Assembly: GCF_007748035.1 (NCBI RefSeq)
Contig: NZ_CP036278.1
Coordinates: 2,356,001 to 2,420,000 of the forward strand
Origin: Aeoliella mucimassa
GTDB taxonomy: Bacteria; Planctomycetota; Planctomycetia; Pirellulales; Lacipirellulaceae
Length of the DNA stretch: 64,000 nucleotides
Direction of reading: 5' to 3'
Below, piece by piece: positions 1 through 64,000 of the stretch. Under the pieces are notes generated by a model. That model did no database searches. It worked only from the letters and a program-made list of their open reading frames with translations, and was not told where the DNA came from. How positions within the stretch are numbered: the stretch's first letter is position 1; every line of letters begins with the position of its first letter. Made by a program: the position numbers and the translations under genes.

Positions 1-250
1 GGTGCAGGATCGGAGCGCCATTGCGGTTGAACTTGTACCGCCGCACACCCTCCACAGCTCGCCGGCGGGCTTCCTCTTCGAGCACGTTGGCCGCTTCGGC
101 CTGGGCCTGTTGGAATTGCTGGGCATAGTCTTCGTCATTCGAGAGCCAGCGGTAGTGCGTCGACACGTGCACGTCGGCGATCTTTGCCGCTTCACTGACG
201 ATCCCGCACTCCCGGTAGGCGGCTAGGAACTTGATTTGATTTTCGTTCAT
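1..250 (-). CDS. Terminase small subunit-like HTH protein (partial)
   Basis: The reading frame starts at an ATG at 250 and runs without a stop off the left edge, so the C-terminus is missing (83 codons visible). It opens with MNENQIKFLAAYRECGIVSE and continues with AAKIADVHVSTHYRWL. This is the usual N-terminal helix-turn-helix of phage terminase small subunits and of the phBC6A51-type HTH family, which bind the packaging site. An AGGAG box lies seven bases before the ATG. It follows the tape-measure-like gene by about 36 bp on the same strand. The family call rests on the HTH alone. A generic transposase-like HTH protein is the alternative. Confidence 0.55.
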   Translation of the reverse strand, partial: MNENQIKFLAAYRECGIVSEAAKIADVHVSTHYRWLSNDEDYAQQFQQAQAEAANVLEEEARRRAVEGVRRYKFNRNGAPILH

Positions 251-286
251 GGTACTTCACTCCTGTCGTGTCGCGTTGGTGTCGGC

Positions 287-1510
287 TTAGAAGATGCTGC
301 CGCCCCGTGTGAATTGATTGCTCAGTGCAGCGTTTTCAACGTCTTCCGATTTGCCTTCGAGCTTCAGAATCCGCTGCTGTTGCGTTACGATTCTGCTGTT
401 CACGGTCTCCAGTCGGTCTAGCAGAAGGTCGAGAGTTCTGTTTTGCGAGTCTTGCAGTTCGGCTTCTCTTTGTCGCAGCTCCTCGAGCTTTTGGCGTGTC
501 CCTTCCGGGTCGAGTTCTTGAATGCGAGTTTCGAGCGATTTGACGATGTCGACCTGTGTGTTGTAGTCGGTGTCTGAGCCATACAGCAGATTGGCCTTCT
601 CTTTCTTCAGCCGTTCTTGCAGGCCGACAATCTGGGCTTGCTGCGCTTCGACCACCGCCTGTTGCTCGTCGATCGCCTTTTGGTCGACACGAAACTCGTC
701 GCGACGAATGCCGATTTGCTCTTGTAGGATGTCCTTCCGCCTTTGGAAGTTCTCAAGGTATCGCTCGGCACCTGTCAGCTCGCCAATGTCTCCGCGGTCT
801 CTCGCTGCACCGATAGTCTTTTGGGTGCTGACCGTCTTCTGGATTTCGGCTTCCAACTCCGAAAGCAGTTCAGCGCGAATCTTGCTCACCTCGCCGCTGT
901 CACCTCGCTCCTGAGCCAGGCTAAGACGTTCGCGGGTAATGCCTCGATTCGCGTTTCGCTCACTCTGCAGGATCTCGCGGTACTCAAAGAACTTATCTAG
1001 CTCGTCGTTCTGGAGTCGCAGGTCTTTGGTAGCGTCTGTGATTTCTTGCTGCCACGAATGCCAGGTGGTAGCGGCAATGCTTACTGCCGTTGTGGCACCA
1101 GCGATTGCGATTCCCCACGGTCCCGCCAGCACACCACCCGCTTGTTGAAATAGGGTCGTCATGCCGCTGATTTGCTCAACACCGCCCCGCAGCGTGGAGA
1201 ACAGCCGGATCGACGGCGGAAGTGCATCGTCCATCGCCACGGCATAGAGACCGCCGGCCGATGCGAGCTTGGAGAGCCCTTCACCAAGACGGTTGGATTC
1301 TTCGCGAAGCGTCAGCAAGGAACCTTGCGACTCCGAGCTTGCGGAAGAGATTTCCTTGCTAAGCGCTTTTGTCGATTCGGTGGCTTGCTTCACTTCGTTC
1401 TTGACCGATTCAATCTCACGCTTCACAGGTCCCATGTCGGGAGCCTGCAGGTCAGCTTTGATCTGCTCCAGCTTTACTTTGACAATTACGTTGCGAATTA
1501 CGTCGGCCAT
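287..1510 (-). CDS. Phage tail tape-measure-like coiled-coil protein
   Basis: A 407-aa protein with the layout of a short tape-measure or minor tail protein. It has an N-terminal coiled coil (about residues 10-75), a hydrophobic Gly/Ala-rich stretch (about 118-145, containing AGPWGIAIAGATTAVS) and then a very long charged coiled coil rich in Glu, Gln and Arg up to about residue 395. Such proteins set tail length in siphophages and have a central membrane-active segment. The start is supported by GGAG about ten bases upstream. Its first codons overlap the end of the 78-aa gene by 13 bp, so the two are probably translationally coupled. At 407 aa it is short for a full tape measure, so a tail-fibre chaperone or other coiled-coil virion protein is possible. 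Confidence 0.5.
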   Translation of the reverse strand: MADVIRNVIVKVKLEQIKADLQAPDMGPVKREIESVKNEVKQATESTKALSKEISSASSESQGSLLTLREESNRLGEGLSKLASAGGLYAVAMDDALPPSIRLFSTLRGGVEQISGMTTLFQQAGGVLAGPWGIAIAGATTAVSIAATTWHSWQQEITDATKDLRLQNDELDKFFEYREILQSERNANRGITRERLSLAQERGDSGEVSKIRAELLSELEAEIQKTVSTQKTIGAARDRGDIGELTGAERYLENFQRRKDILQEQIGIRRDEFRVDQKAIDEQQAVVEAQQAQIVGLQERLKKEKANLLYGSDTDYNTQVDIVKSLETRIQELDPEGTRQKLEELRQREAELQDSQNRTLDLLLDRLETVNSRIVTQQQRILKLEGKSEDVENAALSNQFTRGGSIF

Positions 1511-1734
1511 GATTTCGCGATCTCCTCGAATAGGTCAGCCAGAGAGTCATAGACCTCGGCGTCTTGCTGGTGGAGGCTGAGCAGCGATGAACGCATGAGC
1601 ATCAAGGTCGAACGATCCAGAGCTTCGGGGTGCGGAGTTCGCAATAGTCGCTCTCGGCACTCTCGATGCACCTGGGCTCCGTTTCGCATCACGCTGGCTT
1701 GCTTCAGCAAAATTTTAATTGGATGGTCTGCCAC
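1498..1734 (-). CDS. Small phage-element protein, unknown function
   Basis: A 78-aa ORF beginning with GTG (MADHPIKILLKQASVMRNG) and ending inside the start of the tape-measure-like gene (13-bp overlap). It is helical and charged, with no recognisable motif. Its place directly before a tape-measure-like gene matches where tail-assembly chaperones usually lie, but nothing in the sequence proves that role. The ribosome site is weak, so the exact start is uncertain. Confidence 0.5.
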   Translation of the reverse strand: MADHPIKILLKQASVMRNGAQVHRECRERLLRTPHPEALDRSTLMLMRSSLLSLHQQDAEVYDSLADLFEEIAKSWPT

Positions 1735-1821
1735 GGGGTTTCTCGGTTGTTGCGAATCCGGGTGGCCGGGCGACTACTTGACCTAGTTTTAAGCAGCCGC
1801 CCGACCGTCCCGGAGTCTGAT

Positions 1822-2250
1822 CTAGCTGTAAGTGAGCTTTCGGGGCATCTTCGTTTTTTCACCGGTCTCGGCTTCGCCGATCTTCGTGATCGTCAGGTCT
1901 CGCATGCCATGTTTTCTGGAAGGCCATACCCCCCAAACATCGCAACTTTGTGCCCACGCCTGGTCTTCATTTTCGGCGACGACCACTGTTACCTTTTCTT
2001 CTGCACTGAAGCGACCGGAGCCAACGGCCCGGCGCAGCGTGCCAGCCACCCGCCACCGAAATCGCTGCTTTTTTAGCTCGTGTCTCGCGGCGACTTCGGG
2101 GTCCAAGCAATCTTCGAGTACCTGCTGTTTCTTCTCGCGCTCCGCAGCACGTCGCTGAAGGTCGGCTGTGTGAGCATCAACATCGGTTGGTGCAAACTTA
2201 TACTCGGGGTTGGGCAGAGTCGCGGTTGGGGTCTCAGTTTTGGCTGCCAT
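1822..2250 (-). CDS. Phage-element protein, unknown function
   Basis: I place the start at the internal ATG at 2250 (MAAKTETPTATLPNPEYKF), because CAGGAG lies about eight bases upstream. The open frame extends further up without a better site. The 142-aa product has a low-complexity N-terminus, a charged coiled-coil segment (about 35-70) and a C-terminal part with EEKVTVVVAENEDQAWAQ that could be a small alpha/beta fold. It sits between the prohead-protease-like gene and the tail-type genes, where head-completion proteins often lie. No family is recognised. Confidence 0.5.
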   Translation of the reverse strand: MAAKTETPTATLPNPEYKFAPTDVDAHTADLQRRAAEREKKQQVLEDCLDPEVAARHELKKQRFRWRVAGTLRRAVGSGRFSAEEKVTVVVAENEDQAWAQSCDVWGVWPSRKHGMRDLTITKIGEAETGEKTKMPRKLTYS

Positions 2251-2321
2251 TTTCAAACTCCTGTAGTTGGCAGTTTTCATGGTGGCCGCAAGCAAACGCA
2301 CTTGCAACCGTGAATTGATTG

Positions 2322-3341
2322 TTACCACCGCGCGTAGCTCGATGAGTCAGCATCGAGGCCGCACACGTTGGGTGCGTCGGGTAGTCGCTCTCGGCGGCCA
2401 GTGAGGATCTCGGCAAGGCCCGCTGGCGTGAGCCTGCTAATGCTCTCCGTGGTGACGATCGTGCGAGCCTCGGCAGCTCCGTCCAGTGCATCCACTAAAG
2501 CGCTCATCATGCTGCCGATCGATTCGGGTGCTCCGTCGACTAGTGGATTTCTCAGCAGCTCAGCGATTCCGTCCACGATGAGATTGATCTCTCGCTCGAC
2601 GCTTTTCGCGTCGAAGTTCCGGGTGTCTTGCTGGAGCCATTCACTGGCCATGCGAGCGATTTCCTGCACTTGGCCAATCTCGTCGGACAGCGATACCGAG
2701 TCGCCCGTTTCGTGGACTTTGGTAACCAACTTTACCAACGTTGGCTCGAGTTCCTTTGCGAGCTTCACCACTTCGTCGATGATCTCTTGGTCTGCGGAGC
2801 TTTGCGGATCGGTTCGCGTTCCTGGGTCGTTCATGGCCGCGCCTTCCATTTCGCAAAGGCTTTCGAACAAGCCGCCGCCGTGGGCCGGGTCGGTCACGAT
2901 GTCGACGGAGAAAACGTCCGAGATTGATTCGACCACTTCGATGCCGTCTTCGAAGCGGGTGCTTCCGTCGGCCACGTGAGAGAATCCAAACTGATTGCTG
3001 AAGTCGGTAGCAGCTTCGATGATGCTTTCGTAGTGCGGCGATTTCTTTCGGAGCTTCACATCGCCGTAGATGCCATCTGCGCGATTGTACGCCCTCGTAA
3101 TTGTTCCGACCCATCGGTCATAGGATCGTTCGCCGCTCGCTACACCGGCGTGGTCAAGGTAGATTTTTTTGCCTGCATACATGCCTACAGCGCCCTCGCG
3201 CGTTCGGCGTGGATAACGCCTGCCGTTTTTTGAGTGCTCGCCTAATAGTTTCGCGGCATAAAGCATACCGGCCGCTTCGTCGACCTTGGGGGCTGTAGTG
3301 GCCTTTGCGATCTCTCTCAGTCGGGTGCGTGTTGCGATCAT
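2322..3341 (-). CDS. Prohead protease-like capsid maturation protein
   Basis: A 339-aa protein. The N-terminal 170 residues resemble T4 gp21-type prohead proteases: the hallmark NGRRYPRRT segment near residue 40, then AGKKIYLDHAG, VGTITRAYNRADGIYGDVKL, a FGFSHVADG segment carrying a candidate catalytic His, and VSIDxVTDPA-like SVDIVTDPAHGGG near residue 150. In the family this region cleaves scaffold and capsid proteins during head maturation. The C-terminal half (about 175-330) is helical and acidic and could act as a fused scaffold or prohead core. GGAGAG precedes the ATG. No major capsid gene is seen next to it. The family assignment is from motif pattern only. Confidence 0.6.
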   Translation of the reverse strand: MIATRTRLREIAKATTAPKVDEAAGMLYAAKLLGEHSKNGRRYPRRTREGAVGMYAGKKIYLDHAGVASGERSYDRWVGTITRAYNRADGIYGDVKLRKKSPHYESIIEAATDFSNQFGFSHVADGSTRFEDGIEVVESISDVFSVDIVTDPAHGGGLFESLCEMEGAAMNDPGTRTDPQSSADQEIIDEVVKLAKELEPTLVKLVTKVHETGDSVSLSDEIGQVQEIARMASEWLQQDTRNFDAKSVEREINLIVDGIAELLRNPLVDGAPESIGSMMSALVDALDGAAEARTIVTTESISRLTPAGLAEILTGRRERLPDAPNVCGLDADSSSYARW

Positions 3342-3412
3342 GGGATTCGCTCTCCGATGGGGGTTGAATAGTCCTTACTGGACGCGAACAGTTTGAAAGA
3401 GTGCCCGCGTTT

Positions 3413-3796
3413 CTAGACCCGTTGTGGTTGGTGGGGTGCTTTCGTTGCACATTCAGTGGCAGTTTGCGACAGCAGCAAAGCAATCTCGCGATCTAACTCT
3501 TGATTCCGCTTGACCATGAGAAGCAAAATCTCGGTGGCCGTGCGAGCCTTGCGTTCGCTCGATGCAGGATCGTTGGCAATGAGTCCTACGGCCGCGACGA
3601 TCGCCGGGCGGTCGGCTGGGGCGATCGGCCAGTTCTCAAGGATGGCCTTTTTGAGCAATCGCAGGTCTTTGAGCTTCGACAGGTCCAGGATGGAAGGATC
3701 GCCCCCCCTCCCCCCAGTGTTGGAGGAAAGGGCAACCTGCGTATCGGTCAGTGTATCACTTTGCTGGATCATGGAAATGTTACTCAGAAAGGACAT
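3413..3796 (-). CDS. Small phage-element protein, unknown function
   Basis: I use the ATG at 3796 (MSFLSNISMIQQSD), preceded by a purine-rich AGGGGCG box, rather than the longer open frame that overlaps the upstream gene more deeply. The product is 127 aa with a disordered N-terminus and a helical C-terminal half (LRLLKKAILENWPIAP ... ATEILLLMVKRNQELDREIA). It overlaps the end of the upstream 132-aa gene by 13 bp, so it belongs to the same transcript. Proteins of this size before the capsid module are often DNA-binding, but no motif shows that here. Confidence 0.45.
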   Translation of the reverse strand: MSFLSNISMIQQSDTLTDTQVALSSNTGGRGGDPSILDLSKLKDLRLLKKAILENWPIAPADRPAIVAAVGLIANDPASSERKARTATEILLLMVKRNQELDREIALLLSQTATECATKAPHQPQRV

Positions 3797-4182
3797 GTTG
3801 CTTCGCCCCTGCGATTGGCCTCTATCGCTTCGACTCGGGCACGCTCGAAGTCGACGCCGGTTTCTTCGGCCTGCAGTCGTCGCTCGCACCGATCTGCCAG
3901 CGATGGCATTCGATGCAAGCCACCCATGGTGTGAATCTCTTGGTCGAGTACCGCGAGCCCCATTCGCTGGAGCCTTGATTGCTTCTGCTTTTGAAACGGG
4001 TTCGATCGCTGACCACTGTGTACGCGTACGGAGTGGTCAGCATGGCTTCCACGGGAGGGACCACCACCACCACGCACACCGCCCCCTAAAGGGGGCGTGT
4101 ACGGAGTGATGGTTGGACCACCATTCCGCACGCCATTCGGTACGGGCTTAAGTGTTGTACGGAGTGGTTTAAGCTGGGTCAT
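3784..4182 (-). CDS. Small unknown protein coupled to the replication ATPase; repeat-rich DNA
   Basis: The ATG at 4182 follows the TAA of the replication ATPase with no base between, a sign of translational coupling. The 132-aa product has a low-complexity Gly/Pro/Thr-rich first half and a helical, charged C-terminus (DFERARVEAIEANRRGEA). The DNA of the first half is unusual: it carries three copies of GTACGGAGTGG (plus-strand reading) and a perfect GCCCCCTAAAGGGGGC inverted repeat. The low-complexity protein segment may therefore reflect a cis-acting DNA site rather than protein function. Confidence 0.4.
   Translation of the reverse strand: MTQLKPLRTTLKPVPNGVRNGGPTITPYTPPLGGGVRGGGGPSRGSHADHSVRVHSGQRSNPFQKQKQSRLQRMGLAVLDQEIHTMGGLHRMPSLADRCERRLQAEETGVDFERARVEAIEANRRGEATCPF
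4026..4167. repeat. Direct repeats plus palindrome, possible cis site of the phage element
   Basis: The 11-bp word GTACGGAGTGG occurs at 4026-4036 and 4157-4167, and as GTACGGAGTGA at 4099-4109. A perfect palindrome GCCCCCTAAAGGGGGC lies at 4081-4096. All sit directly downstream of the DnaB-type replication gene. Iteron-like repeats next to a replication gene can mark an origin or an operator. This is inference; simple coding-sequence repetition is possible. Confidence 0.4.
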
Positions 4183-5748
4183 TTAGGGTGCCTCGGTATC
4201 CATTGAATCAATCACCAGGCGAATGCCTTCGCGGGGTGTTTTCTGGTTGCTGATGGCAACCTCGCATAGCTCAAGCTCACCCAAGTCGAGCATCGTTTCC
4301 AAAACCGCTTGCCACCTGCGGCGAGATACCTTTGACAGTTCTTGAGTTTTGGATTTGGTGAGTCCTTCAGGATGCGGGGCGAGTGCTTCGCAGACCTTGC
4401 GGCGGTCGCTTTCCATCTGCAGGCTTTCGGTGCGTGCTGCAGCTTCCTCTCGTTCGGCCTGTTCACCCTCGGCCGGGTCTCTGAGTTCAACCTGCCAGGT
4501 GCGGCCGCCTGGATCGTCTCTGCGGCCCTCACACACATCGAGCCAACGGCGAGTGCCAAATCCGGCAGAGCCCTCGGTCTTGAACCACAGCCAGTGCTGG
4601 CCGGTCTCGGGGTTCCATTCGCGGCGACGGTTGAGCATGATGAAAAACCGAGCCCACTGTTGCCAGCCGGTACCGCCGATGTCTTCCATCGTTGGTTCGG
4701 TGTAATGCTCGCCCTCGCGCTGCGGTGTCTTACGGTGATGATGAACGAATACGATCGAACAACCGGTGCGGTCGATGATCTCACTAATTGGGAATAGCAC
4801 CTCGGCCATCCTCGAAAGCTTGAAATCATCGACCCCCGCGAATGCCTTGTAGGTCGGGTCGACAAACAGGCATTCCAGGGAGAATCGATCGATGAACCGC
4901 TCAAGTTGATCTCTCCCGGCTTGGTCCACCAAATGCGGTATCTTGGTGGAAACCTGCAGGTTGAAGTTTCTCAATTCCTCGAGATTCGTCGCGTCGGAAG
5001 CCTTGGCAATGCGTCGGAAGGTCTCTTGAGCCGTCGAGATACCTGACTCCGCCGTGATGATTCCGGTGCTGCACTCTCGCTTCACTTCGTACTCGCCCAT
5101 GAATGGGGTACCGGTCGCCAGTGCAAACACCTCAGCTATGGCCAATGTCGTTTTGAGGCTCTTCGATCGGGCCGATTGCACCCCTCCCTGACCGGCGGTA
5201 ATGCAGCGATCAATGAGGAAATCCTGCTTACTCTCTATCTTGAGGAACTCCGAGAGCGGAAACGATTCCAGTTCGCTGACCGCGGGGTCTGCTTCGCGAA
5301 GAGCATCGTCTGCGAACGCATGGAGTTCACAGAGGATCTCTCGGCTCGATTTGCCGTTTAGGGCGTGCTGCCTTGCCACGCTCGCTGCGTCGTAGATGTT
5401 TCGCTTCCGTGCTGCCTCAGCAACGATCAGAGCGTAATGCTCGGCGTGAGCAGTGGTAGGCACCTTTTCGGCGATCGATGCCATGAACGCACCAAGCCCA
5501 TGGCGAAACTCAGAGTCTTGGAGGTCTCTCAGAAGTAGCACCGGATCGATCGGTTGCCCCATTCGGTGGCGACGCTCAATCGCTCGGAATAGCTCGGCGT
5601 GCTCTGGCTCTACGATACAGTGTGCGGACAACACCCGGAGCACCTTCGGGATACACCGCGCGTCCAGCAGCATGCTACCTAGTACGCATTCCGTTGCGTC
5701 GGTAGCCAGCGGGATCGCGTGTGCAGGTTGTTCCGAGACCGAAATCAT
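4183..5748 (-). CDS. DnaB-N/RecA-like replication ATPase of the phage element
   Basis: A 521-aa protein. Residues about 15-120 match the DnaB helicase N-terminal domain (ATECVLGSMLLDARCIPKVL, a replicative helicase interaction domain). Residues about 165-430 are a RecA-like ATPase of the RepA/AAA_25 type, with a degenerate P-loop GGVQSARSKSLKT (Lys199-Thr200), a Walker B-like CLFVDPTYKAF and IVFVHHHRK. The C-terminal about 90 residues look like a winged helix (HPEGLTKSKTQELSKVSRRR). It probably unwinds or loads at the element's origin. It overlaps the preceding 70-aa gene by ATGA and abuts the next gene as TAA-ATG. Confidence 0.7.
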   Translation of the reverse strand: MISVSEQPAHAIPLATDATECVLGSMLLDARCIPKVLRVLSAHCIVEPEHAELFRAIERRHRMGQPIDPVLLLRDLQDSEFRHGLGAFMASIAEKVPTTAHAEHYALIVAEAARKRNIYDAASVARQHALNGKSSREILCELHAFADDALREADPAVSELESFPLSEFLKIESKQDFLIDRCITAGQGGVQSARSKSLKTTLAIAEVFALATGTPFMGEYEVKRECSTGIITAESGISTAQETFRRIAKASDATNLEELRNFNLQVSTKIPHLVDQAGRDQLERFIDRFSLECLFVDPTYKAFAGVDDFKLSRMAEVLFPISEIIDRTGCSIVFVHHHRKTPQREGEHYTEPTMEDIGGTGWQQWARFFIMLNRRREWNPETGQHWLWFKTEGSAGFGTRRWLDVCEGRRDDPGGRTWQVELRDPAEGEQAEREEAAARTESLQMESDRRKVCEALAPHPEGLTKSKTQELSKVSRRRWQAVLETMLDLGELELCEVAISNQKTPREGIRLVIDSMDTEAP

Positions 5749-5957
5749 ACCGCTCCCCTATCTGCCAACCTCTGGCGATACATCGCGTAGAGGCCACTCA
5801 GCAGTTGGGCGGCCGCATCGATGTCGGTTTCCCCTTCGATCGCAAGTCGCGTCTCCAGTATTGCTAGCTCGATTTCGCCAACCGGTTGGGGGAATCTGCT
5901 GTTATGGCTCGCGTTTCTTCGCGTGCGGTGGTCGGGCGGGGAGGTGTGATGTACCAT
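5745..5957 (-). CDS. Small unknown protein, coupled to the replication ATPase
   Basis: The start at 5957 (MVHHTSPPDHRTRRN) gives 70 aa; a longer frame to 6011 is open but has no better ribosome site (AAAGG is near 5957). The C-terminal half is a helix-rich segment (GEIELAILETRLAIEGE then AAAQLLSGLYAMYRQR). The stop overlaps the ATPase start as ATGA, so the two are co-translated. No family is recognised. A helicase-loader accessory role is only a guess from position. Confidence 0.45.
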   Translation of the reverse strand: MVHHTSPPDHRTRRNASHNSRFPQPVGEIELAILETRLAIEGETDIDAAAQLLSGLYAMYRQRLADRGAV

Positions 5958-6016
5958 GGCAGTGCCTTTCGATTTTTGCCGGGTGCCCCACGGGTCGGGG
6001 TCGCCCGGCATTTAAT

Positions 6017-6208
6017 TCAGCTTTCCGCCCCACGCTGGGGCTTTAGAGATTCAAGCAGCTCAGCCTTTGGGTAGCGGTAGCTCCGCTCCGCTACCTTGAT
6101 GCTCGGGACCTTGCCAGACTTCGTGAGCGTTCGCAGGTGCCGAGCAGAAATCCGCAGCAGGTCCGCGGTTTCCTGGGCTGTCAGATACTCATGCGCGATT
6201 GTGGCCAT
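6017..6208 (-). CDS. Excisionase-type helix-turn-helix protein (HTH_17)
   Basis: The start at the ATG at 6208 (MATIAHEYLTAQETADLL) is chosen because GAGGAG lies about eight bases upstream; the open frame extends to 6244. The 63-aa product is one MerR/excisionase-like winged HTH (YLTAQETADLLRISARHL ... VPSIKVAERSYRYPKAELLE). Such proteins bind att sites or early promoters in integrative elements. It is one of two adjacent paralogous HTH proteins in this element. Confidence 0.7.
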   Translation of the reverse strand: MATIAHEYLTAQETADLLRISARHLRTLTKSGKVPSIKVAERSYRYPKAELLESLKPQRGAES

Positions 6209-6227
6209 GGGAAAGGCTCCTCTCGAT

Positions 6228-6425
6228 TCAGGCTTCGATTCCATCGCTTTCGACGCGTTCGATCTCCGCGAGTGGAATTCGCACCAATCGACCGTTGCGA
6301 ATAGCCTTGATGGCTCCGGTTCGAATCCGGTTGTCGATAGTGGTAACAGAGCACCCCAGCCGCTTGGCGGCTTCGATGCGAGTTAGGCTACGGCGACCGA
6401 CAGCGTGTGCATCGGCGATGAGCAT
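6228..6425 (-). CDS. Excisionase-type helix-turn-helix protein (HTH_17)
   Basis: A 65-aa protein made of a single MerR-like HTH: RIEAAKRLGCSVTTIDNRI followed by the wing AIRNGRLVRIPLAEIERVE. It lies 19 bp upstream of the second HTH gene, so the two form a pair at the head of the replication operon. It probably acts as an excision factor or early-gene regulator. The sequence alone cannot say which of the two does which. Confidence 0.7.
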   Translation of the reverse strand: MLIADAHAVGRRSLTRIEAAKRLGCSVTTIDNRIRTGAIKAIRNGRLVRIPLAEIERVESDGIEA

Positions 6426-6510
6426 TGTTCTCTCCTGGAGCGGGTTTGCTTAATAACCAGCGGCTAGTGAAGTGGCCCGAGAAGCAACAACAACTCGCAG
6501 GCACATAAGG

Positions 6511-6548
6511 AAAGAAAAAGGGCCGTGAAATCGATGAAATCACGGCCC
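6511..6548 (-). terminator. Rho-independent terminator after the 306-aa gene
   Basis: On the minus strand a perfect nine-pair stem GGGCCGTGA/TCACGGCCC (6520-6528 with 6540-6548) with an 11-base loop is followed by TTTTTCTTTCC. A second hairpin, CCCTGTA-TT-TACAGGG, lies at 6573-6588, between this one and the end of the gene. Together they should stop transcription from the 306-aa gene before the HTH pair, giving that operon its own promoter in about 6430-6510. Confidence 0.8.
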
Positions 6549-6618
6549 GCTGAGAGTGTAGAGAAGAAATGGCCCTGTATTTACAGGGGGAAAATAATCT
6601 CGGAAAATTGGATTTTCA

Positions 6619-6646
6619 GTGAAAACGCTGTGAAAACGTGAAAACG
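6619..6646. repeat. Three short direct repeats GTGAAAACG
   Basis: GTGAAAACG occurs at 6619-6627, 6630-6638 and 6638-6646, immediately downstream of the stop codon of the 306-aa gene. The tight spacing could be an operator or iteron for one of the element's HTH proteins, or chance in an A-rich stretch. Confidence 0.3.
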
Positions 6647-6647
6647 A

Positions 6648-7568
6648 TCAGGCAATTTTGTCCGTGTCTGCGCCTTCAATGTACGAGGTACCAAATGATT
6701 TCCCGTCCCCGTCGTAGTCCTTAAGCATGTGCATAATCCGTTGACCATCCATCCCGTCATACTGTGCTTTTCCGCCGAACACATCTTTGATTAGCCGACT
6801 GACCGTAGCCCCAGAAGCTTTTGATCCGTGGGCAATGGCCTCCAAAGACAGTGTAGCGGGCCAAGGCTCGCCGGATTCCTTGGTGTGATATTCCCGTAGA
6901 AATGAGAGCACCTGTTCTCTCGGTACTGTCATTCGCGGCAATGAGTATTCCTCTGGAGAATGCGTGCTGTGAAACTCAAATCGAAGAGCACTTATATCGA
7001 GCCGGCATGCAAACAGCGTGGCACGATAGCCATCCCAAAGCTCGTATGGATGAGATTCAGACGACAATTGGAGCATGCGTTCGGGATGCGTGGGAATCCG
7101 CAGGATCCCCTTGGATGATATGCTTTCGTTCTCCCTAGGCCACTCAACCAACCGATCCAGCACGGTGCGAAGCAGCCAAGCCCTCCAGGGAGTTTTGCCG
7201 GTATGCCTGTCAAGCAATTCGAGCACTCGGGATGGCAGTTGAGCCAAGACCGAATTGGCCGTTCTCACTTCGAAGTAGAGGCTGTTTACAGATTCAGCTA
7301 GGTATTTGCTTGTACTGCTGATCAGGTCCAACCGATCTGGATCAGCAAGTTCGTCAAACTGATCATCATCAAAGCGGCTTGCCATATCCACTACACGTCC
7401 ATCCAGCCCGAATTTCAGTGTGTTACTCGAATTCGCACCCTCAAGTAGCCGTAGATCTTCGGCAATTGCCTGCAAGTGAAGCTCGATGTTTAGAAAGCTA
7501 TCCGAGAGAGACAATGCGGCGTCGAGTTCATCCACCAGCTTGGGGCGTTGTGCCTTTTTCTTCGCCAT
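6648..7568 (-). CDS. Unknown 306-aa protein of the phage element
   Basis: The protein starts MAKKKAQRPKLVDELDAALS. It is acidic and mostly helical in the first half and has no membrane segment or signal peptide. Around residues 215-280 the pattern VPREQVLSFLREYHTK ... TLSLEAIAHGSKASGATVSRLI looks like a winged helix, so DNA binding is plausible. It has its own terminator and lies between the possible integrase tail and the HTH pair, as accessory or defence genes often do in such elements. No family is recognised and no catalytic motif is seen. Confidence 0.6.
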   Translation of the reverse strand: MAKKKAQRPKLVDELDAALSLSDSFLNIELHLQAIAEDLRLLEGANSSNTLKFGLDGRVVDMASRFDDDQFDELADPDRLDLISSTSKYLAESVNSLYFEVRTANSVLAQLPSRVLELLDRHTGKTPWRAWLLRTVLDRLVEWPRENESISSKGILRIPTHPERMLQLSSESHPYELWDGYRATLFACRLDISALRFEFHSTHSPEEYSLPRMTVPREQVLSFLREYHTKESGEPWPATLSLEAIAHGSKASGATVSRLIKDVFGGKAQYDGMDGQRIMHMLKDYDGDGKSFGTSYIEGADTDKIA

Positions 7569-7726
7569 CCTTCATTCCTTTCAAGTAACCACCCCAGCCG
7601 CGGTGCTGGGCGAAAGGAAGATACCCAGCGCGGCGGCCGACGGCAGGAGCGACCTGCCTAGGTGGGAGTTCTCAGCCTGGTGGCCGCCAGGCGTTCCACC
7701 GATTTTACCAACTCGGCAGGATCTGC

Positions 7727-7993
7727 CTACACTCGCGGCGAGCCTTCACGCGCGGCAATTGAGAGAATCTCGGCTCGAGCGGATTCCGAAAGATGCGGCC
7801 AGGATTCGATGAGATTGGCCAATTTCGGGAACTGTGCCACGCTTTTTGCAACGCTGCTTGAGAAAACGCCTAGTTCCCGGTGATTATCGCCTTGTTCGAC
7901 TCCCCTACGGGGTACTCTTACACATGGCTCTCTGCCATGTGAGTTCCAAGAAGTGACTGTTTTTAGTGCTTCTTGGCGATTTGTGGGGCCCAC
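7727..7993 (-). pseudogene. Possible C-terminal remnant of an integrase
   Basis: An 88-codon frame. The last 40 residues (SVAKSVAQFPKLANLIESWP then HLSESARAEILSIA) resemble the short helical tail I associate with planctomycete element integrases, where an x-LA-x-LI-x-WP-x-LP motif ends the protein. No catalytic R-H-x-x-R-Y region is found upstream in any frame on this strand. The first half of the frame (KTVTSWNSHGREPCVRVPRR) looks non-native. I read it as the debris of a deleted integrase at the element edge. A small free-standing gene is the alternative. Confidence 0.3.
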
Positions 7994-8076
7994 TCGATGT
8001 TGGTGGTTCCCGCAAGCTCCCTCCGTTCGCCCATTCTAAGCTTCGTTTCTCCAGCGCCACTGCGAGATTAAATTGA

Positions 8077-8760
8077 CTACGAGCTACCGGCTCCCATAGG
8101 GACCGGCACCGGATTCCGGCGGCACTGACTGCTGTCGAACACAATCTCCAGCAGCCGGATTTCGAGAGCCTGGAATTGAAACCTCAGGGCGATCCGTTCC
8201 TGCTCGTTGCAGAGAGGCTCTCCCCGACGTGGAAAGCCGCCCCATACAAACACAATATTCTTCGAGCGATTCGTTTCGACCGCCTGGAACCTCTTGAGCC
8301 GACTCCCTAGTGTCGCTTGAAGCGTGGCAAACCATCGGCGCAGTCGTGTGGTCCCGTGCCAGCTTCCCGCAAACGGACAGATACTTGGATCGCCGCTACA
8401 AAGGATGCTCGCATCTGCTGCGAACGCATCGTACACGTCTTCCATCACCGAATGGGGAGACGTACGCAATGACTCCAGTAGTCGCTTGGCAATCATCTCT
8501 TCGGTGATCACCAGATCCTTCACCGACACGATTCGTTCTTCGGTACTCAGCGCATCGGCCAAGTCGCGAATGGTGCGTCGCGCAAGCGATCCGCCCGACT
8601 CCGCCTTGCGAATCAAACGAGTGCTATAGCCCGCTCGTCGGGCAAGTTCGGCTTGGGTGAATCCGACTGAGTCACGTAAAGTCGCGATGGTCTGGCCACT
8701 GCAATGGAGCGACCTTGCTGCACGACTTTTCCCCTCTGAAAAATCATTTGGCACCGCCAT
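8077..8760 (-). CDS. XRE-family regulator with C-terminal SnoaL/NTF2-like domain
   Basis: A 227-aa protein. Residues about 20-80 form a Cro/C1-type HTH (SGQTIATLRDSVGFTQAELA then RRAGYSTRLIRKAESGG). Residues about 105-215 read like a SnoaL/NTF2-like small-molecule pocket (VYDAFAADASILCSGDPSIC, then AGSWHGTTRLRRWFATLQ, then LRFQFQALEIRLLEIVFD). In such regulators the pocket may bind a ligand or dimerise. It is the rightmost gene of the left cluster and could be either the element's repressor or a host gene. The NTF2 call is by fold pattern only. Confidence 0.6.
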   Translation of the reverse strand: MAVPNDFSEGKSRAARSLHCSGQTIATLRDSVGFTQAELARRAGYSTRLIRKAESGGSLARRTIRDLADALSTEERIVSVKDLVITEEMIAKRLLESLRTSPHSVMEDVYDAFAADASILCSGDPSICPFAGSWHGTTRLRRWFATLQATLGSRLKRFQAVETNRSKNIVFVWGGFPRRGEPLCNEQERIALRFQFQALEIRLLEIVFDSSQCRRNPVPVPMGAGSS

Positions 8761-9464
8761 GCCCTCTCTGTTAACTTGTCCGCCTCAAGAAAGATGTCAC
8801 GCATCCAGGCAGGGACAAGTAGGGTGAATCCACAGACTCACCGCTTGCAGTCCCCCCAGATTGCTCCCTCTTTATAACCCCCGGACGGCGCCGAGAGTAC
8901 ACGAATAGTTCAAACATTTTCTATTATTTATTTTTCATGAAGATCCTCTTAGATCGTACGTCTGCGGAGCACTTGTAAGCTCACAGGCGCCGATGTCAGC
9001 CAACAAAGCGATGGCACACTCTCTCGCTGCGTCTGCTCTGCGAAGTGGTTTTACACTCGAATCACCTAACTTCAGGGCCTGCTTCTCTGCGACACACCGG
9101 CATCTCCCATCCCGCCAGACACTAATAGGAAACCATGAGCGAGCGATATAGCACACACGCACTGTGCTTTGGTGAGAATGAATGGCCATATGGATTACCG
9201 ACTGGCTCGAGACCTTACGAAACTAGTAGTTTCCATGGATCACCCTACGGGATTATGGACCCACATAGTCAACAGGAACGCTGTAGGCACGTTCGCTACA
9301 TTCTCGCCTTGGACCTCTCTCGGTGCGTTGATCCGGAAAGATTTCCCACTTAGTTTGGTTGTCATAACGTGATGACTTAGGCTCGCTTTTCCTACCTGAT
9401 CGTCTCTACACGTCGCACGCGTTGATTTTACTTTCTTTCGAACACGAAGTTGGGCACATCTACC
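8761..9464. other. Gene-poor 0.7-kb spacer upstream of the giant surface gene
   Basis: No convincing gene on either strand. A + ORF at 9135-9353 (72 codons) has AGGAAA before its ATG, but its protein is compositionally random. The A+T-rich stretch around 8905-8945 and the region just before 9465 are the likeliest promoter areas for the two divergent neighbours. Confidence 0.5.
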
Positions 9465-12400
9465 ATGGCTACTCCACGTTTTCGCCACCGTCAAACGAGT
9501 ACCGCTACCCGTCGCAATGCTACGATTGCTAAAGACCGGAGGGAGCAACGTGTGGCCCGCTGGCGAAAGTGTTTCCCTAAGGTATCGCTCTCTCGCTGGT
9601 GGAAAGATCGGATTGTCGAGAACGTTTGCACCGCGTTTCGTGAAGGCGCCCAGGCGGCCCGTTCGGTTGTCGCCTCGACTGGCACCCACATCGCGATGAG
9701 TCGTGGTGGTCGCAAGCTAGGTCTGCAATCCCTGGAATCTCGCGTGCTGCTCGCGGCCGACCTTTTCGTCGACGACGATTGGTCGAGCTACGCCATCAAC
9801 GATCCGATTGCCGATGTCGACTCGATCACCCCAGGTGACCAAGCAGGCGTCTTTGGAGTTGATGCTTTTGCCTCGATTCAAGCTGCCATCGATAGTGCCG
9901 CCGGCTCCTCGATTCAGGTCAACGACGGCGTTTACCAGGCAGTCACCCTATCGTCTGGCACGTTTACCATCACTGCGGCTGGAACGAGTGCCGAAGTCGC
10001 CTCGTCTTCTCCCGCCCTCACGGTTAGCGGCGGCGCCACGCTTGACGTGGATGGCCTCACCTTTACCGATAGCACCTACGACGGCGAGTCGGCCATTTTG
10101 GTAACCGGAAGCGGAACAACCCTTACGCTCGAAAACGCGACCGTTCGCGAACTGAACACCGGTGCTGCCGAGTCTCTCATCCAAGTAGACGCTGGCGCGA
10201 CGCTCAATATCAGCACAGCGACAAATGGCGGCAACAACACCTTTGTGGTCAATGCGGGAACCGAAGTCGTAAGTTCAGCCACTTTCATCGATGCCGCGGG
10301 AACAGTAAAGGTTGACAGCTCAAACACACTTCAGGTTGCAGTCCCCAAGAACACCGCTTTTGAAATCGATGCGAGACTCGACGGAACTACTGTTACAGGT
10401 CTCTCGACAGGAAGTAGCACTCACGGATCAGTGGCCTTAGTTGCAGGCGGAAACCTACGATACACCCCCACAACCGGCTACACCGGCCCAGCCAGCTTCA
10501 ATTACTCTCTTGCAGGTGGTCTCACGAACGAAACAGTTCAGATCACCGTCTTCGACACAAACGATGCTCCCGTGATCACTGCGCCTAGCACAGTAGGAGC
10601 CGTAGAAGAAACCTCCCAAGCGATCACAGGCATCACCGTTAGCGATGTCGACGCAGCCGCCGCCTCGAATCTGACGGTTGCTTTGAATGTTGACCATGGT
10701 GTTCTCGACATCACACTGGCTGGCAGTGCCAGCATCGAAGCGGGCAGTACCGGATCCAGTTCGTTGACGCTCATGGGCTCCCTCGCGGACTTGAACGCAA
10801 CTCTTGCCAGCTTGGTTTACACCGGCAACGGGAATTTCCAAGGCAATGAGCAACTCACCATCGTAGCGAACGATGCCGGAAACACCGGCCCTGGAGGCCC
10901 CCAAGAGACCACCAAGACACTTACCATCGTGGTAGCCAACACCGACGATTCGTTCACCCTCGGCGGCGATTCTACAACCGACGTACCGGAAGGGGGATCA
11001 AAGGTCATCACCTCTGCTGACCTGAATACTGACGATCCCGATGGCGACACGATCACCTACACGATCACCTCATTGCCCTCCGCGTACACCGGAAATGGCG
11101 ACTTTGCCGGCGGAGCAGGTCTATCACTCGACGACGGGGCAACCTTCCTCGGTCTCGGCGATACCTTTACTCAAGACGACCTTGGCACTCTGAAATATAT
11201 CCACGATGGTTCCGAGACCGGCGGAACGACTGATACCTTCGGGTTTAGTGTTAGCGATGGAACCACCAGCTACAGCGATCAGCTCTTCACGATCGACATC
11301 ATCGATCAGAACAGTGCTCCTGTCATCTCGACTCCCGCCGGAACCATTACGCTAGCGGAAGAAGCCACTGTAGCAATCCCCAGTGTCTCGGTGACCGACT
11401 CCGACGCTGGAGAGAACCCCATCAGCGTTACTCTTACTGCTACTGGCGGTACCTTGTCGGTAGTCCTAGCGGGCGATGCAGAAGATGGTAACAGCAGCGG
11501 CACAGCAGTACTATCTCTCACCGGTACCCAAACCGATATCAATGATACCCTGGCAACTCTTGCGTTCACTGGTGCACTCGATACTTACGGTGAATTCACA
11601 ATTGAGATCCACGCCAGCGACAATGGCTACTCCGGCGGTGGCGGCACACAAACCTCTGATAAAGTTGTGCCGGTCAGCATCAGTGCGGTCAATGATGAAC
11701 CGATCATCGGTGGAACTCAAAGTTTCACCGTAGCAGAAGGTCAGCAGATCACGGTTGCCCAGAGTGTCCTGTCTGCGATCGACCCCGACTCTGTGGTCGA
11801 AGATATAACCTATACGGTCACCTCGCTGCCAAGCTACGGCACTCTCAATAAGACCACCTTTACACAAGCCGAACTCAACGTAGGGATGGTGGTCTACACC
11901 CACCTTGGCGGTGAAGCCCCCACTGATTCGTTCGAAGTGAGTGTAAGCGATGCAACAGGCGAAGGTCCGATCGACGATACCGCGGTCATCTCTGTTGCCG
12001 TTACTCAGGTTAACGATGCACCAGTTGTGGACGTCTCTTTGGCCTCGCAGTCGATCCCCAACGCAGTAGAGAACGAAGCATTTTCCTTCAGTCTCGACGC
12101 CAACACTTTCGTTGACCCCGATAACTCTGTTGTTCCTGGCACCGACGTTCTCACCCTCACCGCTCCCGGCCTCCCCTCTTGGCTCTCGTTCGATGGTACC
12201 ACCTTCAGTGGCACGCCTAGCAACGCTGATGTACAAGCTGGCTCATTGACGATTACAGTCATCGCAACCGATCTTACCAATGTATCTGTCAGCGACTCGT
12301 TCACATTGACTCTCGTGAATGTCAACGACGCTCCCACGGTAGCCACAACAACTGGCACCACTACCTATGAAGAAAATGCTGACGCTATTGTCATCGACAG

Positions 12401-15400
12401 CGGAGTGAGTGTTGCCGATGCCGACAACATGAACTTGGTGGGAGCCACGGTAACGATCACGAATCCCGAAGCGGGAGATCAGTTAGTATTCTCCGACACC
12501 ACGGAAATCTCCGGCTCCTACGCCAACGGAATCCTGACTCTCTCGGGTACCGCAACTGTTAGTCAATACCAAGATGCGTTGCGATCCGTCAAGTTTGTCT
12601 CGATTGGCGACAATCCCGTTGGCGGCAATAGGATCGTCGAGTTCGTTGTGAATGATGGGACCACTAGCAGTGAACTAATCAGCGAAGAAGATGGCGATGA
12701 CGCGTCACTCGCCTATAGCAAGGAAGTAGAGGTCCAGCCATCCAACGATTCTCCTCTGTTTAGCAATGGTACATTGCATGTCTCAGAAGGAGCAGTGATC
12801 AGCCTTGCTTCGGCGATTAGTGTCATCGACCCCGATACTAATCCCGCTGACGTGGATATCACTATTGAGTCCGCTCCTACGTGGGGCACCATCATGGAGT
12901 CGGGCGTAGCTTCGGATGGCACTTTCACACTCGCTCAACTGCAAAGCGGTTTGGTGACCTATTCGCACGATGGCAGCGAAAACCATAGCGACCAGTTTGA
13001 ACTTTCGGTCAACGATGGCGGAACTCCTGACTACGCGACCGTATCGGTGAATATTTCCCCGATCAACGATGCTCCCGCATTAACCAATAAGATCTCCGAG
13101 CAATCGCCTCCAGCAGCAACTGAAGAGCAGGAATACACTTTTGAATTGGCACCCGACACCTTTACAGACGCAGAGGATGCCACTCCACCAGTGCTTACGG
13201 CCCAGCTCGAAGGCGGCGCAGCACTGCCAGCATGGCTCACGTTCGACGGCACCACCTTCTCAGGAACTCCGGATCAAGACGACGTGCAACCCGGTTCGTT
13301 GGATATTGTGGTGATCGCCACCGATTCGAATCTGGCCACCTCAACCGACTCCTTCACGTTGATCTTGAACAAAATCAACGATGCTCCCACGGTGACTGTT
13401 GGCGAAGAAGTCACTGCATTTGAGGAAGGAACTCCGGTTGCGATAGCTCCTGAGATTTCGGTCGCCGACGTCGACGATACGTACCTGGCTTACGCCTACG
13501 TGACGATCACCAATCCGGAAGCGGGTGACACCCTGGTGTTCGTAGATACCGATAACATCACCGGCAGCTTCGATGGCACCACGCTAACACTCACCCCTGT
13601 CGAAGATGGGGCAACCGTCGAACAATTCGAAGCGGCGTTGGCCTCGGTACAGTTCTCTCTCAGTGGGGCAAATGAACATAACCCCGTTGAAGGAACTCGC
13701 GTCATCGAATTCATGGTGGAAGATGCGACCCTCGATTCGAATGTCGCCACCAAGGAAGTCACGGTAACCGCCCTGAACGACGCTCCTTACGAGGTTGCTA
13801 ATACGGGCATGGAGATCGCCGAAAACTCCACCGGCAATACGCTTGCCATGGCAGCACTGCAATTTGCCGACTACGAAGGGGCAGCAACCAGCGACATCAC
13901 CTACACCTTGACCAATGTCGACGTGGAATTGATCAGCTTGAACCTGCAGGGCGTTGGGCCGATCACGGGCGGTGGAACAAACAACACGTTCACTCAAGCC
14001 GATATCGACGCAGGCTTGCTCACCATCGATTCCCTTGGTACCGATGCGCTCGACGGTGCCGATCATGTTACCTTGACGTTCGACATCAACGATGGATCTG
14101 GGAACATCACTTCCAATGTCTCGTTCGACATCAACATCTCCAGAGTGAACGATGCACCTGTTTTAACAGGTGACAATCAGATTACCGCTACCGAAGAAGT
14201 CGACGGCACTCCTGTCGTCACACCCATCGAAATCGATGATCTTGCTGGCAGCGACGAAGAAGACGCAAACAACACGTTGATGTTCGTAGTGGATTCGATC
14301 CCAGCTTATGGTGAGTTGTTGATCGATGGTGTTGCCGCAGTTGGAGGGGAGACCTTCACCCAGCAAGACATTATCGATGGAAAAATAGCCTATAAGCACA
14401 CTTCGCTCCTCGAACCCGCCGGCGGGCTGGCAGGTGACTCGTTTGACTACACAGTATCTGACAGTGGTTCCGATCTCGGTATTGAAAGCGTCTCCGGCAC
14501 TCTCAACATCGAGATTATCGAGTCAAATGACACGCCTGTGGTTTCAGGGACCCTGGCCGCTGAGTTTGGCAACGAAGACGCTGCCAATCTGGTTCTCACC
14601 TCGAACGAGCTGACGGCCTCCGATGTCGACGACGTGGATGACGACCTCACATTTACGATCACAGCGTTGCCTAGCTCTGGGTCGTTACTAATCAACAATG
14701 TTCCCGCTAACTTAAACCAGACATTCACGCAGGCTCAGATCACTAATCTGGAGATCTCGTACGACTTCGACGAATCGCTGGAGCAATCGACTTCGCCATT
14801 CACCGACAGCTTTAAGTTCACGGTAACCGATAATCGCGCCGTAGGTGCTCAAACAACCGGTGAGCAAACCTTCAGCCTGACGATCACTCCGATTGACGAC
14901 AACGTCCCGACGGGTGTCGAGGGTTCGATTGCCGTGGATGAAGGAGCTGTTGAGGCAGTAACCGAACTGCAGGGCGGGCTAACAAGCCTGCTGCAGTTAG
15001 TAAGTGATGCCGACCTTGGCGTTGCAGAGCACAGCGAACTGGTTGTCTCCGAGGTGAATGGCACCTCGGTGGGTCCAGACACCGTGATCGCTCTGGCAAC
15101 CGGCACTTTGACCGTGCAACCGGATGGCACCTTTGCATTCGCACACAACGGTGCTGAGACGCCAGTCACCGAGAGTTTCACTTTCAAAGTGATGGACTCG
15201 GCAAATGTGAGCGAAGAGATCACTGTCACCATCGATGTAACGAATACGAACGATGCTCCAGTCATCACCACGGAAGATGCAACAGGCACCACCGTGGTGG
15301 AAGAAGGAACAACAACCGTTAAGCTGGCTACAACTGCGATCAGCGACGCGGATGTTGGTGACGGAAATCTACGAGTCACAATCACTTCAGACGCTGGGCA

Positions 15401-18400
15401 AGGTACCATCACTGCCAGCGACTTGGAAGACATCACCGTGAACTTGGTAGACGCCAACACGGTAACTCTCGAAGGTACTTTGGAGGATCTGAACGCTTAC
15501 CTCAACTCCATTGGATTCGATTTTTCTCCTGTTACAGATTTTGCTGGCACCGCCGAAATTGCTATCACGGTTGATGATCTCGGCAATGCCGGAGTTGGCG
15601 GGCCCCTCACTGGCACCGACACCCTCGACATTCTGGTGACCGATGTAAATGATATTCCGGTAATCGATGGTGACAACCTGATTGAGCTGGGAAGCATTGA
15701 TGAAGATACCAGCTTGCCACAACTCGACGTCTTCGCATTGACCTCGCCTGGAGGCGGTGCGGACGAAGCCGAGCAAAGCTTCACCTTTACCGGGGTAAGC
15801 CTAACGGAGGGCATCGGTTCCCTGGGCTTCAATTCCGAGAACGGAACAATTGACTTCACGCCAGCCACCGATTGGTTTGGTTCAGTAACGATCGAGGTGG
15901 AAATTACCGACAATGGCACGACCAATGGTGAAGCCGATCCAATGTCGACCACGGCTACAATCACCTTTGAGGTTACCCCGGTGGACGACGCTCCAACGTT
16001 CACACTCGGCGAGAACCCCTTAATCACGAAGGATCTGACTTCTACAGCCTTTGGATTCCTTCAGAGCCTGAATCTAGGCAACTCAGAAGGAGAATCGCTG
16101 GCAAACATCAGCTTCGATGTACTCAATGTCGCTGATGATTCCACTGTATTTACGGAACTCTCGATTGAGGATCCTTTCGGAGCAGGCAATCTAGTCATGG
16201 TACCTGCCACCGATGTTACGGGAATCTTCGATATCCGCATCACTATCACCGATGGCAGTGACGGTCCCTCTGGTGTCGAAACTTCGACTTCCATGGATTT
16301 CCAGATCGTAATCACGGACGGAAATGGGGATCCACCAACAGCCGTAGCAGACTCGATTTCTGGAGTCTTGGAGGGTGGCGTCTACGATACGGCGTCAGGA
16401 GCAGATGGCACCTTCAGCCTGCTCGACAACGATACCGACCCTGACATCACAGGGGACGAAACCGGAGACCCGATCGATAGCTTGTCGGTCACTCAAGTAT
16501 CCTATGGCGGCCTAACGGTTCCCGCAGGCACTCCAATTCCAACAGCCCATGGAACCGTGACGGTAAATGCCGACGGCACCTTACTCTATGAGCATGATGG
16601 TTCAGAGAACTTCACCGACACCTTCTCGTATACCATCACCGATGTGAACACCAGAGTCACTAGCGATGCTTCAGTAACGATTGAGATCGAGCCTCAGAAC
16701 GATAGTGTGCCAAACGCTATCGCCGAGGTGGATATCACGGAAGGTGAAGAAGGCACAACCCTCTTCACCTTCGATGGGCAAGGCTCCACTGATGACGATC
16801 TACCGACTGACAGCCTGACGTACTCGTGGGACTTTGGCGATGGCACCTATGGTTCTGGAGCTGTCGTCAGCCATACGTTTGCCGACGACGGGGTTTACGA
16901 AGTGGTTCTCACCGTTACCGATAGTGCACTTCACACATCGGAGAGCGTACCACTGACAATCACTGTTGCTGACGTTGCTCCTACCGCAACGCTATCGGGT
17001 GCAGCCACGGTAAACGAAGGAGCTAGCTACACCTTAACGCTAGATAGCATTAATGATCCTGGCGACGACACCGTAACCGATGTCGTAATCGACTGGGGCG
17101 ATGGAATCGTCGAGACATATGAGCTTACGACCAGTACGTTCGTTCATACGTTCGCGAACGGGACGAACACCACTAGCGACATTAAAGTACTGTTGGTCAA
17201 TGAAGACGGGTATCACGACAATGCTGGTGTGCTTCCTGTTACGGTAAACAACGTGGCCCCCACCGGGCTTCTGCTGAACGGTGGTGATGTAAACGAAGGC
17301 AACTCCGGGCTGGTGTTTGTTGTCGGTGTCTATGATCCGGGAACCTCCGACCAGGTTGTGTTCGATTACGACTTCAACAACGACGGGATCTACGACCTAG
17401 TAGGTTCCACCAGTAGTTCGGCAGCCGTACCAGCTTCGTTCCTGGCCGAGGGAGGTTCGGTTGCCCCTGCGACCGATCAGACCGAAGTCACTGTCGGAGT
17501 ACGACTACGAGATCAAGACGGCGGTGAGCAAGTGCTCTCCACTTCGTTCCAGGTAATCAACGTTGCACCTACTGTAACTCCGGTAGTCGACACCACGGCA
17601 AACATCAACGAACCGTTCACCAAGACGATTCAGTTTACCGATCCGGGTGCCGAAGCGGCTGGCTTTGATTACACGCTGGTGATTGAAGATTCCGGCGGAA
17701 AGGTCGTGGACACCATCACCGGCAGCACTGCAACCACGAACCGCACGGTTGAGTTCGCTCGCACCTTTACGACAACCGGCACCTATACGGTGAGTGTGAC
17801 GGTCGACGACAACAATGCTGGTGGCACAAGTGCTGTCGAAACCTTCACCGTCGACGTCGTCGATCCGGATGCGTTCTACACCACGCTGGAAGTAGTGAAC
17901 GTTACTCCCACCAGCAGTGGAGTGGCCATCGAGTTCAACCAGTCGCTAGACATGGAACAGCTGAACCTTTACTCCGGCATCAACGGTGCTGCAGCCGACA
18001 TGACACTCATGCGGGACGGCACCGCGGTGAAGGGCTCGGTGGTCTACGACGAAGCCACAAATACCCTAACCTTCGTAAAGACCGGTGGGACACTGGCGGC
18101 TGGCAACTACACGCTGACGCTCAAGAGCGGTAGCGAGCAGTTTGTCAGTGCCGATGGGGACCTTCTGGCTGGAAATCTCGCCAACGGCGACTTCACCACC
18201 ACCTTCTCCGTCGGATCCTCGGGCTCGATCCTTTCGATTCCCGACTTCGCCCGCGGTCCTGGCCAGGGGGTCGATCTCACCCCGGGTGATGCCGCGGATG
18301 TGGATCTACCGATTCGGGTGAACAACGTTACGAACCTGCTGTCGCTCGATGTCGAAGTCCACTACGATCCCGCCTTGCTGCAGATCGATAGTGTGGCCTC

Positions 18401-19988
18401 TGCCATCGATGGACTGTCGGTATTCGCTTCGATCGATAACGAGAATGGCGTGATCGTCATCTCCGCCAGTAGCACGACTCCCATTTCCGGAGCCGAGCTC
18501 AATCTAGTGAACTTGATCGGCTCGGTACCAGCCGAGGCACTTTACGGTGCTTCTCAGGTCATTGAACTTGTCACTCCAGCAGGATTGGCTGGTTCGCTCA
18601 ACGAAGGGGCGATCACGGCTACCACCGACTCGGCCATCCACAAAGCCATCTTTGTGGGCGATGTCGATGGTTCGATGAGCTACAACGCGAACGACACTGG
18701 TATCTTCGCCAGTGTGGTGATCGGAGTCACAACCGGGTTCCCGGACATTGCCAACGGTCAAGCGTCCAAGGCAACGTATCCTCTCACCGACCCATCGATC
18801 GTCGGCGATGTCTCTGGCAACGGAGCACTCGGCGGTTTGGATCGCTCGCTGATCGCCCAAGAGATTGCCGGGATCGATCCTCCGCAGGTGCCAGATCTGC
18901 CAGCGATTACCGCTCCTTTGGCTTCGGCAATGCTGGATCCAGCATTCAACCTGCCGGAAACCATCTATGCGGTGCCAGGTGAGTCGGTTCAAGTGCCGGT
19001 AGAACTCGATATTGAATCGGGTGCATCGGTATACGCAGCCGCGTTCGAGAGCCTGACCGACAGCGGGGTGGTTGACTTCCAAGGAGCGAGCAAAGGGGCC
19101 GATTGGGATACCAATTGGGAACTCACTCAGAACGAAGTCTCCGAAGGCGAAGTTCGCGTCGTGGTCTCTAACACAGCCTTCCAGCCGGCGGCTGAGGGTG
19201 TGAACCAGATCGTTAACCTGGGTTATACCATACCAGCGACGGCCGAAGCCGGGGACACCACGACTATCGAAGTGTCGCCGCTGGACCCAACGGATGCTGG
19301 CCTTGTTTGGACATCCGACACTGGCAGTGTGGTAGTCACCTACCCTGGCGACTACAACCGCAACGGCACTGTTGACCAGGCCGACTATGACATCTGGAAG
19401 GCCACGTACGGCTCGACTACTGATTTGCAGGCCGATGGCAATGGCGACGGCACGGTCAGCCTAGCGGACTACACGATCTGGCGAGACCAACTCGGCCTCT
19501 CTGTGGTCAGCTCAACTCCTGCTACCGCTAGTGCCATGACTTCGGCGTCAACCGAGGCTCCTACGGCTAGTGCCAGTTCCGATATGGGGACTAGCGTGGC
19601 ACCCGTAAGCCTTGGTACCGAGGACACCGCTGAGCAACTGCCGACAGCAGTGATGGCTGTCCAGGCACCAACAGCTGTGGAGTCGACTGTCGAAACCACC
19701 GCTTGGCTACAGGGTCCTGTCCAGCAATCAGCAACGCAGCCTTTCCAACGTAGCTTCTCCACCGACGAGTCGGTTGCAGAAGATAGCGGGGCACGCGACC
19801 AAGCCTTGTTGTTGCTAGGCGACGCTGTTGAAGAAGACTCGTCCGATCTGTTCGGCACTTCGAAGGAAGTGGTGAATAAGGACAACGTCGAATCGGCTTG
19901 GGACCTTGCCTTCGCCGAAGATGGCGAACTAGCGGAAGCCCGAGGCACGATTGGTCGCTTCGGGGCACGCTGGAATCGTGGTCTCTAA
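9465..19988 (+). CDS. Giant cadherin-like/PKD/cohesin/dockerin surface protein (LEPR-XLL type)
   Basis: About 3507 aa using the ATG at 9465 (MATPRFRHRQ); a TTG at 9450 is also in frame. A basic N-terminus leads to LQSLESRVLLAADL near residue 90, matching the LEPR-XLL motif of giant planctomycete exported proteins. Next comes a beta-helix-like stretch (about 100-260), then about fourteen cadherin/Ig-like repeats with VNDAPV-type hinges and acidic calcium-binding loops (about 290-2285). PKD-type domains follow, with YSWDFGDGTYGSG near 2450. A cohesin-like domain lies near 2945-3055, dockerin-like loops near 3062 and 3112, a second cohesin-like sandwich at about 3165-3285, and a dockerin type I pair from about 3294 (GDYNRNGTVDQADYDIW). 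It probably acts at the cell surface in adhesion or scaffolding. A long acidic C-terminal tail follows. Confidence 0.85.
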   Translation: MATPRFRHRQTSTATRRNATIAKDRREQRVARWRKCFPKVSLSRWWKDRIVENVCTAFREGAQAARSVVASTGTHIAMSRGGRKLGLQSLESRVLLAADLFVDDDWSSYAINDPIADVDSITPGDQAGVFGVDAFASIQAAIDSAAGSSIQVNDGVYQAVTLSSGTFTITAAGTSAEVASSSPALTVSGGATLDVDGLTFTDSTYDGESAILVTGSGTTLTLENATVRELNTGAAESLIQVDAGATLNISTATNGGNNTFVVNAGTEVVSSATFIDAAGTVKVDSSNTLQVAVPKNTAFEIDARLDGTTVTGLSTGSSTHGSVALVAGGNLRYTPTTGYTGPASFNYSLAGGLTNETVQITVFDTNDAPVITAPSTVGAVEETSQAITGITVSDVDAAAASNLTVALNVDHGVLDITLAGSASIEAGSTGSSSLTLMGSLADLNATLASLVYTGNGNFQGNEQLTIVANDAGNTGPGGPQETTKTLTIVVANTDDSFTLGGDSTTDVPEGGSKVITSADLNTDDPDGDTITYTITSLPSAYTGNGDFAGGAGLSLDDGATFLGLGDTFTQDDLGTLKYIHDGSETGGTTDTFGFSVSDGTTSYSDQLFTIDIIDQNSAPVISTPAGTITLAEEATVAIPSVSVTDSDAGENPISVTLTATGGTLSVVLAGDAEDGNSSGTAVLSLTGTQTDINDTLATLAFTGALDTYGEFTIEIHASDNGYSGGGGTQTSDKVVPVSISAVNDEPIIGGTQSFTVAEGQQITVAQSVLSAIDPDSVVEDITYTVTSLPSYGTLNKTTFTQAELNVGMVVYTHLGGEAPTDSFEVSVSDATGEGPIDDTAVISVAVTQVNDAPVVDVSLASQSIPNAVENEAFSFSLDANTFVDPDNSVVPGTDVLTLTAPGLPSWLSFDGTTFSGTPSNADVQAGSLTITVIATDLTNVSVSDSFTLTLVNVNDAPTVATTTGTTTYEENADAIVIDSGVSVADADNMNLVGATVTITNPEAGDQLVFSDTTEISGSYANGILTLSGTATVSQYQDALRSVKFVSIGDNPVGGNRIVEFVVNDGTTSSELISEEDGDDASLAYSKEVEVQPSNDSPLFSNGTLHVSEGAVISLASAISVIDPDTNPADVDITIESAPTWGTIMESGVASDGTFTLAQLQSGLVTYSHDGSENHSDQFELSVNDGGTPDYATVSVNISPINDAPALTNKISEQSPPAATEEQEYTFELAPDTFTDAEDATPPVLTAQLEGGAALPAWLTFDGTTFSGTPDQDDVQPGSLDIVVIATDSNLATSTDSFTLILNKINDAPTVTVGEEVTAFEEGTPVAIAPEISVADVDDTYLAYAYVTITNPEAGDTLVFVDTDNITGSFDGTTLTLTPVEDGATVEQFEAALASVQFSLSGANEHNPVEGTRVIEFMVEDATLDSNVATKEVTVTALNDAPYEVANTGMEIAENSTGNTLAMAALQFADYEGAATSDITYTLTNVDVELISLNLQGVGPITGGGTNNTFTQADIDAGLLTIDSLGTDALDGADHVTLTFDINDGSGNITSNVSFDINISRVNDAPVLTGDNQITATEEVDGTPVVTPIEIDDLAGSDEEDANNTLMFVVDSIPAYGELLIDGVAAVGGETFTQQDIIDGKIAYKHTSLLEPAGGLAGDSFDYTVSDSGSDLGIESVSGTLNIEIIESNDTPVVSGTLAAEFGNEDAANLVLTSNELTASDVDDVDDDLTFTITALPSSGSLLINNVPANLNQTFTQAQITNLEISYDFDESLEQSTSPFTDSFKFTVTDNRAVGAQTTGEQTFSLTITPIDDNVPTGVEGSIAVDEGAVEAVTELQGGLTSLLQLVSDADLGVAEHSELVVSEVNGTSVGPDTVIALATGTLTVQPDGTFAFAHNGAETPVTESFTFKVMDSANVSEEITVTIDVTNTNDAPVITTEDATGTTVVEEGTTTVKLATTAISDADVGDGNLRVTITSDAGQGTITASDLEDITVNLVDANTVTLEGTLEDLNAYLNSIGFDFSPVTDFAGTAEIAITVDDLGNAGVGGPLTGTDTLDILVTDVNDIPVIDGDNLIELGSIDEDTSLPQLDVFALTSPGGGADEAEQSFTFTGVSLTEGIGSLGFNSENGTIDFTPATDWFGSVTIEVEITDNGTTNGEADPMSTTATITFEVTPVDDAPTFTLGENPLITKDLTSTAFGFLQSLNLGNSEGESLANISFDVLNVADDSTVFTELSIEDPFGAGNLVMVPATDVTGIFDIRITITDGSDGPSGVETSTSMDFQIVITDGNGDPPTAVADSISGVLEGGVYDTASGADGTFSLLDNDTDPDITGDETGDPIDSLSVTQVSYGGLTVPAGTPIPTAHGTVTVNADGTLLYEHDGSENFTDTFSYTITDVNTRVTSDASVTIEIEPQNDSVPNAIAEVDITEGEEGTTLFTFDGQGSTDDDLPTDSLTYSWDFGDGTYGSGAVVSHTFADDGVYEVVLTVTDSALHTSESVPLTITVADVAPTATLSGAATVNEGASYTLTLDSINDPGDDTVTDVVIDWGDGIVETYELTTSTFVHTFANGTNTTSDIKVLLVNEDGYHDNAGVLPVTVNNVAPTGLLLNGGDVNEGNSGLVFVVGVYDPGTSDQVVFDYDFNNDGIYDLVGSTSSSAAVPASFLAEGGSVAPATDQTEVTVGVRLRDQDGGEQVLSTSFQVINVAPTVTPVVDTTANINEPFTKTIQFTDPGAEAAGFDYTLVIEDSGGKVVDTITGSTATTNRTVEFARTFTTTGTYTVSVTVDDNNAGGTSAVETFTVDVVDPDAFYTTLEVVNVTPTSSGVAIEFNQSLDMEQLNLYSGINGAAADMTLMRDGTAVKGSVVYDEATNTLTFVKTGGTLAAGNYTLTLKSGSEQFVSADGDLLAGNLANGDFTTTFSVGSSGSILSIPDFARGPGQGVDLTPGDAADVDLPIRVNNVTNLLSLDVEVHYDPALLQIDSVASAIDGLSVFASIDNENGVIVISASSTTPISGAELNLVNLIGSVPAEALYGASQVIELVTPAGLAGSLNEGAITATTDSAIHKAIFVGDVDGSMSYNANDTGIFASVVIGVTTGFPDIANGQASKATYPLTDPSIVGDVSGNGALGGLDRSLIAQEIAGIDPPQVPDLPAITAPLASAMLDPAFNLPETIYAVPGESVQVPVELDIESGASVYAAAFESLTDSGVVDFQGASKGADWDTNWELTQNEVSEGEVRVVVSNTAFQPAAEGVNQIVNLGYTIPATAEAGDTTTIEVSPLDPTDAGLVWTSDTGSVVVTYPGDYNRNGTVDQADYDIWKATYGSTTDLQADGNGDGTVSLADYTIWRDQLGLSVVSSTPATASAMTSASTEAPTASASSDMGTSVAPVSLGTEDTAEQLPTAVMAVQAPTAVESTVETTAWLQGPVQQSATQPFQRSFSTDESVAEDSGARDQALLLLGDAVEEDSSDLFGTSKEVVNKDNVESAWDLAFAEDGELAEARGTIGRFGARWNRGL

Positions 19989-20018
19989 AGGCCAATAGAC
20001 TTACCCGTGGGCAGCATT

Positions 20019-20058
20019 CCTGACTCCCGCGAGCCTCTTTCGGCTTGCGGGTGTCAGG
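20019..20058. terminator. Strong hairpin after the giant gene
   Basis: CCTGACTCCCGCGAGCC pairs with GGCTTGCGGGTGTCAGG around a six-base loop, with one mismatch and one G-T pair. It lies 30 bp past the stop of the giant gene. There is no T-run after it, so it is either a factor-dependent terminator or an mRNA 3-prime stabiliser. Confidence 0.5.
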
Positions 20059-20331
20059 GAAGCTTACGGGCGAGCTTCGCCATCAGTATTGCGTAACTTG
20101 CTGGGCAAAGGAACCAGACGCAGGTTTGCTGTTGGCCTCTCACAAAGCTGTTGCTGCAAAGCGATTGCACGAACTCCCCTAGGCTAGTTCAAGGGGATTG
20201 CAGGATTTAGCGTCAAACCATCTGGCACAATCGTTACCGTCGCACCTAGCGTGTCTGCGGGTAGCCTATACTTGTGCGAGTCGCTTTGAGACGTCGACAT
20301 CCATGCCCCCTTGATGCGAGGTTAGTACCCC
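20059..20331. other. Spacer between the giant gene and the small ORF
   Basis: Apart from the hairpin just upstream I see no ORF with credible protein composition and no RNA gene here. It presumably carries the promoter of the 50-aa ORF at its right end. Confidence 0.4.
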
Positions 20332-20484
20332 GTGCGCCCCTTGATCTTGCTACTCGCCATTATCATCGCCGCCACCGGTGTGACCCCATTCGACTTAACT
20401 GGCATCGACATTGGGGCCGATCACACAGGCGAGCAGACTTTAACAGTCATGGTTCTGATTGGCACTTACTTCGCTCTGAAGTAA
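20332..20484 (+). CDS. Small membrane peptide, unknown
   Basis: A 50-codon frame with a GTG start. The peptide has two hydrophobic stretches, PLILLLAIIIAATGV near the N-terminus and LTVMVLIGTYFAL at the C-terminus, with a polar Asp/His segment between them. This is the pattern of a two-pass membrane miniprotein rather than random sequence. It converges on the aminopeptidase gene, with ten bases between the two stops. No ribosome site stands out, so the start is uncertain. Confidence 0.4.
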   Translation: MRPLILLLAIIIAATGVTPFDLTGIDIGADHTGEQTLTVMVLIGTYFALK

Positions 20485-20494
20485 CTAGTGCAAA

Positions 20495-21598
20495 CTATCC
20501 GACGGTAAGCGTTCCTTCATCCACCAGGCGAGTCTCTCCCTCGGCCGACTTCAGGATGAGCGTGGGACCGTAAACGATGTAATCCTGATGGAATGGCACG
20601 CTCACATTGCCGCCAAATCCAGCGTTGTCGCCAACGGCCAAATGCACGGTGCCGAGAATCTTTTCCGACTCGAGCACGCTATCGCATGGCTGAGCTTTTT
20701 CGTTGGTGCCGACACCTAGTTCTGCCAGGTTCCGAGCCACGGGATGGGTTTCGAACACTTTATCAAGTTTAGGCAAGAACGGGGGATCGCCAAGGACCTC
20801 GACCAGATTCCCCCCGGCAAAACGGAACCACCACCGCGCAGGATCTTCAGGCGGGCCGACCGACAGTTCACCTTCGGCAGTACCTTCGATCGGGGCGATG
20901 AAGCCTTCGCCGCCGGGCAGATTCCCGAATTGTCCCGGCTTGTTGATGATGCCGGTGTCGGCGGTGCCATCGCGACCAGCGAGCGAGAATCGCAACACGC
21001 GACCGCCGGCGCTATGTACCTCGGCAGTGTCGGCCGCGGAGAGGGCGGTGGCGGCGGCTTCGCTGCGGCTTTCCACCAGCTTCCAATCCGCGGTCATTAC
21101 GCCGGCGAACATCTCGAGCTCAACACCTGGCATGGTCGCTGCGCGGGCGATCTTGGTGCGGGTGAGGAGCCGGCGGAAGTTGGTGTGCGAGATGCTCGAT
21201 GCCGAGAGCACCAGTAATACGTCGATCGAGTCGCTGCCGGCCGACAGGTACTTTTCGAGCTTGGCGACTTCGTCGGCCGTAATGGTCTTGTCGATTAGCT
21301 TATCGGCTAGCTGCTCGGTCTTCAGGTATTCCATGAAGCCCGCAGGGTAGACAGCTTCGAACACGTGCAGTGGTGGCTCGGCTCCCGATTGCTGACCGCC
21401 GGGATAAGTGGAGATAGTCGTCTCGACCTTTCGCTCAGCTGCCTTGGCGGCAATGAGCTCTGCTAGAGCAACGCGGGTTGGCACGTCGGGATCGCTGCCG
21501 GCAAACGGGGCGTCGTCGGTCACAATCGCCAAGCGTTCGCCCGCTTTGCAGGCGAGGTTGATGTCCAAGAGCGAATCAATCGCTTGATCGTACTTCAT
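20495..21598 (-). CDS. M29-family metallo-aminopeptidase
   Basis: I use the ATG at 21598 (MKYDQAIDSLLDINLACKAG), giving 367 aa; the longer frame to 21733 overlaps the upstream gene and adds low-quality sequence. Features of the M29 (aminopeptidase T/AmpS) family are the N-terminal Rossmann-like half and the C-terminal metal-site signature VHLAVGDNAGFGGNVS followed by VPFHQDYI. The enzyme should remove N-terminal residues from peptides in the cytoplasm using two metal ions. It lies 52 bp downstream of the SelA-like gene on the same strand and is probably co-transcribed with it. Confidence 0.8.
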   Translation of the reverse strand: MKYDQAIDSLLDINLACKAGERLAIVTDDAPFAGSDPDVPTRVALAELIAAKAAERKVETTISTYPGGQQSGAEPPLHVFEAVYPAGFMEYLKTEQLADKLIDKTITADEVAKLEKYLSAGSDSIDVLLVLSASSISHTNFRRLLTRTKIARAATMPGVELEMFAGVMTADWKLVESRSEAAATALSAADTAEVHSAGGRVLRFSLAGRDGTADTGIINKPGQFGNLPGGEGFIAPIEGTAEGELSVGPPEDPARWWFRFAGGNLVEVLGDPPFLPKLDKVFETHPVARNLAELGVGTNEKAQPCDSVLESEKILGTVHLAVGDNAGFGGNVSVPFHQDYIVYGPTLILKSAEGETRLVDEGTLTVG

Positions 21599-21650
21599 CG
21601 AATCTGTCTTCCGTTCGTTACAAAACTGTAAGTGAGGGGTCCGAGTGGGC

Positions 21651-23069
21651 TTAGGCGGACTCTTCGTTGGTTGTTTCAGCAGGAGCTGGCTCGGCTGTCC
21701 CTTCGCTCGGCTCATCGTGATGCTCGAGTTCAAAAGCCGTGACTAAGGCGATATCGTCGGCCGGGGCCACGGTGCGGAGATCGAGCAGTACGCGTGCTTC
21801 CGACCAGTTAGCCAAAATCCGAGGCTCTCCTTCTCTGAGTTGCCGGGCGATGCGCTCCGAATGATCGGTTTCGCACTGCACACTGATTCCGAACGAGGGA
21901 AGCAAGCGATTCGCCCCCAGGTCGGTGGCCGGCTCGATTTCGACCAGGGTGGCCGATATCACGCCCGGCAGTGTCTCGATCTGGGCGGCAATCCGCTCAG
22001 CCCGCGACTCAAGGTTGAGCAGCGGCGTCGAAAGCAACGCGAGGGTGGGAATCGCCAACGCTGTGCGTTCCGGCGTCTTCCACAGTGCCAGTGTGGCGGC
22101 CAGGGCCGATTCGATCAACGGGTCGACCGCCAGCAAGGCGGCCAGCGGGGTATCGAGTGACTCCAGGGCAGGGCGGCGGCCGACGACGATGCCACACCGC
22201 GGGCCGCCCAGGTAACCATCGCCGCGGGCGACGACCACCGCAGTTCCGGCCGACAAACTGGCCGCTGCGTTCGGCACGCTGGCCTCGATCGGTTCCGGCA
22301 ACGGGGCGAGGGGCCCCCGACCAATGTTGTGCACGAAGGTGGCCCCGTGCTGATCGGCTAGCTTCGCAAGCTCCTTGATCTCGGGGCGGCAAGTTTGCTC
22401 GCGAAGCACGTGCGGCAGCGATTCGATGCGGAGCAGCATGGCGGCTCCGGCGTCCAAGGCGGTGCGGTAATCGTCAAGCGACACCGAGTCGGCCGCGCCG
22501 ACTTCCACCAGCTCGACTCCGGCCTGTTTGGCTAGCTCGGTAAGCCGAATGCAGCTGTCCATGGTCCCCATCTCGCCACGGGCGACGACCACGCGTTTGG
22601 ACCCTCCGCATGCGTGCAAGGCAGCCAGCATGGCTCCCGCTGGCGAAGCATACAGTCGGGCGGCCTGTCCCCCGGCTAGCTCACTCGCCAGATGGGCTGC
22701 GGTGGTTGCTCCGCCGACATGGTAGTGCTGCGACACCACCGACATGGCGGCCAAGGCGTCCTCGGGCAAAGGTGGACCCACGAGCCCCGCGGGCCAGAGT
22801 TGTCCCGTGGCATTGATCGCCTGTTTTTGCGTGCTGGTGTGACGGCCCAGAATAAACCGCGCTGCGCGGTCGGCCAGTTCGGTAATCGAGGGAATCGGTG
22901 CATCGATCGTCCGCCGGCTGACTTCGCGTCGCATGCGGTCGACAAACTGCCGCACGCCGGTGGTGACTTCCATTTCCTGCACCCGATCGACGAGACCTTT
23001 GATTCGCGGGTTTTCCAGCAGATCGGTCACCGATGGCAAGCGACCGAATAGATCGTTAGGGGTTTTCAT
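21651..23069 (-). CDS. SelA-like protein lacking the PLP lysine
   Basis: 472 aa from the ATG at 23069 (MKTPNDLFGRLPSVTDLLEN), with AAGGTG upstream. The N-terminal 75 residues match the SelA N-terminal domain and the rest is an aminotransferase-like fold with INATGQLWPAGLVGPPLP. In true SelA, which makes selenocysteinyl-tRNA, the PLP lysine lies in SGDKLLGGPQAGI. Here the same place reads RGDGYLGGPRCGI (residues 282-293), with Gly at the lysine position (285). So PLP cannot be bound in the usual way. No selB, selD or tRNA-Sec is seen in the window. It is likely a diverged SelA paralogue of unknown function. Confidence 0.75.
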   Translation of the reverse strand: MKTPNDLFGRLPSVTDLLENPRIKGLVDRVQEMEVTTGVRQFVDRMRREVSRRTIDAPIPSITELADRAARFILGRHTSTQKQAINATGQLWPAGLVGPPLPEDALAAMSVVSQHYHVGGATTAAHLASELAGGQAARLYASPAGAMLAALHACGGSKRVVVARGEMGTMDSCIRLTELAKQAGVELVEVGAADSVSLDDYRTALDAGAAMLLRIESLPHVLREQTCRPEIKELAKLADQHGATFVHNIGRGPLAPLPEPIEASVPNAAASLSAGTAVVVARGDGYLGGPRCGIVVGRRPALESLDTPLAALLAVDPLIESALAATLALWKTPERTALAIPTLALLSTPLLNLESRAERIAAQIETLPGVISATLVEIEPATDLGANRLLPSFGISVQCETDHSERIARQLREGEPRILANWSEARVLLDLRTVAPADDIALVTAFELEHHDEPSEGTAEPAPAETTNEESA

Positions 23070-23330
23070 GATCGCACCTTTTGCACAATTCGCACTATGT
23101 ATTCGGTTCATTCTAGGCGACTATACGCATCATACCACGATTGAGGAAGTCCGTCGCACCGTCCTTCGACACGTTGCCGACTGTTTCGCCGCATGCCGCA
23201 AACCGCGTGGTATGTTTGCAGACATTCTATTATTGGCCCGAGTATCGCTTTGCGCCGCAGGTTGCCAATATTGCTGAATCCATTGCGAAAACACCCTTAG
23301 ACGAAAACTCACACTCTCGTAGGGATTGAC

Positions 23331-23654
23331 ATGATCGTGGTGAATACGGAAACCGTTCCCGGCTTTGTGGTCGCTGCTGTGAAGGGCCTGGTACAAGGCA
23401 ACACAGTGCGGGCCAAACACGCGGGGCGCGACATTGCGGCTAGCTTTAAGAATCTGGTAGGTGGCGAACTTAGCGGTTATACCGAATTGCTCACCGAGTC
23501 GCGTCGCCAAGCGGTGGAACGCATGATCGCCCAGGCGGAGCAATTGGGTGCCAACGCGATTGTGAACGTGCGTTTCACCACCAGTGCGGTGACTGCTGGT
23601 GCGGCCGAGCTTTATGCTTACGGAACCGCAGTCGTCCTGCAACGCGCCAGCTAA
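23331..23654 (+). CDS. YbjQ-family protein
   Basis: 107 aa, the full length of the YbjQ/UPF0145 family. It has the family features TETVPGF near the start, the GGELSGYTELLTESRR block and the C-terminal QAEQLGANAIVNVRFTTS. YbjQ proteins form small pentameric alpha/beta rings; their role is unsettled, with metal binding suggested. The gene lies 20 bp upstream of a second, membrane-tethered YbjQ gene and probably shares its transcript. Confidence 0.85.
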   Translation: MIVVNTETVPGFVVAAVKGLVQGNTVRAKHAGRDIAASFKNLVGGELSGYTELLTESRRQAVERMIAQAEQLGANAIVNVRFTTSAVTAGAAELYAYGTAVVLQRAS

Positions 23655-23674
23655 CTGCCAGGGAGCATTTTGCT

Positions 23675-24166
23675 ATGGATACGCAAGACCTGATCGCCCT
23701 GGTGCTTACAGTGGGTGGTTTCGTATTTATGATTGGCCTGGGCTTTTTTGCTGGCGGCTGGATCGAACGCTCTCACCTGCAATCGCTCGAGGAACGCGAA
23801 CTACAGAATCACGATTTCTTCGTCACGCAGGTGAAATCGCATCCCGGCATCACCGGGGCAGGCCCTGTGCCCAAGGCGTTTTTCGCCGAAGCGGTGATCA
23901 GCAGCGATTACCTCAAGACATTTTTAGGAAGTTTGCGAAACTTCTTTGGCGGCGAGGTCATGAGTTTTCGCACGTTGATGGACCGCGCGCGGCGAGAAGC
24001 CCTGCAGCGAATCATTGCACAAGCCCGCGCCGAAGGCTACAACGCCATTTGCAATGTACGCCTTGAAACGGCCGACATCGGTGGCAACACGGTCCCCACG
24101 GGCAAACAAAAACCGTTTGTGATGTGTGCCATCCTGGCATCGGCTACCGCTTATCATCGCGCCTAG
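23675..24166 (+). CDS. Membrane-anchored YbjQ-like protein
   Basis: 163 aa. Residues about 7-28 form one transmembrane helix (LIALVLTVGGFVFMIGLGFF), followed by a YbjQ-like domain: GEVMSFRTLMDRARREALQR and EGYNAICNVRLETADIGG match the corresponding blocks of the soluble paralogue upstream. It probably faces the cytoplasm or periplasm as a tethered partner of that protein. GGGAG precedes the ATG at good distance. It is followed after 28 bp by the PrsW-like gene. Confidence 0.75.
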   Translation: MDTQDLIALVLTVGGFVFMIGLGFFAGGWIERSHLQSLEERELQNHDFFVTQVKSHPGITGAGPVPKAFFAEAVISSDYLKTFLGSLRNFFGGEVMSFRTLMDRARREALQRIIAQARAEGYNAICNVRLETADIGGNTVPTGKQKPFVMCAILASATAYHRA

Positions 24167-24194
24167 CGCGAGCAGACGCTCCGTTGGAATCTGC

Positions 24195-24983
24195 ATGCCG
24201 AAGCCCGACCATAATCCATCGATTGAACACGAACCACAGTTCAAGGCGGATCTGTTTGAATTGGATCCGAGCGAATGGAAAGCCGAGCAAGTGCTGGCTC
24301 ACCAGGCAAGCCGCTCCACCGACGACGATGCGGTGGAACACGTGGTGTGGGACGAACCAGCCTTATCCCCCGATTTTTCCGGCAAGCCCGACGAATCGCA
24401 GCTTACCTATGATCGCTGGCTGACAAAACACGTGGAAGCGATGCCATGGGGACTAAGTTGGCTGATCACCCTTGGGGTCGCCATTGTGTCGGGCCCGCTA
24501 GCCATCGTCGGCACACTTTTTACTCCGCACGGTTATTCAGCGCTCACGGCCTCGTCGATCGTCGTGGTCTCGATCATCGGCCCCACGATCGAGGAGTTCA
24601 TGAAGGTGGCATTCGCGTTGTGGGTGATTGAAAAACGACCGTATTGGTTTCGTTCGATCCCCCAGATCCTCTTGTGCGCGATCGCTGGAGGGATCTTGTT
24701 CGGTGTGATTGAAAACTTGATGTACCTCCACCTTTATATCCCAGGAGCCAATGCAGAACTGGCTCGCTGGCGGTGGACAGTATGCATCGGCTTGCACATG
24801 AACTGCTCGTTCGTCGCAGGTATCGGCCTGGCTCGCATCTGGGATAACTGCATTCGCGAGAAACACCGCCCACTGCTAGGGCTGGGAACCCCGTGGATGT
24901 TCATCGCCATTGTCGGGCACGGGCTCTACAACTTCTGTGTGACCGTTGCCGAGGTGATGGGCTGGCTCGACTTCGCCAGCTAG
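24195..24983 (+). CDS. PrsW-family intramembrane metalloprotease
   Basis: 262 aa from the ATG at 24195 (MPKPDHNPSI); the frame is open further upstream but overlaps the previous gene. After an acidic soluble N-terminus of about 80 residues come several membrane segments with the PrsW signature: PTIEEFMK (Glu133-Glu134), FGVIEN (Glu173), GLHMNCSF (His201) and GHGLYN (His242). These residues bind zinc in the family, which cleaves membrane-bound anti-sigma factors or other substrates. The substrate is unknown here. Its position after the two YbjQ genes suggests one small operon. Confidence 0.8.
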   Translation: MPKPDHNPSIEHEPQFKADLFELDPSEWKAEQVLAHQASRSTDDDAVEHVVWDEPALSPDFSGKPDESQLTYDRWLTKHVEAMPWGLSWLITLGVAIVSGPLAIVGTLFTPHGYSALTASSIVVVSIIGPTIEEFMKVAFALWVIEKRPYWFRSIPQILLCAIAGGILFGVIENLMYLHLYIPGANAELARWRWTVCIGLHMNCSFVAGIGLARIWDNCIREKHRPLLGLGTPWMFIAIVGHGLYNFCVTVAEVMGWLDFAS

Positions 24984-25010
24984 CAACCAGCCGTAAGGTG
25001 AGACGAGCGA

Positions 25011-26714
25011 CTAGTCGTCGCCGCACACCAAGCTACCCCACTCCACCTGGAACTGCTCTTTGCACTTGGGACAAACTACTTTTTGCCCCAAGAACTTCGC
25101 AGGCACGTCTTTATCGTGCTGACACTTGTCGCAGTGAATCTGCACACGACAGGCCGGATCGTTGATGTCGACGTACACTTCCTCCGGAACGTTGCCGTAG
25201 GAAATGTCGCTCGCTTCGAGCAACTGCAGTTGCTCCTCACTGATCTCTGTGAGTGTCGACAATCGGTTAGCCATGTTGCGGATGGCTTGCTCGAACAAGT
25301 TGCGTGAAGCGCGACCGTTGCCGAAATGCTTGTCACGAACGTCGTAGTGCCAAGTCACCCACTGGATGACCTTCAGCCTCGCTTCGGGCGTGAGCTTGTA
25401 GTGGTTCTTGCGACAGAACAACCCAAAGATGGCGGCCAACTCGGCTGGTTTGTAATCGACAAAGTGGAGCTTACGATTGAATCGCGACGACAGGCCCGGA
25501 TTCGATTCGAGCAACTCCTGCATCTCGTCGGGGTAGCCCGCTAGAATCACAACCAGTTGCTTACGATCATCCTCCGCCCGTTTGAGCAACGCCTGCACGG
25601 CCTCGTGCCCGTAGGGGTCCTCGCTACCGTTGGCGACCAGACTGTAGGCTTCGTCGATGAACAGGATGCCGCCGATCGACTCATCGACCTTCTTGTTGGT
25701 CTTGGGACCCGTTTGGCCGGCGTATTCAGCGACCAAGCCCGATCGATCGGTCTCTATAAGATGCCCCTTTTCGAGCACTCCCAGCGCCCGATAGATCTTG
25801 CCAATGATCCGGGCGACGGTAGTTTTACCGGTACCGGGATTGCCTGTGAACACCATGTGTAAGGCGATGTCGGTCTCTGGCAAACCAGCCGCAGTGCGAC
25901 GCTGCTGCAGCTTCAGAAAGTTCGTGAGCGAACGAACTTCGTGCTTGATTTCGTCGAGGCCGATGAGCTTATCGAGTTCGGCCAGAGCTTCTTCAACGGT
26001 CAGCTCGGGCTCTTGCGGCTTGGCCAACTCCACCTTCTCGGCCGGAGTAGTTTTGCGTTTCTTAAAGTCACGAGAATCCGACTGATGGCTTGGAGGATTC
26101 ACATAGATACCGTCGTCGGCCGAGCGGCGAAGTTCCTCCACGGCTTGGGTGCCGCTGCGATCTTCTTCGCGAGTTTCCGACGAACCATCGTAGGTCCGCT
26201 GCTTCAGGTGGCTATCCAGCTCGAGTTGTATCGAGCGAACCACGGCCGCTTCGGGTGGCTTCATCGTGCCATCGGCACGCGCAACAATGTTTGATAGCCG
26301 CGCGACGATCGAGTCGAGCTTTCCGACGCGCTCGCGTAGCGGAGGAATGCGATCGAACGGGCGGACCATGCTGTACCAGGTGAGCTTGGTCGACTCGGTG
26401 CTGGCCCGCCGCATGGTTTCGTTGAGTTTCTTGCCGCTGAGCCATTCGCCCCACAGGTGGTGGCAAAGTACCTCGGCCAGGAATCGCTCTTGCTTCGACC
26501 ACTTTCGATCGGCTTCACAGATCGAAAGATATATTTTCAGCACCAACGCGCGATGCAAGTCGTCCATCAAGGCAACGAACTTGCCATCCTTGCGATCGAG
26601 CAAGTGGGGATACTCCCGCTCACACAATTCGCCGCTCGACACGTACAGTTCACGACAATCGCGCAGCGTACGACTGAACAGGGAAGGGCGCGAAGGAGTA
26701 CCAAACTCATCCAT
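25011..26714 (-). CDS. CbbX/SpoVK-type AAA ATPase with zinc-ribbon tail
   Basis: 567 aa. The N-terminal about 165 residues are helical and carry a TerB-like pattern (ALVLKIYLSICEADRKWSKQ, then NIVARADGTMKPPEAAVV). A charged linker follows. The AAA domain (about 245-500) belongs to the CbbX/SpoVK group: LIGLDEIKHEVRSL, Walker A GNPGTGKTT near 290, Walker B ILFIDEAYSL and the arginine-finger region NPGLSSRFNRK. The tail (about 530-560) has two CxxC pairs (CDKCQHDK and CPKCKEQF), a zinc ribbon. It is probably a remodelling ATPase acting on a stress-linked or membrane complex. The TerB call is inference. Confidence 0.75.
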   Translation of the reverse strand: MDEFGTPSRPSLFSRTLRDCRELYVSSGELCEREYPHLLDRKDGKFVALMDDLHRALVLKIYLSICEADRKWSKQERFLAEVLCHHLWGEWLSGKKLNETMRRASTESTKLTWYSMVRPFDRIPPLRERVGKLDSIVARLSNIVARADGTMKPPEAAVVRSIQLELDSHLKQRTYDGSSETREEDRSGTQAVEELRRSADDGIYVNPPSHQSDSRDFKKRKTTPAEKVELAKPQEPELTVEEALAELDKLIGLDEIKHEVRSLTNFLKLQQRRTAAGLPETDIALHMVFTGNPGTGKTTVARIIGKIYRALGVLEKGHLIETDRSGLVAEYAGQTGPKTNKKVDESIGGILFIDEAYSLVANGSEDPYGHEAVQALLKRAEDDRKQLVVILAGYPDEMQELLESNPGLSSRFNRKLHFVDYKPAELAAIFGLFCRKNHYKLTPEARLKVIQWVTWHYDVRDKHFGNGRASRNLFEQAIRNMANRLSTLTEISEEQLQLLEASDISYGNVPEEVYVDINDPACRVQIHCDKCQHDKDVPAKFLGQKVVCPKCKEQFQVEWGSLVCGDD

Positions 26715-26806
26715 GGCGTAGCACGGTTTTCAGCGAAAGGAATGGCGCACCACCAGCGGTGCACTTCCTCGATTATCGCCGAAGCGGGGCTCACCGCAAG
26801 CGGTTC

Positions 26807-27439
26807 TCAGGCCAGGCCCCGGCGAACCGCCCAAACGGCTGCCTGGGTTCGGTCGGCGACACTCAGCTTGTTGAGCACGTGCTGCACGTGTTCTTTCACC
26901 GTTTCGTAACTGATGCCGAGCGCCTGGGCGATTTCCTTATTGGTCAGGCCAAAGGCGAGCTGCTTGAGCACTTCCATCTCGCGGGAGGTAAGCGGAATCT
27001 CCATATCGAGATTCGTATCCGGCTCGCCGATCGGTCCAGTGACGCGACGCATGTCCTCGCGACTCCAGACTTTGCCGCCAGCTGCCACTTCGTGAATGGC
27101 ACCCAACAAGGCTTCGGCCGAAGCATCCTTGGTCATGTATCCTTTGGCGCCGAGCGCGACCGCGCGTGCTACGTAGGTGGGGTTGGCATACGCCGAAAAC
27201 ATCAGCACCGGAAGTTCCGGTTTGATGCTACGAATCTCAGCCAAGCAGCGTAGACCATCGCTTTTGGGCATCCGTACGTCGAGCAGCACGAGATCGAGCT
27301 CCATGGATCGTACGTGATGGAGTGCCGATTCAGCGTTGTCGGCCTGAGCAACGATTTGGATATCGCTGCCGATGGTCATATGTTGAACGCCCATCCTGGC
27401 AACCGGGTGGTCATCAACCACCAACAGCTTGATTGCCAT
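26807..27439 (-). CDS. NarL/FixJ-type response regulator
   Basis: 210 aa. The receiver domain is complete: Asp9-Asp10 for metal, the phospho-acceptor Asp54 in VLLDVRMP and Lys104 in KGYMTKD. The output domain (about 148-205) is a LuxR-type HTH (LTSREMEVLKQLAFGLTNKE then GISYETVKEHVQHVLNKL). It should bind DNA as a dimer after phosphorylation. No histidine kinase gene lies nearby, so its partner is elsewhere. The AAA ATPase gene follows on the same strand about 90 bp away. A link between them is possible but unproven. Confidence 0.9.
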   Translation of the reverse strand: MAIKLLVVDDHPVARMGVQHMTIGSDIQIVAQADNAESALHHVRSMELDLVLLDVRMPKSDGLRCLAEIRSIKPELPVLMFSAYANPTYVARAVALGAKGYMTKDASAEALLGAIHEVAAGGKVWSREDMRRVTGPIGEPDTNLDMEIPLTSREMEVLKQLAFGLTNKEIAQALGISYETVKEHVQHVLNKLSVADRTQAAVWAVRRGLA

Positions 27440-27695
27440 CGAAACTATCCTTCCTCCAGCGCGGCGGCCTGACTACCGCAGCAGAATGCGAATTGGGTTA
27501 ATTGACAAAACGGTTGATGCCCCGAAGTGCCCCCACTTCACATGCTAGCAGTGTAACAGCTGTGCGGCTCGACGCAATATAGTTTTTGATTATAAAGGTC
27601 CACTTTTAGATCAATGTTGCCAGTTTGCGACGAATGTCGCATACTCGTCGCTCGAATAACTTTACTTGATAGATACCTGTTGCGAGTCCACGTCA

Positions 27696-28553
27696 ATGCA
27701 GGCGATTTCGATATCGATAAACCAACTGACTACCTACCGCTGGACCTTGGACGAAGATGTGCACCACGCGCTTCGTACAGGTTTCGACTCAATCGGATTA
27801 TGGCGTAGAAAAGTTGTTGACTTCGGCGAGCAACGAACTATTGAACTGCTCGACGACACCGAACTTAACGTCAGTTCTCTCGGCTTTGCCGGCGGCTTTA
27901 CCGGCTGCGACGGGCGTAGTCTCGACGAGAGCATTCGCGATGCACTAGCGGCGGTAGGGTCGGCTGCTCGGCTGAATGCTAACTGCTTGATCGTCATCGC
28001 TGGCGGCCAGAATAATCACATTCGACCGCATCGCAATCGCTTGTTTCGCCAGGGGATCGACGAGATGCTCATGGCCGCCGAGGTGGCCGAAGTGACGCTG
28101 GCCATCAAGCCAATGCATCCGGTTTGTGCCGGGGACTGGTCGTTCCTCAACAGCCTGGAAGAGACGCTTGAGCTGTTGGAGCTTTACGACTCAGAATACC
28201 TCAAACTAGTTTACGATCTTTACCAATTTCCTGAACTCGTTGAGTCGCCGGCGCTCATCGCCGATCTGGTGCCGCATCTCGCCTTGGTGCAACTTGCCGA
28301 CTCGCGACTGCCACACAGCATCGAGCTGGAACGCTGCCCGCTGGGCGAAGGCAAGCTGCCGCTGCAGGACACGGTCGAATCGTTGCTCTATGCAGGTTAT
28401 GATGGATCATTCGACGTCGAGCTGATGGGGTCGGAAATTGAGCATTGCGATTACCAACAATTGCTCACCGATACTTACGAAGCACTGACGTCGATGTTCG
28501 ATCAGTTCGCCTCGCCGGTAGAGGAACAAATCACGAGCCGGCGCGAACTCTAA
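27696..28553 (+). CDS. Sugar phosphate isomerase/epimerase-like TIM barrel
   Basis: 285 aa from the ATG at 27696 (MQAISISINQLTTYRWTL); an in-frame ATG at 27666 adds ten unconvincing residues. It has the xylose-isomerase-like TIM-barrel pattern: HALRTGFDSIGLWRRKVVDF, a central CLIVIAGGQNNH strand, VTLAIKPMHP, KLVYDLYQF, LVQLADSR and the final DGSFDVELMGSEIE. In the family, acidic and His residues at strand ends bind a divalent metal for aldose-ketose isomerisation or epimerisation. The substrate cannot be read from the sequence. It is divergent from the response regulator. Confidence 0.75.
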   Translation: MQAISISINQLTTYRWTLDEDVHHALRTGFDSIGLWRRKVVDFGEQRTIELLDDTELNVSSLGFAGGFTGCDGRSLDESIRDALAAVGSAARLNANCLIVIAGGQNNHIRPHRNRLFRQGIDEMLMAAEVAEVTLAIKPMHPVCAGDWSFLNSLEETLELLELYDSEYLKLVYDLYQFPELVESPALIADLVPHLALVQLADSRLPHSIELERCPLGEGKLPLQDTVESLLYAGYDGSFDVELMGSEIEHCDYQQLLTDTYEALTSMFDQFASPVEEQITSRREL

Positions 28554-28624
28554 GGCACCTCGGCTTGTCCTGCTGTGAAGCAAGACCATGCCCGTGGGGC
28601 GATGCCCATGGGATAAGGTTGCTG

Positions 28625-28630
28625 TATAAT
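28625..28630 (+). promoter_or_regulatory. Possible -10 box upstream of arfB
   Basis: A perfect TATAAT lies 53 bp before the GTG start of the arfB gene. No good -35 box sits 17 bp upstream, so this is a weak promoter call from the -10 alone. Confidence 0.3.
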
Positions 28631-28683
28631 CAACATGTCACGTTGCCTCCTTTAGAATTCGCGGTCAGACCCTCCCAGCCGAA

Positions 28684-29115
28684 GTGTCCGAATACGTCGC
28701 CATCAACGATTCCATCGCCTTGCCGCGAAGCGAATTGAAATTCTCGTTCTCGCGAAGCCCTGGCCCTGGTGGGCAAAACGTCAACAAGCTTAATACCAAG
28801 GCAACCTTGCATTGGGCTTATAACGACAGCGATTTCCTGCCCGAAGAAATCAAACTTCGCTTTGGGCGGTTGTTTGCCAAACGCATCAACGAAGCGGGCG
28901 AACTGGTTCTCTCGAGCAGTCGTCATCGCGTGCAACGCCGCAATGTCGATGACTGCCTCGAAAAACTGCGGCAATTGATCCTGGCTGCCGCGGTCGTTCC
29001 CAAAGTTCGCAAGAAGCCCAAAAAGTCGGCGGCGGCAACTGCCCAGCGACTGAAAGAAAAACGAGAGCGGGCCGACCGCAAACGAGGCCGCCGTCCGCCG
29101 AAATGGGACGACTGA
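28684..29115 (+). CDS. arfB: Peptidyl-tRNA hydrolase ArfB (ribosome rescue)
   Basis: 143 aa with a GTG start (MSEYVAINDSIALPRSELKF); no ribosome site is obvious. It holds the release-factor catalytic block RSPGPGGQNVNK with the GGQ that triggers peptidyl-tRNA hydrolysis. It then has a basic tail (KVRKKPKKSAAATAQRLKEK and onwards to RKRGRRPPKW), which in ArfB/YaeJ inserts into the empty mRNA channel of stalled ribosomes. The absence of the stop-codon-recognition domains of RF1/RF2 and the length agree with ArfB. It stands alone in its transcription unit. Confidence 0.9.
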   Translation: MSEYVAINDSIALPRSELKFSFSRSPGPGGQNVNKLNTKATLHWAYNDSDFLPEEIKLRFGRLFAKRINEAGELVLSSSRHRVQRRNVDDCLEKLRQLILAAAVVPKVRKKPKKSAAATAQRLKEKRERADRKRGRRPPKWDD

Positions 29116-29384
29116 TCCCCCTCGATAGGCGGCATGTCGCAGGGTGTCCCGTAGCGGCGACTACCCGGGCCGGCAACGGCCATCTTGCTTTTACGCCCCC
29201 GTTTAATCGGGTACTACGAACCTGTTTTTCCGGTTCTGTCAACTATTTTACTTCGCTGAATCGCTTGTAATTCAGTGTTTGTCGCTCGCCTGATTAGGGG
29301 TTCTTGGGATACAATTGTCGTGGGCGGTTAATACGAGACGTCCTGTAGTTGAGATCCCGATTTCCCCCGCTGAGTTAGTATCCC

Positions 29385-30134
29385 ATGACGAAACGCCCCC
29401 AGCACCTGGACGATTTGTTTGAAGAGTGGCCCTACGAATTTGGCGAAGTGGTCGCACGACTGGTCCTTGGCCATGACGGTCGCGAACTGCTGCAACTCCG
29501 AATCGACATGGGCATTCTCCAGTTGGAAGTGAATGGGCGGCCCGACGGTACCCATCCTGGCGGCGAGCTGACTTACTTCGACTACATTTGCCGTCTGGCT
29601 GCGGAAGAGGGAACCGATTTCGAACTCGACGATCGACGCTGCGTGGAGATTGATCGCGAGTTTGTGCAGTTCTATCACCGCCGAATCGCCTGGCTGGCCC
29701 TAGGCGACTTCGATCGCGCCGCGTCCGATGCGGACCACTCCCTGCAGCTGATGGATTTCGCCTCGCTGCACGCCCCACATCAGGAATGGGCCGAAATGCA
29801 CGAACAGTACCGCCCGTTTGTACTGTTCCACCGCACGCAAGCGGCCGCTCTCTCGGCACTCGAGTCGCTCGATCCCAATAAGGCGATCTCCGAGATCGAG
29901 GATGGACTTCATCAGATCGCCGACGCGTACCGGCTGCAGGGTGCCGATGAAGAAGACCTGGCCGAAGACGAATTTATGCTCCGCCTGGAAGACATGAAAG
30001 AGTCGCTCGAAGAGCAATACGAGATCGAGCCGCCGCTCAGCAAACAACTGGCCGAAGCGGTTGCCCGTGAGCAATACGAACTAGCGGCAGAACTTCGCGA
30101 TCGCATCGCTAGACACAAACAGCCACGCAGCTAG
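29385..30134 (+). CDS. UVR-motif protein, unknown function
   Basis: 249 aa, soluble. The N-terminal half (FGEVVARLVLGHDGRELLQL, then GILQLEVNGRPDGTHPGGEL) is a conserved-looking domain, and the middle is helical and TPR-like (LALGDFDRAASDADHSLQL). The last about 40 residues match the UvrB/UvrC (UVR) interaction motif: PPLSKQLAEAVAREQYELAA then ELRDRIARHK. The motif mediates protein contacts in UvrB-UvrC, Clp adaptors and McsA, so it could be an adaptor. No partner gene is adjacent. Confidence 0.7.
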   Translation: MTKRPQHLDDLFEEWPYEFGEVVARLVLGHDGRELLQLRIDMGILQLEVNGRPDGTHPGGELTYFDYICRLAAEEGTDFELDDRRCVEIDREFVQFYHRRIAWLALGDFDRAASDADHSLQLMDFASLHAPHQEWAEMHEQYRPFVLFHRTQAAALSALESLDPNKAISEIEDGLHQIADAYRLQGADEEDLAEDEFMLRLEDMKESLEEQYEIEPPLSKQLAEAVAREQYELAAELRDRIARHKQPRS

Positions 30135-30491
30135 CCAATACACTGCTAGCAATTGGCACATTAGCAGGTGTGTTGATCTCGTTAAACTCACCCCAGTCAG
30201 CCAGTCTGGCAGCTGACCACCCACCTTATTGCAACCTTTTGCATTCTCTGCAATCACGCTCCGGCAACTGCTAGCAAACTGCATGTAGCATTTTCTCGGG
30301 CGAAATCGCTATTTTCGAGAAAAACGCCCAACGCTGCTAACCATGGCACGCGTGCTGCGTAGTATCAATTATGACCGCCGAGGAGAAATCGCTTCTCCCC
30401 CCGGCTGGTAAGGCTTGCGGAGCAGGCCCTACAGGCAAACGGCCAATGAGCCAGAGCCACCTTTTCAACCAACCTATAAAGGAGTGCAGAG
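30135..30491. other. csrA leader region with several hairpins
   Basis: No gene is seen in this 357-bp gap. It holds a near-perfect hairpin at about 30138-30172 (ACACTGCTA with TAGCAGGTGT), an 8-bp inverted repeat TTTTCTCG/CGAGAAAA (30291-30298 and 30316-30323), and a GGAGAA/TTCTCC hairpin (30382-30398). The csrA ribosome site AAAGGAG contains a GGA triplet, as do CsrA-autorepressed leaders. Regulation by CsrA itself is plausible but inferred. Confidence 0.45.
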
Positions 30492-30788
30492 ATGTTGGTA
30501 CTTACACGCAAAGCAGACGAAACCATCCGTATCGGCGACGACATTGTCATCACCGTTTTGCGAACCAAAGGCAAGGCTGTTCGGCTCGGCATTGAAGCCC
30601 CGAACGACAAGCGTGTACTTCGCGGCGAGATCGCTTTCGATGGCGAAGACATGGCGGACCAAACTTCCGACGCAGAGGAGTCGGCCGTTGTGCAGACCCG
30701 CATTTCGCGGAAGGACATCGCCACGCTGATTCCCCAACTGGTTAATACCGAGGCGCCGCTGGCTGGGTTTGTATCGGCAACCCACTAA
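30492..30788 (+). CDS. csrA: Carbon storage regulator CsrA
   Basis: 98 aa starting MLVLTRKADETIRIGDDIVI, the standard CsrA fold, with the RNA-binding elements near the N-terminus (LTRK) and LGIEAPNDKRVLRGEI. CsrA dimers bind GGA motifs in mRNA leaders and control translation. The C-terminus is about 35 residues longer than the common 60-aa form (VQTRISRKDIATLIPQLV). AAGGAG precedes the ATG. The last 47 bp overlap the end of the convergent lipoprotein gene. A second csrA lies at 33164-33430. Confidence 0.93.
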   Translation: MLVLTRKADETIRIGDDIVITVLRTKGKAVRLGIEAPNDKRVLRGEIAFDGEDMADQTSDAEESAVVQTRISRKDIATLIPQLVNTEAPLAGFVSATH

Positions 30789-32844
30789 AGGGTGGCAACG
30801 TCGGCCCGGCCGCGGACGCAGAACCTGGAGTCTTTCCGCTCTCGTCCGCCGGCAACTGGGCATTGGCCAATACCACCGAAGAGACGGGGAACGGGCTGCG
30901 CTGCAACTCACCTAGTTGCTCCAGCAAGATGCGTCGCACCTCCAAAACACTTTGCGGATGTCGGTGCACGCTCAAGTGGTCCGCAGGCACAACCAACTGC
31001 GAGCGGACATTCGGTAGACCCTCCAAGCTAGCGCTGGCAAGTGATACGACACCATCGCCTTCGCTGCTAAACCAGCCATAGATGCCGCTCGCTTCCTGAC
31101 GACCCACGATATTGTGATATCCCACCCACGGTGCGGGATCGGCTTCGCGAAGCGTCGTAAGCAAGATGGAATCAGGGTCCAGCGAATCGAGACTCGTACG
31201 AATGTCGATCGGCGCGTTGTTACGGAAGTAGTCTTTGTTGTCCGCCAGTAAGGTCTGTCGGCTGTTGACCAACTTCATTGGCATGCTAATTAGCTTGTTT
31301 CCCGCCCACTGGGTGAAGTCATTTGCAAAGGTACTGCCTTGATGTGGCGTGCCGATGGTGACCACCCTTCGAATGGACGGGTTCGGATGGAAGAAGAAGG
31401 CTTGTTGAAGTCCTTGCTTCATCTCTTCGCTAGCTTTTAAATTGCCGAAAGGTTGATCGCTCATCGTCGCCCAGAACTGGTCGCCGCTATCGACGCTCTG
31501 CAGCTTCGAAACCAAGCCCCCCATGCTATGCCCGACCAACACCATTTGGTCCAAGGCAGGCGCTTCGTGGTGAGGGTCGACCGACAGACGCATCCGCGAG
31601 ATGTCTTCCCGCATTTGGGTAGCGCTCACCCAGAAAGGCTGCCCGGTGGGATAGAGATAGAACCAGAACTGGTAGTTGTCGCGAATCTGAGGATCGCTCC
31701 TCAGGTCGTTGAACATCTCCATCCACGTTACAGGACTCGACCACAATCCATGCACCATTACGACGGGCATTTTTTCAGGATCGTAGGGCTCGAGCATATA
31801 AAGCCCTTGCAGCTTCTCGACCTTGCCAGGGTTTAGCAAACCGAGGGTGGATACTTTGTCGATTTCGAAGTCGGGCTGGTCGAGGAAGTAGGCCAGGGGA
31901 GTGCTGATGTCGGATTCGAGCGGAACCCGAACTCCGCTCACCGCTACGGTCTGTCGATCGAGTGGATCGTGCAGTTCGAGTACCAGATGCCGAGCCTTGG
32001 GCGACATGCCATCCTTCGGCTCGATGCGATCGATGCGAAGGAACGCGGTCAGCGGGAACGTGAGTTTCTCCGGATAGTACCGCTCGGCACCAAGTTCTTC
32101 GGGATGCGACCGCCGCTGGGCAATGACCGGCACGCCTAGTCCATAAGTGTGGTAATGGTTCTTGAGTCCCTTGAGCTGGTAGTCGCTCACGAACTTGAGG
32201 CTATCGAAGTCTTCGCTGTGCCAGCCGCTGCTGTAGAGCACGACGTCGAACTTGCATTCGTGACCTACAGTGCTGACCACCCCTTGCGTGCCAGGACGTA
32301 GGCTTCCCTCGGCCTGCACGAGTCGCAACGTCCCCTCGAGCGACTGGTTATACAGATCGCATACGCCGCGGAACTGGGGATCGTAAGGGTTCAGCGTATC
32401 GGCTTGCTGACGGTCGAACAGATAGTCGTAAGCGTGGACGAGCGAAGTTCCATAGAACGCCAAGGCCTTGCGTTTATCGTCCTTCTCCGCCCGTTTCGCA
32501 GCAATGTAGGCTAGCTCGGCAATCGAGTACTGCACTTCGCGATCGAGCGACTCGTCGTAGACCTCCATCAGTCGAGTAATGGCCTGCGACAGATCTTGAT
32601 CGGCCGACTTCTCCAGATCGTACCGCCGCAGCATCTGAGCCGTGCGGCCCGAAGGCTTAGGCCCTTCTCCCGAAAGTAGATTCAGACTCTCGGTCAGTGG
32701 ATTACGAGGCGTGCTTCGCACCGAGACCCAATGATTCTTCGACGAAGCACACCCGAGCGTGAGCAGCAGGCATAGAGCGAGCGTGCCCACACACCAAGCT
32801 TGGATCGGCTTTGGGTTGCTTCGTGCTATCGTCGATCTCGGCAT
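30742..32844 (-). CDS. Large lipoprotein alpha/beta hydrolase (lipase-like)
   Basis: 700 aa from the ATG at 32844 (MPRSTIARSNPKPIQAW). A signal peptide ends in the lipobox LLTLGC, so it should be a lipoprotein in the cell envelope. After an N-terminal helical and beta region comes an alpha/beta hydrolase: PVVMVHGLWSSPVTWMEMF, the nucleophile elbow VLVGHSMGGLVS, VVTIGTPHQGS, and an acidic and His part ending DHLSVHRHP. It is probably an esterase or lipase; the substrate is unknown. Its 3-prime end overlaps the convergent csrA by 47 bp. Its promoter lies in the gap to the second csrA, on the same strand. Confidence 0.75.
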   Translation of the reverse strand: MPRSTIARSNPKPIQAWCVGTLALCLLLTLGCASSKNHWVSVRSTPRNPLTESLNLLSGEGPKPSGRTAQMLRRYDLEKSADQDLSQAITRLMEVYDESLDREVQYSIAELAYIAAKRAEKDDKRKALAFYGTSLVHAYDYLFDRQQADTLNPYDPQFRGVCDLYNQSLEGTLRLVQAEGSLRPGTQGVVSTVGHECKFDVVLYSSGWHSEDFDSLKFVSDYQLKGLKNHYHTYGLGVPVIAQRRSHPEELGAERYYPEKLTFPLTAFLRIDRIEPKDGMSPKARHLVLELHDPLDRQTVAVSGVRVPLESDISTPLAYFLDQPDFEIDKVSTLGLLNPGKVEKLQGLYMLEPYDPEKMPVVMVHGLWSSPVTWMEMFNDLRSDPQIRDNYQFWFYLYPTGQPFWVSATQMREDISRMRLSVDPHHEAPALDQMVLVGHSMGGLVSKLQSVDSGDQFWATMSDQPFGNLKASEEMKQGLQQAFFFHPNPSIRRVVTIGTPHQGSTFANDFTQWAGNKLISMPMKLVNSRQTLLADNKDYFRNNAPIDIRTSLDSLDPDSILLTTLREADPAPWVGYHNIVGRQEASGIYGWFSSEGDGVVSLASASLEGLPNVRSQLVVPADHLSVHRHPQSVLEVRRILLEQLGELQRSPFPVSSVVLANAQLPADESGKTPGSASAAGPTLPPFSGLPIQTQPAAPRY

Positions 32845-33163
32845 GGATCCTTCCATGCGTTTGTTCATCAGAGGGTGGCGAGCGAGGTAAAAGAAGTCGA
32901 AGAGCGAGGAAGATAGAGAGCTTTGCGAATGCCGTCAACGCGAGTCGCAGTATGCTAGCAATCAACCTCATTCAACTCTTTGTGCCACAACAAAAAGCGG
33001 CCGCCCGAACTTCCCCGTTGTTCGGGCGGCCGAAAATTGCACGGCCGTGCAATTCGTCGCAATTCAGATTTTTAGGCTAGCCTTGAATGCTAGCAGCTGG
33101 CTCACTTCGCACTTCTCTGGTTCGCTCGAAACCACCTTGGTGGCCGCCAATCGATCACGCTGG

Positions 33164-33430
33164 TTAACCAACCATCTCACCGGTCGACATGCCAGCAAGC
33201 ATGCCAGCCAGATGCGGTGTAATTCGATTATTGCTTTCGGCCTCTTCCTCTTCCGGAAGTTCGATCTCAAATTCGGTGGCCGCCTGCTGCAGCTCACCTC
33301 GGAGGATGCGAACGTCGCGCGGGGCTTCCAGAGCGATAGTCACACGATTGCCCGCCACGCGGCGAACTTCGATGACAATGTCGTTGCCTATGTGAACTCG
33401 TTGACCAGCTTTCCTACTTAGTACGAGCAT
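33164..33430 (-). CDS. csrA: Second carbon storage regulator CsrA
   Basis: 88 aa from the ATG at 33430 (MLVLSRKAGQRVHIGNDIVI), preceded by AAAAGGAGAACCCT. The upstream in-frame extension to 33565 is not needed. It keeps the CsrA core (VRRVAGNRVTIALEAPRDVR then ILRGEL) and adds an acidic and Gly-rich tail (IELPEEEEAESNN). Its tail differs from that of the other csrA, so the two paralogues may differ in targets or partners. GGA triplets in its leader (AAGGACGGATC and the ribosome site) would suit autoregulation. Confidence 0.92.
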   Translation of the reverse strand: MLVLSRKAGQRVHIGNDIVIEVRRVAGNRVTIALEAPRDVRILRGELQQAATEFEIELPEEEEAESNNRITPHLAGMLAGMSTGEMVG

Positions 33431-33767
33431 AGGGTTCTCCTTTTTTGATCCGTCCTTAGTGGTAGGGGCAATCTCCAGGGTTTCGGAGAGCGGCCTCGCT
33501 GTGAGACTGACACAACTAGTGCAACCCAAATGCCAAAAGCCAGAAAACACACAACTTTTCATCAAGTTCCAATTTCCACCTGTGTTTAAAGGGGTGCTGT
33601 GAATAGCCGTGAAAGCTCGCTAGCAGTCGCGCGGAGCCAAAGGCGTCTCGTTTTGGGATTTCCGTCTGTCAATGAGACAACTCCTGTCGATAAGGACTAG
33701 CCGATTAAAGCCGAAGAGGAGACCATAACAGTCCCCGCTCTCTCACACTCAACCAGCAAAGTAAGTG
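33431..33767. other. Divergent spacer between csrA and the M24 peptidase
   Basis: Divergent promoter region of about 337 bp. I see no ORF with credible composition and no RNA structure beyond the csrA ribosome-site area. Confidence 0.4.
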
Positions 33768-34877
33768 ATGCCTGATCTCACCGAACAAGGTTGCCGCGAA
33801 CGCCGTAAGGCTTTGGTGGCAGCGATGCACGAACTAGACCTCCCTTACGTTGTTCTGACACGCGGCGAGTCGATCCAGTGGCTCACCGGCGTGTACCTTG
33901 GCCCTCTGATGCAGCCATCCGCAGCCATCGATGCCCAGGGCCAGGTGACACTCGTGCTGCCGCAACGAAAAATCGATACGCCCGCTGTTGCCGATCGGAT
34001 AGTCGGCTACGAAGCCAAATGGCACTCCACGATGCGCGACGACCAACGACAAGCCAGTTTGCAGGCGCTTGCTCAAGCCGTGGGTGAGGGGCTCGATCGG
34101 GTGGGTGGCGAGTTTTCGGTTTTCCCGCGATACCTCGATACCGACAACCAGTACGCCTGGGTCGATATTGAGCCCACCCTGTTCCGCCTGCGTCGGCACA
34201 AGTACCCCGACGAACTGGCGATGATGGCCGAAGCCAACCTGGCCAACGAGAAAATGTACGAGATGGCTCGCGAGATCATCGAACCTGGAGTCAACGAACT
34301 CGATCTCTACAGTGCGCTGCAGGCCACCGCGGTCGACACCCTCGGCGAGCCGCTCACTTACTTCGGGCAGGACTTTCGCTGTGCCGCACGCGGCGGCGCT
34401 CCGCGGGACCGTCAGGCCGAGGCGGGCGAGCTGTACATCCTCGATCTCGGCGTTGGCTACCGAGGCTATTACTCCGACAACGCCCGCACGATCGCGGTCG
34501 ATGGCGATCCGACCGACGCCCAACTCGCCGCGCATAACACGCTGAGCCAGGTGTTCGGCATGGTGGAGTCGACTGTGAAACCGGGAGTGAGCTGCAAAGC
34601 GATGTTCGAGCAAGTGCAGCAGTTCCTCGACGACGCCGGAACGCAAGGCGTGAGCGGGGTGTTTAACCATCACCTCGGCCACGGTGTGGGCCTGGCCCCC
34701 CATGAGGGTCCCCATTTGAATCCCTACTGGGACGACACCTTTGCGGTGGGCGATTACTTCACCGCCGAGCCGGGGCTGTATGCCGACGATTTGCGAGCGG
34801 GAATCCGCCTGGAACAAAACTACGTGGTCACCGAATCGGGAGTCGAGCTGCTCACCGACTGGCCGCTGCAACTGTGA
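33768..34877 (+). CDS. M24-family Xaa-Pro-type aminopeptidase
   Basis: 369 aa from the ATG at 33768; a GTG directly before it is also in frame. The N-terminal creatinase-like domain (about 1-140) is followed by a pita-bread catalytic domain with the usual dinuclear metal ligands: Asp in LYILDLGVGYRG, Asp in YYSDNART, His in FNHHLGHGVGL, Glu in FTAEPGLY and Glu in GIRLEQNYVV. It should cleave an N-terminal residue before proline. Creatinase-like proteins of the same fold are the alternative. Confidence 0.85.
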   Translation: MPDLTEQGCRERRKALVAAMHELDLPYVVLTRGESIQWLTGVYLGPLMQPSAAIDAQGQVTLVLPQRKIDTPAVADRIVGYEAKWHSTMRDDQRQASLQALAQAVGEGLDRVGGEFSVFPRYLDTDNQYAWVDIEPTLFRLRRHKYPDELAMMAEANLANEKMYEMAREIIEPGVNELDLYSALQATAVDTLGEPLTYFGQDFRCAARGGAPRDRQAEAGELYILDLGVGYRGYYSDNARTIAVDGDPTDAQLAAHNTLSQVFGMVESTVKPGVSCKAMFEQVQQFLDDAGTQGVSGVFNHHLGHGVGLAPHEGPHLNPYWDDTFAVGDYFTAEPGLYADDLRAGIRLEQNYVVTESGVELLTDWPLQL

Positions 34878-35084
34878 GAAACGAAATAACGAATCCTGGA
34901 ACTTTTGCCCCCTGTTGCGGGTAATGCCTGTCGAATACCCCCGGATACCGTGAGCCATTCCACCCTCGGCGACCGATTTCGGCTGCCCATAGGGAACTAG
35001 AGAGCGTAAAATAACGAGTCCCCGTGCATCGGCCACCACTGCGGCAGGTGCTTCTGCCCGCGTAACAGGATCTGAAGAAAAGTC

Positions 35085-36758
35085 ATGGCCGATAGCCAAT
35101 TCGATCCGAATCAGGAAACCCTCGAAGCCCCATCGCCGATCCCTACGCGCACCAGCAGCGGCGATCAACTTCGTGAGGCTGCTCGCAAACTGGTGAATGT
35201 GGTCGAAGGCTCGACGCCGCACCTGAGCAGCGAGACTCGCGACGTGCTGCAGATTCGTCTGCTCGCTGCTTCGGCGATGTTCTCGGCTGGTTTTGCGGCC
35301 TTCCTGCTGCGGTGGCTGTTCTCCGGCGAACCGCTCAGCTCGCCCTGGCTGCTCTGGCTGCATTGCGGCATTACTCTGGTCATGGCCTGCACGGCCCTGA
35401 TCCTGAAAGCCTCGAAGACTCTCACGCTTACCAAGTTGCGTTTGATCGAACTCACGCTGTTCGTCGGTCTGGGCGTGTACTTCGTAGTCGTGTCGCAGCA
35501 AAAGTTGCAGCACATGGCGAATCTCGAAAACGGGGCCCACCTGCCGATCATCCTTACCCCGTGGCTGATCCTGATCTTCACTTACGCCTTGTTCATCCCC
35601 AACAACTGGCAACGAGCCGCTGCGGTGTTGGTGCCAATGGGCTTGGCTCCGATCGGTGTCATGCTCATGCAACGCATCTATTGCACGGGATTCCAAGAAT
35701 GCCTGCACTCGAGTGATTACAAAAACTACATCAGCGACCAGTCCATTGGGCTGGTGCTGGCCGTGTCGACCGCTGTGGTCGGCGTGCACTTGATCAACCG
35801 ACTGCGACGCCAGGTGTTTGCCGCCAAGCAACTGGGGCAGTATCGCCTGAAACAGAAACTCGGCAGCGGCGGCATGGGCGAGGTCTATCTCGCCGAACAC
35901 CAAATGATGAAGCGGCCGTGCGCGATCAAGCTGATCAAGCCCGACAAGGCTGGCGACTCCCGCATTCTCGCTCGTTTCGAACGCGAGGTTCGCTCGACCG
36001 CCAAGCTGTCGCATTGGAACTCGATCGACATCTTCGACTACGGCAACACAGCCGATGGTACGTTCTACTACGTGATGGAGTACCTGCCCGGGCACAACAT
36101 CGGCGAGCTGGTGGAGCAGGGGGGCCCGCTCCCCCCCGCGCGGATGACTTACCTGATGAGGCAAGTGTGCGCGGCCCTGGCCGAAGCCCATGGCGTTGGT
36201 CTGGTGCATCGCGACATCAAGCCCGCGAACATCTTCTGCGCGTACCGCGGCGGTGAGTTCGACGTCGCCAAACTGCTCGACTTCGGTCTGGCGAAGCCGA
36301 TGCTGCAGTCGGAAGACGGCCAGCTGACCCAGGAGGGATCGATCACCGGTTCGCCGCTGTTCATGCCGCCGGAGCAAGCCACTGGCGAACGCGAAGCCGA
36401 CGCCCGCAGCGACATCTACTCGCTCGGCGCGGTGATGTTCTACATGCTTACGGGGCGGGCGCCGTTTAGCTACGAACAACCGATGAAGGTGATTATCGCC
36501 CACGTTTCGGAAGATCCTCCGCTGCTGCGGGAGTTTGCCCCCGACGCGACGTTGGAATTGGAAGAAATCGTGATGCGGTGCCTGGAAAAAGACCCCGATC
36601 ATCGCTACCAGAGCGTGATCGAGCTGCGGGATGCCCTGGCCGACTTGCAACTGGACGACGTCTGGACCCCCGATTTGGCCGCGGATTGGTGGAATTGCAA
36701 GGCTTGCCCGCAGCGCAAGGCCCTGGCTGCCGCGGCGGTGGAAGCCGCGGCCGTATAA
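35085..36758 (+). CDS. Ser/Thr protein kinase with N-terminal multi-TM domain
   Basis: 557 aa. The first about 65 residues are soluble, followed by five or six membrane segments (about 65-245; for example FSAGFAAFLLRWLF, LTLFVGLGVYFVVV, SIGLVLAVSTAVVGVHLI). The kinase domain then starts near 253 with GQYRLKQKLGSGGMGEVYLA, the VAIK-type lysine in CAIKLIKP, HRDIKPANI near 374, DFGLAK near 398 and the APE-equivalent MPPEQATG. So the kinase lies C-terminal to the membrane part, the reverse of classic PknB. A short tail, WWNCKACPQRKA, follows. It probably phosphorylates cytoplasmic targets in response to a membrane signal. Confidence 0.85.
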   Translation: MADSQFDPNQETLEAPSPIPTRTSSGDQLREAARKLVNVVEGSTPHLSSETRDVLQIRLLAASAMFSAGFAAFLLRWLFSGEPLSSPWLLWLHCGITLVMACTALILKASKTLTLTKLRLIELTLFVGLGVYFVVVSQQKLQHMANLENGAHLPIILTPWLILIFTYALFIPNNWQRAAAVLVPMGLAPIGVMLMQRIYCTGFQECLHSSDYKNYISDQSIGLVLAVSTAVVGVHLINRLRRQVFAAKQLGQYRLKQKLGSGGMGEVYLAEHQMMKRPCAIKLIKPDKAGDSRILARFEREVRSTAKLSHWNSIDIFDYGNTADGTFYYVMEYLPGHNIGELVEQGGPLPPARMTYLMRQVCAALAEAHGVGLVHRDIKPANIFCAYRGGEFDVAKLLDFGLAKPMLQSEDGQLTQEGSITGSPLFMPPEQATGEREADARSDIYSLGAVMFYMLTGRAPFSYEQPMKVIIAHVSEDPPLLREFAPDATLELEEIVMRCLEKDPDHRYQSVIELRDALADLQLDDVWTPDLAADWWNCKACPQRKALAAAAVEAAAV

Positions 36759-36903
36759 TCCACCAGGCCGAATTTTCCCGGCATCCAATCGATTTCGGCT
36801 AGTATCTAGCCCCTGACGAACCTGCGGCCTAAACTGGTAGTCTTTCCGGCAGTCATCCGCACTGCTCGTGTAACCTATTCCTAAACTCGAACCCATTGCT
36901 GTA

Positions 36904-38304
36904 ATGCCTCGCACGTTATTTGAGAAGATCTGGGACAATCACGTGGTCCATTCGGAGGAGGGTCGCCAGACCATTCTCTATATTGATCTGCAACTGGTGC
37001 ACGAAGTTACGAGCCCCCAAGCGTTCGAGGGGTTGCGTCTGGCTGGCCGCCCGGTCCGTCGCCCTGAGCGAACCGTCGCCACGGCCGACCACAACGTGCC
37101 GACCAGCGACCGCAGCCTGCCGATTGTCGACATGGTGAGCAAGCAGCAGATCGACACGCTTCGCGACAATTGCGCCGAGTTCGGCATCAAGTACTACGAT
37201 CTCGGCGACATCCATCAGGGCATCGTGCACGTGATTGGCCCCGAGTTGGGTTACACCCAGCCTGGTATGACCATCGTGTGCGGCGACAGCCATACCTCGA
37301 CCCACGGAGCGTTCGGCGCCTTGGCCTTTGGCATCGGCACCAGCGAAGTCGAGCACGTGCTGGCGACGCAAACGCTGCTGCAATCGAAGCCCAAGACACT
37401 CGAACTGCGAGTCGATGGCAAGCTCGGCAGCGGGGTGACCGCCAAGGACATGATCCTCTATCTGATCGGGCAGATCACCACCAGCGGCGGCACCGGCTAC
37501 TGCATCGAGTTCACCGGCGAAGTCGTTCGCGGCTTGACCATGGAAAACCGGATGACCGTCTGCAATATGTCGATCGAAGCCGGCGCGCGGGCGGGCATGA
37601 TCGCCCCCGACGAAACCACCTTCGAATACCTTAAGGGGCGCCCGTTCTGTCCGCAGGGCGATGCCTGGGAGAAAGCCGTCGCCGAGTGGCGCAAGCTGCC
37701 GACCGACGAAGGGGCCAGCTACGACAAGAGCCTGGTCTACGCCGGGGCCGACATCGCCCCGCAAGTCACCTGGGGCACGAACCCAGGTCAGGTCACCAGC
37801 GTTACCGACAAGGTGCCTAGCCCTGGCGACTTCAGCGATCCCACCGAACAGAAGACCACGGCCAACGCCATTGAGTACATGGGCATCGCCGCGGGGCAAG
37901 CGATTACCGACCTGAAGCTCGACCGCGTGTTCATCGGCAGCTGCACGAACGCTCGCATCGAAGATCTGCGTGCCGCCGCCGCGGTGGCCAAGGGTCGCAA
38001 GGTCTCCGACCACGTCAGCGCGATGGTCGTGCCTGGCAGCGGTCTGGTGAAGCAACAGGCCGAAGCCGAAGGGCTCGACGCGATCTTCCGCGAGGCTGGC
38101 TTCGACTGGCGCGAGGCTGGTTGCAGCATGTGCCTGGCCATGAACCCCGATAAGCTGTCGCCGGGCGAGCGCTGTGCGTCGACCTCGAACCGCAACTTCG
38201 AAGGCCGCCAAGGTCGCGGGGGTCGCACCCACCTGGTGTCGCCCGCCATGGCAGCCGCCGCGGCGATCGAAGGCCACTTTGTCGACATTCGCGACTGGAG
38301 CTAA
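36904..38304 (+). CDS. leuC: 3-isopropylmalate dehydratase large subunit
   Basis: 466 aa, full length for LeuC. It catalyses the isomerisation of 2-isopropylmalate to 3-isopropylmalate in leucine synthesis, together with LeuD. It carries the aconitase-family 4Fe-4S ligands: Cys in [10 protein letters not shown] and the two Cys of [13 protein letters not shown]. The substrate-loop features [15 protein letters not shown] and [10 protein letters not shown] are also present. leuD follows after 66 bp on the same strand, so the two are one operon. Confidence 0.95.
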
Positions 38305-38370
38305 CCCGCGCCGCCAGCTGCTTCGCCCACTCGATTCCAACCATCGTCTACCGCACTCGATATTAAAGCT

Positions 38371-38958
38371 ATGAAGCCATTTACCAAGCATTCCGGACTG
38401 GTCGTTTCCATGGACCGGGCCAATGTCGACACCGACCAGATCATCCCCAAGCAGTTCCTCAAGCGAATTGAGCGGACCGGTTTTGGCGAGTTCCTGTTCT
38501 GGGACTGGCGCAAGAAGGAAGATGGCACGGAAGATCCCGAGTTCGAGCTGAACCGCCCCGAAGCGAAGGGTGCCAGCGTGCTGATGGCCCGTCGCAATTT
38601 TGGCTCGGGTTCGAGTCGCGAGCACGCCCCGTGGGCGCTGGAAGATTACGGCTTCCGCGTGATCGTCGCTCCAAGCTTTGCCGACATCTTCTACAACAAT
38701 TGCTTCAAGAACGGCATGCTGCCGATCAAGCTGACCGAAGAGCAGGTAGAGGAGTTGTTCCAGCGTGCCGCAAAGCACGAAGGCTACCAACTGACTGCCG
38801 ATCTTGAGAACGAAGTACTTACCGATGACCATGGTTTCAGCGCTCCGATCGAAGTGGATTCGTTCCGCCGGTACTGCCTGCTGAACGGATTGGACGACAT
38901 CGGTCTGACCCTGGAACACGAAGACAAAATCGCCGCTTACGAAGCCGCCCATGCCTGA
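38371..38958 (+). CDS. leuD: 3-isopropylmalate dehydratase small subunit
   Basis: 195 aa, the usual LeuD length. It has the swivelling-domain features: [27 protein letters not shown] (the substrate-binding Ser-Arg loop) and [13 protein letters not shown]. It completes the LeuCD heterodimer of leucine biosynthesis. Its last 8 bp overlap the start of the following secreted-protein gene, suggesting coupled translation. Confidence 0.95.
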
Positions 38959-39982
38959 ATGCATTCCAGCCCCACGTAGCCGCCGAATCTGTTGGTGGAT
39001 GTGCCATGCCCTGGCGGTGTTCGCCATGGCGACGCCCCACGCCTGGGCCGAAGGTCCCGACTCGCCGGCCGAGGTGGAGTTCCAGGTGCTGGCCGAAGGG
39101 CTGAAGGATCCCGGGCTGGTGGTCATTCGCCCTGGTGGGAGTCGTTCGGGCCCCGATTTGCTGTTCGCCGAGCGGGCAGCCGGCCGAGTGCTCGGCATCG
39201 ATTCGACCGTCGAGTCGCCCAAAGTGCAGACGGTGCTCGAGGGCTTCGACACCACCACAGGCCCAGCACCTGCCAGCCTGGTATTTCGCTCTCGCAATCG
39301 CTTGCTCGCTGCCCTGTCGGGCACCAGCGACCAACCGGCGCTCGTGTGCGAATACAATCTCGACGACGACCGGTTGCCGATGGACAGCAGCGACCGCCAT
39401 GTGATGCTCAAGTACCAATCGGATTCGGCGATCAGCTTTACAGCCATGGATCGCGACCACGATGGCATCCTGCTGGCTACCGGCGAGCACCACTGGCTGC
39501 TGCGTGGCAAGCTGCAGGACGGCCCCGCGGCGAATCTCAAGCGTTTTGTGAAAACCTCCAGTGCAACGAACATTGGCAATCCCACCGCGCTGGTGTTCAG
39601 CGAAAAAGGGTACGTGGTTGTTTCCGAAGCCGGCACCGGCGAGCCAGCGGCCACGTGTCGGTTGGTGTTCTATCATCCAGTCAATCAAATCGCAGCTCCT
39701 TTGATGGTGCTCGATACCGGGCTCGAGCACATTACCGACTTGGCTTACAGCGAGAACACTGGCAACCTGTATGCGACCAACCTGGCGGCCGACTCCCCCG
39801 AACGCTGCGGCGTCTATCGGTTGCAGGCGACCTTCGACGCCGAGACCAACCAGCAAACCTGCAACGCAGTGCTGGTAGCTCAGGTCGACCATCCCACCTC
39901 GCTTGCTTTCGCAAACGATGGTTCGCTGTACATCACCAACGCTGGCAAAGGCCAGCTGTTGAAAGGCCCCAAGAGCTTCTAG
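38951..39982 (+). CDS. Secreted propeller-like protein, unknown, overlapping leuD
   Basis: 343 aa. A basic N-terminus and hydrophobic stretch ([20 protein letters not shown]) look like a signal peptide cut after HAWA. The rest resembles a six- or seven-bladed NHL/SMP-30-type propeller, with repeating strands such as [33 protein letters not shown] and NGTVY-like GNLYATNLA. No catalytic site is recognised. Sitting in the leu operon with an 8-bp overlap is odd for a secreted protein; any functional link to leucine synthesis is unproven. Confidence 0.65.
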
Positions 39983-40025
39983 TGTTGGGCAATTGCTGAG
40001 TTCCTCTTTTGGTTGAATCGAACGG

Positions 40026-40349
40026 ATGACTACTCGTCGCGAAAAAATCGAAGCCATGCTCCAGGATGAGCCGAACGATCAATTCTTGCGCTACAGTCTG
40101 GCGATGGAGTTCAGCAAGGAAGACAATCACGAACGTAGCCTCGGTTTGCTCACGGAATTGATCGAAGATAATCCTCCTCACGTGCCTGCCTTTTTCATGG
40201 CTGGGCAGCAGTTGGCTGGGTTAGGTCAGATTAATAAAGCGCGCGACGTGCTGCGGGCGGGCATCGACGTTGCTCGCCAGCAAGGCAATCAGCACGCAGC
40301 CGGCGAGATGAGCGAGTTCCTCATCTCCCTCGGCGGGGCAGGGGAGTAG
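40026..40349 (+). CDS. Small TPR-like protein
   Basis: 107 aa, soluble and all-helical. It starts TTRREKIEAMLQDEPNDQFL and contains about two and a half TPR-like units (LRYSLAMEFSKEDNHERSL, then VPAFFMAGQQLAGLGQINKA). TPR repeats act as protein-protein interaction surfaces. It lies 44 bp past the propeller gene on the same strand. Confidence 0.7.
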   Translation: MTTRREKIEAMLQDEPNDQFLRYSLAMEFSKEDNHERSLGLLTELIEDNPPHVPAFFMAGQQLAGLGQINKARDVLRAGIDVARQQGNQHAAGEMSEFLISLGGAGE

Positions 40350-40373
40350 CAGACTCCCCCCACCAGGCGGGCG

Positions 40374-40919
40374 CTATTTTTTACACACATTCGCAACCGC
40401 GCAACTGGTGCACGAGCTGCATCCCCCTTGGCCGGCCGCCTCCTCGGTGCCGCACCCGGGACCACACCCCTCGAGCAGGGTATCGGTAAACTGGCGGAAT
40501 TTCACCGTCGAGTCGTACACCTCGGCCAGCTCGGAGGTCAGCGCTTCGACCTCCGGCGATACTTCACCCAGGAAGTAAAAATAGAGCCCCTGGCCATCGA
40601 GCAGCAGCTCGACATCCACCAGCGCGGCCTTCAATCCGCGAGCGGCCAGTAGGTTCACGCACTCGGTAAATGCCTGATCGCGGCGTCGTTCGAGCCGTTC
40701 GGCCAGTAGCTCGTCCTCGGTGGTCATGAGCCGCAGCACTTCGCCATCCGCTTGATCTGCGGGTTGCTCTGGCTGCGGTTCTGCGAGAATCTGCCCCATT
40801 TCGAGTCCCCGCACGGTACGCACCACCACGCGACGATCCCGCGGATAGCATGTGCCATCGGGTGAGCGGAATCGGCCCACGACTCCCATGGCGCCAACGC
40901 GTACGATATGTGAAGACAT
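40374..40919 (-). CDS. PSP1-domain (RicT-like) protein with Cys-rich tail
   Basis: 181 aa from the ATG at 40919 (MSSHIVRVGAMGVVGRFRS); the longer frame to 41084 overlaps bioB and is rejected. The body matches the PSP1 C-terminal domain found in RicT/YaaT (VRGLEMGQILAEPQP ... LRLMTTEDELLAERLERRRD then AALVDVELLLDGQGLYFYFL). The tail has six Cys: Cys152, 156, 167, 170, 173 and 179, in GCGPGCG, CSSCTSC and VC. RicT works with RicA and RicF in Fe-S-linked RNA maturation and sporulation control in Firmicutes; a metal or Fe-S site is plausible here. It is divergent from bioB. Confidence 0.7.
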   Translation of the reverse strand: MSSHIVRVGAMGVVGRFRSPDGTCYPRDRRVVVRTVRGLEMGQILAEPQPEQPADQADGEVLRLMTTEDELLAERLERRRDQAFTECVNLLAARGLKAALVDVELLLDGQGLYFYFLGEVSPEVEALTSELAEVYDSTVKFRQFTDTLLEGCGPGCGTEEAAGQGGCSSCTSCAVANVCKK

Positions 40920-41040
40920 CAATCCCTTTCTCGGACGAATAGCCTGTTTCGCAGGACAGCACGACTGGCTTGCTCGAATGTGCCGATACAAGCAATAATA
41001 CAAACTTACCACAATCCCTCTTATACCAGATTCTTCAAGC

Positions 41041-42069
41041 ATGATTGCACCTACCGCCACTTCGGACACCGCTGTTTCTCCCACTCACTGGCACGAATTC
41101 GCCGACCGGGTACTGGCTGGCGAGCAACTTACCGCTGCCGAGGCCGAGAGCATTCTCGCTGCCCCCGACACCGACGTGCTCACGCTGCTCGACGCCGCGT
41201 ACCGCGTGCGGCACCATTATTTCGGGAACCAGGTGCAGCTTTACCTGCTGATGAACGCCAAAAGTGGCTTGTGCCCCGAAGACTGCCAGTACTGCTCGCA
41301 GTCGAAAACCTCCGAAGCCAAGATTCCTAAGTACAACATTCTGAGCCGCGACAAACTGATGGACGGCGCCCGCGTCGCCGCTGAGCGTCAGGCCAAGACG
41401 TATTGCATCGTCATCTCGTCGCGCGGTCCCAGCGAACGCGAAATGCAGGCGGTCGAGACGATCGTGCCTGAAATCAAATCGCAGTACGACCTGAAGATCT
41501 GTGCCAGCCTGGGGCTGTTGACCCCCGAGCAGGCCGACCGCCTCAAGGCGTGCGGCGTCGATCGGGTGAATCACAACCTCAATACCGGCGAAGAGTATTA
41601 CGGCGAAATCTGCACCACCCACGGCTACGGCGATCGCGTCGACACGCTCAAGGCGGTTCGCACCGCCGGCATGGAAATGTGCAGCGGTGGCATCATCGGC
41701 ATGGGCGAGAAGCATGCCGATCTGGTGCAAATGGCCATTGAGCTTCGCGAACTCGGTGTACATTCGATTCCTGTGAACTTCTTTAACGACATCGAAGGCA
41801 CCGCCCTCGAAAACAAGTGCAACCTGACTCCTCAGGACTGCCTGCGGGCGCTGGCGATGTTCCGCATGGTTTGCCCCGATCGCGAGATCCGCATTGCCGG
41901 CGGTCGCGAGAAGCACCTTCGCAGCCTGCAACCGCTGGGGCTGTATCCCGCGAACTCGATGTTCGTCGGCGACTACCTGACCACCCAAGGCCAGGCCGCC
42001 GAAGAAGACTACCAGATGCTTCGCGACCTTGGTTTCGAAGTGGTCGAAGCCGCCGAAGCCCGTCGGTAA
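41041..42069 (+). CDS. bioB: Biotin synthase
   Basis: 342 aa, usual BioB length. It has the radical-SAM motif CPEDCQYCSQS that binds the 4Fe-4S cluster, plus BioB features: LNTGEEYYGEICTTHGYGDR, CSGGIIGMGE and PVNFFNDIEGTALE. It inserts sulfur into dethiobiotin using SAM and a second 2Fe-2S cluster. It is alone on its strand and ends at a strong terminator. The divergent neighbour is the PSP1/Cys-rich protein. Confidence 0.95.
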   Translation: MIAPTATSDTAVSPTHWHEFADRVLAGEQLTAAEAESILAAPDTDVLTLLDAAYRVRHHYFGNQVQLYLLMNAKSGLCPEDCQYCSQSKTSEAKIPKYNILSRDKLMDGARVAAERQAKTYCIVISSRGPSEREMQAVETIVPEIKSQYDLKICASLGLLTPEQADRLKACGVDRVNHNLNTGEEYYGEICTTHGYGDRVDTLKAVRTAGMEMCSGGIIGMGEKHADLVQMAIELRELGVHSIPVNFFNDIEGTALENKCNLTPQDCLRALAMFRMVCPDREIRIAGGREKHLRSLQPLGLYPANSMFVGDYLTTQGQAAEEDYQMLRDLGFEVVEAAEARR

Positions 42070-42124
42070 GCACCTGCAATCCGACACGGGCCGCCGCTGG
42101 CGGACCGGCTAAGTCGACATTTCA

Positions 42125-42169
42125 AAAGCCCCCACTTTCGGTAAATCGATTCGTGGGGGCTTTATTTTT
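42125..42169 (+). terminator. Rho-independent terminator after bioB
   Basis: AAAGCCCCCAC (42125-42135) pairs with GTGGGGGCTTT (42153-42163) around a 17-base loop, followed by TATTTTTG. It lies about 55 bp after the bioB stop. The stem is symmetric with A-rich flanks, so it could also work on the other strand. Confidence 0.9.
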
Positions 42170-42618
42170 GCCGTACGCTCGCCCTCCGCGTCGCGTTTGC
42201 CCTCGATTTGCAGCCACTTTTTTACATGGCCGGTCATCAACCGAGCAGCGTTTCGCCCCAGGCCGCTGACGAGTGGGGGCAAAACGCCCAGCGGGCCCCC
42301 ACGCTGCGAGCCGCTTTTGGGGACCCAGAGTAGTGACTTCCGGGGCCGCACCGAGAGCGCCCCGACTATTGCGCCGGGCGTCTGCGTTCGATTCATGCTG
42401 CTAGTGCTCTCGTGCTTCATTGGCTATCTCCTTACATACACATATATACATCTGTACCGCATCCTTTTATAGCAGAAGAGGTGGCCATTTTCGACAAGAA
42501 AGTGGTCGATTTTGCCGGGCAAAGAGGAGTCCGACGTCCGCGACTTGCCTGGGGTCGGCAGAAAAGCCTGCGATTCCCTAAAAGACCTACTTGAGCCAAA
42601 TGGGGACTTTTTCCCTTG
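42170..42618. other. Spacer with one doubtful ORF
   Basis: The minus-strand ORF 42109-42420 (103 codons, MKHESTSSMNRTQTPGAIVG) has AAGGAG eight bases before its ATG, but it is Arg/Lys/Pro-rich and ends inside the bioB terminator, so I give it low weight. A very A+T-rich segment with TACATACACATATATACATC lies at about 42432-42452. Nothing else is recognised. Confidence 0.3.
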
Positions 42619-42763
42619 GTGACCGAACAAGGCGAATACCACCTCCAACATGTTCGCACGGTAATCGATGCACTCGATCCGCAGCAATCTGAATGTGAGT
42701 TTTGGTGCGAGCCTCCTACTTGGACTCTTTCGATAGATCACTTTGCTTTCGACAACTCACTTC
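42619..42763 (+). pseudogene. 5-prime fragment of an unknown gene, cut by the IS
   Basis: A GTG-started frame encodes LQHVRTVIDALDPQQSECEF followed by WCEPPTWTLSIDHFAFDNSL, well-composed protein-like sequence that stops where the IS begins; the TGA is supplied by the IS end (42772-42774). It does not resume on the other side of the IS. I infer a gene whose 3-prime part was lost in the IS-associated deletion. No family is recognised. Confidence 0.4.
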
Positions 42764-43798
42764 GGCCTTGTTGACTAACTCCACTCGAACTGTGGAAGCC
42801 CGAGTTGGGTGAATTGATTGATGATTTTACAGCGCAAGCGGGCTTCCGTTTGTTGGTTTTCGAATACTCGGTTTTTGAGATGGCTCCCAAAGCTTTGTTT
42901 CACTCGGTACATGGTCGTTTCCGCCAAGCTTCTACGATGATAGCCCACTTCCTCTTTCCAACTCCTACGCCCCTTGCGTCGAATCTGACGAATTGCCTCG
43001 TCCCGGGGCAAAGGCTCCTCCGCAGAGTTGCCATGTTGTTTGATCTTGGCGTTGTGCTGCGGCGGAATCACCGGCTCAATGCCTTCGGATTCCAGCCCTT
43101 CATAAACCTTCCACTTGTCGTAACTACCGTCGCCGTGAAACTTTTTTACGGGCTGCTCCACCTGCTCCAGCATTTCGGGAACCGCATCGGCATCGTGGCA
43201 ACTGTTCTCGGTCAAAATCTCCGCCACAATCTCGCGGGTGTCAGGATTCACCGACAAATGCAGCTTCCGCCATGTCCGCCGCTTCGACTTGCCATGCGTC
43301 CGCATCTTCCATTCGCCCTCGCCAAACACTTTCATGCCGGTGCTATCCACCACGATATCGATGTCGCCCCTCTTGTTAGCGATATCGAGCGAAACATTCA
43401 GCTTGCTGGCTCGCTTGGCGAGCGAAGAATAATTGGGAATCGCTGCCTCGACGCCCAACATCGCCACCAGCGAGCGGCCGAATCCCTCAGTCTGCCGATA
43501 GGGAAGTTTCAGCAGTTCGCGAATCGTCAGCAAGCACTCGATCGCCGTATCGCTGAAGACAAAAGGGCGACCGACTTTTGTCTGGTCGTTAGGATGTTCC
43601 CAGTTCTCCAACGCCTCGTCGCTAAACCAAATAGTGATGTTTCCACGCTCGATGAGCGACTTGTTATACTCCTTCCAGTTCGTGACTTTGTAGGTTCGTT
43701 TTTCTTTCGTAGCCATGTTCGATCTCCGTAAAAAAGGTACGTGGTTCCATTCCACGTTAGTTTTTACGGAGGTTTGTGACTAATTGTTCAACAAGGCC
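42764..43798 (-). mobile_element. IS5-family (IS903-like) insertion sequence, 1035 bp
   Basis: Both ends read GGCCTTGTTGA inward (42764-42774 and, reversed, 43788-43798), like the IS903-group terminus GGCTTTGTTGA. Similarity beyond the 11 bp is only partial. The 1035-bp length and single DDE transposase fit the group. The 9 bp outside each end differ (ACTCACTTC on the left, GCCCGCAAT on the right), so there is no target duplication. This points to a deletion or recombination next to the IS. Confidence 0.85.
42775..43716 (-). CDS. IS5-family DDE transposase
   Basis: 313 aa from the ATG at 43716 (MATKEKRTYKVTNWKEYNKS), with GGAG just upstream; a longer start at 43755 is possible. It has the IS903-type layout: an N-terminal KVTNWKEYNKSLIERGNITI region, the DDE residues in VVDSTGMKVFGEGEW (Asp), HGDGSYD (Asp) and YHRRSLAETTMYRVK (Glu), and the final GSHLKNRVFENQQTEARLR. 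The frame is intact, so it may be active. Confidence 0.92.
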   Translation of the reverse strand: MATKEKRTYKVTNWKEYNKSLIERGNITIWFSDEALENWEHPNDQTKVGRPFVFSDTAIECLLTIRELLKLPYRQTEGFGRSLVAMLGVEAAIPNYSSLAKRASKLNVSLDIANKRGDIDIVVDSTGMKVFGEGEWKMRTHGKSKRRTWRKLHLSVNPDTREIVAEILTENSCHDADAVPEMLEQVEQPVKKFHGDGSYDKWKVYEGLESEGIEPVIPPQHNAKIKQHGNSAEEPLPRDEAIRQIRRKGRRSWKEEVGYHRRSLAETTMYRVKQSFGSHLKNRVFENQQTEARLRCKIINQFTQLGLPQFEWS

Positions 43799-44409
43799 GC
43801 CCGCAATTGTGGCTTGGCTGCTTTCACCAGAGCCCGAATTTCGTCGGCTGTAAACAGCCGTTCCCCCACTTCGTTCCTGCGCTGGCGAATTGCCCTAGCG
43901 GATGGCGACCGCAGAGCGACGGCATAGCGAATGTCGCAGCCTAGCTCTTGATTGGCATACTTGAAAATCATACGGGCAATCGTCAGGTGCCGTTTGTGCG
44001 ACGATGGGGCTAGCTGCTGACCATTTTTTCCTTTTCCGAGAACCGACCGCAGCCTCCCCAGGTCATTATTGTGGATGGCCTCGACTGGCCGGGCCTTGCC
44101 CAGGGTGGCGACGATGGTATCGCAGATTGTGCGGTATTCGTCATAGGACCGCTCTGTCAGGTCGCCCGAATCGCGGGCTACCTCCCGATCATCCAAGAAA
44201 GCATCTAAGATATTTGCAACTGTTGTCGCTGTTGTTGGCGGGGTCTGACCTAGATATAGGTAGTCCCGCTGGTTGTGGAAATTATCCAGGGCGGACCGCC
44301 AATCCGACCACGTCCCAAAATAATAGACTTTGCCATGAATCTTTTTCGACCACTGACCGTTGCCGTTGGCTGTGAGCGGGAATCCGGGGTAGGGCTTTGC
44401 TGGTTTCAT
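43799..44409 (-). pseudogene. Tyrosine recombinase fragment truncated by the IS
   Basis: From the ATG at 44409 (MKPAKPYPGFPLTANGNGQW) about 203 codons are visible. An arm-type N-terminus (SKKIHGKVYYFGTWSDWRSA) and the SAM-like core-binding domain (LTERSYDEYRTICDTIVATL, then NDLGRLRSVLGKGKNGQQLA) are seen, ending at RLFTADEIRALVKAAKPQLR, where the catalytic domain should start. The IS right end then supplies a stop at 43780. The catalytic R-H-R-Y residues are missing, so the integrase is dead. It starts about 100 bp from tRNA-Arg, a usual attachment site. Confidence 0.85.
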
Positions 44410-44508
44410 GTTGCAAGTGTAGGTCACGGGGTGAAGGGGTATCGCACGGGGTATCGTGCCCCTGACCCACTTGCCAGAATGATTAAAAAATGCCTATAAA
44501 ATAGGCTT

Positions 44509-44582
44509 ACGCCCGTAGCTTAGTTGGATAGAGCAGCGGACTTCTAATCCGCAGGTCGCAGGTTCGAGTCCTGCCGGGCGTG
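44509..44582 (+). tRNA. tRNA-Arg (anticodon UCU)
   Basis: A full cloverleaf: acceptor ACGCCCG/CGGGCGT (44509-44515 with 44575-44581), D arm GCTT/GAGC, anticodon stem GCGGA/TCCGC with loop CTTCTAA (anticodon TCT, decoding AGA), T arm GCAGG-TTCGAGT-CCTGC, and discriminator G at 44582. No CCA is encoded. It lies between the integrase fragment and the convergent citrate synthase gene. Confidence 0.96.
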
Positions 44583-44612
44583 CTCTATTCCTGTCGCGAT
44601 AGGCAAGTGAGC

Positions 44613-45914
44613 TTACCGCTTGTCGTCGACGCGATCTTTCAGATCGACGTAGTCCCGCTGGGCCGGGCCGGTGTAGACCTGACGCGGACGGTAAATGCGA
44701 CTCTTCGAGTCGTGCACTTCCTTCCAGTTCGCGATCCACCCAGGCATCCGGCCGATGGCGAACATCACGGTGAACATATCGGTCGGGATACCGAGCGCCC
44801 GCAGCACGATACCGGAGTAGAAGTCGACGTTCGGGTACAGGTTGCGTTCGACGAAGTAATTGTCCTTCAGGGCAATCTCTTCCAGGCGTTGGGCGATGTC
44901 GAGCAGCGGATCCTTGCGTCCCAAGCTGGCCAGCACCTTGGCGGCTTGCTTGCGGAGGATCTGAGCGCGAGGGTCGTAGCTCTTGTAAACGCCATGGCCG
45001 AAGCCGAATAGCTTTTCCTTCTTCTGCTTCACGCGCTCGATCAAGCTGTCGATGCTCTCGCCCGAAGCGTGAATACGCTGCAATTGCTCAATCACTGCCA
45101 CGTTGGCACCACCATGCAGCGGGCCCCACAGAGCACACACACCAGCCGCACACGAGGCAAACAAGTTCGCCCCGGCCGAGGCCACCATTCGCACGGTCGA
45201 GGTCGAGCAGTTTTGCTCGTGATCGGCGTGCAGAATGAGGAACAGCGACAACGCCCGCAGCACGTCGGGATTCGGCTCGTAGTGCTTGGTCGGCAACGAG
45301 AACATCAGATGCAGGAAGTTGCGGCAGTAGCTCGACTCGGGCTCGGGATACATCCAAGGCTGACCGATCGAGGTCTTGTAGGCGTAGGCAGCCACGGTGC
45401 GAATCTTCGAAATCAACCGAGCAGCGGCGTTCTCGAACGAGTCGTCCTCTTCCATGGCCAGCACGTCTTCGTTGTAGCACGACAACGTGTTGATCATCGA
45501 CGACAGAATGGCCATCGGGTGACCGCTGGGGGGGAACCCGAGGAACGAGTTCCGCATGCCTTCGTGGATGGTCTGATGTTCCGACAGCAAATGACGGAAG
45601 TGGTCGAAGTGGTCGGAAGTTGGCAGCTCGCCGTAGATGAGCAGCATCGCGGTTTCGACAAACGTCGACTTCTCGGCAATTTGCTCGATGGGAATGCCGC
45701 GGTACCGAAGAATGCCTTCTTCGCCGTTAATGAAAGTGATGTCCGAGCGAACCGAGCCCGTGTTCCGATACCCTTCGTCGAGGGTGATCACGCCGGTTTC
45801 ATCGCGAAGATGCCCAATGTTAACCGCTACTTCGTCTTCGGTACCAACGAGTACCGGTAGTTCAATGCTCTTATCGCCGAGACGGAGTTCCGCCTTGTCT
45901 GGATGGTTCGCCAT
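44613..45914 (-). CDS. gltA: Citrate synthase
   Basis: 433 aa, type II citrate synthase size. It joins acetyl-CoA and oxaloacetate at the start of the TCA cycle. Catalytic residues are seen as His in [17 protein letters not shown] and in [10 protein letters not shown], and Asp in [16 protein letters not shown]. The N-terminal beta domain (about 1-70) is of the kind seen in NADH-regulated hexameric forms. It is a single-gene unit that converges on tRNA-Arg with 30 bp between. Confidence 0.96.
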
Positions 45915-46256
45915 TTGATTGCTCTCGATTAATGCCTTTGCGACAACTGGAACCTACTTATCGTTAAAATAACAATAGCAAGTTCTGATTGGCCGGAACA
46001 GGTATGGGGTGCGCTGAGGGCGCGCGAATTCGCCCTGCTTCCGGCGTTTTCGACGCAGACAATCGCAAAAATCGGTAGAGCGATTGCATCTTGCCCAGGC
46101 TACCTGGCATCCCTTTTTACCGCGGAGGAGCCAAACAGGCTCCTGTGCACGGGGGTAGTGCTTCGCACCGCCGTGAGTCGTCGAGCCTAGCAGGGGGGGT
46201 CCCGAGCGGCTTGCCAGGGGCCAATTTGCAACCCACAGCGATGAGTAGCGTCCCCG
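45915..46256. other. Spacer between gltA and the DUF1559 gene
   Basis: No gene is seen. An AGGAGCC/GGCTCCT hairpin with loop AAACA lies at 46126-46144; it has no T-run on the minus strand and may mark the 3-prime end of the DUF1559 mRNA. The A+T-rich stretch at 45955-45980 is the likely gltA promoter area. Confidence 0.4.
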
Positions 46257-47432
46257 TTACAGGCCGGGATCGACGGTTTCGCCGCCCCGCATGGTCGACA
46301 TCGCCTTGAACAGCGACTTGTCGATATCGCGCGACAGGGAATGCACCGAGCCATCGACGAAGCAGAATTGCACGACGCCAGTGTGGAGCGAGCCGAAATA
46401 CGACCACTTGGTGTCGTAATCGGCCGGCTGCCCGGCGGGGGCCCAGTCCTGCTCCTGCGACACATCGAGCCCCAGGTAGGTCGGCAGTACACAGGTGCCA
46501 GCCCAGGCAATGCCTTGGGAGAAGCCACCAGTAACCTGATTGTTGGCCGCATCCCAAAAGCTGCTGCCGATCGAGCCGGGAGCTTCGCCGAACATCATGG
46601 TGTTCGAGGTACCATCGGTCACCTGAGCAAGCTTGGTCTTGGAGCGGACGCCGAAGACGCCGGTCAGGTCCTTCTCGACGTCGTAGGTGTTGCCGTCGTC
46701 GCCGATGACCTTGAGATTAGGACCAGGTTGGCCATACACCCCGGAGACGCCTTGATAGTGAGTCAGCCCCAAGGCTCCGCCGGTCGGCATCCGCCAGCGC
46801 GACGAATCGAGCACGTAGTTGCCCTCGAAGGTGCTGGTGTTCACTGGAGCGCCGGCCGAGCCCTTATAAAGCGGTACCGCGACGTCCACCACCCCATCGT
46901 TCGGGGTTTCGACGGGAGCCATCGGGCAGATCAGCACGGTGAGCCGCGCCTGCGCGGCGGTCCAGGGATTCGTTACTTGCCAGTAAACCCGGCCGTGCGA
47001 ATCGGCCGACAGCGGATAGCTGTCGGAGGTCAGCACGTCGTAAACCGGCCCCGCTTCCACGTAGGGAAGCAGGTTGCCGAAGACGCCAATGCCTTGATGG
47101 TAAATGGTGGTGCCATCGGCCAGGCGAGTTCCAATAGCTTTGGGATTCTCGTGCTCCTCGGTACCCAGGTAGCCCGGCGGAAGCTTCTTATTGGTCGACT
47201 CGTAGTTGAGCGCGGCCAGCCCGAGCTGACGCATGTTGTTCGCACAAGCTGAACGCTGCGCGGCTTCGCGAGCCGATTGCACCGCTGGCAGCAACAGGGC
47301 GACCAGAATGCCGATGATCGCGATGACCACCAACAACTCCACCAGAGTGAACGCTGACCGCTTCCGGGCATTGGCATTCACGACCGTGATACTTGGCTTC
47401 GCAGGCACATAACGAATTTCAATCGCAGCCAT
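46257..47432 (-). CDS. DUF1559 prepilin-like protein
   Basis: 391 aa. Near residue 28 is a type IV pilin-like cleavage and methylation motif, [20 protein letters not shown], with Glu five residues after the cleavage point, followed by [20 protein letters not shown] and then [13 protein letters not shown], the DUF1559 hallmark. The C-terminal part is the secreted DUF1559 domain ending in [16 protein letters not shown]. These proteins are greatly expanded in planctomycetes and are thought to be pseudopilin-like surface proteins. The small lipoprotein gene just upstream is the usual partner in such clusters. Confidence 0.9.
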
Positions 47433-47477
47433 GGGAAGGGTTCTCTCCTGGGCAGAGGAATGAAGAAAGGCTCTCCA

Positions 47478-47633
47478 CTAGTACCGATCGCTAGGATCGG
47501 GAAGCGGAGCAGGATTGTCGGGAACTTGGTTGTCTTTGTCACTACCACCCCCGCAGCCCACCATGGCAACCACCAGTACCACAAGCATTAACACCATTTT
47601 TATTGGAGTCAGGATTCGTTCCACTCGTTTCAT
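47478..47633 (-). CDS. Small lipoprotein next to DUF1559 protein
   Basis: A 51-codon ORF: MKRVERILTPIKMVLMLVVL is followed by a lipobox VAMVGC and a short polar tail (GGGSDKDNQVPDNP). It should be a lipid-anchored envelope peptide. It lies 45 bp upstream of the DUF1559 gene on the same strand. Tiny lipoproteins of this kind commonly accompany DUF1559 genes in planctomycetes. Its function is unknown. Confidence 0.75.
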   Translation of the reverse strand: MKRVERILTPIKMVLMLVVLVVAMVGCGGGSDKDNQVPDNPAPLPDPSDRY

Positions 47634-47685
47634 GGCAACTGTTCACAAGGTAAAAGTGAATACCGCTGGCAGCGGGCTGATGGGG

Positions 47686-49683
47686 TCACGTGGCTAGTTG
47701 TTTCGCGCGCAGTTCCGCCTGCATCGCCTTGGAGTTCTCTCCCAGAGCACGGTAGGCCGTAGCGAGCGTCTTATGCGCTTCGACCATCTTTGGTGCCTGC
47801 TTGGTGCATAGCTCCAGTGCCTCGACCGCTCCGGCATAGTCTACTAGGGCCAATAGCGATTTGCCAACAGTCAAATGCGCCCGGGGGAAGTGGTGCACAA
47901 ACTCGGCCGCGGTCATCGCCTTCTCCAGCGCCTGCTGGGCGTCGCCGGTCGCGAGTATCGCCTCGGCCAGCCCCTGTAGGGCAACCGCATTGTCGGAGTC
48001 GATCTGCAGCGACTTCTCGAAGGCCGCTTTCGCCAGATCGTAGTTCTTGCTGCTTAAATGCACGCGTCCCAAGCGATTGTGAAGCCCCGGCAATCGCGGC
48101 TCGGTCGCGGCGACCTTTTCAAAGTACTCCAGCGCGATTTCGGTGTTGCCTTCGGCCTGCTCGAGGGTGCCGAGCATCATCAGCACCCGCGGCGAGGCAT
48201 CCGCCTGCTGCACCAGTTCCTCGAGCACTTTTCTCGCTTCGGCACGCTTGGTAAGCCCCAACAGGCTGCTGGCCCTTAGCAAGGCGGCCGATGCCGACGA
48301 GGCCAGCTTGCCCTGCAACCCGTCCACCGTATCCTTGGCAGCCGAGTAATTGCCCGCGTCGAGATACGATTGAGCCAGGCAAAGCTGGTTGTTGGCAATG
48401 CAGTCGGCTACCTGCTGTTCGTCGTCCTCCGAAGGGGGATCGATGTAGCCCAGGTCCACCAGTTGCTGTAGCGCCTGCTGGGCTTCGACCGGATCGACCC
48501 GCACATCGCTGGCGTGCATGCCGCAGTCGCCTTCGATCTCTTCCCAGGTGAAGATCCGCTCGGGTGTGGACTCGAGCGATAGCATCTCGGCCAGCACGCG
48601 ACCAGGCATGTCTTCGCCGGCCGGCAGTCCCAACAAGTGCAGCACCGTGGGAGCGATGTCGAGCAGCGAAGCCCCGTACGCCCGGGTACCGGGAGCGATG
48701 CCAGGTCCTTTGGCCGCGACCACTCCGAACGGGCGGTGCCAGTCGACCGGCCCCGCTTTGCCTTCGCGAGGATCGGGGCGCAGGTGATTGTTGTAGTAAC
48801 CGTGATCCGAGAGCAGCACCACTGCGGTGTCGTCGCCGGCCAAGGTCAACAGAGCCTCGAGCATCATGTCGTGGAAGCGATAGATGCCCTCCATGCAGTG
48901 CTGAAAGGCCTGGAAATCATCGTCGGCCACTTGCTCCATCTTGGGAGGATGGAACTCCATGAACTCATGCCCGAATCGGTCGATCCCCTCGTAGTAGACC
49001 GCGGTGAAATCCCACTCGGTATTGGCTATCAAATGCGTTGCGAGCGCGTGCACGGTGGCCGTTTGGGCGAGCATCTGCTGCAACCGGCCCAAACGCATCG
49101 GCTTCGATTCCAGCAGCTTGGCCGCCTGCGGTACAAACGGCAGGATGGCGGCCGCGTCGACTTCGATCGGGCGAACGCGAAACTCGGCTAGCTCTTCGGT
49201 CATCTCGGCCGGCCAGACCGACTGCGACGGAGGCGGCGTGATGCCATCTTCCGTGGCGCGAAATGCCTCGAATTGATTGGAGACCATTACCCCGTTGATC
49301 GGCTCGGCCGGGTGCGAGGCGTACCAGCCGACCACGTTCGAGCGAAGCCCCTGCTGCGTGAGGATGTTCCAAAGTGCTTTGCACTTGCGACTGGTACTCG
49401 ACGTGGGTCGCACGCCCGGGCCGTCGGCATTCGGCTCGGTAAAGCCATACACGCCATGCTGCTGGGCGCGTTTGCCGGTAGCGATGCTGTTCCACAGAAT
49501 CGGCGAGAGCATCGGCTGCAAACTGGCAACGTTGCCCCACGAGCCTTGCTGCATGAAGGCCGCGGTGGTTGGCATCAGCCCCCGTTCGATGAGCGGGTGG
49601 ATCATCTGCCAGTCGGCAGCATCCCACCCCACGAGCAGCACGCGTTTGGGTCCGTCCGGATCGTACCGGCGTTGGATGGCCAT
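47686..49683 (-). CDS. Alkaline-phosphatase-fold hydrolase with TPR tail
   Basis: 665 aa from the ATG at 49683 ([20 protein letters not shown]). The N-terminal about 400 residues have the phosphodiesterase/nucleotide pyrophosphatase fold: VGWDAADW, the nucleophile region around LSPILWNSIATGKRAQQHG, and the metal ligands in YYEGIDRFGHEF and LLSDHGYYNN. The C-terminal 250 residues are about six TPR units. It probably cleaves a phosphodiester and binds partners through the TPRs. Its ATG shares a base with the stop of the PEP-CTERM gene upstream (TAATG), so translation is coupled. Confidence 0.8.
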   Translation of the reverse strand: MAIQRRYDPDGPKRVLLVGWDAADWQMIHPLIERGLMPTTAAFMQQGSWGNVASLQPMLSPILWNSIATGKRAQQHGVYGFTEPNADGPGVRPTSSTSRKCKALWNILTQQGLRSNVVGWYASHPAEPINGVMVSNQFEAFRATEDGITPPPSQSVWPAEMTEELAEFRVRPIEVDAAAILPFVPQAAKLLESKPMRLGRLQQMLAQTATVHALATHLIANTEWDFTAVYYEGIDRFGHEFMEFHPPKMEQVADDDFQAFQHCMEGIYRFHDMMLEALLTLAGDDTAVVLLSDHGYYNNHLRPDPREGKAGPVDWHRPFGVVAAKGPGIAPGTRAYGASLLDIAPTVLHLLGLPAGEDMPGRVLAEMLSLESTPERIFTWEEIEGDCGMHASDVRVDPVEAQQALQQLVDLGYIDPPSEDDEQQVADCIANNQLCLAQSYLDAGNYSAAKDTVDGLQGKLASSASAALLRASSLLGLTKRAEARKVLEELVQQADASPRVLMMLGTLEQAEGNTEIALEYFEKVAATEPRLPGLHNRLGRVHLSSKNYDLAKAAFEKSLQIDSDNAVALQGLAEAILATGDAQQALEKAMTAAEFVHHFPRAHLTVGKSLLALVDYAGAVEALELCTKQAPKMVEAHKTLATAYRALGENSKAMQAELRAKQLAT

Positions 49684-50594
49684 TAGCCTCGTCTCGCGTT
49701 GCGTCGCCGAAGTGCCGCGATGCCTAACGACCCAGCCGCCAACATCCCTAGCGTTCCGGGTTCGGGAACTGCTGCAGTGCTTAAGGGGGCGGTCGACGGA
49801 ACGATCGGGTCCCCGGTGAACGTGGAGTTGCCGAAGTTGGCCTTCCACAGATCGTAGTCGGCGGAATCGACCAGGCCGTCGTTGGTGCCATTGCCGTTGA
49901 GCACGCCGGTCGACTCGTCGGCGCCCAGGTTGTCGCGCCACACGGTGTAGTCGGCCAGGTCGACGCGGCCATCGTTATTGAAGTCGGCCGTGAGCGGACC
50001 TGGCATTTCGCCAGCCAGAAGGCCGACACTAGGCTCGTCGTTGTAGGCCCAGTCGTTGATCACGAACGATCCTGCGGCGTTGTCGATGGTCACGCGAACC
50101 CAGCCATAATGAAGGTCGTCAGCAATGGGAAAAGAGAGCCCCAGGAACGCCCCATCGACATTGTTGAACTCAGCGTAGGGATTTGCCACTCCGTAGGCCA
50201 TCGAGCCGAAAAAATAGTCGCCAATACTACTTGCATTGATGCCATAGCCTTCGTCGAGTGCTTTTGCATAGACGAGCGGCCTGCCATCTACGTTAAAAGT
50301 CAAAAGCCGGCCAGGCGAAAACAGCACCGATGCTCCCTGGTATGGGCCACCAAAATAATCTGAGTTCTTCAAGCGAATATCGGCGTACTCATCGGCATCG
50401 ATGCTCAAGTCTTGCGAGTAGCCTAATTCAATCGAAATGTCCTGCACGCCGGAGTAACGCACTGCTCCGTCGGCTTGGGCAGAAACCAAACCAGCCGTCG
50501 CGGCAGCAGCCACCGAATAGACTTTGCGCATGTGGTTCGCGGGACGATCGGGCGAAGAGCCATTGGTGGATGGAGAAACTGAGGACCGCGACAT
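49683..50594 (-). CDS. PEP-CTERM surface protein with dockerin repeats
   Basis: 303 aa from the ATG at 50594 ([20 protein letters not shown]). A signal-like segment [20 protein letters not shown] precedes a beta domain similar to the neighbouring 217-aa PEP-CTERM protein ([36 protein letters not shown]). Then come two dockerin type I loops ([20 protein letters not shown] and [18 protein letters not shown]) and a PEP-CTERM end ([13 protein letters not shown] then a basic tail). PEP-CTERM tails are cut by exosortase for surface attachment. Dockerin plus PEP-CTERM suggests attachment to cohesin partners. It is coupled by TAATG to the phosphatase gene downstream. Confidence 0.85.
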
Positions 50595-50708
50595 GGGACA
50601 ACTCCGAACGAACGGGAAGCTCAAAACTGAACGGATGAAAACTGCTTCATATAAAACGCGGGCTCTTGCGAGCCCGCGCGTCATTACTACGATGCGTGCC
50701 TCGCGAGC

Positions 50709-51362
50709 CTAGGCCACCGACTTCTTACGGCGACGCATGGCGGCCACGCCGGCAGCACCAGCGGCCAGCAAACCGAGTGTGCTCGGCTCGGGCACCTGGC
50801 CGGCGACGATACCTTCGCCAGGCACATCGTTGTAGGCCCAATCATGCACCACAAAGGTGCCTGCTGCGTTGTCAATCGAGACCCGCAACCATCCATAGTG
50901 GTTGGTCGCGGCAATCGGGAATGCGAGGCCGATGTAGGCATCGCTGGCGGTATTGAACTCAGCATCGGGATTCGCTGCACCGTAGGCCATCGAAGCAGCA
51001 AAGCTTCCCGTGGTCGTTGAGACGTCGATCACGTCGCCCATCTCAAGCGCCGAAGCGTAGCTGAAACCAGTGGTGAAGCCCACCAACTTGCCAGGATAGA
51101 AGTTGACGTACGCGCCTTGGTAGTTGCCACCACCGAACACGTAGTTCTTCAGGAGAATGTCGTTATAGGCATCGCCATCGAGGTTGATGTTCTCGGCTGT
51201 GAACTGAGCGATGCTCAAGTCGACCGTGCCAGAGTACACGATCTCGGCATCGGCCTGCGAAGCAGCGAGGCCAGCCGCGGCACCTGCCGCTAAGGAATAA
51301 GCAATCCGCTTGGTCGATTTCGCCGAAGCGGAGGAGTCTTTCACGTTGTTGGTCTCAGACAT
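50709..51362 (-). CDS. PEP-CTERM protein, paralogue of the dockerin-bearing neighbour
   Basis: 217 aa from the ATG at 51362 (MSETNNVKDSSASAKSTKRI). A signal-like stretch, AYSLAAGAAAGLAASQADA, precedes a beta domain parallel to its neighbour (IVYSGTVDLSIAQFTAENIN; GWLRVSIDNAAGTFVVHDWA). The C-terminus is VPEPSTLGLLAAGAAG plus RRRKK, the PEP-CTERM membrane anchor and basic end. It lacks the dockerin repeats. The two proteins are likely a tandem duplication in which one copy gained or lost the dockerin. Exosortase is not in the window. Confidence 0.85.
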   Translation of the reverse strand: MSETNNVKDSSASAKSTKRIAYSLAAGAAAGLAASQADAEIVYSGTVDLSIAQFTAENINLDGDAYNDILLKNYVFGGGNYQGAYVNFYPGKLVGFTTGFSYASALEMGDVIDVSTTTGSFAASMAYGAANPDAEFNTASDAYIGLAFPIAATNHYGWLRVSIDNAAGTFVVHDWAYNDVPGEGIVAGQVPEPSTLGLLAAGAAGVAAMRRRKKSVA

Positions 51363-51527
51363 TAGCACAGCCCCACGGTAGGAAGATATTGGTCAGTCCA
51401 GATGTTCGTTCGTCGTCGTCCGGGGCCGCCTGCGATATCCTCTAACCCGGGGACAATATCCTAGAGTCTAGTCATGTCGGCCGATGGCTCAACGCTTTTG
51501 GCCTCAACCTCAAGGAAATTTCGGTAT

Positions 51528-53105
51528 TCAGAGCCCACTTTCGCGCGAACGAGAGAATTGGCTGCGAGAAAAAAAGAGGCCTCCACCATCCACAATGCGG
51601 ATTGCCGCCATCCCTAACAGCAGCACCATGAGGCTCTTTGGCTCGGGAACCGATTGCCGCTCGCCGGGCGCGGTGCTGGGGGCGAGGCTCATAGCTCCGA
51701 AGTTCGCCTTCCAGACCGCGTAGTCGGCTGCATCGACCGTCGCGCTAGCTCCCGGGGCGTTCGCCAGTGGTCCGGCGGTGCCTAGGGCGTCGCGCCACAC
51801 GGTGTAGTCGGCCAGGTCGACTCGGCCATCCTCGTTAAAGTCGCCCGCTACCGTGGTGATCGCGGGGTCCAAGGCGACGTCGATCGCCAGCTCGTAGAGC
51901 TGCACCGCGGCACTGCTGCCCGCAACCCGCACCGCGTATTCGCCGGGAGCCAGCAGGACGGCGGCCAGCTGCTCGGTACCGCCGAGCCCTGTGTTGTTGG
52001 CAAAGTCGACTAGCTGCGTCTGGTCCCCGTCGGCCGCGTAGAGCGCTAGGGTCAAATCGTTTTGGGCTTGCGTGTCGATCGGCACGAAGTTCGAACCGGT
52101 GACCGACTCTTGGTAGAGGAACCCACCAGGAGTCAGCAGAAGGTCGACCAGCGAGTAATCTTCGAGCTGAAACTTGTAGTAGTCTTCGTCGCCCGCGAAG
52201 GAGATGCTGGCAAAATCGTCGGCGTCGGGTTCGATTTTGCCGCGCACCATCGGAACGTCGTCGCCAATCGCGACCGAAGCACCGACAGCGATCGCGCCTA
52301 GATCGGTTGCCGAAGCATACTGGTTATTACCATCGGGCAAACCGCGTTCGTAGGCATCGCCATACAGGTAGTGCATGCCCAAGATGTCGTCGAGTTGCGG
52401 GCCATCGAATGCGGTCTGGGCGAAGGGGTGCATCAGTACAAATGCCCCGAGTGCCTGATTATGCCCGAGACCCAACGCATGCCCAATCTCGTGGGTCAAC
52501 GTCTGGCGCAATCCAAAGTAGTTATCGGTCGAATCGGAATATCGCGCGGTATCGCCGGTGTCGAGCGTGATATGGGGGGAGGGAATAAAACCGGTCGATC
52601 CGTAAGTTCCTCCGTTGCCATCGAGAAAGCTGCCACCGATACGAATGTCGCCTCGCACGCCAAGCTCGCCGAGACTATTGGGCATCGGTGTCCCGTCGTC
52701 GTTCGGCTCGTAAACCAGGTTCACGCCACTTATTTCGCTCCACCTGGCAAACGATTGCTCAAGGAGGGAGAACCAAGAACGCTGCTCGACGGTGCCAGTG
52801 CCGCCGCCGATGAGTGCGTCGAAATCGGTGATCAAATCGCTGTGCAGCGAACCAAACGTCGAAGTATCGTCGGGCACGATGCTCCAGGTGAGGGTCACTG
52901 GCTTGCCGAGTCCGGCGGTCGTGGGCTCGCTGGCGGTCGAGGTCCATTGCCCGTTACTGTTGAATCCCCAGCACGGAGCGACCATCGCCCAGACGATCAC
53001 CAGGCTCAGCACCCGCAGGGCAGGGGGGCAATCGGTTCTCAGGCCGGGCAGGTCCAAAGTGGCTTTATCTCGCGAAACTGGGGAGGGAGGATAGGGGACT
53101 GGCAA
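51528..53105 (-). CDS. Matrixin-like secreted metalloprotease with dockerin and PEP-CTERM-like end
   Basis: 525 aa; the start is uncertain, since a GTG just before LSLVIVWAMVAPCWGF would put the signal peptide at the N-terminus. The protease part has the zinc motif HEIGHALGLGHN followed by the Met-turn region VLMHPFAQT, typical of matrixins (MMP-like). A beta domain follows with FASISFAGDEDYYKFQL. Then come dockerin type I loops ([20 protein letters not shown] and VDAADYAVWKANFGAM) and a PEP-CTERM-like end with VPEPKSLMVLLLG. It probably degrades proteins outside the cell while attached to a surface complex. Confidence 0.8.
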   Translation of the reverse strand: MPVPYPPSPVSRDKATLDLPGLRTDCPPALRVLSLVIVWAMVAPCWGFNSNGQWTSTASEPTTAGLGKPVTLTWSIVPDDTSTFGSLHSDLITDFDALIGGGTGTVEQRSWFSLLEQSFARWSEISGVNLVYEPNDDGTPMPNSLGELGVRGDIRIGGSFLDGNGGTYGSTGFIPSPHITLDTGDTARYSDSTDNYFGLRQTLTHEIGHALGLGHNQALGAFVLMHPFAQTAFDGPQLDDILGMHYLYGDAYERGLPDGNNQYASATDLGAIAVGASVAIGDDVPMVRGKIEPDADDFASISFAGDEDYYKFQLEDYSLVDLLLTPGGFLYQESVTGSNFVPIDTQAQNDLTLALYAADGDQTQLVDFANNTGLGGTEQLAAVLLAPGEYAVRVAGSSAAVQLYELAIDVALDPAITTVAGDFNEDGRVDLADYTVWRDALGTAGPLANAPGASATVDAADYAVWKANFGAMSLAPSTAPGERQSVPEPKSLMVLLLGMAAIRIVDGGGLFFSRSQFSRSRESGL

Positions 53106-53272
53106 TCAACAACCTTCCCAGTATCGACACTGTTTCGCTACGCGTCAAAGAAGTTGCGATCTGGCACGGGAAAACCGTTGCTAAAGTGCGTTGCCATGAT
53201 GGTTGGCGACTCACGAATTCGGCAGTAGAATCAGCAGCGGCGAGCGGATAAACCATTGATTTAGAGGTTCCT

Positions 53273-54091
53273 ATGGTTCGCTCGACGGCCCTGCTATTGG
53301 CTATTTCTCTCGTCTCACCACTCGCGAATGCCCTGGAGCCAACTTGCGAGACCCTGGCTCGCTGGGACGCTCCCGAAGCCACCCAAGGCGTGGCGGTCGA
53401 CGCCGAGGCGTTCTACGCGATCGCCAATGCGAAGATCGCCAAGTACGACAAGCAAACGGGAGTTCGGCTTGATGCTTGGGAAGCGAACGACGACCTACCG
53501 CTGCGGCACCTGAACTCAGGCGTGTGCCACGAGGGCAAGCTTTACTGCGCGCACTCCAACTTTCCAGCGTACCCGAATACCAGCTCGGTCGAGATCTTCG
53601 AAACCGAGAATTTGCAGCATATAGATAGCCATAGCTTTGGCATCTACGAAGGCTCGCTCACCGTGGCCGACTGGCACAACAATGCCTGGTGGTGCGTGTT
53701 CGCCCACTATTCGGAGAAGGTGAACGACGACCCGCAGGCCAAACCGCACACGTATACCTCGCTGGTGAAGTTCGACGACGAATGGCGGCGACTCGAGGCC
53801 TGGGTCTTTCCGTCCGAAGTACTCGAACGCTTCGCCCCGCATAGCTGTTCGGGCGGAGTCTGGAGTCAACAAGGCAGGTTCTACTGTTCCGGGCACGACC
53901 GCCCTGAGCTGTACGAACTCGCGCTGCCCCGCGCGGCTTCTACGCTGGTTTGGAAACGAACCCTCGGCATCGAGATCACCGGGCAGGCGATCGCGATGGA
54001 TCCTTCAACGCCCGAGGTGATTTACGGAATCGATCGCCCGCACAAGCAGGTTATCGTTTCGCGTTTGCCCGCTCTCTTCGTGAATGAGTAG
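53273..54091 (+). CDS. Secreted propeller-like protein, unknown
   Basis: 272 aa. A clear signal peptide (MVRSTALLLAISLVSPLANA) is followed by repeated beta-blade-like stretches (VAVDAEAFYAIANAKIAKYD; VCHEGKLYCAHSNFP; GVWSQQGRFYCSGHD; PEVIYGIDRPHKQVIV). It is small for a full propeller. No catalytic site is seen. It is divergent from the matrixin gene and convergent with ppsR, with 16 bp between the stops. Confidence 0.65.
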   Translation: MVRSTALLLAISLVSPLANALEPTCETLARWDAPEATQGVAVDAEAFYAIANAKIAKYDKQTGVRLDAWEANDDLPLRHLNSGVCHEGKLYCAHSNFPAYPNTSSVEIFETENLQHIDSHSFGIYEGSLTVADWHNNAWWCVFAHYSEKVNDDPQAKPHTYTSLVKFDDEWRRLEAWVFPSEVLERFAPHSCSGGVWSQQGRFYCSGHDRPELYELALPRAASTLVWKRTLGIEITGQAIAMDPSTPEVIYGIDRPHKQVIVSRLPALFVNE

Positions 54092-54107
54092 CCGGCACCG
54101 AACCCCT

Positions 54108-54959
54108 TCACTTTGGTTTCAGCGGAACTGCCTGCATGATCTGGGCGGCCGTCTGCTCGATGGTTGCCCTGGTGACGTCGATGATCAAATAGCCGCGGCG
54201 ACGATACTCCGTCTCGGCGTTCATCACTTCGCGAATCACGCTTTGCAGGTCTTCGTACGACGTGCCCGAAACCCGCATGCGACTGGCTCGCTCCACGCGG
54301 ATTTCGTGCAAGCGTTTAGGCTGCATCGTGAAGGCAACCACCTTGCGCTTCGACACCCGATCGAGTTCGCTGGGGAATCCTGTTTCGGGGGCAATCGAAA
54401 CGTTGGCCACCTTGTAACCGCGGGAGCTGAGGTACAACGTCGTCGGACTCTTGCTCACGCGACTGATGCCGACGATCACCAAGTCGGCTTCTTCCAACGA
54501 ATGCAGCCCCAGGCTGTCGTCGTGCTCCAGGGCGAACTCCATCGCTTCGATGCGATTCTGGTAGGCCGAATCGAGTCGATGCAAGTGCGACACATCGTTC
54601 TTCGGCAGGATGCCTACGCAGTCGGCGATGAAGTTGAACAGGCTACCGGTGATGTCGAAGTGCGGAATCCGCCGAACCACGCAGCGGTTGCGAACCACTA
54701 GCTTGGCTGTCTCGTCGGCCAAAGCGTGTAGCACGATCGGTTGCTGACCGGTGAGATGGTCGAGAGTCTCCTCGAGCTTCTCGGTCGTATCCTGCAGTGG
54801 GTGCGGAACGATTTCAAAGTCGATCTCTGGGAATTGCGAAATCGCGACGGTCGCCAACCCGCTGAGCAGTTCGCCTGCCGCGGTGGCGATCAAGTGAATC
54901 GTGTACCCTTGAAAGTCGCCGTTAGAGGATCGCGTTGCTTTGGTCTTTTTCTTTGTCAT
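54108..54959 (-). CDS. ppsR: PEP synthetase regulatory protein (kinase/pyrophosphorylase)
   Basis: 283 aa from the ATG at 54959 (MTKKKTKATRSSNGDFQGYT); an in-frame start at 55010 is possible. It has the DUF299/PpsR layout: an N-terminal IHLIATAAGELLSGLATVAI, a middle HHLTGQQ-containing region, and the nucleotide-binding motif GISRVSKSPTTLYLSSRGYK followed by VANVSI. PpsR proteins reversibly phosphorylate PEP synthase (or PPDK) on Thr using ADP and phosphate. The target enzyme is not in this window. The 5-prime leader carries the structured region at 55109-55255. Confidence 0.85.
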   Translation of the reverse strand: MTKKKTKATRSSNGDFQGYTIHLIATAAGELLSGLATVAISQFPEIDFEIVPHPLQDTTEKLEETLDHLTGQQPIVLHALADETAKLVVRNRCVVRRIPHFDITGSLFNFIADCVGILPKNDVSHLHRLDSAYQNRIEAMEFALEHDDSLGLHSLEEADLVIVGISRVSKSPTTLYLSSRGYKVANVSIAPETGFPSELDRVSKRKVVAFTMQPKRLHEIRVERASRMRVSGTSYEDLQSVIREVMNAETEYRRRGYLIIDVTRATIEQTAAQIMQAVPLKPK

Positions 54960-55108
54960 GCGCCTGTGCTCCGAATTCCTTTCGGAAGATTGAACAAGGC
55001 TCATTATCAAACGAAAAGCAGGCGCGAGGAAAGCCCAGCCGGCAGCTTTCCTAAACGCTTTGGCTGAGATGGATCACTCGGCACCCAAACGGGCTAGCCT
55101 GTTGAGAC

Positions 55109-55255
55109 GGACCACCACAACCAGGGGTGGTCGCTCTAGGTAATGACTCGGACGAAGTCCGCCGCAAGAAAGCAGGCCAGAGGAGCACCCAGCCAACTCT
55201 TCAGTGTCGCCACTGAAGGCCCCCATAGCGTGGCTGGGTGATCCTCTCCTGCCTC
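55109..55255. ncRNA. Structured leader or ncRNA candidate upstream of ppsR
   Basis: Three stems lie in tandem: GACCACC/GGTGGTC (55110-55132), CGGAC-GAA-GTCCG (55149-55161), and a long imperfect stem pairing 55172-55195 with 55231-55253. The long stem is GCAGG, AGAGGA and CACCCAGCCA against their complements, with a CC bulge and one mismatch. It encloses a perfect hairpin CTTCAGTG-TCGC-CACTGAAG (55199-55218). The region lies 150-300 bp before ppsR on its strand. No known RNA family is recognised and the sense strand is unknown. Confidence 0.4.
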
Positions 55256-55537
55256 GGCCTGCAAATAGTTTGTTTTTGAAATAGGCAGGTAGAGGGTGTG
55301 TTCTGAATTATGACTTGAGTTTTGCGCAACACAACGCACTTAAGGCGCACGCTGAGCCGAGACGACAAGAAACGGCCTAAAACAAGGCACTTTAGCCCCA
55401 CGCCGCTAGTGCTTTCGCACGTGCAATTACCTTAATTTTTCTCCGGCAAACGCCCAGCAGCGAGCGAACACCAAATTAGGACCCAAGTGTCCAATTTAGA
55501 TTCTTGCACTGGATCCCCCCCGAATGGCGAAGCCTGT
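55256..55537. other. Spacer between the structured element and the Pmp3 gene
   Basis: No gene or further clear structure is seen. A reverse-strand frame across 55136-55401 is built of low-quality composition and is rejected. Confidence 0.4.
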
Positions 55538-55702
55538 TCAGGTCTGGTCGGTCAGTACCAACCAGAGCGCGTGGATCATGCCGGGGAAGAAGAAGAGGAA
55601 GCTCAACAGCAGGTTCAACCAGAAGTGCAATGTCGGTCCCACCTGCAGAAAGGCGGCCAACGGTGGCAAGATAATCGCCAACAAAATTTTAACGACCTTC
55701 AT
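55538..55702 (-). CDS. Pmp3/YqaE-family small membrane protein
   Basis: A 54-codon ORF, MKVVKILLAIILPPLAAFLQ then VGPTLHFWLNLLLSFLFFFP and GMIHALWLVLTD. This is the two-helix UPF0057/Pmp3/YqaE family pattern, with the ILPPLAAFL first helix and the GMIHALW second helix. Such peptides sit in the cytoplasmic membrane and are linked to salt and membrane-stress responses. It is likely its own unit, upstream of the structured element and ppsR on the same strand. Confidence 0.85.
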   Translation of the reverse strand: MKVVKILLAIILPPLAAFLQVGPTLHFWLNLLLSFLFFFPGMIHALWLVLTDQT

Positions 55703-56003
55703 CGCTTGATCTCCCCAAGTTAAGACATGAACGTCTCAAGAATGCCGCGCGCTCGCTACGGAACAATCGCGAGCCCCCCAACTCAAGCACCTTCTAACAA
55801 CATCGATTATAGAGGGCTACTACTGTCATTGCGATGATATCTCTAAGCCTAATCTGCCAATTCTCTGGAATACCGTGGGAAAGTTTCGCAACTTGAGCAA
55901 GCGAGTGAAGAATTACGGTCTCCTTATGTTCAGTACGCGTGACGTGTTTCTGAATGCATCATCCGCAACGCGCTCGAGTCATCCCTTACTGGAGTTGAAC
56001 AAG
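55703..56003. other. Spacer upstream of the kinase fragment
   Basis: Nothing convincing. A GCTCGC/GCGAGC inverted repeat lies at 55751-55774. An open frame from 55875 leads into the truncated kinase, but its protein before 56004 lacks family similarity. Confidence 0.4.
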
Positions 56004-56171
56004 ATGGAAGTAGTTGTCTTCATTGGACTACAAGCCTCCGGCAAATCGACCTTCTACAAGCAGCGGTTCGTCGACACGCACATGCGACTGAATCTCGACA
56101 TGCTGCGCACTCGTTATCGCGACGCGTACAGTGACTTTGTGCGGCGATTGCTGGCGACAAATGGCCATTAA
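56004..56171 (+). pseudogene. Truncated P-loop polynucleotide-kinase-like gene
   Basis: The ATG at 56004 opens MEVVVFIGLQASGKSTFYKQ, the Walker A start of AAA_33-type polynucleotide or zeta-toxin-like kinases (GLQASGKST), followed by RFVDTHMRLNLDMLRTRYRD. After about 40 residues the expected VVDNTNPT-type region is missing and the frame ends after SDFVRRLLATNGH. Intact family members are about 150 aa or more. It looks like a remnant with an internal deletion; a functional minigene is unlikely. Confidence 0.6.
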
Positions 56172-56486
56172 TTTTTGTTGCAATTCGGGGCCAATCTGCT
56201 CTAATGCGGCATGGTCATTTGAACAGTACAACTAACCTTGCGAGTCGCCCCCGAATGCTTGCCCCACCGTGCCCGATTCTGCCCCCACCCTGGGGGCCAT
56301 TGAAAACCACTTACGTCGATGGCGATTGCCCTAAACTGCGATCAGTCCTTCAGTTAGCACCTACCGAAATGCCTTAAGAATTGCCCCCACGGATCGATTT
56401 CTGCGATTTGGGGGCATTTCGAACCCAGCCATGCGGGGAAACCATCCCGTAGGCTGCGGGGGACCTCGCACCTACAATGGGCCGCT
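56172..56486. other. Spacer with two GC-rich hairpins
   Basis: GCCCCCA-CCC-TGGGGGC lies at 56281-56297, and TGCCCCCA/TGGGGGCA at 56392-56399 with 56409-56416, followed by TTTC. They could end the kinase remnant transcript or act in the leader of the cobA-hemD gene. No ORF is convincing. Confidence 0.4.
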
Positions 56487-58013
56487 ATGAATCCACAACA
56501 AACACAAGTCTATCTGGTGGGAGCCGGGCCTGGTGACCCGCGACTCATTACGCTCCGCGGCATCGAGTGCCTGCGCCGAGCCGAGGTGGTGCTGTACGAC
56601 TACCTGGCCAGCGCCGAGTTGCTGCGGTACGCCCCCGAGTCGGCCGAACGCGTTTGCCTGGGCCGGCATGGCACTGGGCGGATCCTCACGCAGCAGGAAG
56701 TAAACCGCCTGATGGTCGAGTACGCCCAGGCGGGCAAAACCGTGGTGCGGCTCAAGGGGGGCGACCCGAATATCTTCGGCCGCCTGGTGGAGGAAACCTC
56801 GGGCCTGGTGGCGGCTGGCATTGCGTTCGAGGTGGTGCCAGGCCTGACCACCGCTGCCACCGCGGGATGCTACGCGGGCGTTGCGATTACCGATCGCGAC
56901 GAGGCCTCGTGTGTCGCGTTTGTGACTGGTCGCGAACGATGCGGCAAGGAGGGGGACGACTCGCTCGACTACCAGTCGCTGGCTCAGTTCCCCGGAACGC
57001 TCGTCTTCTACATGGGAGTAACCACCGCTCCCGTATGGAGTACCGCACTGATTGCCGGCGGCAAGTCGCCCGACACGCCGGTAGCGGTGGTGCGACATTG
57101 CTCGCTACCCACGCAGCAAACCTGGACTTGCACGCTCGGTGAGGTCCCCACGCTGCTGAGCCACGACAAGCTGCGCCCGCCGGTGATCGTGATCGTCGGC
57201 AAGGTCGCCCAGCAACAGAGCCTGACGGAGTGGTTCACGAGCCGTCCGCTGTTTGGGCAGTCGATTCTCGTTACCCGGGCAATCCACCAGGCCGACGAAC
57301 TCGGCGACCAACTCCGCGAACTCGGCGCGAACGTCGTCTATCAGCCGGCCATCGAGATCACCCCGGCGAGCGACTGGGCTCCGGTCGACCAGGCGATCGC
57401 TCGCATCGAATCGTTCGACTGGCTGGTGTTCAGCAGTCGCAATGGGGTGGAGTACTTCTTGCGGCGGATGTGGAAGCTCGGCCACGACTGGCGGGCGCTG
57501 GCTCATTGCCAACTCGCGGCCATCGGCCCCGGCACCGCGGCCGCTCTGGCCGAGCATCACCTGCGAGTCGATTGCCAGCCGGAAGAGTATCGCGCCGAAG
57601 CACTGGCCGCAGAACTTTCGACCAGCGCCCGTGGGCAGCGGTTCCTGCTGCTGCGCGCCAGCCGAGGACGCGAGGTGCTGGCTGAAACGCTGAGCGCGGC
57701 CGGCGGAGAAGTGGAGCAGGTGGTGGTCTACGAAAGCCACGACGTGACTAGCCCCGCACCAGAAGTTGAGAAAGCACTCACTGCGGGCGATATCGATTGG
57801 GTCACCGCAACGAGTTCGGCGATCGCCCGCTCGCTGGTCGCCATGCTTGGCGAGTCGCTAAACTACAGCCAACTGGCGGCCATCAGCCCGCTGACCGGCG
57901 AGGTGCTTCGTGATCTCGGGTTCCCCCCGAAGGTGGTAGCCAGCGACTACACGATGGCCGGCCTGGTAGCCGCCATCGAACAGGGTGTCGCCGCGGCTCG
58001 GCGGCCCGCATAA
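56487..58013 (+). CDS. cobA-hemD: Uroporphyrinogen-III methyltransferase / synthase fusion
   Basis: 508 aa. Residues about 1-245 are CobA/SUMT: VYLVGAGPGDPRLITLRGIE, VVLYDYLAS, VVRLKGGDPNIFGR and VVPGLTTAAT, with SAM-binding features. Residues about 250-505 are HemD: SILVTRAIHQADELGDQL, DWLVFSSRNGVEYFL, AAIGPGTAAAL and DWVTATSSAIARSL. The fusion makes uroporphyrinogen III and methylates it to precorrin-2, feeding siroheme and cobalamin. No precorrin-2 dehydrogenase gene is seen nearby. Confidence 0.92.
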   Translation: MNPQQTQVYLVGAGPGDPRLITLRGIECLRRAEVVLYDYLASAELLRYAPESAERVCLGRHGTGRILTQQEVNRLMVEYAQAGKTVVRLKGGDPNIFGRLVEETSGLVAAGIAFEVVPGLTTAATAGCYAGVAITDRDEASCVAFVTGRERCGKEGDDSLDYQSLAQFPGTLVFYMGVTTAPVWSTALIAGGKSPDTPVAVVRHCSLPTQQTWTCTLGEVPTLLSHDKLRPPVIVIVGKVAQQQSLTEWFTSRPLFGQSILVTRAIHQADELGDQLRELGANVVYQPAIEITPASDWAPVDQAIARIESFDWLVFSSRNGVEYFLRRMWKLGHDWRALAHCQLAAIGPGTAAALAEHHLRVDCQPEEYRAEALAAELSTSARGQRFLLLRASRGREVLAETLSAAGGEVEQVVVYESHDVTSPAPEVEKALTAGDIDWVTATSSAIARSLVAMLGESLNYSQLAAISPLTGEVLRDLGFPPKVVASDYTMAGLVAAIEQGVAAARRPA

Positions 58014-58538
58014 CCCGCCCCCCTCTCTCTGGTGGGGCATAAAGCAAGTCAAATCAATGAAAGGAGCACGGCTAATCCTGCCTGTTTTGCATGTGGGGAA
58101 ATCTATTGCGAATCACCCGGTGCTCGCGATCCGTGAAGCTTTAAGGCAAACCCACGGATTTTTGCAGTGGCTCAGGAAATCGTCCGATTTTCGTTGCTAG
58201 CAAGCTGTAACAGTCGACCGACTCGCCCGTATGTGTTTGTGCGGGCTGGTTCAGGCGACTGAGCACCACATGGCCTGCGAGCGTGATTTGATTGGATTTG
58301 CGTTGCACATGGTTCGTGCGACGTTGCACCTGCTGACAAACAAATGCTGGAGGATTGCTCGAGACGCGACTGACGACCTGGTGGACCATGGGGCCCACAA
58401 CCGGCTCCTGCGATGGGCCAAACAGGCTAAGGTCGCGAACTCGATTGCTTTCAACATTCGCAGCAGAGGCAAGATTTCCCTCAATGCAAAGAGGACTTGA
58501 AAGGAGGCCGTCCGATTGCCGCATGAAAGGTCAATTCC
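58014..58538. other. Half-kilobase gap without a convincing gene
   Basis: Frames exist on both strands across 58141-58524 (minus) and 58231-58500 (plus), but they overlap each other and neither has a ribosome site or family motif. I cannot choose either as real. No RNA gene is recognised. Confidence 0.4.
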
Positions 58539-58754
58539 ATGCGTTCGGTCCATCGCCGTGCCAAGCTGTTATCGATTCTTAGACGCCCCTTCACGAAAGC
58601 CGCCGATCCACAACCACCTATCCCACCGCTAGATCGTATCGAACTTCATCAGGAGGAACTCGACGAGATTCAATCGTTGCGAGCCCGTCTGCTCGACTTG
58701 ATCGTCGAAACCGAACGCCAGCGAAAAGCTTCGCGGTTTCGGTTGGTGAATTAA
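58539..58754 (+). CDS. Small helical protein, unknown
   Basis: A 71-aa ORF. The N-terminus is basic (MRSVHRRAKLLSILRRP), followed by a Pro-rich spacer and an amphipathic helix (LDRIELHQEELDEIQSLRAR then LLDLIVETERQRK), which reads like a coiled-coil minigene. It lies 64 bp before the serine protease start on the same strand. No family is recognised. Confidence 0.45.
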   Translation: MRSVHRRAKLLSILRRPFTKAADPQPPIPPLDRIELHQEELDEIQSLRARLLDLIVETERQRKASRFRLVN

Positions 58755-58818
58755 TCCGTTTATGAAGAGGACCAACCACCTCAGTAACACAACTTACGAA
58801 GTCCCAACTCGGGCCACT

Positions 58819-59946
58819 ATGCGTTACCTGCTGTTCAGCTTTATCTGCCTGACCACCGCGGCTTTGCCGTTGGCGGGTCGTGCTGCGCCGAACACCCCGC
58901 ACCCAGCGGTCGTGCGCGTGGTAACGCCCGAAAGCGATGGCACCGCCTACGGCAGCGGTACGCTGATCGACGCCCGCGACGAGTACGGTTTGGTGCTCAC
59001 CAACTGGCATGTCGTGCGTGATGCGACTGGCCCGATCGAGGTCCGCTTTCCGTCGGGCTTCACGTCGCAAGCGCGGGCGATCAAGATGGATAGCGAATGG
59101 GATCTGGCCGCGCTAGTGGTCTGGCGTCCCGATTGCGAGCCGGTGAAGCTGGCGGCCCGTCCGCCGCGCCCTGGCGAGCCGCTCACGATCTGCGGCTACG
59201 GTTCGGGCATCTATCGCTCGATTACTGGGCGGTGCACGCAGTACTACGCCCCGCGTTTGAACCTGCCTCAGGAACTGGTAGAGCTCGACGTGCAAGCCAG
59301 GCAAGGGGATTCCGGCGGGCCGATCTTCAACGCCCGCGGCGAACTCGCCGGCGTACTATTCGGGGCAGGGCAGGGGACCACCCTCGGCAGCTTCGAAGGC
59401 CGCGTGAAGACATTTCTCGCCTCGCTGGGTCCCGACGTCGGTCGGCACTCTAACGGCGCTCCGCAGATCGCGATGCGGTCGGCGGCTCCACCGGTTTGCC
59501 CCACCTGCCCGCAAGCGACGAATCAATGGGCTTGCCAGGATGGTCGATGCATGGTGAACGACGATTTGGGCAATGTCTGCTTTGGCTGCGACCAGGTAGC
59601 CGATCACGAAACACCGACCGCGACCAAGCCGCTCGGGACAAAGCCAGCCGCCAAGCCGCCCACGGCGACTGAGAACGCCTGGCCCGACTGGCGATCCGAC
59701 GAGCGGTGGAGCGTGGCCAACCAGACCGCTCCCCCCAGCGAGCCCTGGCCACGGTTCGATTCGGACCAAGAAGCCTCGGAGCCACCCGCCGAGAGCGGGC
59801 CGGCTGTTGCCGAAGCTGCTCCCGCAGAGCCTGCGGTGCCCAGCTCGCCGCTACTCTCCGGCGGGCTATTCGACAACCTGCGCAACGGCCTGGCGGTCGT
59901 CGGCGTGCTGGCCATCGTCCTGCAACTAATGAAACTCGCCAGCTAA
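58819..59946 (+). CDS. Exported trypsin-like serine protease with C-terminal TM
   Basis: 375 aa from the ATG at 58819 (MRYLLFSFICLTTAALPLAG), a signal peptide; the longer frame to 58762 hides it. The catalytic triad is visible: His in VLTNWHVV, Asp in SEWDLAALVV and Ser in RQGDSGGPIF. After the protease domain comes a Cys-containing linker (VCPTCPQATNQWACQDGRCM ... CFGCDQ), a Pro/Ala/Glu-rich region and one C-terminal helix (GLAVVGVLAIVLQLMKL). It is probably a membrane-tethered periplasmic protease. It ends five bases from convergent coaD. Confidence 0.82.
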   Translation: MRYLLFSFICLTTAALPLAGRAAPNTPHPAVVRVVTPESDGTAYGSGTLIDARDEYGLVLTNWHVVRDATGPIEVRFPSGFTSQARAIKMDSEWDLAALVVWRPDCEPVKLAARPPRPGEPLTICGYGSGIYRSITGRCTQYYAPRLNLPQELVELDVQARQGDSGGPIFNARGELAGVLFGAGQGTTLGSFEGRVKTFLASLGPDVGRHSNGAPQIAMRSAAPPVCPTCPQATNQWACQDGRCMVNDDLGNVCFGCDQVADHETPTATKPLGTKPAAKPPTATENAWPDWRSDERWSVANQTAPPSEPWPRFDSDQEASEPPAESGPAVAEAAPAEPAVPSSPLLSGGLFDNLRNGLAVVGVLAIVLQLMKLAS

Positions 59947-59951
59947 GGAGG

Positions 59952-60449
59952 CTAACGACTAATCCCCGAAATCTTCGCGCGGATATCCCCGATAATGCAC
60001 TTCGGCACAAATCGAGCCAGCTCTTCGTCCTCGGCCAGCGGGGTGATTTGCTTGATCAACGAACTCGACACGTGCGTGAACTCTTCGTCGGCCATCAGAA
60101 ACACGGTTTCCACCTCGGCGTCGAGCTTTCGATTCGCCAGGGTCATGGTGAACTCGGCCTCGATATCCGAAAGCGAACGCACGCCACGCACAATGACTCG
60201 TGCGTTGCACTCTCGCACGAAGCGAACCGCCAAACCATTGAATTGCTTGACGACGATATTGGTGAGATGGCTGGTCGATCGCTCGATCAGCCTTACCCGT
60301 TCGTCGGCCGTGAACAACGATTGTTTCTCGATGTTAATGCCGATGCCGACGATCAATTCATCGACCAGCCGAGCGCTACGCTCAATCACATTCAGATGCC
60401 CCAGCGTAACGGGGTCGAACGAACCGGTGTAAACAGCACGACGAGACAT
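59952..60449 (-). CDS. coaD: Phosphopantetheine adenylyltransferase
   Basis: 165 aa from the ATG at 60449 (MSRRAVYTGSFDPVTLGHLN), full CoaD length. Motifs of the nucleotidyltransferase family are GSFDPVTLGHLNVIERS (nucleotide-binding TxGH type), VRGVRSLSDIEAEFTM and EFTHVSSSLIKQI. It makes dephospho-CoA from 4-phosphopantetheine and ATP in coenzyme A synthesis. The aminotransferase gene lies upstream on the same strand, 72 bp away. Confidence 0.95.
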   Translation of the reverse strand: MSRRAVYTGSFDPVTLGHLNVIERSARLVDELIVGIGINIEKQSLFTADERVRLIERSTSHLTNIVVKQFNGLAVRFVRECNARVIVRGVRSLSDIEAEFTMTLANRKLDAEVETVFLMADEEFTHVSSSLIKQITPLAEDEELARFVPKCIIGDIRAKISGISR

Positions 60450-60521
60450 AGCAACAAAGGGGGGCAAAAGGCAAAAATTAGAAATCAAAAACCGACGAGC
60501 CTGCTCGCCGCCGAACTGCCG

Positions 60522-61694
60522 CTACTGGGCGTCGCTAATCGCTTCGATCAACCGATCGAGATCCTCTGTCGTATTATAAGCATGCGGGCTGATCCGTAGC
60601 TTCCCTGCCCGGCAACTCAGCACGATGTTTCGCTCGATGCACTGCTCGCGAACCTTTACCGGATCGCGGCCAGGAAGCTCGAAATAAACGATGCCCGAAC
60701 GGTGCTCGCCATTTCGATGCTGCTTGTCGCGGTTGTTGGTAATCACCGCACCTGCCGAAGCCAGCCGCTCGCAGGCCAGGTCGGTGTAGTCCAGCACTCG
60801 CTCCGACATGGCCTCGGCGCCGACCTGATTGAGCAACTTGAGGCTCTGGCCCATGGCCATGGTGCCGCACATGTTCCAACCGCCGCCGGCAAAGCGGGCA
60901 GCGTTGGGTTTGAAATCGAGTTCGATATGACCGTAATCAAAAGGATTCGCTACGCTGTTCCAACCAACGTTAATCGGCCGCAGCTTCTCAATGTGCTCCT
61001 GCTTGATATAGGCAAACCCAATACCCTCGGGACCCAGCAACCACTTTTGCCCACCAGTTGCCAGAAAATCGATATGCACCTTCGACACATCAATCGGAAA
61101 GACGCCGAGCGCCTGAATGGCGTCGAGGTTGAACAGGATCGACCGCTCGCGACAGAACTGGCTCATCTTCGCCAGATCGATGCGGTAGCCGGTTCGGTAG
61201 CCGACCCAACTGACCGAGATCAAGCGGGTGCGGCTGTCGCAGGCTTCGGCGAGAGCGTCGTAGTCGATGATACCGTTGTCGGACACGATGCGCCGGCACT
61301 CGACCCCACGCGACTCCAAGTGCATCCACGGGTACAGGTTGGTGGGAAACTCGTCTTCGAGCGTCACCAGGTTATCCCCCTCGCGCCAGTCGAGCCCTTC
61401 GGAAACCAGATTGATTCCGTAGGTGGTGCTCGGCGTGAAGGTAATCTCGTCGCGCGAGGCGCCGATCATCTCGGCCGCGGCGTCGCGGGCCTCTTCGGCC
61501 TGGTTCAGCCATTCGAGCCAGTGCACGTTGCCCACCTGAGTCGACTTATTCGCGTAGTCCACAATGGTCTGGGCGGTTTGGCGAGGAAGGGGCGACAGCG
61601 CGGCGTGGTCGAAATACGCCATCTGGCGGCTGGGCTCCATCGCTTCGCAGAGCAGTGCCAGCGGATCGTTTGTAGTGGTTGGTTCGGTTGTCAT
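60522..61694 (-). CDS. Class V aminotransferase-fold PLP enzyme
   Basis: 390 aa with the class V aminotransferase/cysteine desulfurase fold: FDHAALSPLPRQTAQTIVDY, FTPSTTYGINLVSEGLDW, the Asp in ILFNLDAIQALGVFPIDV, and the Schiff-base lysine in FLATGGQKWLLGPEGIGF. The product could be a desulfurase, selenocysteine lyase or isopenicillin-epimerase-like enzyme; the desulfurase Cys loop is not clear. The substrate is unassigned. It is probably co-transcribed with coaD. Confidence 0.85.
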   Translation of the reverse strand: MTTEPTTTNDPLALLCEAMEPSRQMAYFDHAALSPLPRQTAQTIVDYANKSTQVGNVHWLEWLNQAEEARDAAAEMIGASRDEITFTPSTTYGINLVSEGLDWREGDNLVTLEDEFPTNLYPWMHLESRGVECRRIVSDNGIIDYDALAEACDSRTRLISVSWVGYRTGYRIDLAKMSQFCRERSILFNLDAIQALGVFPIDVSKVHIDFLATGGQKWLLGPEGIGFAYIKQEHIEKLRPINVGWNSVANPFDYGHIELDFKPNAARFAGGGWNMCGTMAMGQSLKLLNQVGAEAMSERVLDYTDLACERLASAGAVITNNRDKQHRNGEHRSGIVYFELPGRDPVKVREQCIERNIVLSCRAGKLRISPHAYNTTEDLDRLIEAISDAQ

Positions 61695-61789
61695 ATCAAA
61701 AAGTTGGTCATGCGGGATTACGTGGTATGCTGGGATTGTATGCCATTATCCCTTTCTACACGAGCGACCCATTCGCCCGCCTTTCGATC

Positions 61790-63007
61790 ATGAATGCCAT
61801 AAAACTCCAGTACTTTCTCGTTCTCTTTAGCTGCTTCGCCAGCTCCATCGGTCATGCGCAGTCGCTCAGCAATTGGGAACAATTGTGCGACTTGATGGTC
61901 GACGAAGAGGTGGCCGGCGCCGGCATTGAGAACGAGCGGGTCATCGCGGCCATCCGCCGCACGCCGCGTCACGAGTTTGTGCCCCGCGCCCAACGCGCCC
62001 GGGCCTACTACGACATGGCGTTGCCGATTGGCTCGCAGCAAACGATTTCGCCGCCGTTTATCGTGGCGTACATGACCGAGCAGATCGACCCGCAACCTAC
62101 GGACCGCGTGCTCGAAATCGGCACTGGCTCCGGCTACCAGGCGGCAGTGCTGAGCCCGTTGGTCAAAGACGTTTACTCGATCGAAATCGTCCCCGAACTG
62201 GGCAGGACCGCCGCGAAGACGCTCAAGCGATTGAAGTACGACAACGTGCACACGAAGATCGGCGACGGATTTCAGGGTTGGAAAGAACATGCCCCGTTCG
62301 ACAAGATCATCGTCACCTGTTCGCCAGAGAAGGTCCCTGATCCCCTCGTCGAACAGCTTGCCGAAGGTGGGTTGATGATCGTGCCGGTCGGCGAACGCTA
62401 CCAGCAGAACCTGTACTTGTTCCGCAAACGCGAAGGGGAGCTTCAGTCCGAAGCCCTGCGGGCGACGCTGTTCGTTCCGATGACCGGCACCGCCGAGGAC
62501 CAGCGACAACTGCAGCCCGACCCCACCCGCCCAGAGGTAGCCAACGGCAGCTTCGAAACCGTGGTCGGCGAGAAAGAGCTTCCCGAAGGCTGGCACTACT
62601 TGCGTCAGGCGACGGTCATCGAGAACTCGGCCGACGCGGCCGACGGCCAGCGGTACATCCATTTCGCAAATGAGGAACCAGGCCGCGGTTGCCGTGCCCT
62701 GCAGGGGTTTGCCATCGACGGTCGCGAGGTCTCGAAGCTGTCGGTCAAGTTCCACATCCGCGGCAAGTCGATCCGCCCAGGGCAGGATCGCAACCAATGG
62801 CCGTATGTCGCGATCACGTTCTACGACAAGCGTCGCAGGATGCTAGCCACCGAGGCGATTGGTCCCTATCGCGATTCATTCGAGTGGATTCATGTGCTGC
62901 GCGACATCGAAGTTCCGGTTCACAGCCGCGAGGCGATCATCCGCATCGGCCTGCTCGGCGCGACCGGCGAGCTCGATCTCGACGGCATCGAAGTGTCGGC
63001 GGAGTGA
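61790..63007 (+). CDS. pcm: Exported protein-L-isoaspartate O-methyltransferase fused to a C-terminal domain
   Basis: 405 aa from the ATG at 61790 (MNAIKLQYFLVLFSCFASSI), a signal peptide cut near GHAQ. Residues about 30-225 are PCM: GSQQTISPPFIVAYMTEQ and the SAM site VLEIGTGSGYQAAVLSPL, used to methylate isoaspartyl residues for repair. The remaining about 170 residues form a separate beta domain (YLRQATVIENSADAADGQRY ... FHIRGKSIRPG ... RIGLLGATGELDLDGIEVS) that resembles carbohydrate-binding modules. So PCM acts outside the cytoplasm here, perhaps on aged envelope proteins. Confidence 0.85.
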   Translation: MNAIKLQYFLVLFSCFASSIGHAQSLSNWEQLCDLMVDEEVAGAGIENERVIAAIRRTPRHEFVPRAQRARAYYDMALPIGSQQTISPPFIVAYMTEQIDPQPTDRVLEIGTGSGYQAAVLSPLVKDVYSIEIVPELGRTAAKTLKRLKYDNVHTKIGDGFQGWKEHAPFDKIIVTCSPEKVPDPLVEQLAEGGLMIVPVGERYQQNLYLFRKREGELQSEALRATLFVPMTGTAEDQRQLQPDPTRPEVANGSFETVVGEKELPEGWHYLRQATVIENSADAADGQRYIHFANEEPGRGCRALQGFAIDGREVSKLSVKFHIRGKSIRPGQDRNQWPYVAITFYDKRRRMLATEAIGPYRDSFEWIHVLRDIEVPVHSREAIIRIGLLGATGELDLDGIEVSAE

Positions 63008-63317
63008 AAAAAGCTTCATAAAATCGCACTTTTTATCTCGACAGACCAAACCTCGTGGATTTCCCACCCAGCACAATCGGCTTTACCACTCTGACCCGCG
63101 GTTTTTACGCTATTTGCTTGATTTGAAGCAATCAACTGGTATTCTTAGTTGTCTTTGTGGGGGCACTGTGCCTGGCGCGAATCGCTAACCCGTGAAGCGT
63201 TTGGGTAAAAATTCCAGCGACTCAGTTCGAGCCGCGGCGCTACACTACCGTGACCTCCGCCCTAAGCACGGTTTTGGTTTTTGATTCGACAGGTGAAACA
63301 GGGAGTACCAATTCGTT
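63008..63317. other. Spacer before the TIGR03000 gene
   Basis: No gene is seen. It is relatively A+T-rich after 63010 and should hold the promoter of the downstream gene. Confidence 0.4.
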
Positions 63318-64000
63318 ATGAAGCAGATCACCACCGCGTTCGCTCTCATTGCAATGCTCGCACTGGCTGGCCAGTCCGATGCATTCTGGGGATGTCATGG
63401 TTGCTACGGCTCGACCGGCAGCTATGGATCCTACGGTAGTTACGGCCGTACCTACACGGTTTCGTATGGCTCGTCTGGTAGCTATGGCTCGACCGGCTCC
63501 TACGGTAGCTACGGTTGCTCGGGTTGCTATGGCCACTATGGCTTGCTGGCTCGTATTCACGATCGTATTGCCGCCCGTCGCGCTGCACGTAGTTGCTATG
63601 GCTGCTACGGCTGCAGTGGCTACACCGTGTCGTATGGCTGCAGTGGATGCTATGGCTGCAGCGGCTCGTATGGCTCGTCTGGTAGCTACGGAACTTACAG
63701 CACACCGACCTACATCGAAACCACGACTTCCGATTGTGGTTGCGCCGACAACACGCCGGCCACCAAGTACGAGTCGTACGCTTCGACCACCACCGGCAGC
63801 GGCACCCTTCGCGTGGAAGTTCCCGCCGATGCCAAGGTGTACGTGAACGACTACCTGACCACCAGCACCGGCACCGAGCGTCAGTTCGTGTCGCACGGTC
63901 TTGAAGCTGGTCGCAGCTACTCGTACGACGTACGCGTCGAGTACGAGCGTAACGGCGAAACCGTGACCGAGTCGAAGCAGATCACGCTCATCGCCGGTGG
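63318..64000 (+). CDS. TIGR03000-type Gly/Tyr/Cys-rich secreted protein (partial)
   Basis: The ATG at 63318 opens MKQITTAFALIAMLALAGQS, a signal peptide. Next comes a long Gly/Ser/Tyr/Cys-rich stretch (CHGCYGSTGSYGSYG and YGCYGCSGYTVSYGCSGCYG) with a basic patch, HDRIAARRAARS. From about residue 155 comes a domain reading GTLRVEVPADAKVYVNDYLT and TSTGTERQFVSHGLEAGRSY, the TIGR03000 pattern of planctomycete secreted proteins. The gene runs off the right edge. The Cys/Tyr-rich region suggests a cross-linked surface layer or matrix protein. Confidence 0.85.
   Translation, partial: MKQITTAFALIAMLALAGQSDAFWGCHGCYGSTGSYGSYGSYGRTYTVSYGSSGSYGSTGSYGSYGCSGCYGHYGLLARIHDRIAARRAARSCYGCYGCSGYTVSYGCSGCYGCSGSYGSSGSYGTYSTPTYIETTTSDCGCADNTPATKYESYASTTTGSGTLRVEVPADAKVYVNDYLTTSTGTERQFVSHGLEAGRSYSYDVRVEYERNGETVTESKQITLIAG

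Follow-up and report, generated by a model that had tools for sequence, protein, structure and literature searches.

More than 120 exported proteins of Aeoliella mucimassa, including a matrixin protease and a giant adhesin, bear a common small calcium-binding docking tag. In this report, we document a census of these modules, their behaviour as a cassette, the state of their calcium loops, a species-private code at two recognition positions and the absence of detectable cohesins from most of the genomes that are rich in them. Whether the modules are dockerins that serve as a genome-wide, many-to-one docking tag for a putative partner is, in our judgement, an evenly balanced question. An earlier note on the window, by which we mean the whole 64,000-nucleotide stretch of DNA that was analysed, had proposed instead that the tag joins a PEP-CTERM surface protein and the protease to cohesins of the giant in a cellulosome-like assembly.

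Dockerin modules in the window

The PEP-CTERM surface protein consists of a beta-rich ectodomain, a dockerin and a PEP-CTERM motif, in that order (Table 1). Its tandem paralogue, which has no dockerin, matches it at 50% over 161 amino acids and then at 17 of 23 positions in the PEP-CTERM motif (BLASTP). The PEP-CTERM motif of the matrixin reaches 12.4 bits with PF07589, below the cut-off of 20.7. The later part of the matrixin dockerin reads VDAADYAVWKANFG, and the second calcium loop of this module (APGASATVDAAD) is without the usual D or N at positions 1 and 3.

Table 1. Features of the dockerin-bearing proteins and their neighbour, in window coordinates
Feature	Position	Strand	Basis or remark
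Giant protein, 3,512 aa	9450..19988	+	Pfam and sequence reading
Cohesin 1 of giant	18297..18662	+	PF00963; profile A3; AF2 fold match
Internal long-loop dockerin of giant	18657..18902	+	GDVDGSM...GDVSGNGALGGLDRSL...PQVPDLP; alignments A2, A8; helices in AF2 model
Cohesin 2 of giant	18972..19352	+	PF00963; profile A3
Second dockerin of giant, swapped (WK hand first, WRD hand second)	19347..19496	+	
DYTIWRD recognition motif of giant	19467..19487	+	Pattern match
PEP-CTERM surface protein	49683..50684	-	333 aa from its own ATG, 303 aa from a downstream ATG
PEP-CTERM sorting motif of 333-aa protein	49701..49772	-	PF07589, 26.2 bits, residues 305-328
WRD-WK dockerin module of PEP-CTERM protein	49830..49988	-	Profile A1, 85 bits (C1:2405830-2405988)
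DYTVWRD recognition motif of PEP-CTERM protein	49932..49952	-	Pattern match
Tandem paralogue, 219 aa, ectodomain and PEP-CTERM, without dockerin	50709..51368	-	PF07589, 31.7 bits
Matrixin-like metalloprotease with dockerin and weak PEP-CTERM	51528..53105	-	PF00413, 36.9 bits
WRD-WK dockerin module of matrixin	51696..51845	-	Profile A1, 82.3 bits (C1:2407696-2407845)
DYTVWRD recognition motif of matrixin	51789..51809	-	Pattern match
Matrixin domain, matched stretch with HEIGHALGLGH	52359..52631	-	PF00413, residues 159-249

The near-identical dockerin pattern that the earlier note saw in the PEP-CTERM protein, the matrixin and the giant is borne out by the motif, Pfam and profile A1. Pfam Dockerin_1 (PF00404) finds the three modules at 12.1, 15.7 and 15.6 bits, respectively, none of which reaches its cut-off of 22.9, and many other copies in the same genome lie above it. 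Profile A1, built from 17 modules of this genome, matches the solved dockerin chain 2y3n_B over all 52 positions (E 2.2e-6) and further dockerin chains as well, with two F-hands. The relatedness of the three modules thus stands, but their exclusivity does not: 123 exact motif copies are dispersed through the genome, which rules out a private dockerin link among these proteins, and in the giant the order of the hands is reversed, its motif parts reading DYNRNGTVDQADYDIWKATYG...GTVSLADYTIWRDQLG.

A cassette in a large set of exported proteins

Reading of 117 stretches and the window gave at least 144 modules in at least 135 open reading frames (ORFs). These counts are lower bounds, since in the genomes with most candidates (290-412) the dockerin searches scored 150 of them; counts of DNA patterns are complete. 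The exact DYTxWRD motif (x being V, I, L and the like) occurs 123 times in the genome and the reversed control pattern 0 times. Of the 100 modules with the WRD hand first, 91 belong to PEP-CTERM ORFs, against 11 of the 29 with the WRD hand second (Fisher p 1.5e-8); the other 15 of the 144 have a single hand. The 91 WRD-first modules of PEP-CTERM ORFs lie a median of 40 residues from the C-terminus, and in large anchor-less proteins the module precedes a long tail, usually with its hands swapped. In most clients, the module therefore behaves as a cassette between ectodomain and PEP-CTERM anchor; both dockerin-bearing and dockerin-less forms of the PEP-CTERM protein were seen in 13 genomes.

Pfam families were sought in 134 of the 135 module ORFs (all except L109, of 4,645 aa), the scan taking up to 400 amino acids before the module in the 24 WK-first ORFs. 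They include a few lyases, GH127, GH76, GH85, a fucosidase and a sulfatase, and most ORFs have no enzyme family among those listed; LTD occurs in 11 of the 134 (7+2+2).

The exosortase anchoring suggested earlier agrees with the genome, which contains numerous PEP-CTERM motifs and four exosortase matches in three frames. The 333-aa protein, at 26.2 bits against a PF07589 cut-off of 20.7, thus has both the motif and an exosortase in the genome, as expected of an exosortase substrate. Two other genomes, G006 and G019, have exosortase together with 104 and 116 PEP-CTERM matches, respectively, and 0 such modules; the module is therefore no requirement for exosortase sorting, a role that the neighbouring dockerin-less paralogue also rules out.

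The two hands differ in the state of their calcium loops. The earlier note would have counted dockerins without calcium and recognition residues against its proposal, and on this the evidence is divided: hand 1 is intact, with D, N or S at positions 1, 3 and 5 in 100 of 100 WRD-first modules, whereas hand 2 keeps them in only 35 of 96. A classical dockerin would not normally lose the canonical ligands of its second hand so often.

A species-private code at positions 10 and 18

Published work places dockerin recognition at positions 10, 11, 17, 18 and 22 (PMC5748583 and PMC4582956). All 123 motifs of this genome have D at position 18, and all 102 of G001, a genome of the same genus, have N there; WRN is thus absent here (0 vs 102) and WRD absent there (0 vs 123). 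The ratio of WRD to WRN is 51:0 in G003, 127:0 in G009, 111:0 in G014 and 149:0 in G018, and the reversed-pattern control gave 0 in every genome. At position 10, L stands in 119 of 123 motifs of this genome, A in 17 of 18 sampled motifs of G009 and a mixture in G001 (L 6, I 4, A 1; n=11); the samples of G009, G003 and G001 were picked by the DYT-W pattern only, those of G014 and G018 by similarity to the profile of this genome, which biases them against A. The WK hand is variable, its commonest residue accounting for 10 of 52 at position 10 and 20 of 52 at position 18.

The D-to-N switch could be followed end to end between orthologues in one case: a G001 matrixin is 59% identical to a matrixin of the A. 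mucimassa genome and collinear with it through the dockerin, with WRN in place of WRD. In a set of 12 genomes, the matrixin and the PEP-CTERM protein beside it, which is not its homologue, have dockerins that share 59% identity within one genome, compared with 46% and 45% between orthologues; 0 of 5,000 permutations gave so high a within-genome value. The excess within genomes is slight in those of the WQR type (0.59 vs 0.556). This test took 12 of the 15 genomes with the long PEP-CTERM protein, G017, G021 and G047 being dropped because the matrixin locus is not neighbouring or not demonstrably so, and kept a pair in G042 whose members lie on different contigs. Where residues are identical, the fraction of identical codons is 0.55-0.57 in the A. 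mucimassa genome, compared with 0.40 expected from the codon usage of these genes, and the module copies are therefore partly non-independent. Silent sites within the 21-bp motif nevertheless vary while D or N stays fixed. Taken together, the code suggests one putative common partner per species for all bearers of the tag.

Cohesins of the giant protein and their distribution

The giant begins with a Planc_extracel/LEPR-like motif, continues with cadherin-like and PKD repeats and ends in a cohesin-dockerin-cohesin-dockerin block with a 163-aa tail and no PEP-CTERM motif. Its cohesin-like domains, noticed earlier by eye, are confirmed by two PF00963 stretches above cut-off (43.6 bits) and by a predicted cohesin fold: the AF2 model of cohesin 1, compared mainly over model residues 1-148, superimposes on the ScaC cohesin 4uyq_A with Z 15.3 and rmsd 2.0 over 127 aligned residues. 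The lineage cohesin profile A3 also matches 5nrm_A (E 3.8e-7). The model of cohesin 1 with the internal dockerin (pTM 0.78, mean pLDDT 82; the other four models are weaker) suggests a defined arrangement of the two, and that of the whole C-terminal block (pLDDT 75, pTM 0.53) is too weak in the last dockerin to place it relative to cohesin 2. Each cohesin leads directly into a dockerin of its own chain, which makes self-association likelier than the scaffolding of ~130 clients; the giant would most likely pair with itself, within or between chains. It carries the docking tag itself and so looks no less like a client than like a scaffold.

True cohesins are therefore present, contrary to the genome-wide absence that the earlier note would have taken as fatal, yet the giant is the sole protein of the genome with cohesins above the PF00963 cut-off, against ~130 modules; a third match, in a 4,645-aa frame, stays below it at 14.8 bits. 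Neither Pfam nor the lineage profile detected a cohesin in 9 of 13 module-rich genomes, two of which (G014 and G021) are single-contig. The lineage profile, built from 13 sequences, gives 34-135 bits to the cohesins that it detects, several of them outside its own set, and found none at E 0.01 in G001-G003, G007, G009, G014, G018 and G021. Among the 40 genomes searched, G039-G058 lying outside the search, cohesins occur in 4 of 13 dockerin-rich genomes and 3 of 27 others, which is not a significant difference, and profile searches of this kind may miss a very diverged cohesin. The orthologues of the PEP-CTERM protein keep their dockerin in all six of the cohesin-less genomes for which a long form was examined (G009, G014, G018, G020, G021 and G022). 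These genomes without a detectable cohesin, and the dockerins retained in them, speak against the giant as a general scaffold, and the shared scaffold of a cellulosome-like assembly, as first proposed, is not supported.

Proposed explanation and alternatives

In the mechanism that we propose, the hand GDxNxDGxVxLADYTxWRDxLG would carry the binding face, and the hand xxDYxxWKxxFG would be mainly its structural partner. All clients of one cell would fit a single common partner, putatively at the surface, that drifts between species; such drift would be expected to leave residues that are fixed within a species yet private to it, as those of positions 10 and 18 are. The partner is probably not the cohesins of the giant, because these are missing in most tag-bearing genomes and both are joined to dockerins within the giant itself. 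In its full form, which we advance tentatively and hold to be possible rather than probable, the proposal is one of cohesin-free docking, in which, in planctomycetes of this family, ~50-150 exported proteins per genome would share a one-faced dockerin with a species-private code, address a single putative receptor and switch code together as a client set when species diverge.

A partner of the cohesin type could be sought in two places. The giant itself might be the scaffoldin and use its two cohesins to gather the matrixin and the PEP-CTERM proteins into a cellulosome-like complex at the surface. Its cohesins are genuine by score and fold and share a genome with dockerin modules, the cellulosome of B. 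cellulosolvens has 71 dockerin-associated peptidases (PMC5590126), and a peptidase 'planctosome' has been proposed for other planctomycetes (PMC6461901); this is nevertheless quite improbable given one cohesin protein for ~130 modules, the fusion of its cohesins to their own dockerins, and the cohesin-less genomes in which the tag persists. Alternatively, the partner might be a cohesin-like domain that has diverged beyond the reach of PF00963 and the lineage profile; the system would then be a cellulosome-type assembly whose scaffoldin is hidden. The code does lie at cohesin-recognition positions, cohesin sequences are diverse, and genuine cohesins are sporadic within the same order, but the lineage profile drew a blank in all eight genomes named above, and we regard a hidden scaffoldin as improbable.

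The module might also need no partner at all and act as a calcium-stiffened spacer between ectodomain and anchor, whose uniformity within a genome would stem from lineage-specific expansion together with concerted evolution, either by conversion or by the spread of cassettes. Its usual place beside the anchor, at the short median distance given above, is in keeping with a spacer, as are the greater similarity within genomes than between orthologues and a codon identity above saturation. Uniformity is, however, confined to one hand, at recognition positions 10 and 18, and leaves the other hand free; silent motif sites vary though D or N is fixed; and the one-hand form recurs, with swapped order, in giants that have no anchor. 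On this evidence a spacer is unlikely, though a stronger contender than either cohesin-based reading.

Significance

Planctomycetes encode very many dockerin-like modules. A fixed D and a fixed N at a known recognition position, in ~100 dispersed genes of each of two same-genus genomes, offer a handle on the receptor of the proposed docking system: the receptor must differ correspondingly and would be searchable by pull-down or genome comparison. If the proposal is true, surface assembly can proceed on dockerins without recognisable cohesins, and the system would supply orthogonal docking pairs. If concerted evolution alone is at work, a concerted shift of more than 100 dispersed modules would still be unusual.

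Comparison with known systems

Cellulosomal systems (Clostridium, Acetivibrio, Ruminococcus, Pseudobacteroides) likewise equip large sets of proteins, from scores to hundreds and with peptidases among them, with a two-hand calcium module, and their positions 10, 11, 17 and 18 are largely uniform per species and differ between species groups (PMC5748583 and PMC4582956). Unlike cellulosomal clients, those described here are mostly PEP-CTERM proteins or anchor-less giants and have a uniform face on one hand only; a multi-cohesin scaffoldin is missing from most module-rich genomes, scaffoldin cohesins do not accompany the dockerin clients everywhere (none detected in 9 of 13 module-rich genomes), and Pfam families in 134 of 135 ORFs do not make the clients chiefly plant-polysaccharide enzymes. 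Non-cellulosomal cohesins and dockerins have reportedly been described by Peer et al.

The 'planctosome' of freshwater Nemodlikiaceae is similar in being a planctomycete system with cohesin and dockerin modules and secreted peptidases; as modelled in PMC6461901, an LTD anchor and a dockerin and cohesin adaptor hold M12B and M14 peptidases. Here, by contrast, the peptidase is a matrixin with a weak PEP-CTERM of its own, more than 120 proteins bear the module, cohesins are mostly absent, and an LTD anchor with cohesin and a dockerin/cohesin adaptor was not found, the Pfam families of the giant being without LTD. PEP-CTERM/exosortase and GlyGly-CTERM/rhombosortase resemble the proposed docking system in assigning numerous exported proteins to one machine in a genome. 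The docking tag differs from these C-terminal sorting signals in being a folded calcium module.

Genes of the window and the identity of their dockerins

The genome of Aeoliella mucimassa (G000) is a single contig of 6.61 Mb, and the window harbours a giant protein together with a minus-strand group made up of a matrixin-like protease and two PEP-CTERM proteins.

Genes considered in the window, with window coordinates
Gene product	Coordinates	Strand	Remarks
Matrixin-like protease	51528-53105	-	First of three in transcription order
219-aa PEP-CTERM protein	50709-51368	-	Second in transcription order, after the matrixin
333-aa PEP-CTERM protein with dockerin	49683-50684	-	Third in transcription order
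Giant, 3,512 aa	9450-19988	+	Repeats of cadherin-like and PKD type; two Pfam cohesins; dockerin-like stretch

Among 59 related genomes, 33 hold relatives of the matrixin and 17 relatives of the PEP-CTERM ectodomain. By coordinates, the matrixin adjoins the PEP-CTERM pair in G000, G005, G007, G009, G014, G017, G018, G020, G021, G022, G039, G041, G043, G045 and G049. The cluster at window 49683-53105 and its orthologous loci is conserved, comprising a matrixin and two PEP-CTERM proteins, a short one and a long one with a dockerin, and at locus L214 of G014 a phosphodiesterase-like ORF, similar to window 47686-49941, adjoins it. Three exosortase frames are present in the own genome (G000:C1 137572, 1484638 and 2224109), one of them within a 1,742-aa frame.

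All three window modules score under the Pfam Dockerin_1 cut-off. Despite this, profile A1, built from 17 sequences all from the own genome, matches solved dockerin chains (best full-length match 2y3n_B, E 2.2e-6), which upholds the reading of dockerins in all three window proteins. The calcium residues are retained in part: in WRD-first modules of the own genome, calcium-type residues occupy positions 1, 3 and 5 of loop 1 in 100/100 modules and of loop 2 in only 35/96, and loop 2 of the window matrixin is among the degenerate ones.

Genome-wide census of the modules

The dockerin profile has at least 162 matches in the own genome. In 117 stretches and the window, 135 ORFs carry 144 modules, namely 100 with the WRD hand (GDxNxDGxVxLADYTxWRDxLG) before the WK hand (xxDYxxWKxxFG), 29 in the reverse order and 15 single hands. 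PEP-CTERM ORFs hold 91 of the 100 WRD-first modules, with a median of 40 residues from module end to C-terminus, and 11 of the 29 WRD-second modules. The swapped order, exemplified by window 19347-19496, occurs mostly in large proteins without PEP-CTERM; these other 18 mostly have a long tail, and eight carry a LEPR-like N-terminal motif, as called by a regular expression made for this analysis.

A Pfam scan of 134 of the 135 ORFs identified rhamnogalacturonan lyases, GH127, GH76, GH85, a fucosidase, a sulfatase and a cyclophilin as well as lamin-tail and laminin-G domains, and alignment A6, which comprises 62 ORFs, contains three matrixins; most of the 134 ORFs have no enzyme family among the Pfam families listed.

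Cohesins and the proposed shared scaffold

PF00963 recognizes two cohesins over cut-off in the own genome, both within the giant. The lineage cohesin profile A3 matches 5nrm_A (E 3.8e-7), and the predicted fold of cohesin 1 superposes on 4uyq_A (Z 15.3, rmsd 2.0, 127 aligned). The cohesin-like domains noticed earlier are thus real, both by sequence and cohesin 1 also by predicted fold. They lie in a conserved C-terminal block that runs from LPDFARGP through a cohesin and a long-loop dockerin, often followed by a second cohesin and second dockerin, to a tail; the cohesin abuts the following dockerin in the sequences aligned. When 84,980 genomes were scanned with an LPDFARGP-type pattern, 28 loci matched a cohesin-plus-dockerin query, a count that is not independent, as the query held both domains, although the scan pattern itself lay upstream of them. 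Most of these loci are from planctomycetes; several come from betaproteobacteria and one each from a Rokubacterium and an acidobacterium. At L185-L212 the cohesin-dockerin unit with LPDFARGP is seen in records of betaproteobacteria, Accumulibacter, Rokubacteria and Acidobacteria.

The earlier note had suggested that the giant, the PEP-CTERM protein and the matrixin may share a cohesin scaffold in a cellulosome-like assembly; the distribution of cohesins does not support the giant's cohesins as that scaffold. Among 39 relatives and the own genome, 13 are module-rich (at least 20 profile matches at E 1e-10), and cohesins were detected by Pfam or the lineage profile in four of them (G000, G005, G015, G017) and in none of the other nine (G001, G003, G007, G009, G012, G014, G018, G021, G023); among these nine, G014 and G021 each consist of one contig. 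The lineage profile finds cohesins in three of the remaining 27 genomes (G016, G030, G033), and Pfam alone adds matches in G011 (under cut-off), G024 and G037. The shares 4/13 and 3/27 do not differ significantly (Fisher p 0.19); overall, tag and cohesin are thus largely uncoupled across genomes. The long PEP-CTERM form also keeps its dockerin in each of the six genomes that were read for it and lack a detectable cohesin (G009, G014, G018, G020, G021, G022). Dockerin-bearing and dockerin-less PEP-CTERM forms were both read in 13 genomes, so the dockerin behaves like a cassette that can be inserted between the ectodomain and the anchor; sorting apparently does not require it.

A species code at the recognition positions

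Dockerin recognition positions are given as 10, 11, 17, 18 and 22 in passages of PMC5748583 and PMC4582956. Among 123 own-genome WRD hands found by an unbiased DNA pattern, position 10 is L in 119 and position 18 is D in all 123. The N form is absent from this genome, and G001, assigned to the same genus, has 102 N forms and no D form. D:N counts elsewhere are 51:0 (G003), 79:1 (G005), 127:0 (G009), 111:0 (G014), 149:0 (G018), 131:0 (G021), 101:0 (G041), 72:0 (G045) and 11:1 (G002). Position 10 is A in 17/18 motifs of G009 and in first hands of G014 (10/12) and G018 (12/12), whereas G001 has no uniform residue there (n=11: 6 L, 4 I, 1 A). In sampled proteins of G017, G020, G022, G039, G043 and G049 the hand is DFLxWQRxFG or near it; in G017, G020, G022, G043 and G049 the cluster proteins that were read carry a second subtype, DFLxWQRxFG...DLxDWQxxFG, in place of the WRD type. 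The giant's last dockerin has the local form, LADYTIWRD in the own genome and GADFLIWQRQFG in G017.

Such uniformity could reflect a common partner or concerted evolution. Dockerins of the matrixin and of unlike PEP-CTERM proteins match at 59% within a genome (12 genomes), a value reached in none of 5,000 shuffles, and orthologous dockerins match at 46% and 45% between genomes, an excess that both explanations predict. Positions 10, 11, 14 and 18 of the own-genome WK hand vary freely and so provide a built-in control against simple recency. At identical residues, codon identity is 0.55-0.57 in the own genome, 0.52 in G001 (11 motifs) and 0.66 in G009 (18 motifs), against 0.40 expected from the own-genome codon usage of these genes, so the motif copies are neither fresh nor fully independent. 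Silent sites of the motif are more alike in G009 than in G000, G001 and G003, perhaps because it spread more recently there or because codon bias is stronger. Whether the code switched within genes or arose by separate expansions is addressed by a single orthologous D-to-N case, in which a matrixin of G001 (L251) and one of G000 (L094) match at 59% over 504 residues, through the dockerin to PEP-CTERM, with WRN and WRD, respectively.

Proposed mechanism and comparison with known systems

PEP-CTERM proteins are in general retained at the surface after exosortase processing, and the signal would likewise keep most clients there. The WRD hand is most likely a docking face that a single partner in each genome reads. 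The giant would be a client as well; as each of its cohesins is joined to a dockerin, they most likely mediate self-association. The matrixin would then count as one tagged protein among many and not as the catalytic component of a complex built on the giant.

No paper in the library searched mentions both ‘dockerin’ and ‘PEP-CTERM’, although the module may be mentioned elsewhere. A description of the genome-wide species code in cohesin-less genomes was not found in the literature searched. A peptidase ‘planctosome’ has been proposed for other planctomycetes (PMC6461901). Cellulosomes offer known parallels, in that their recognition residues are species-uniform (PMC5748583, PMC4582956) and peptidases with dockerins occur.
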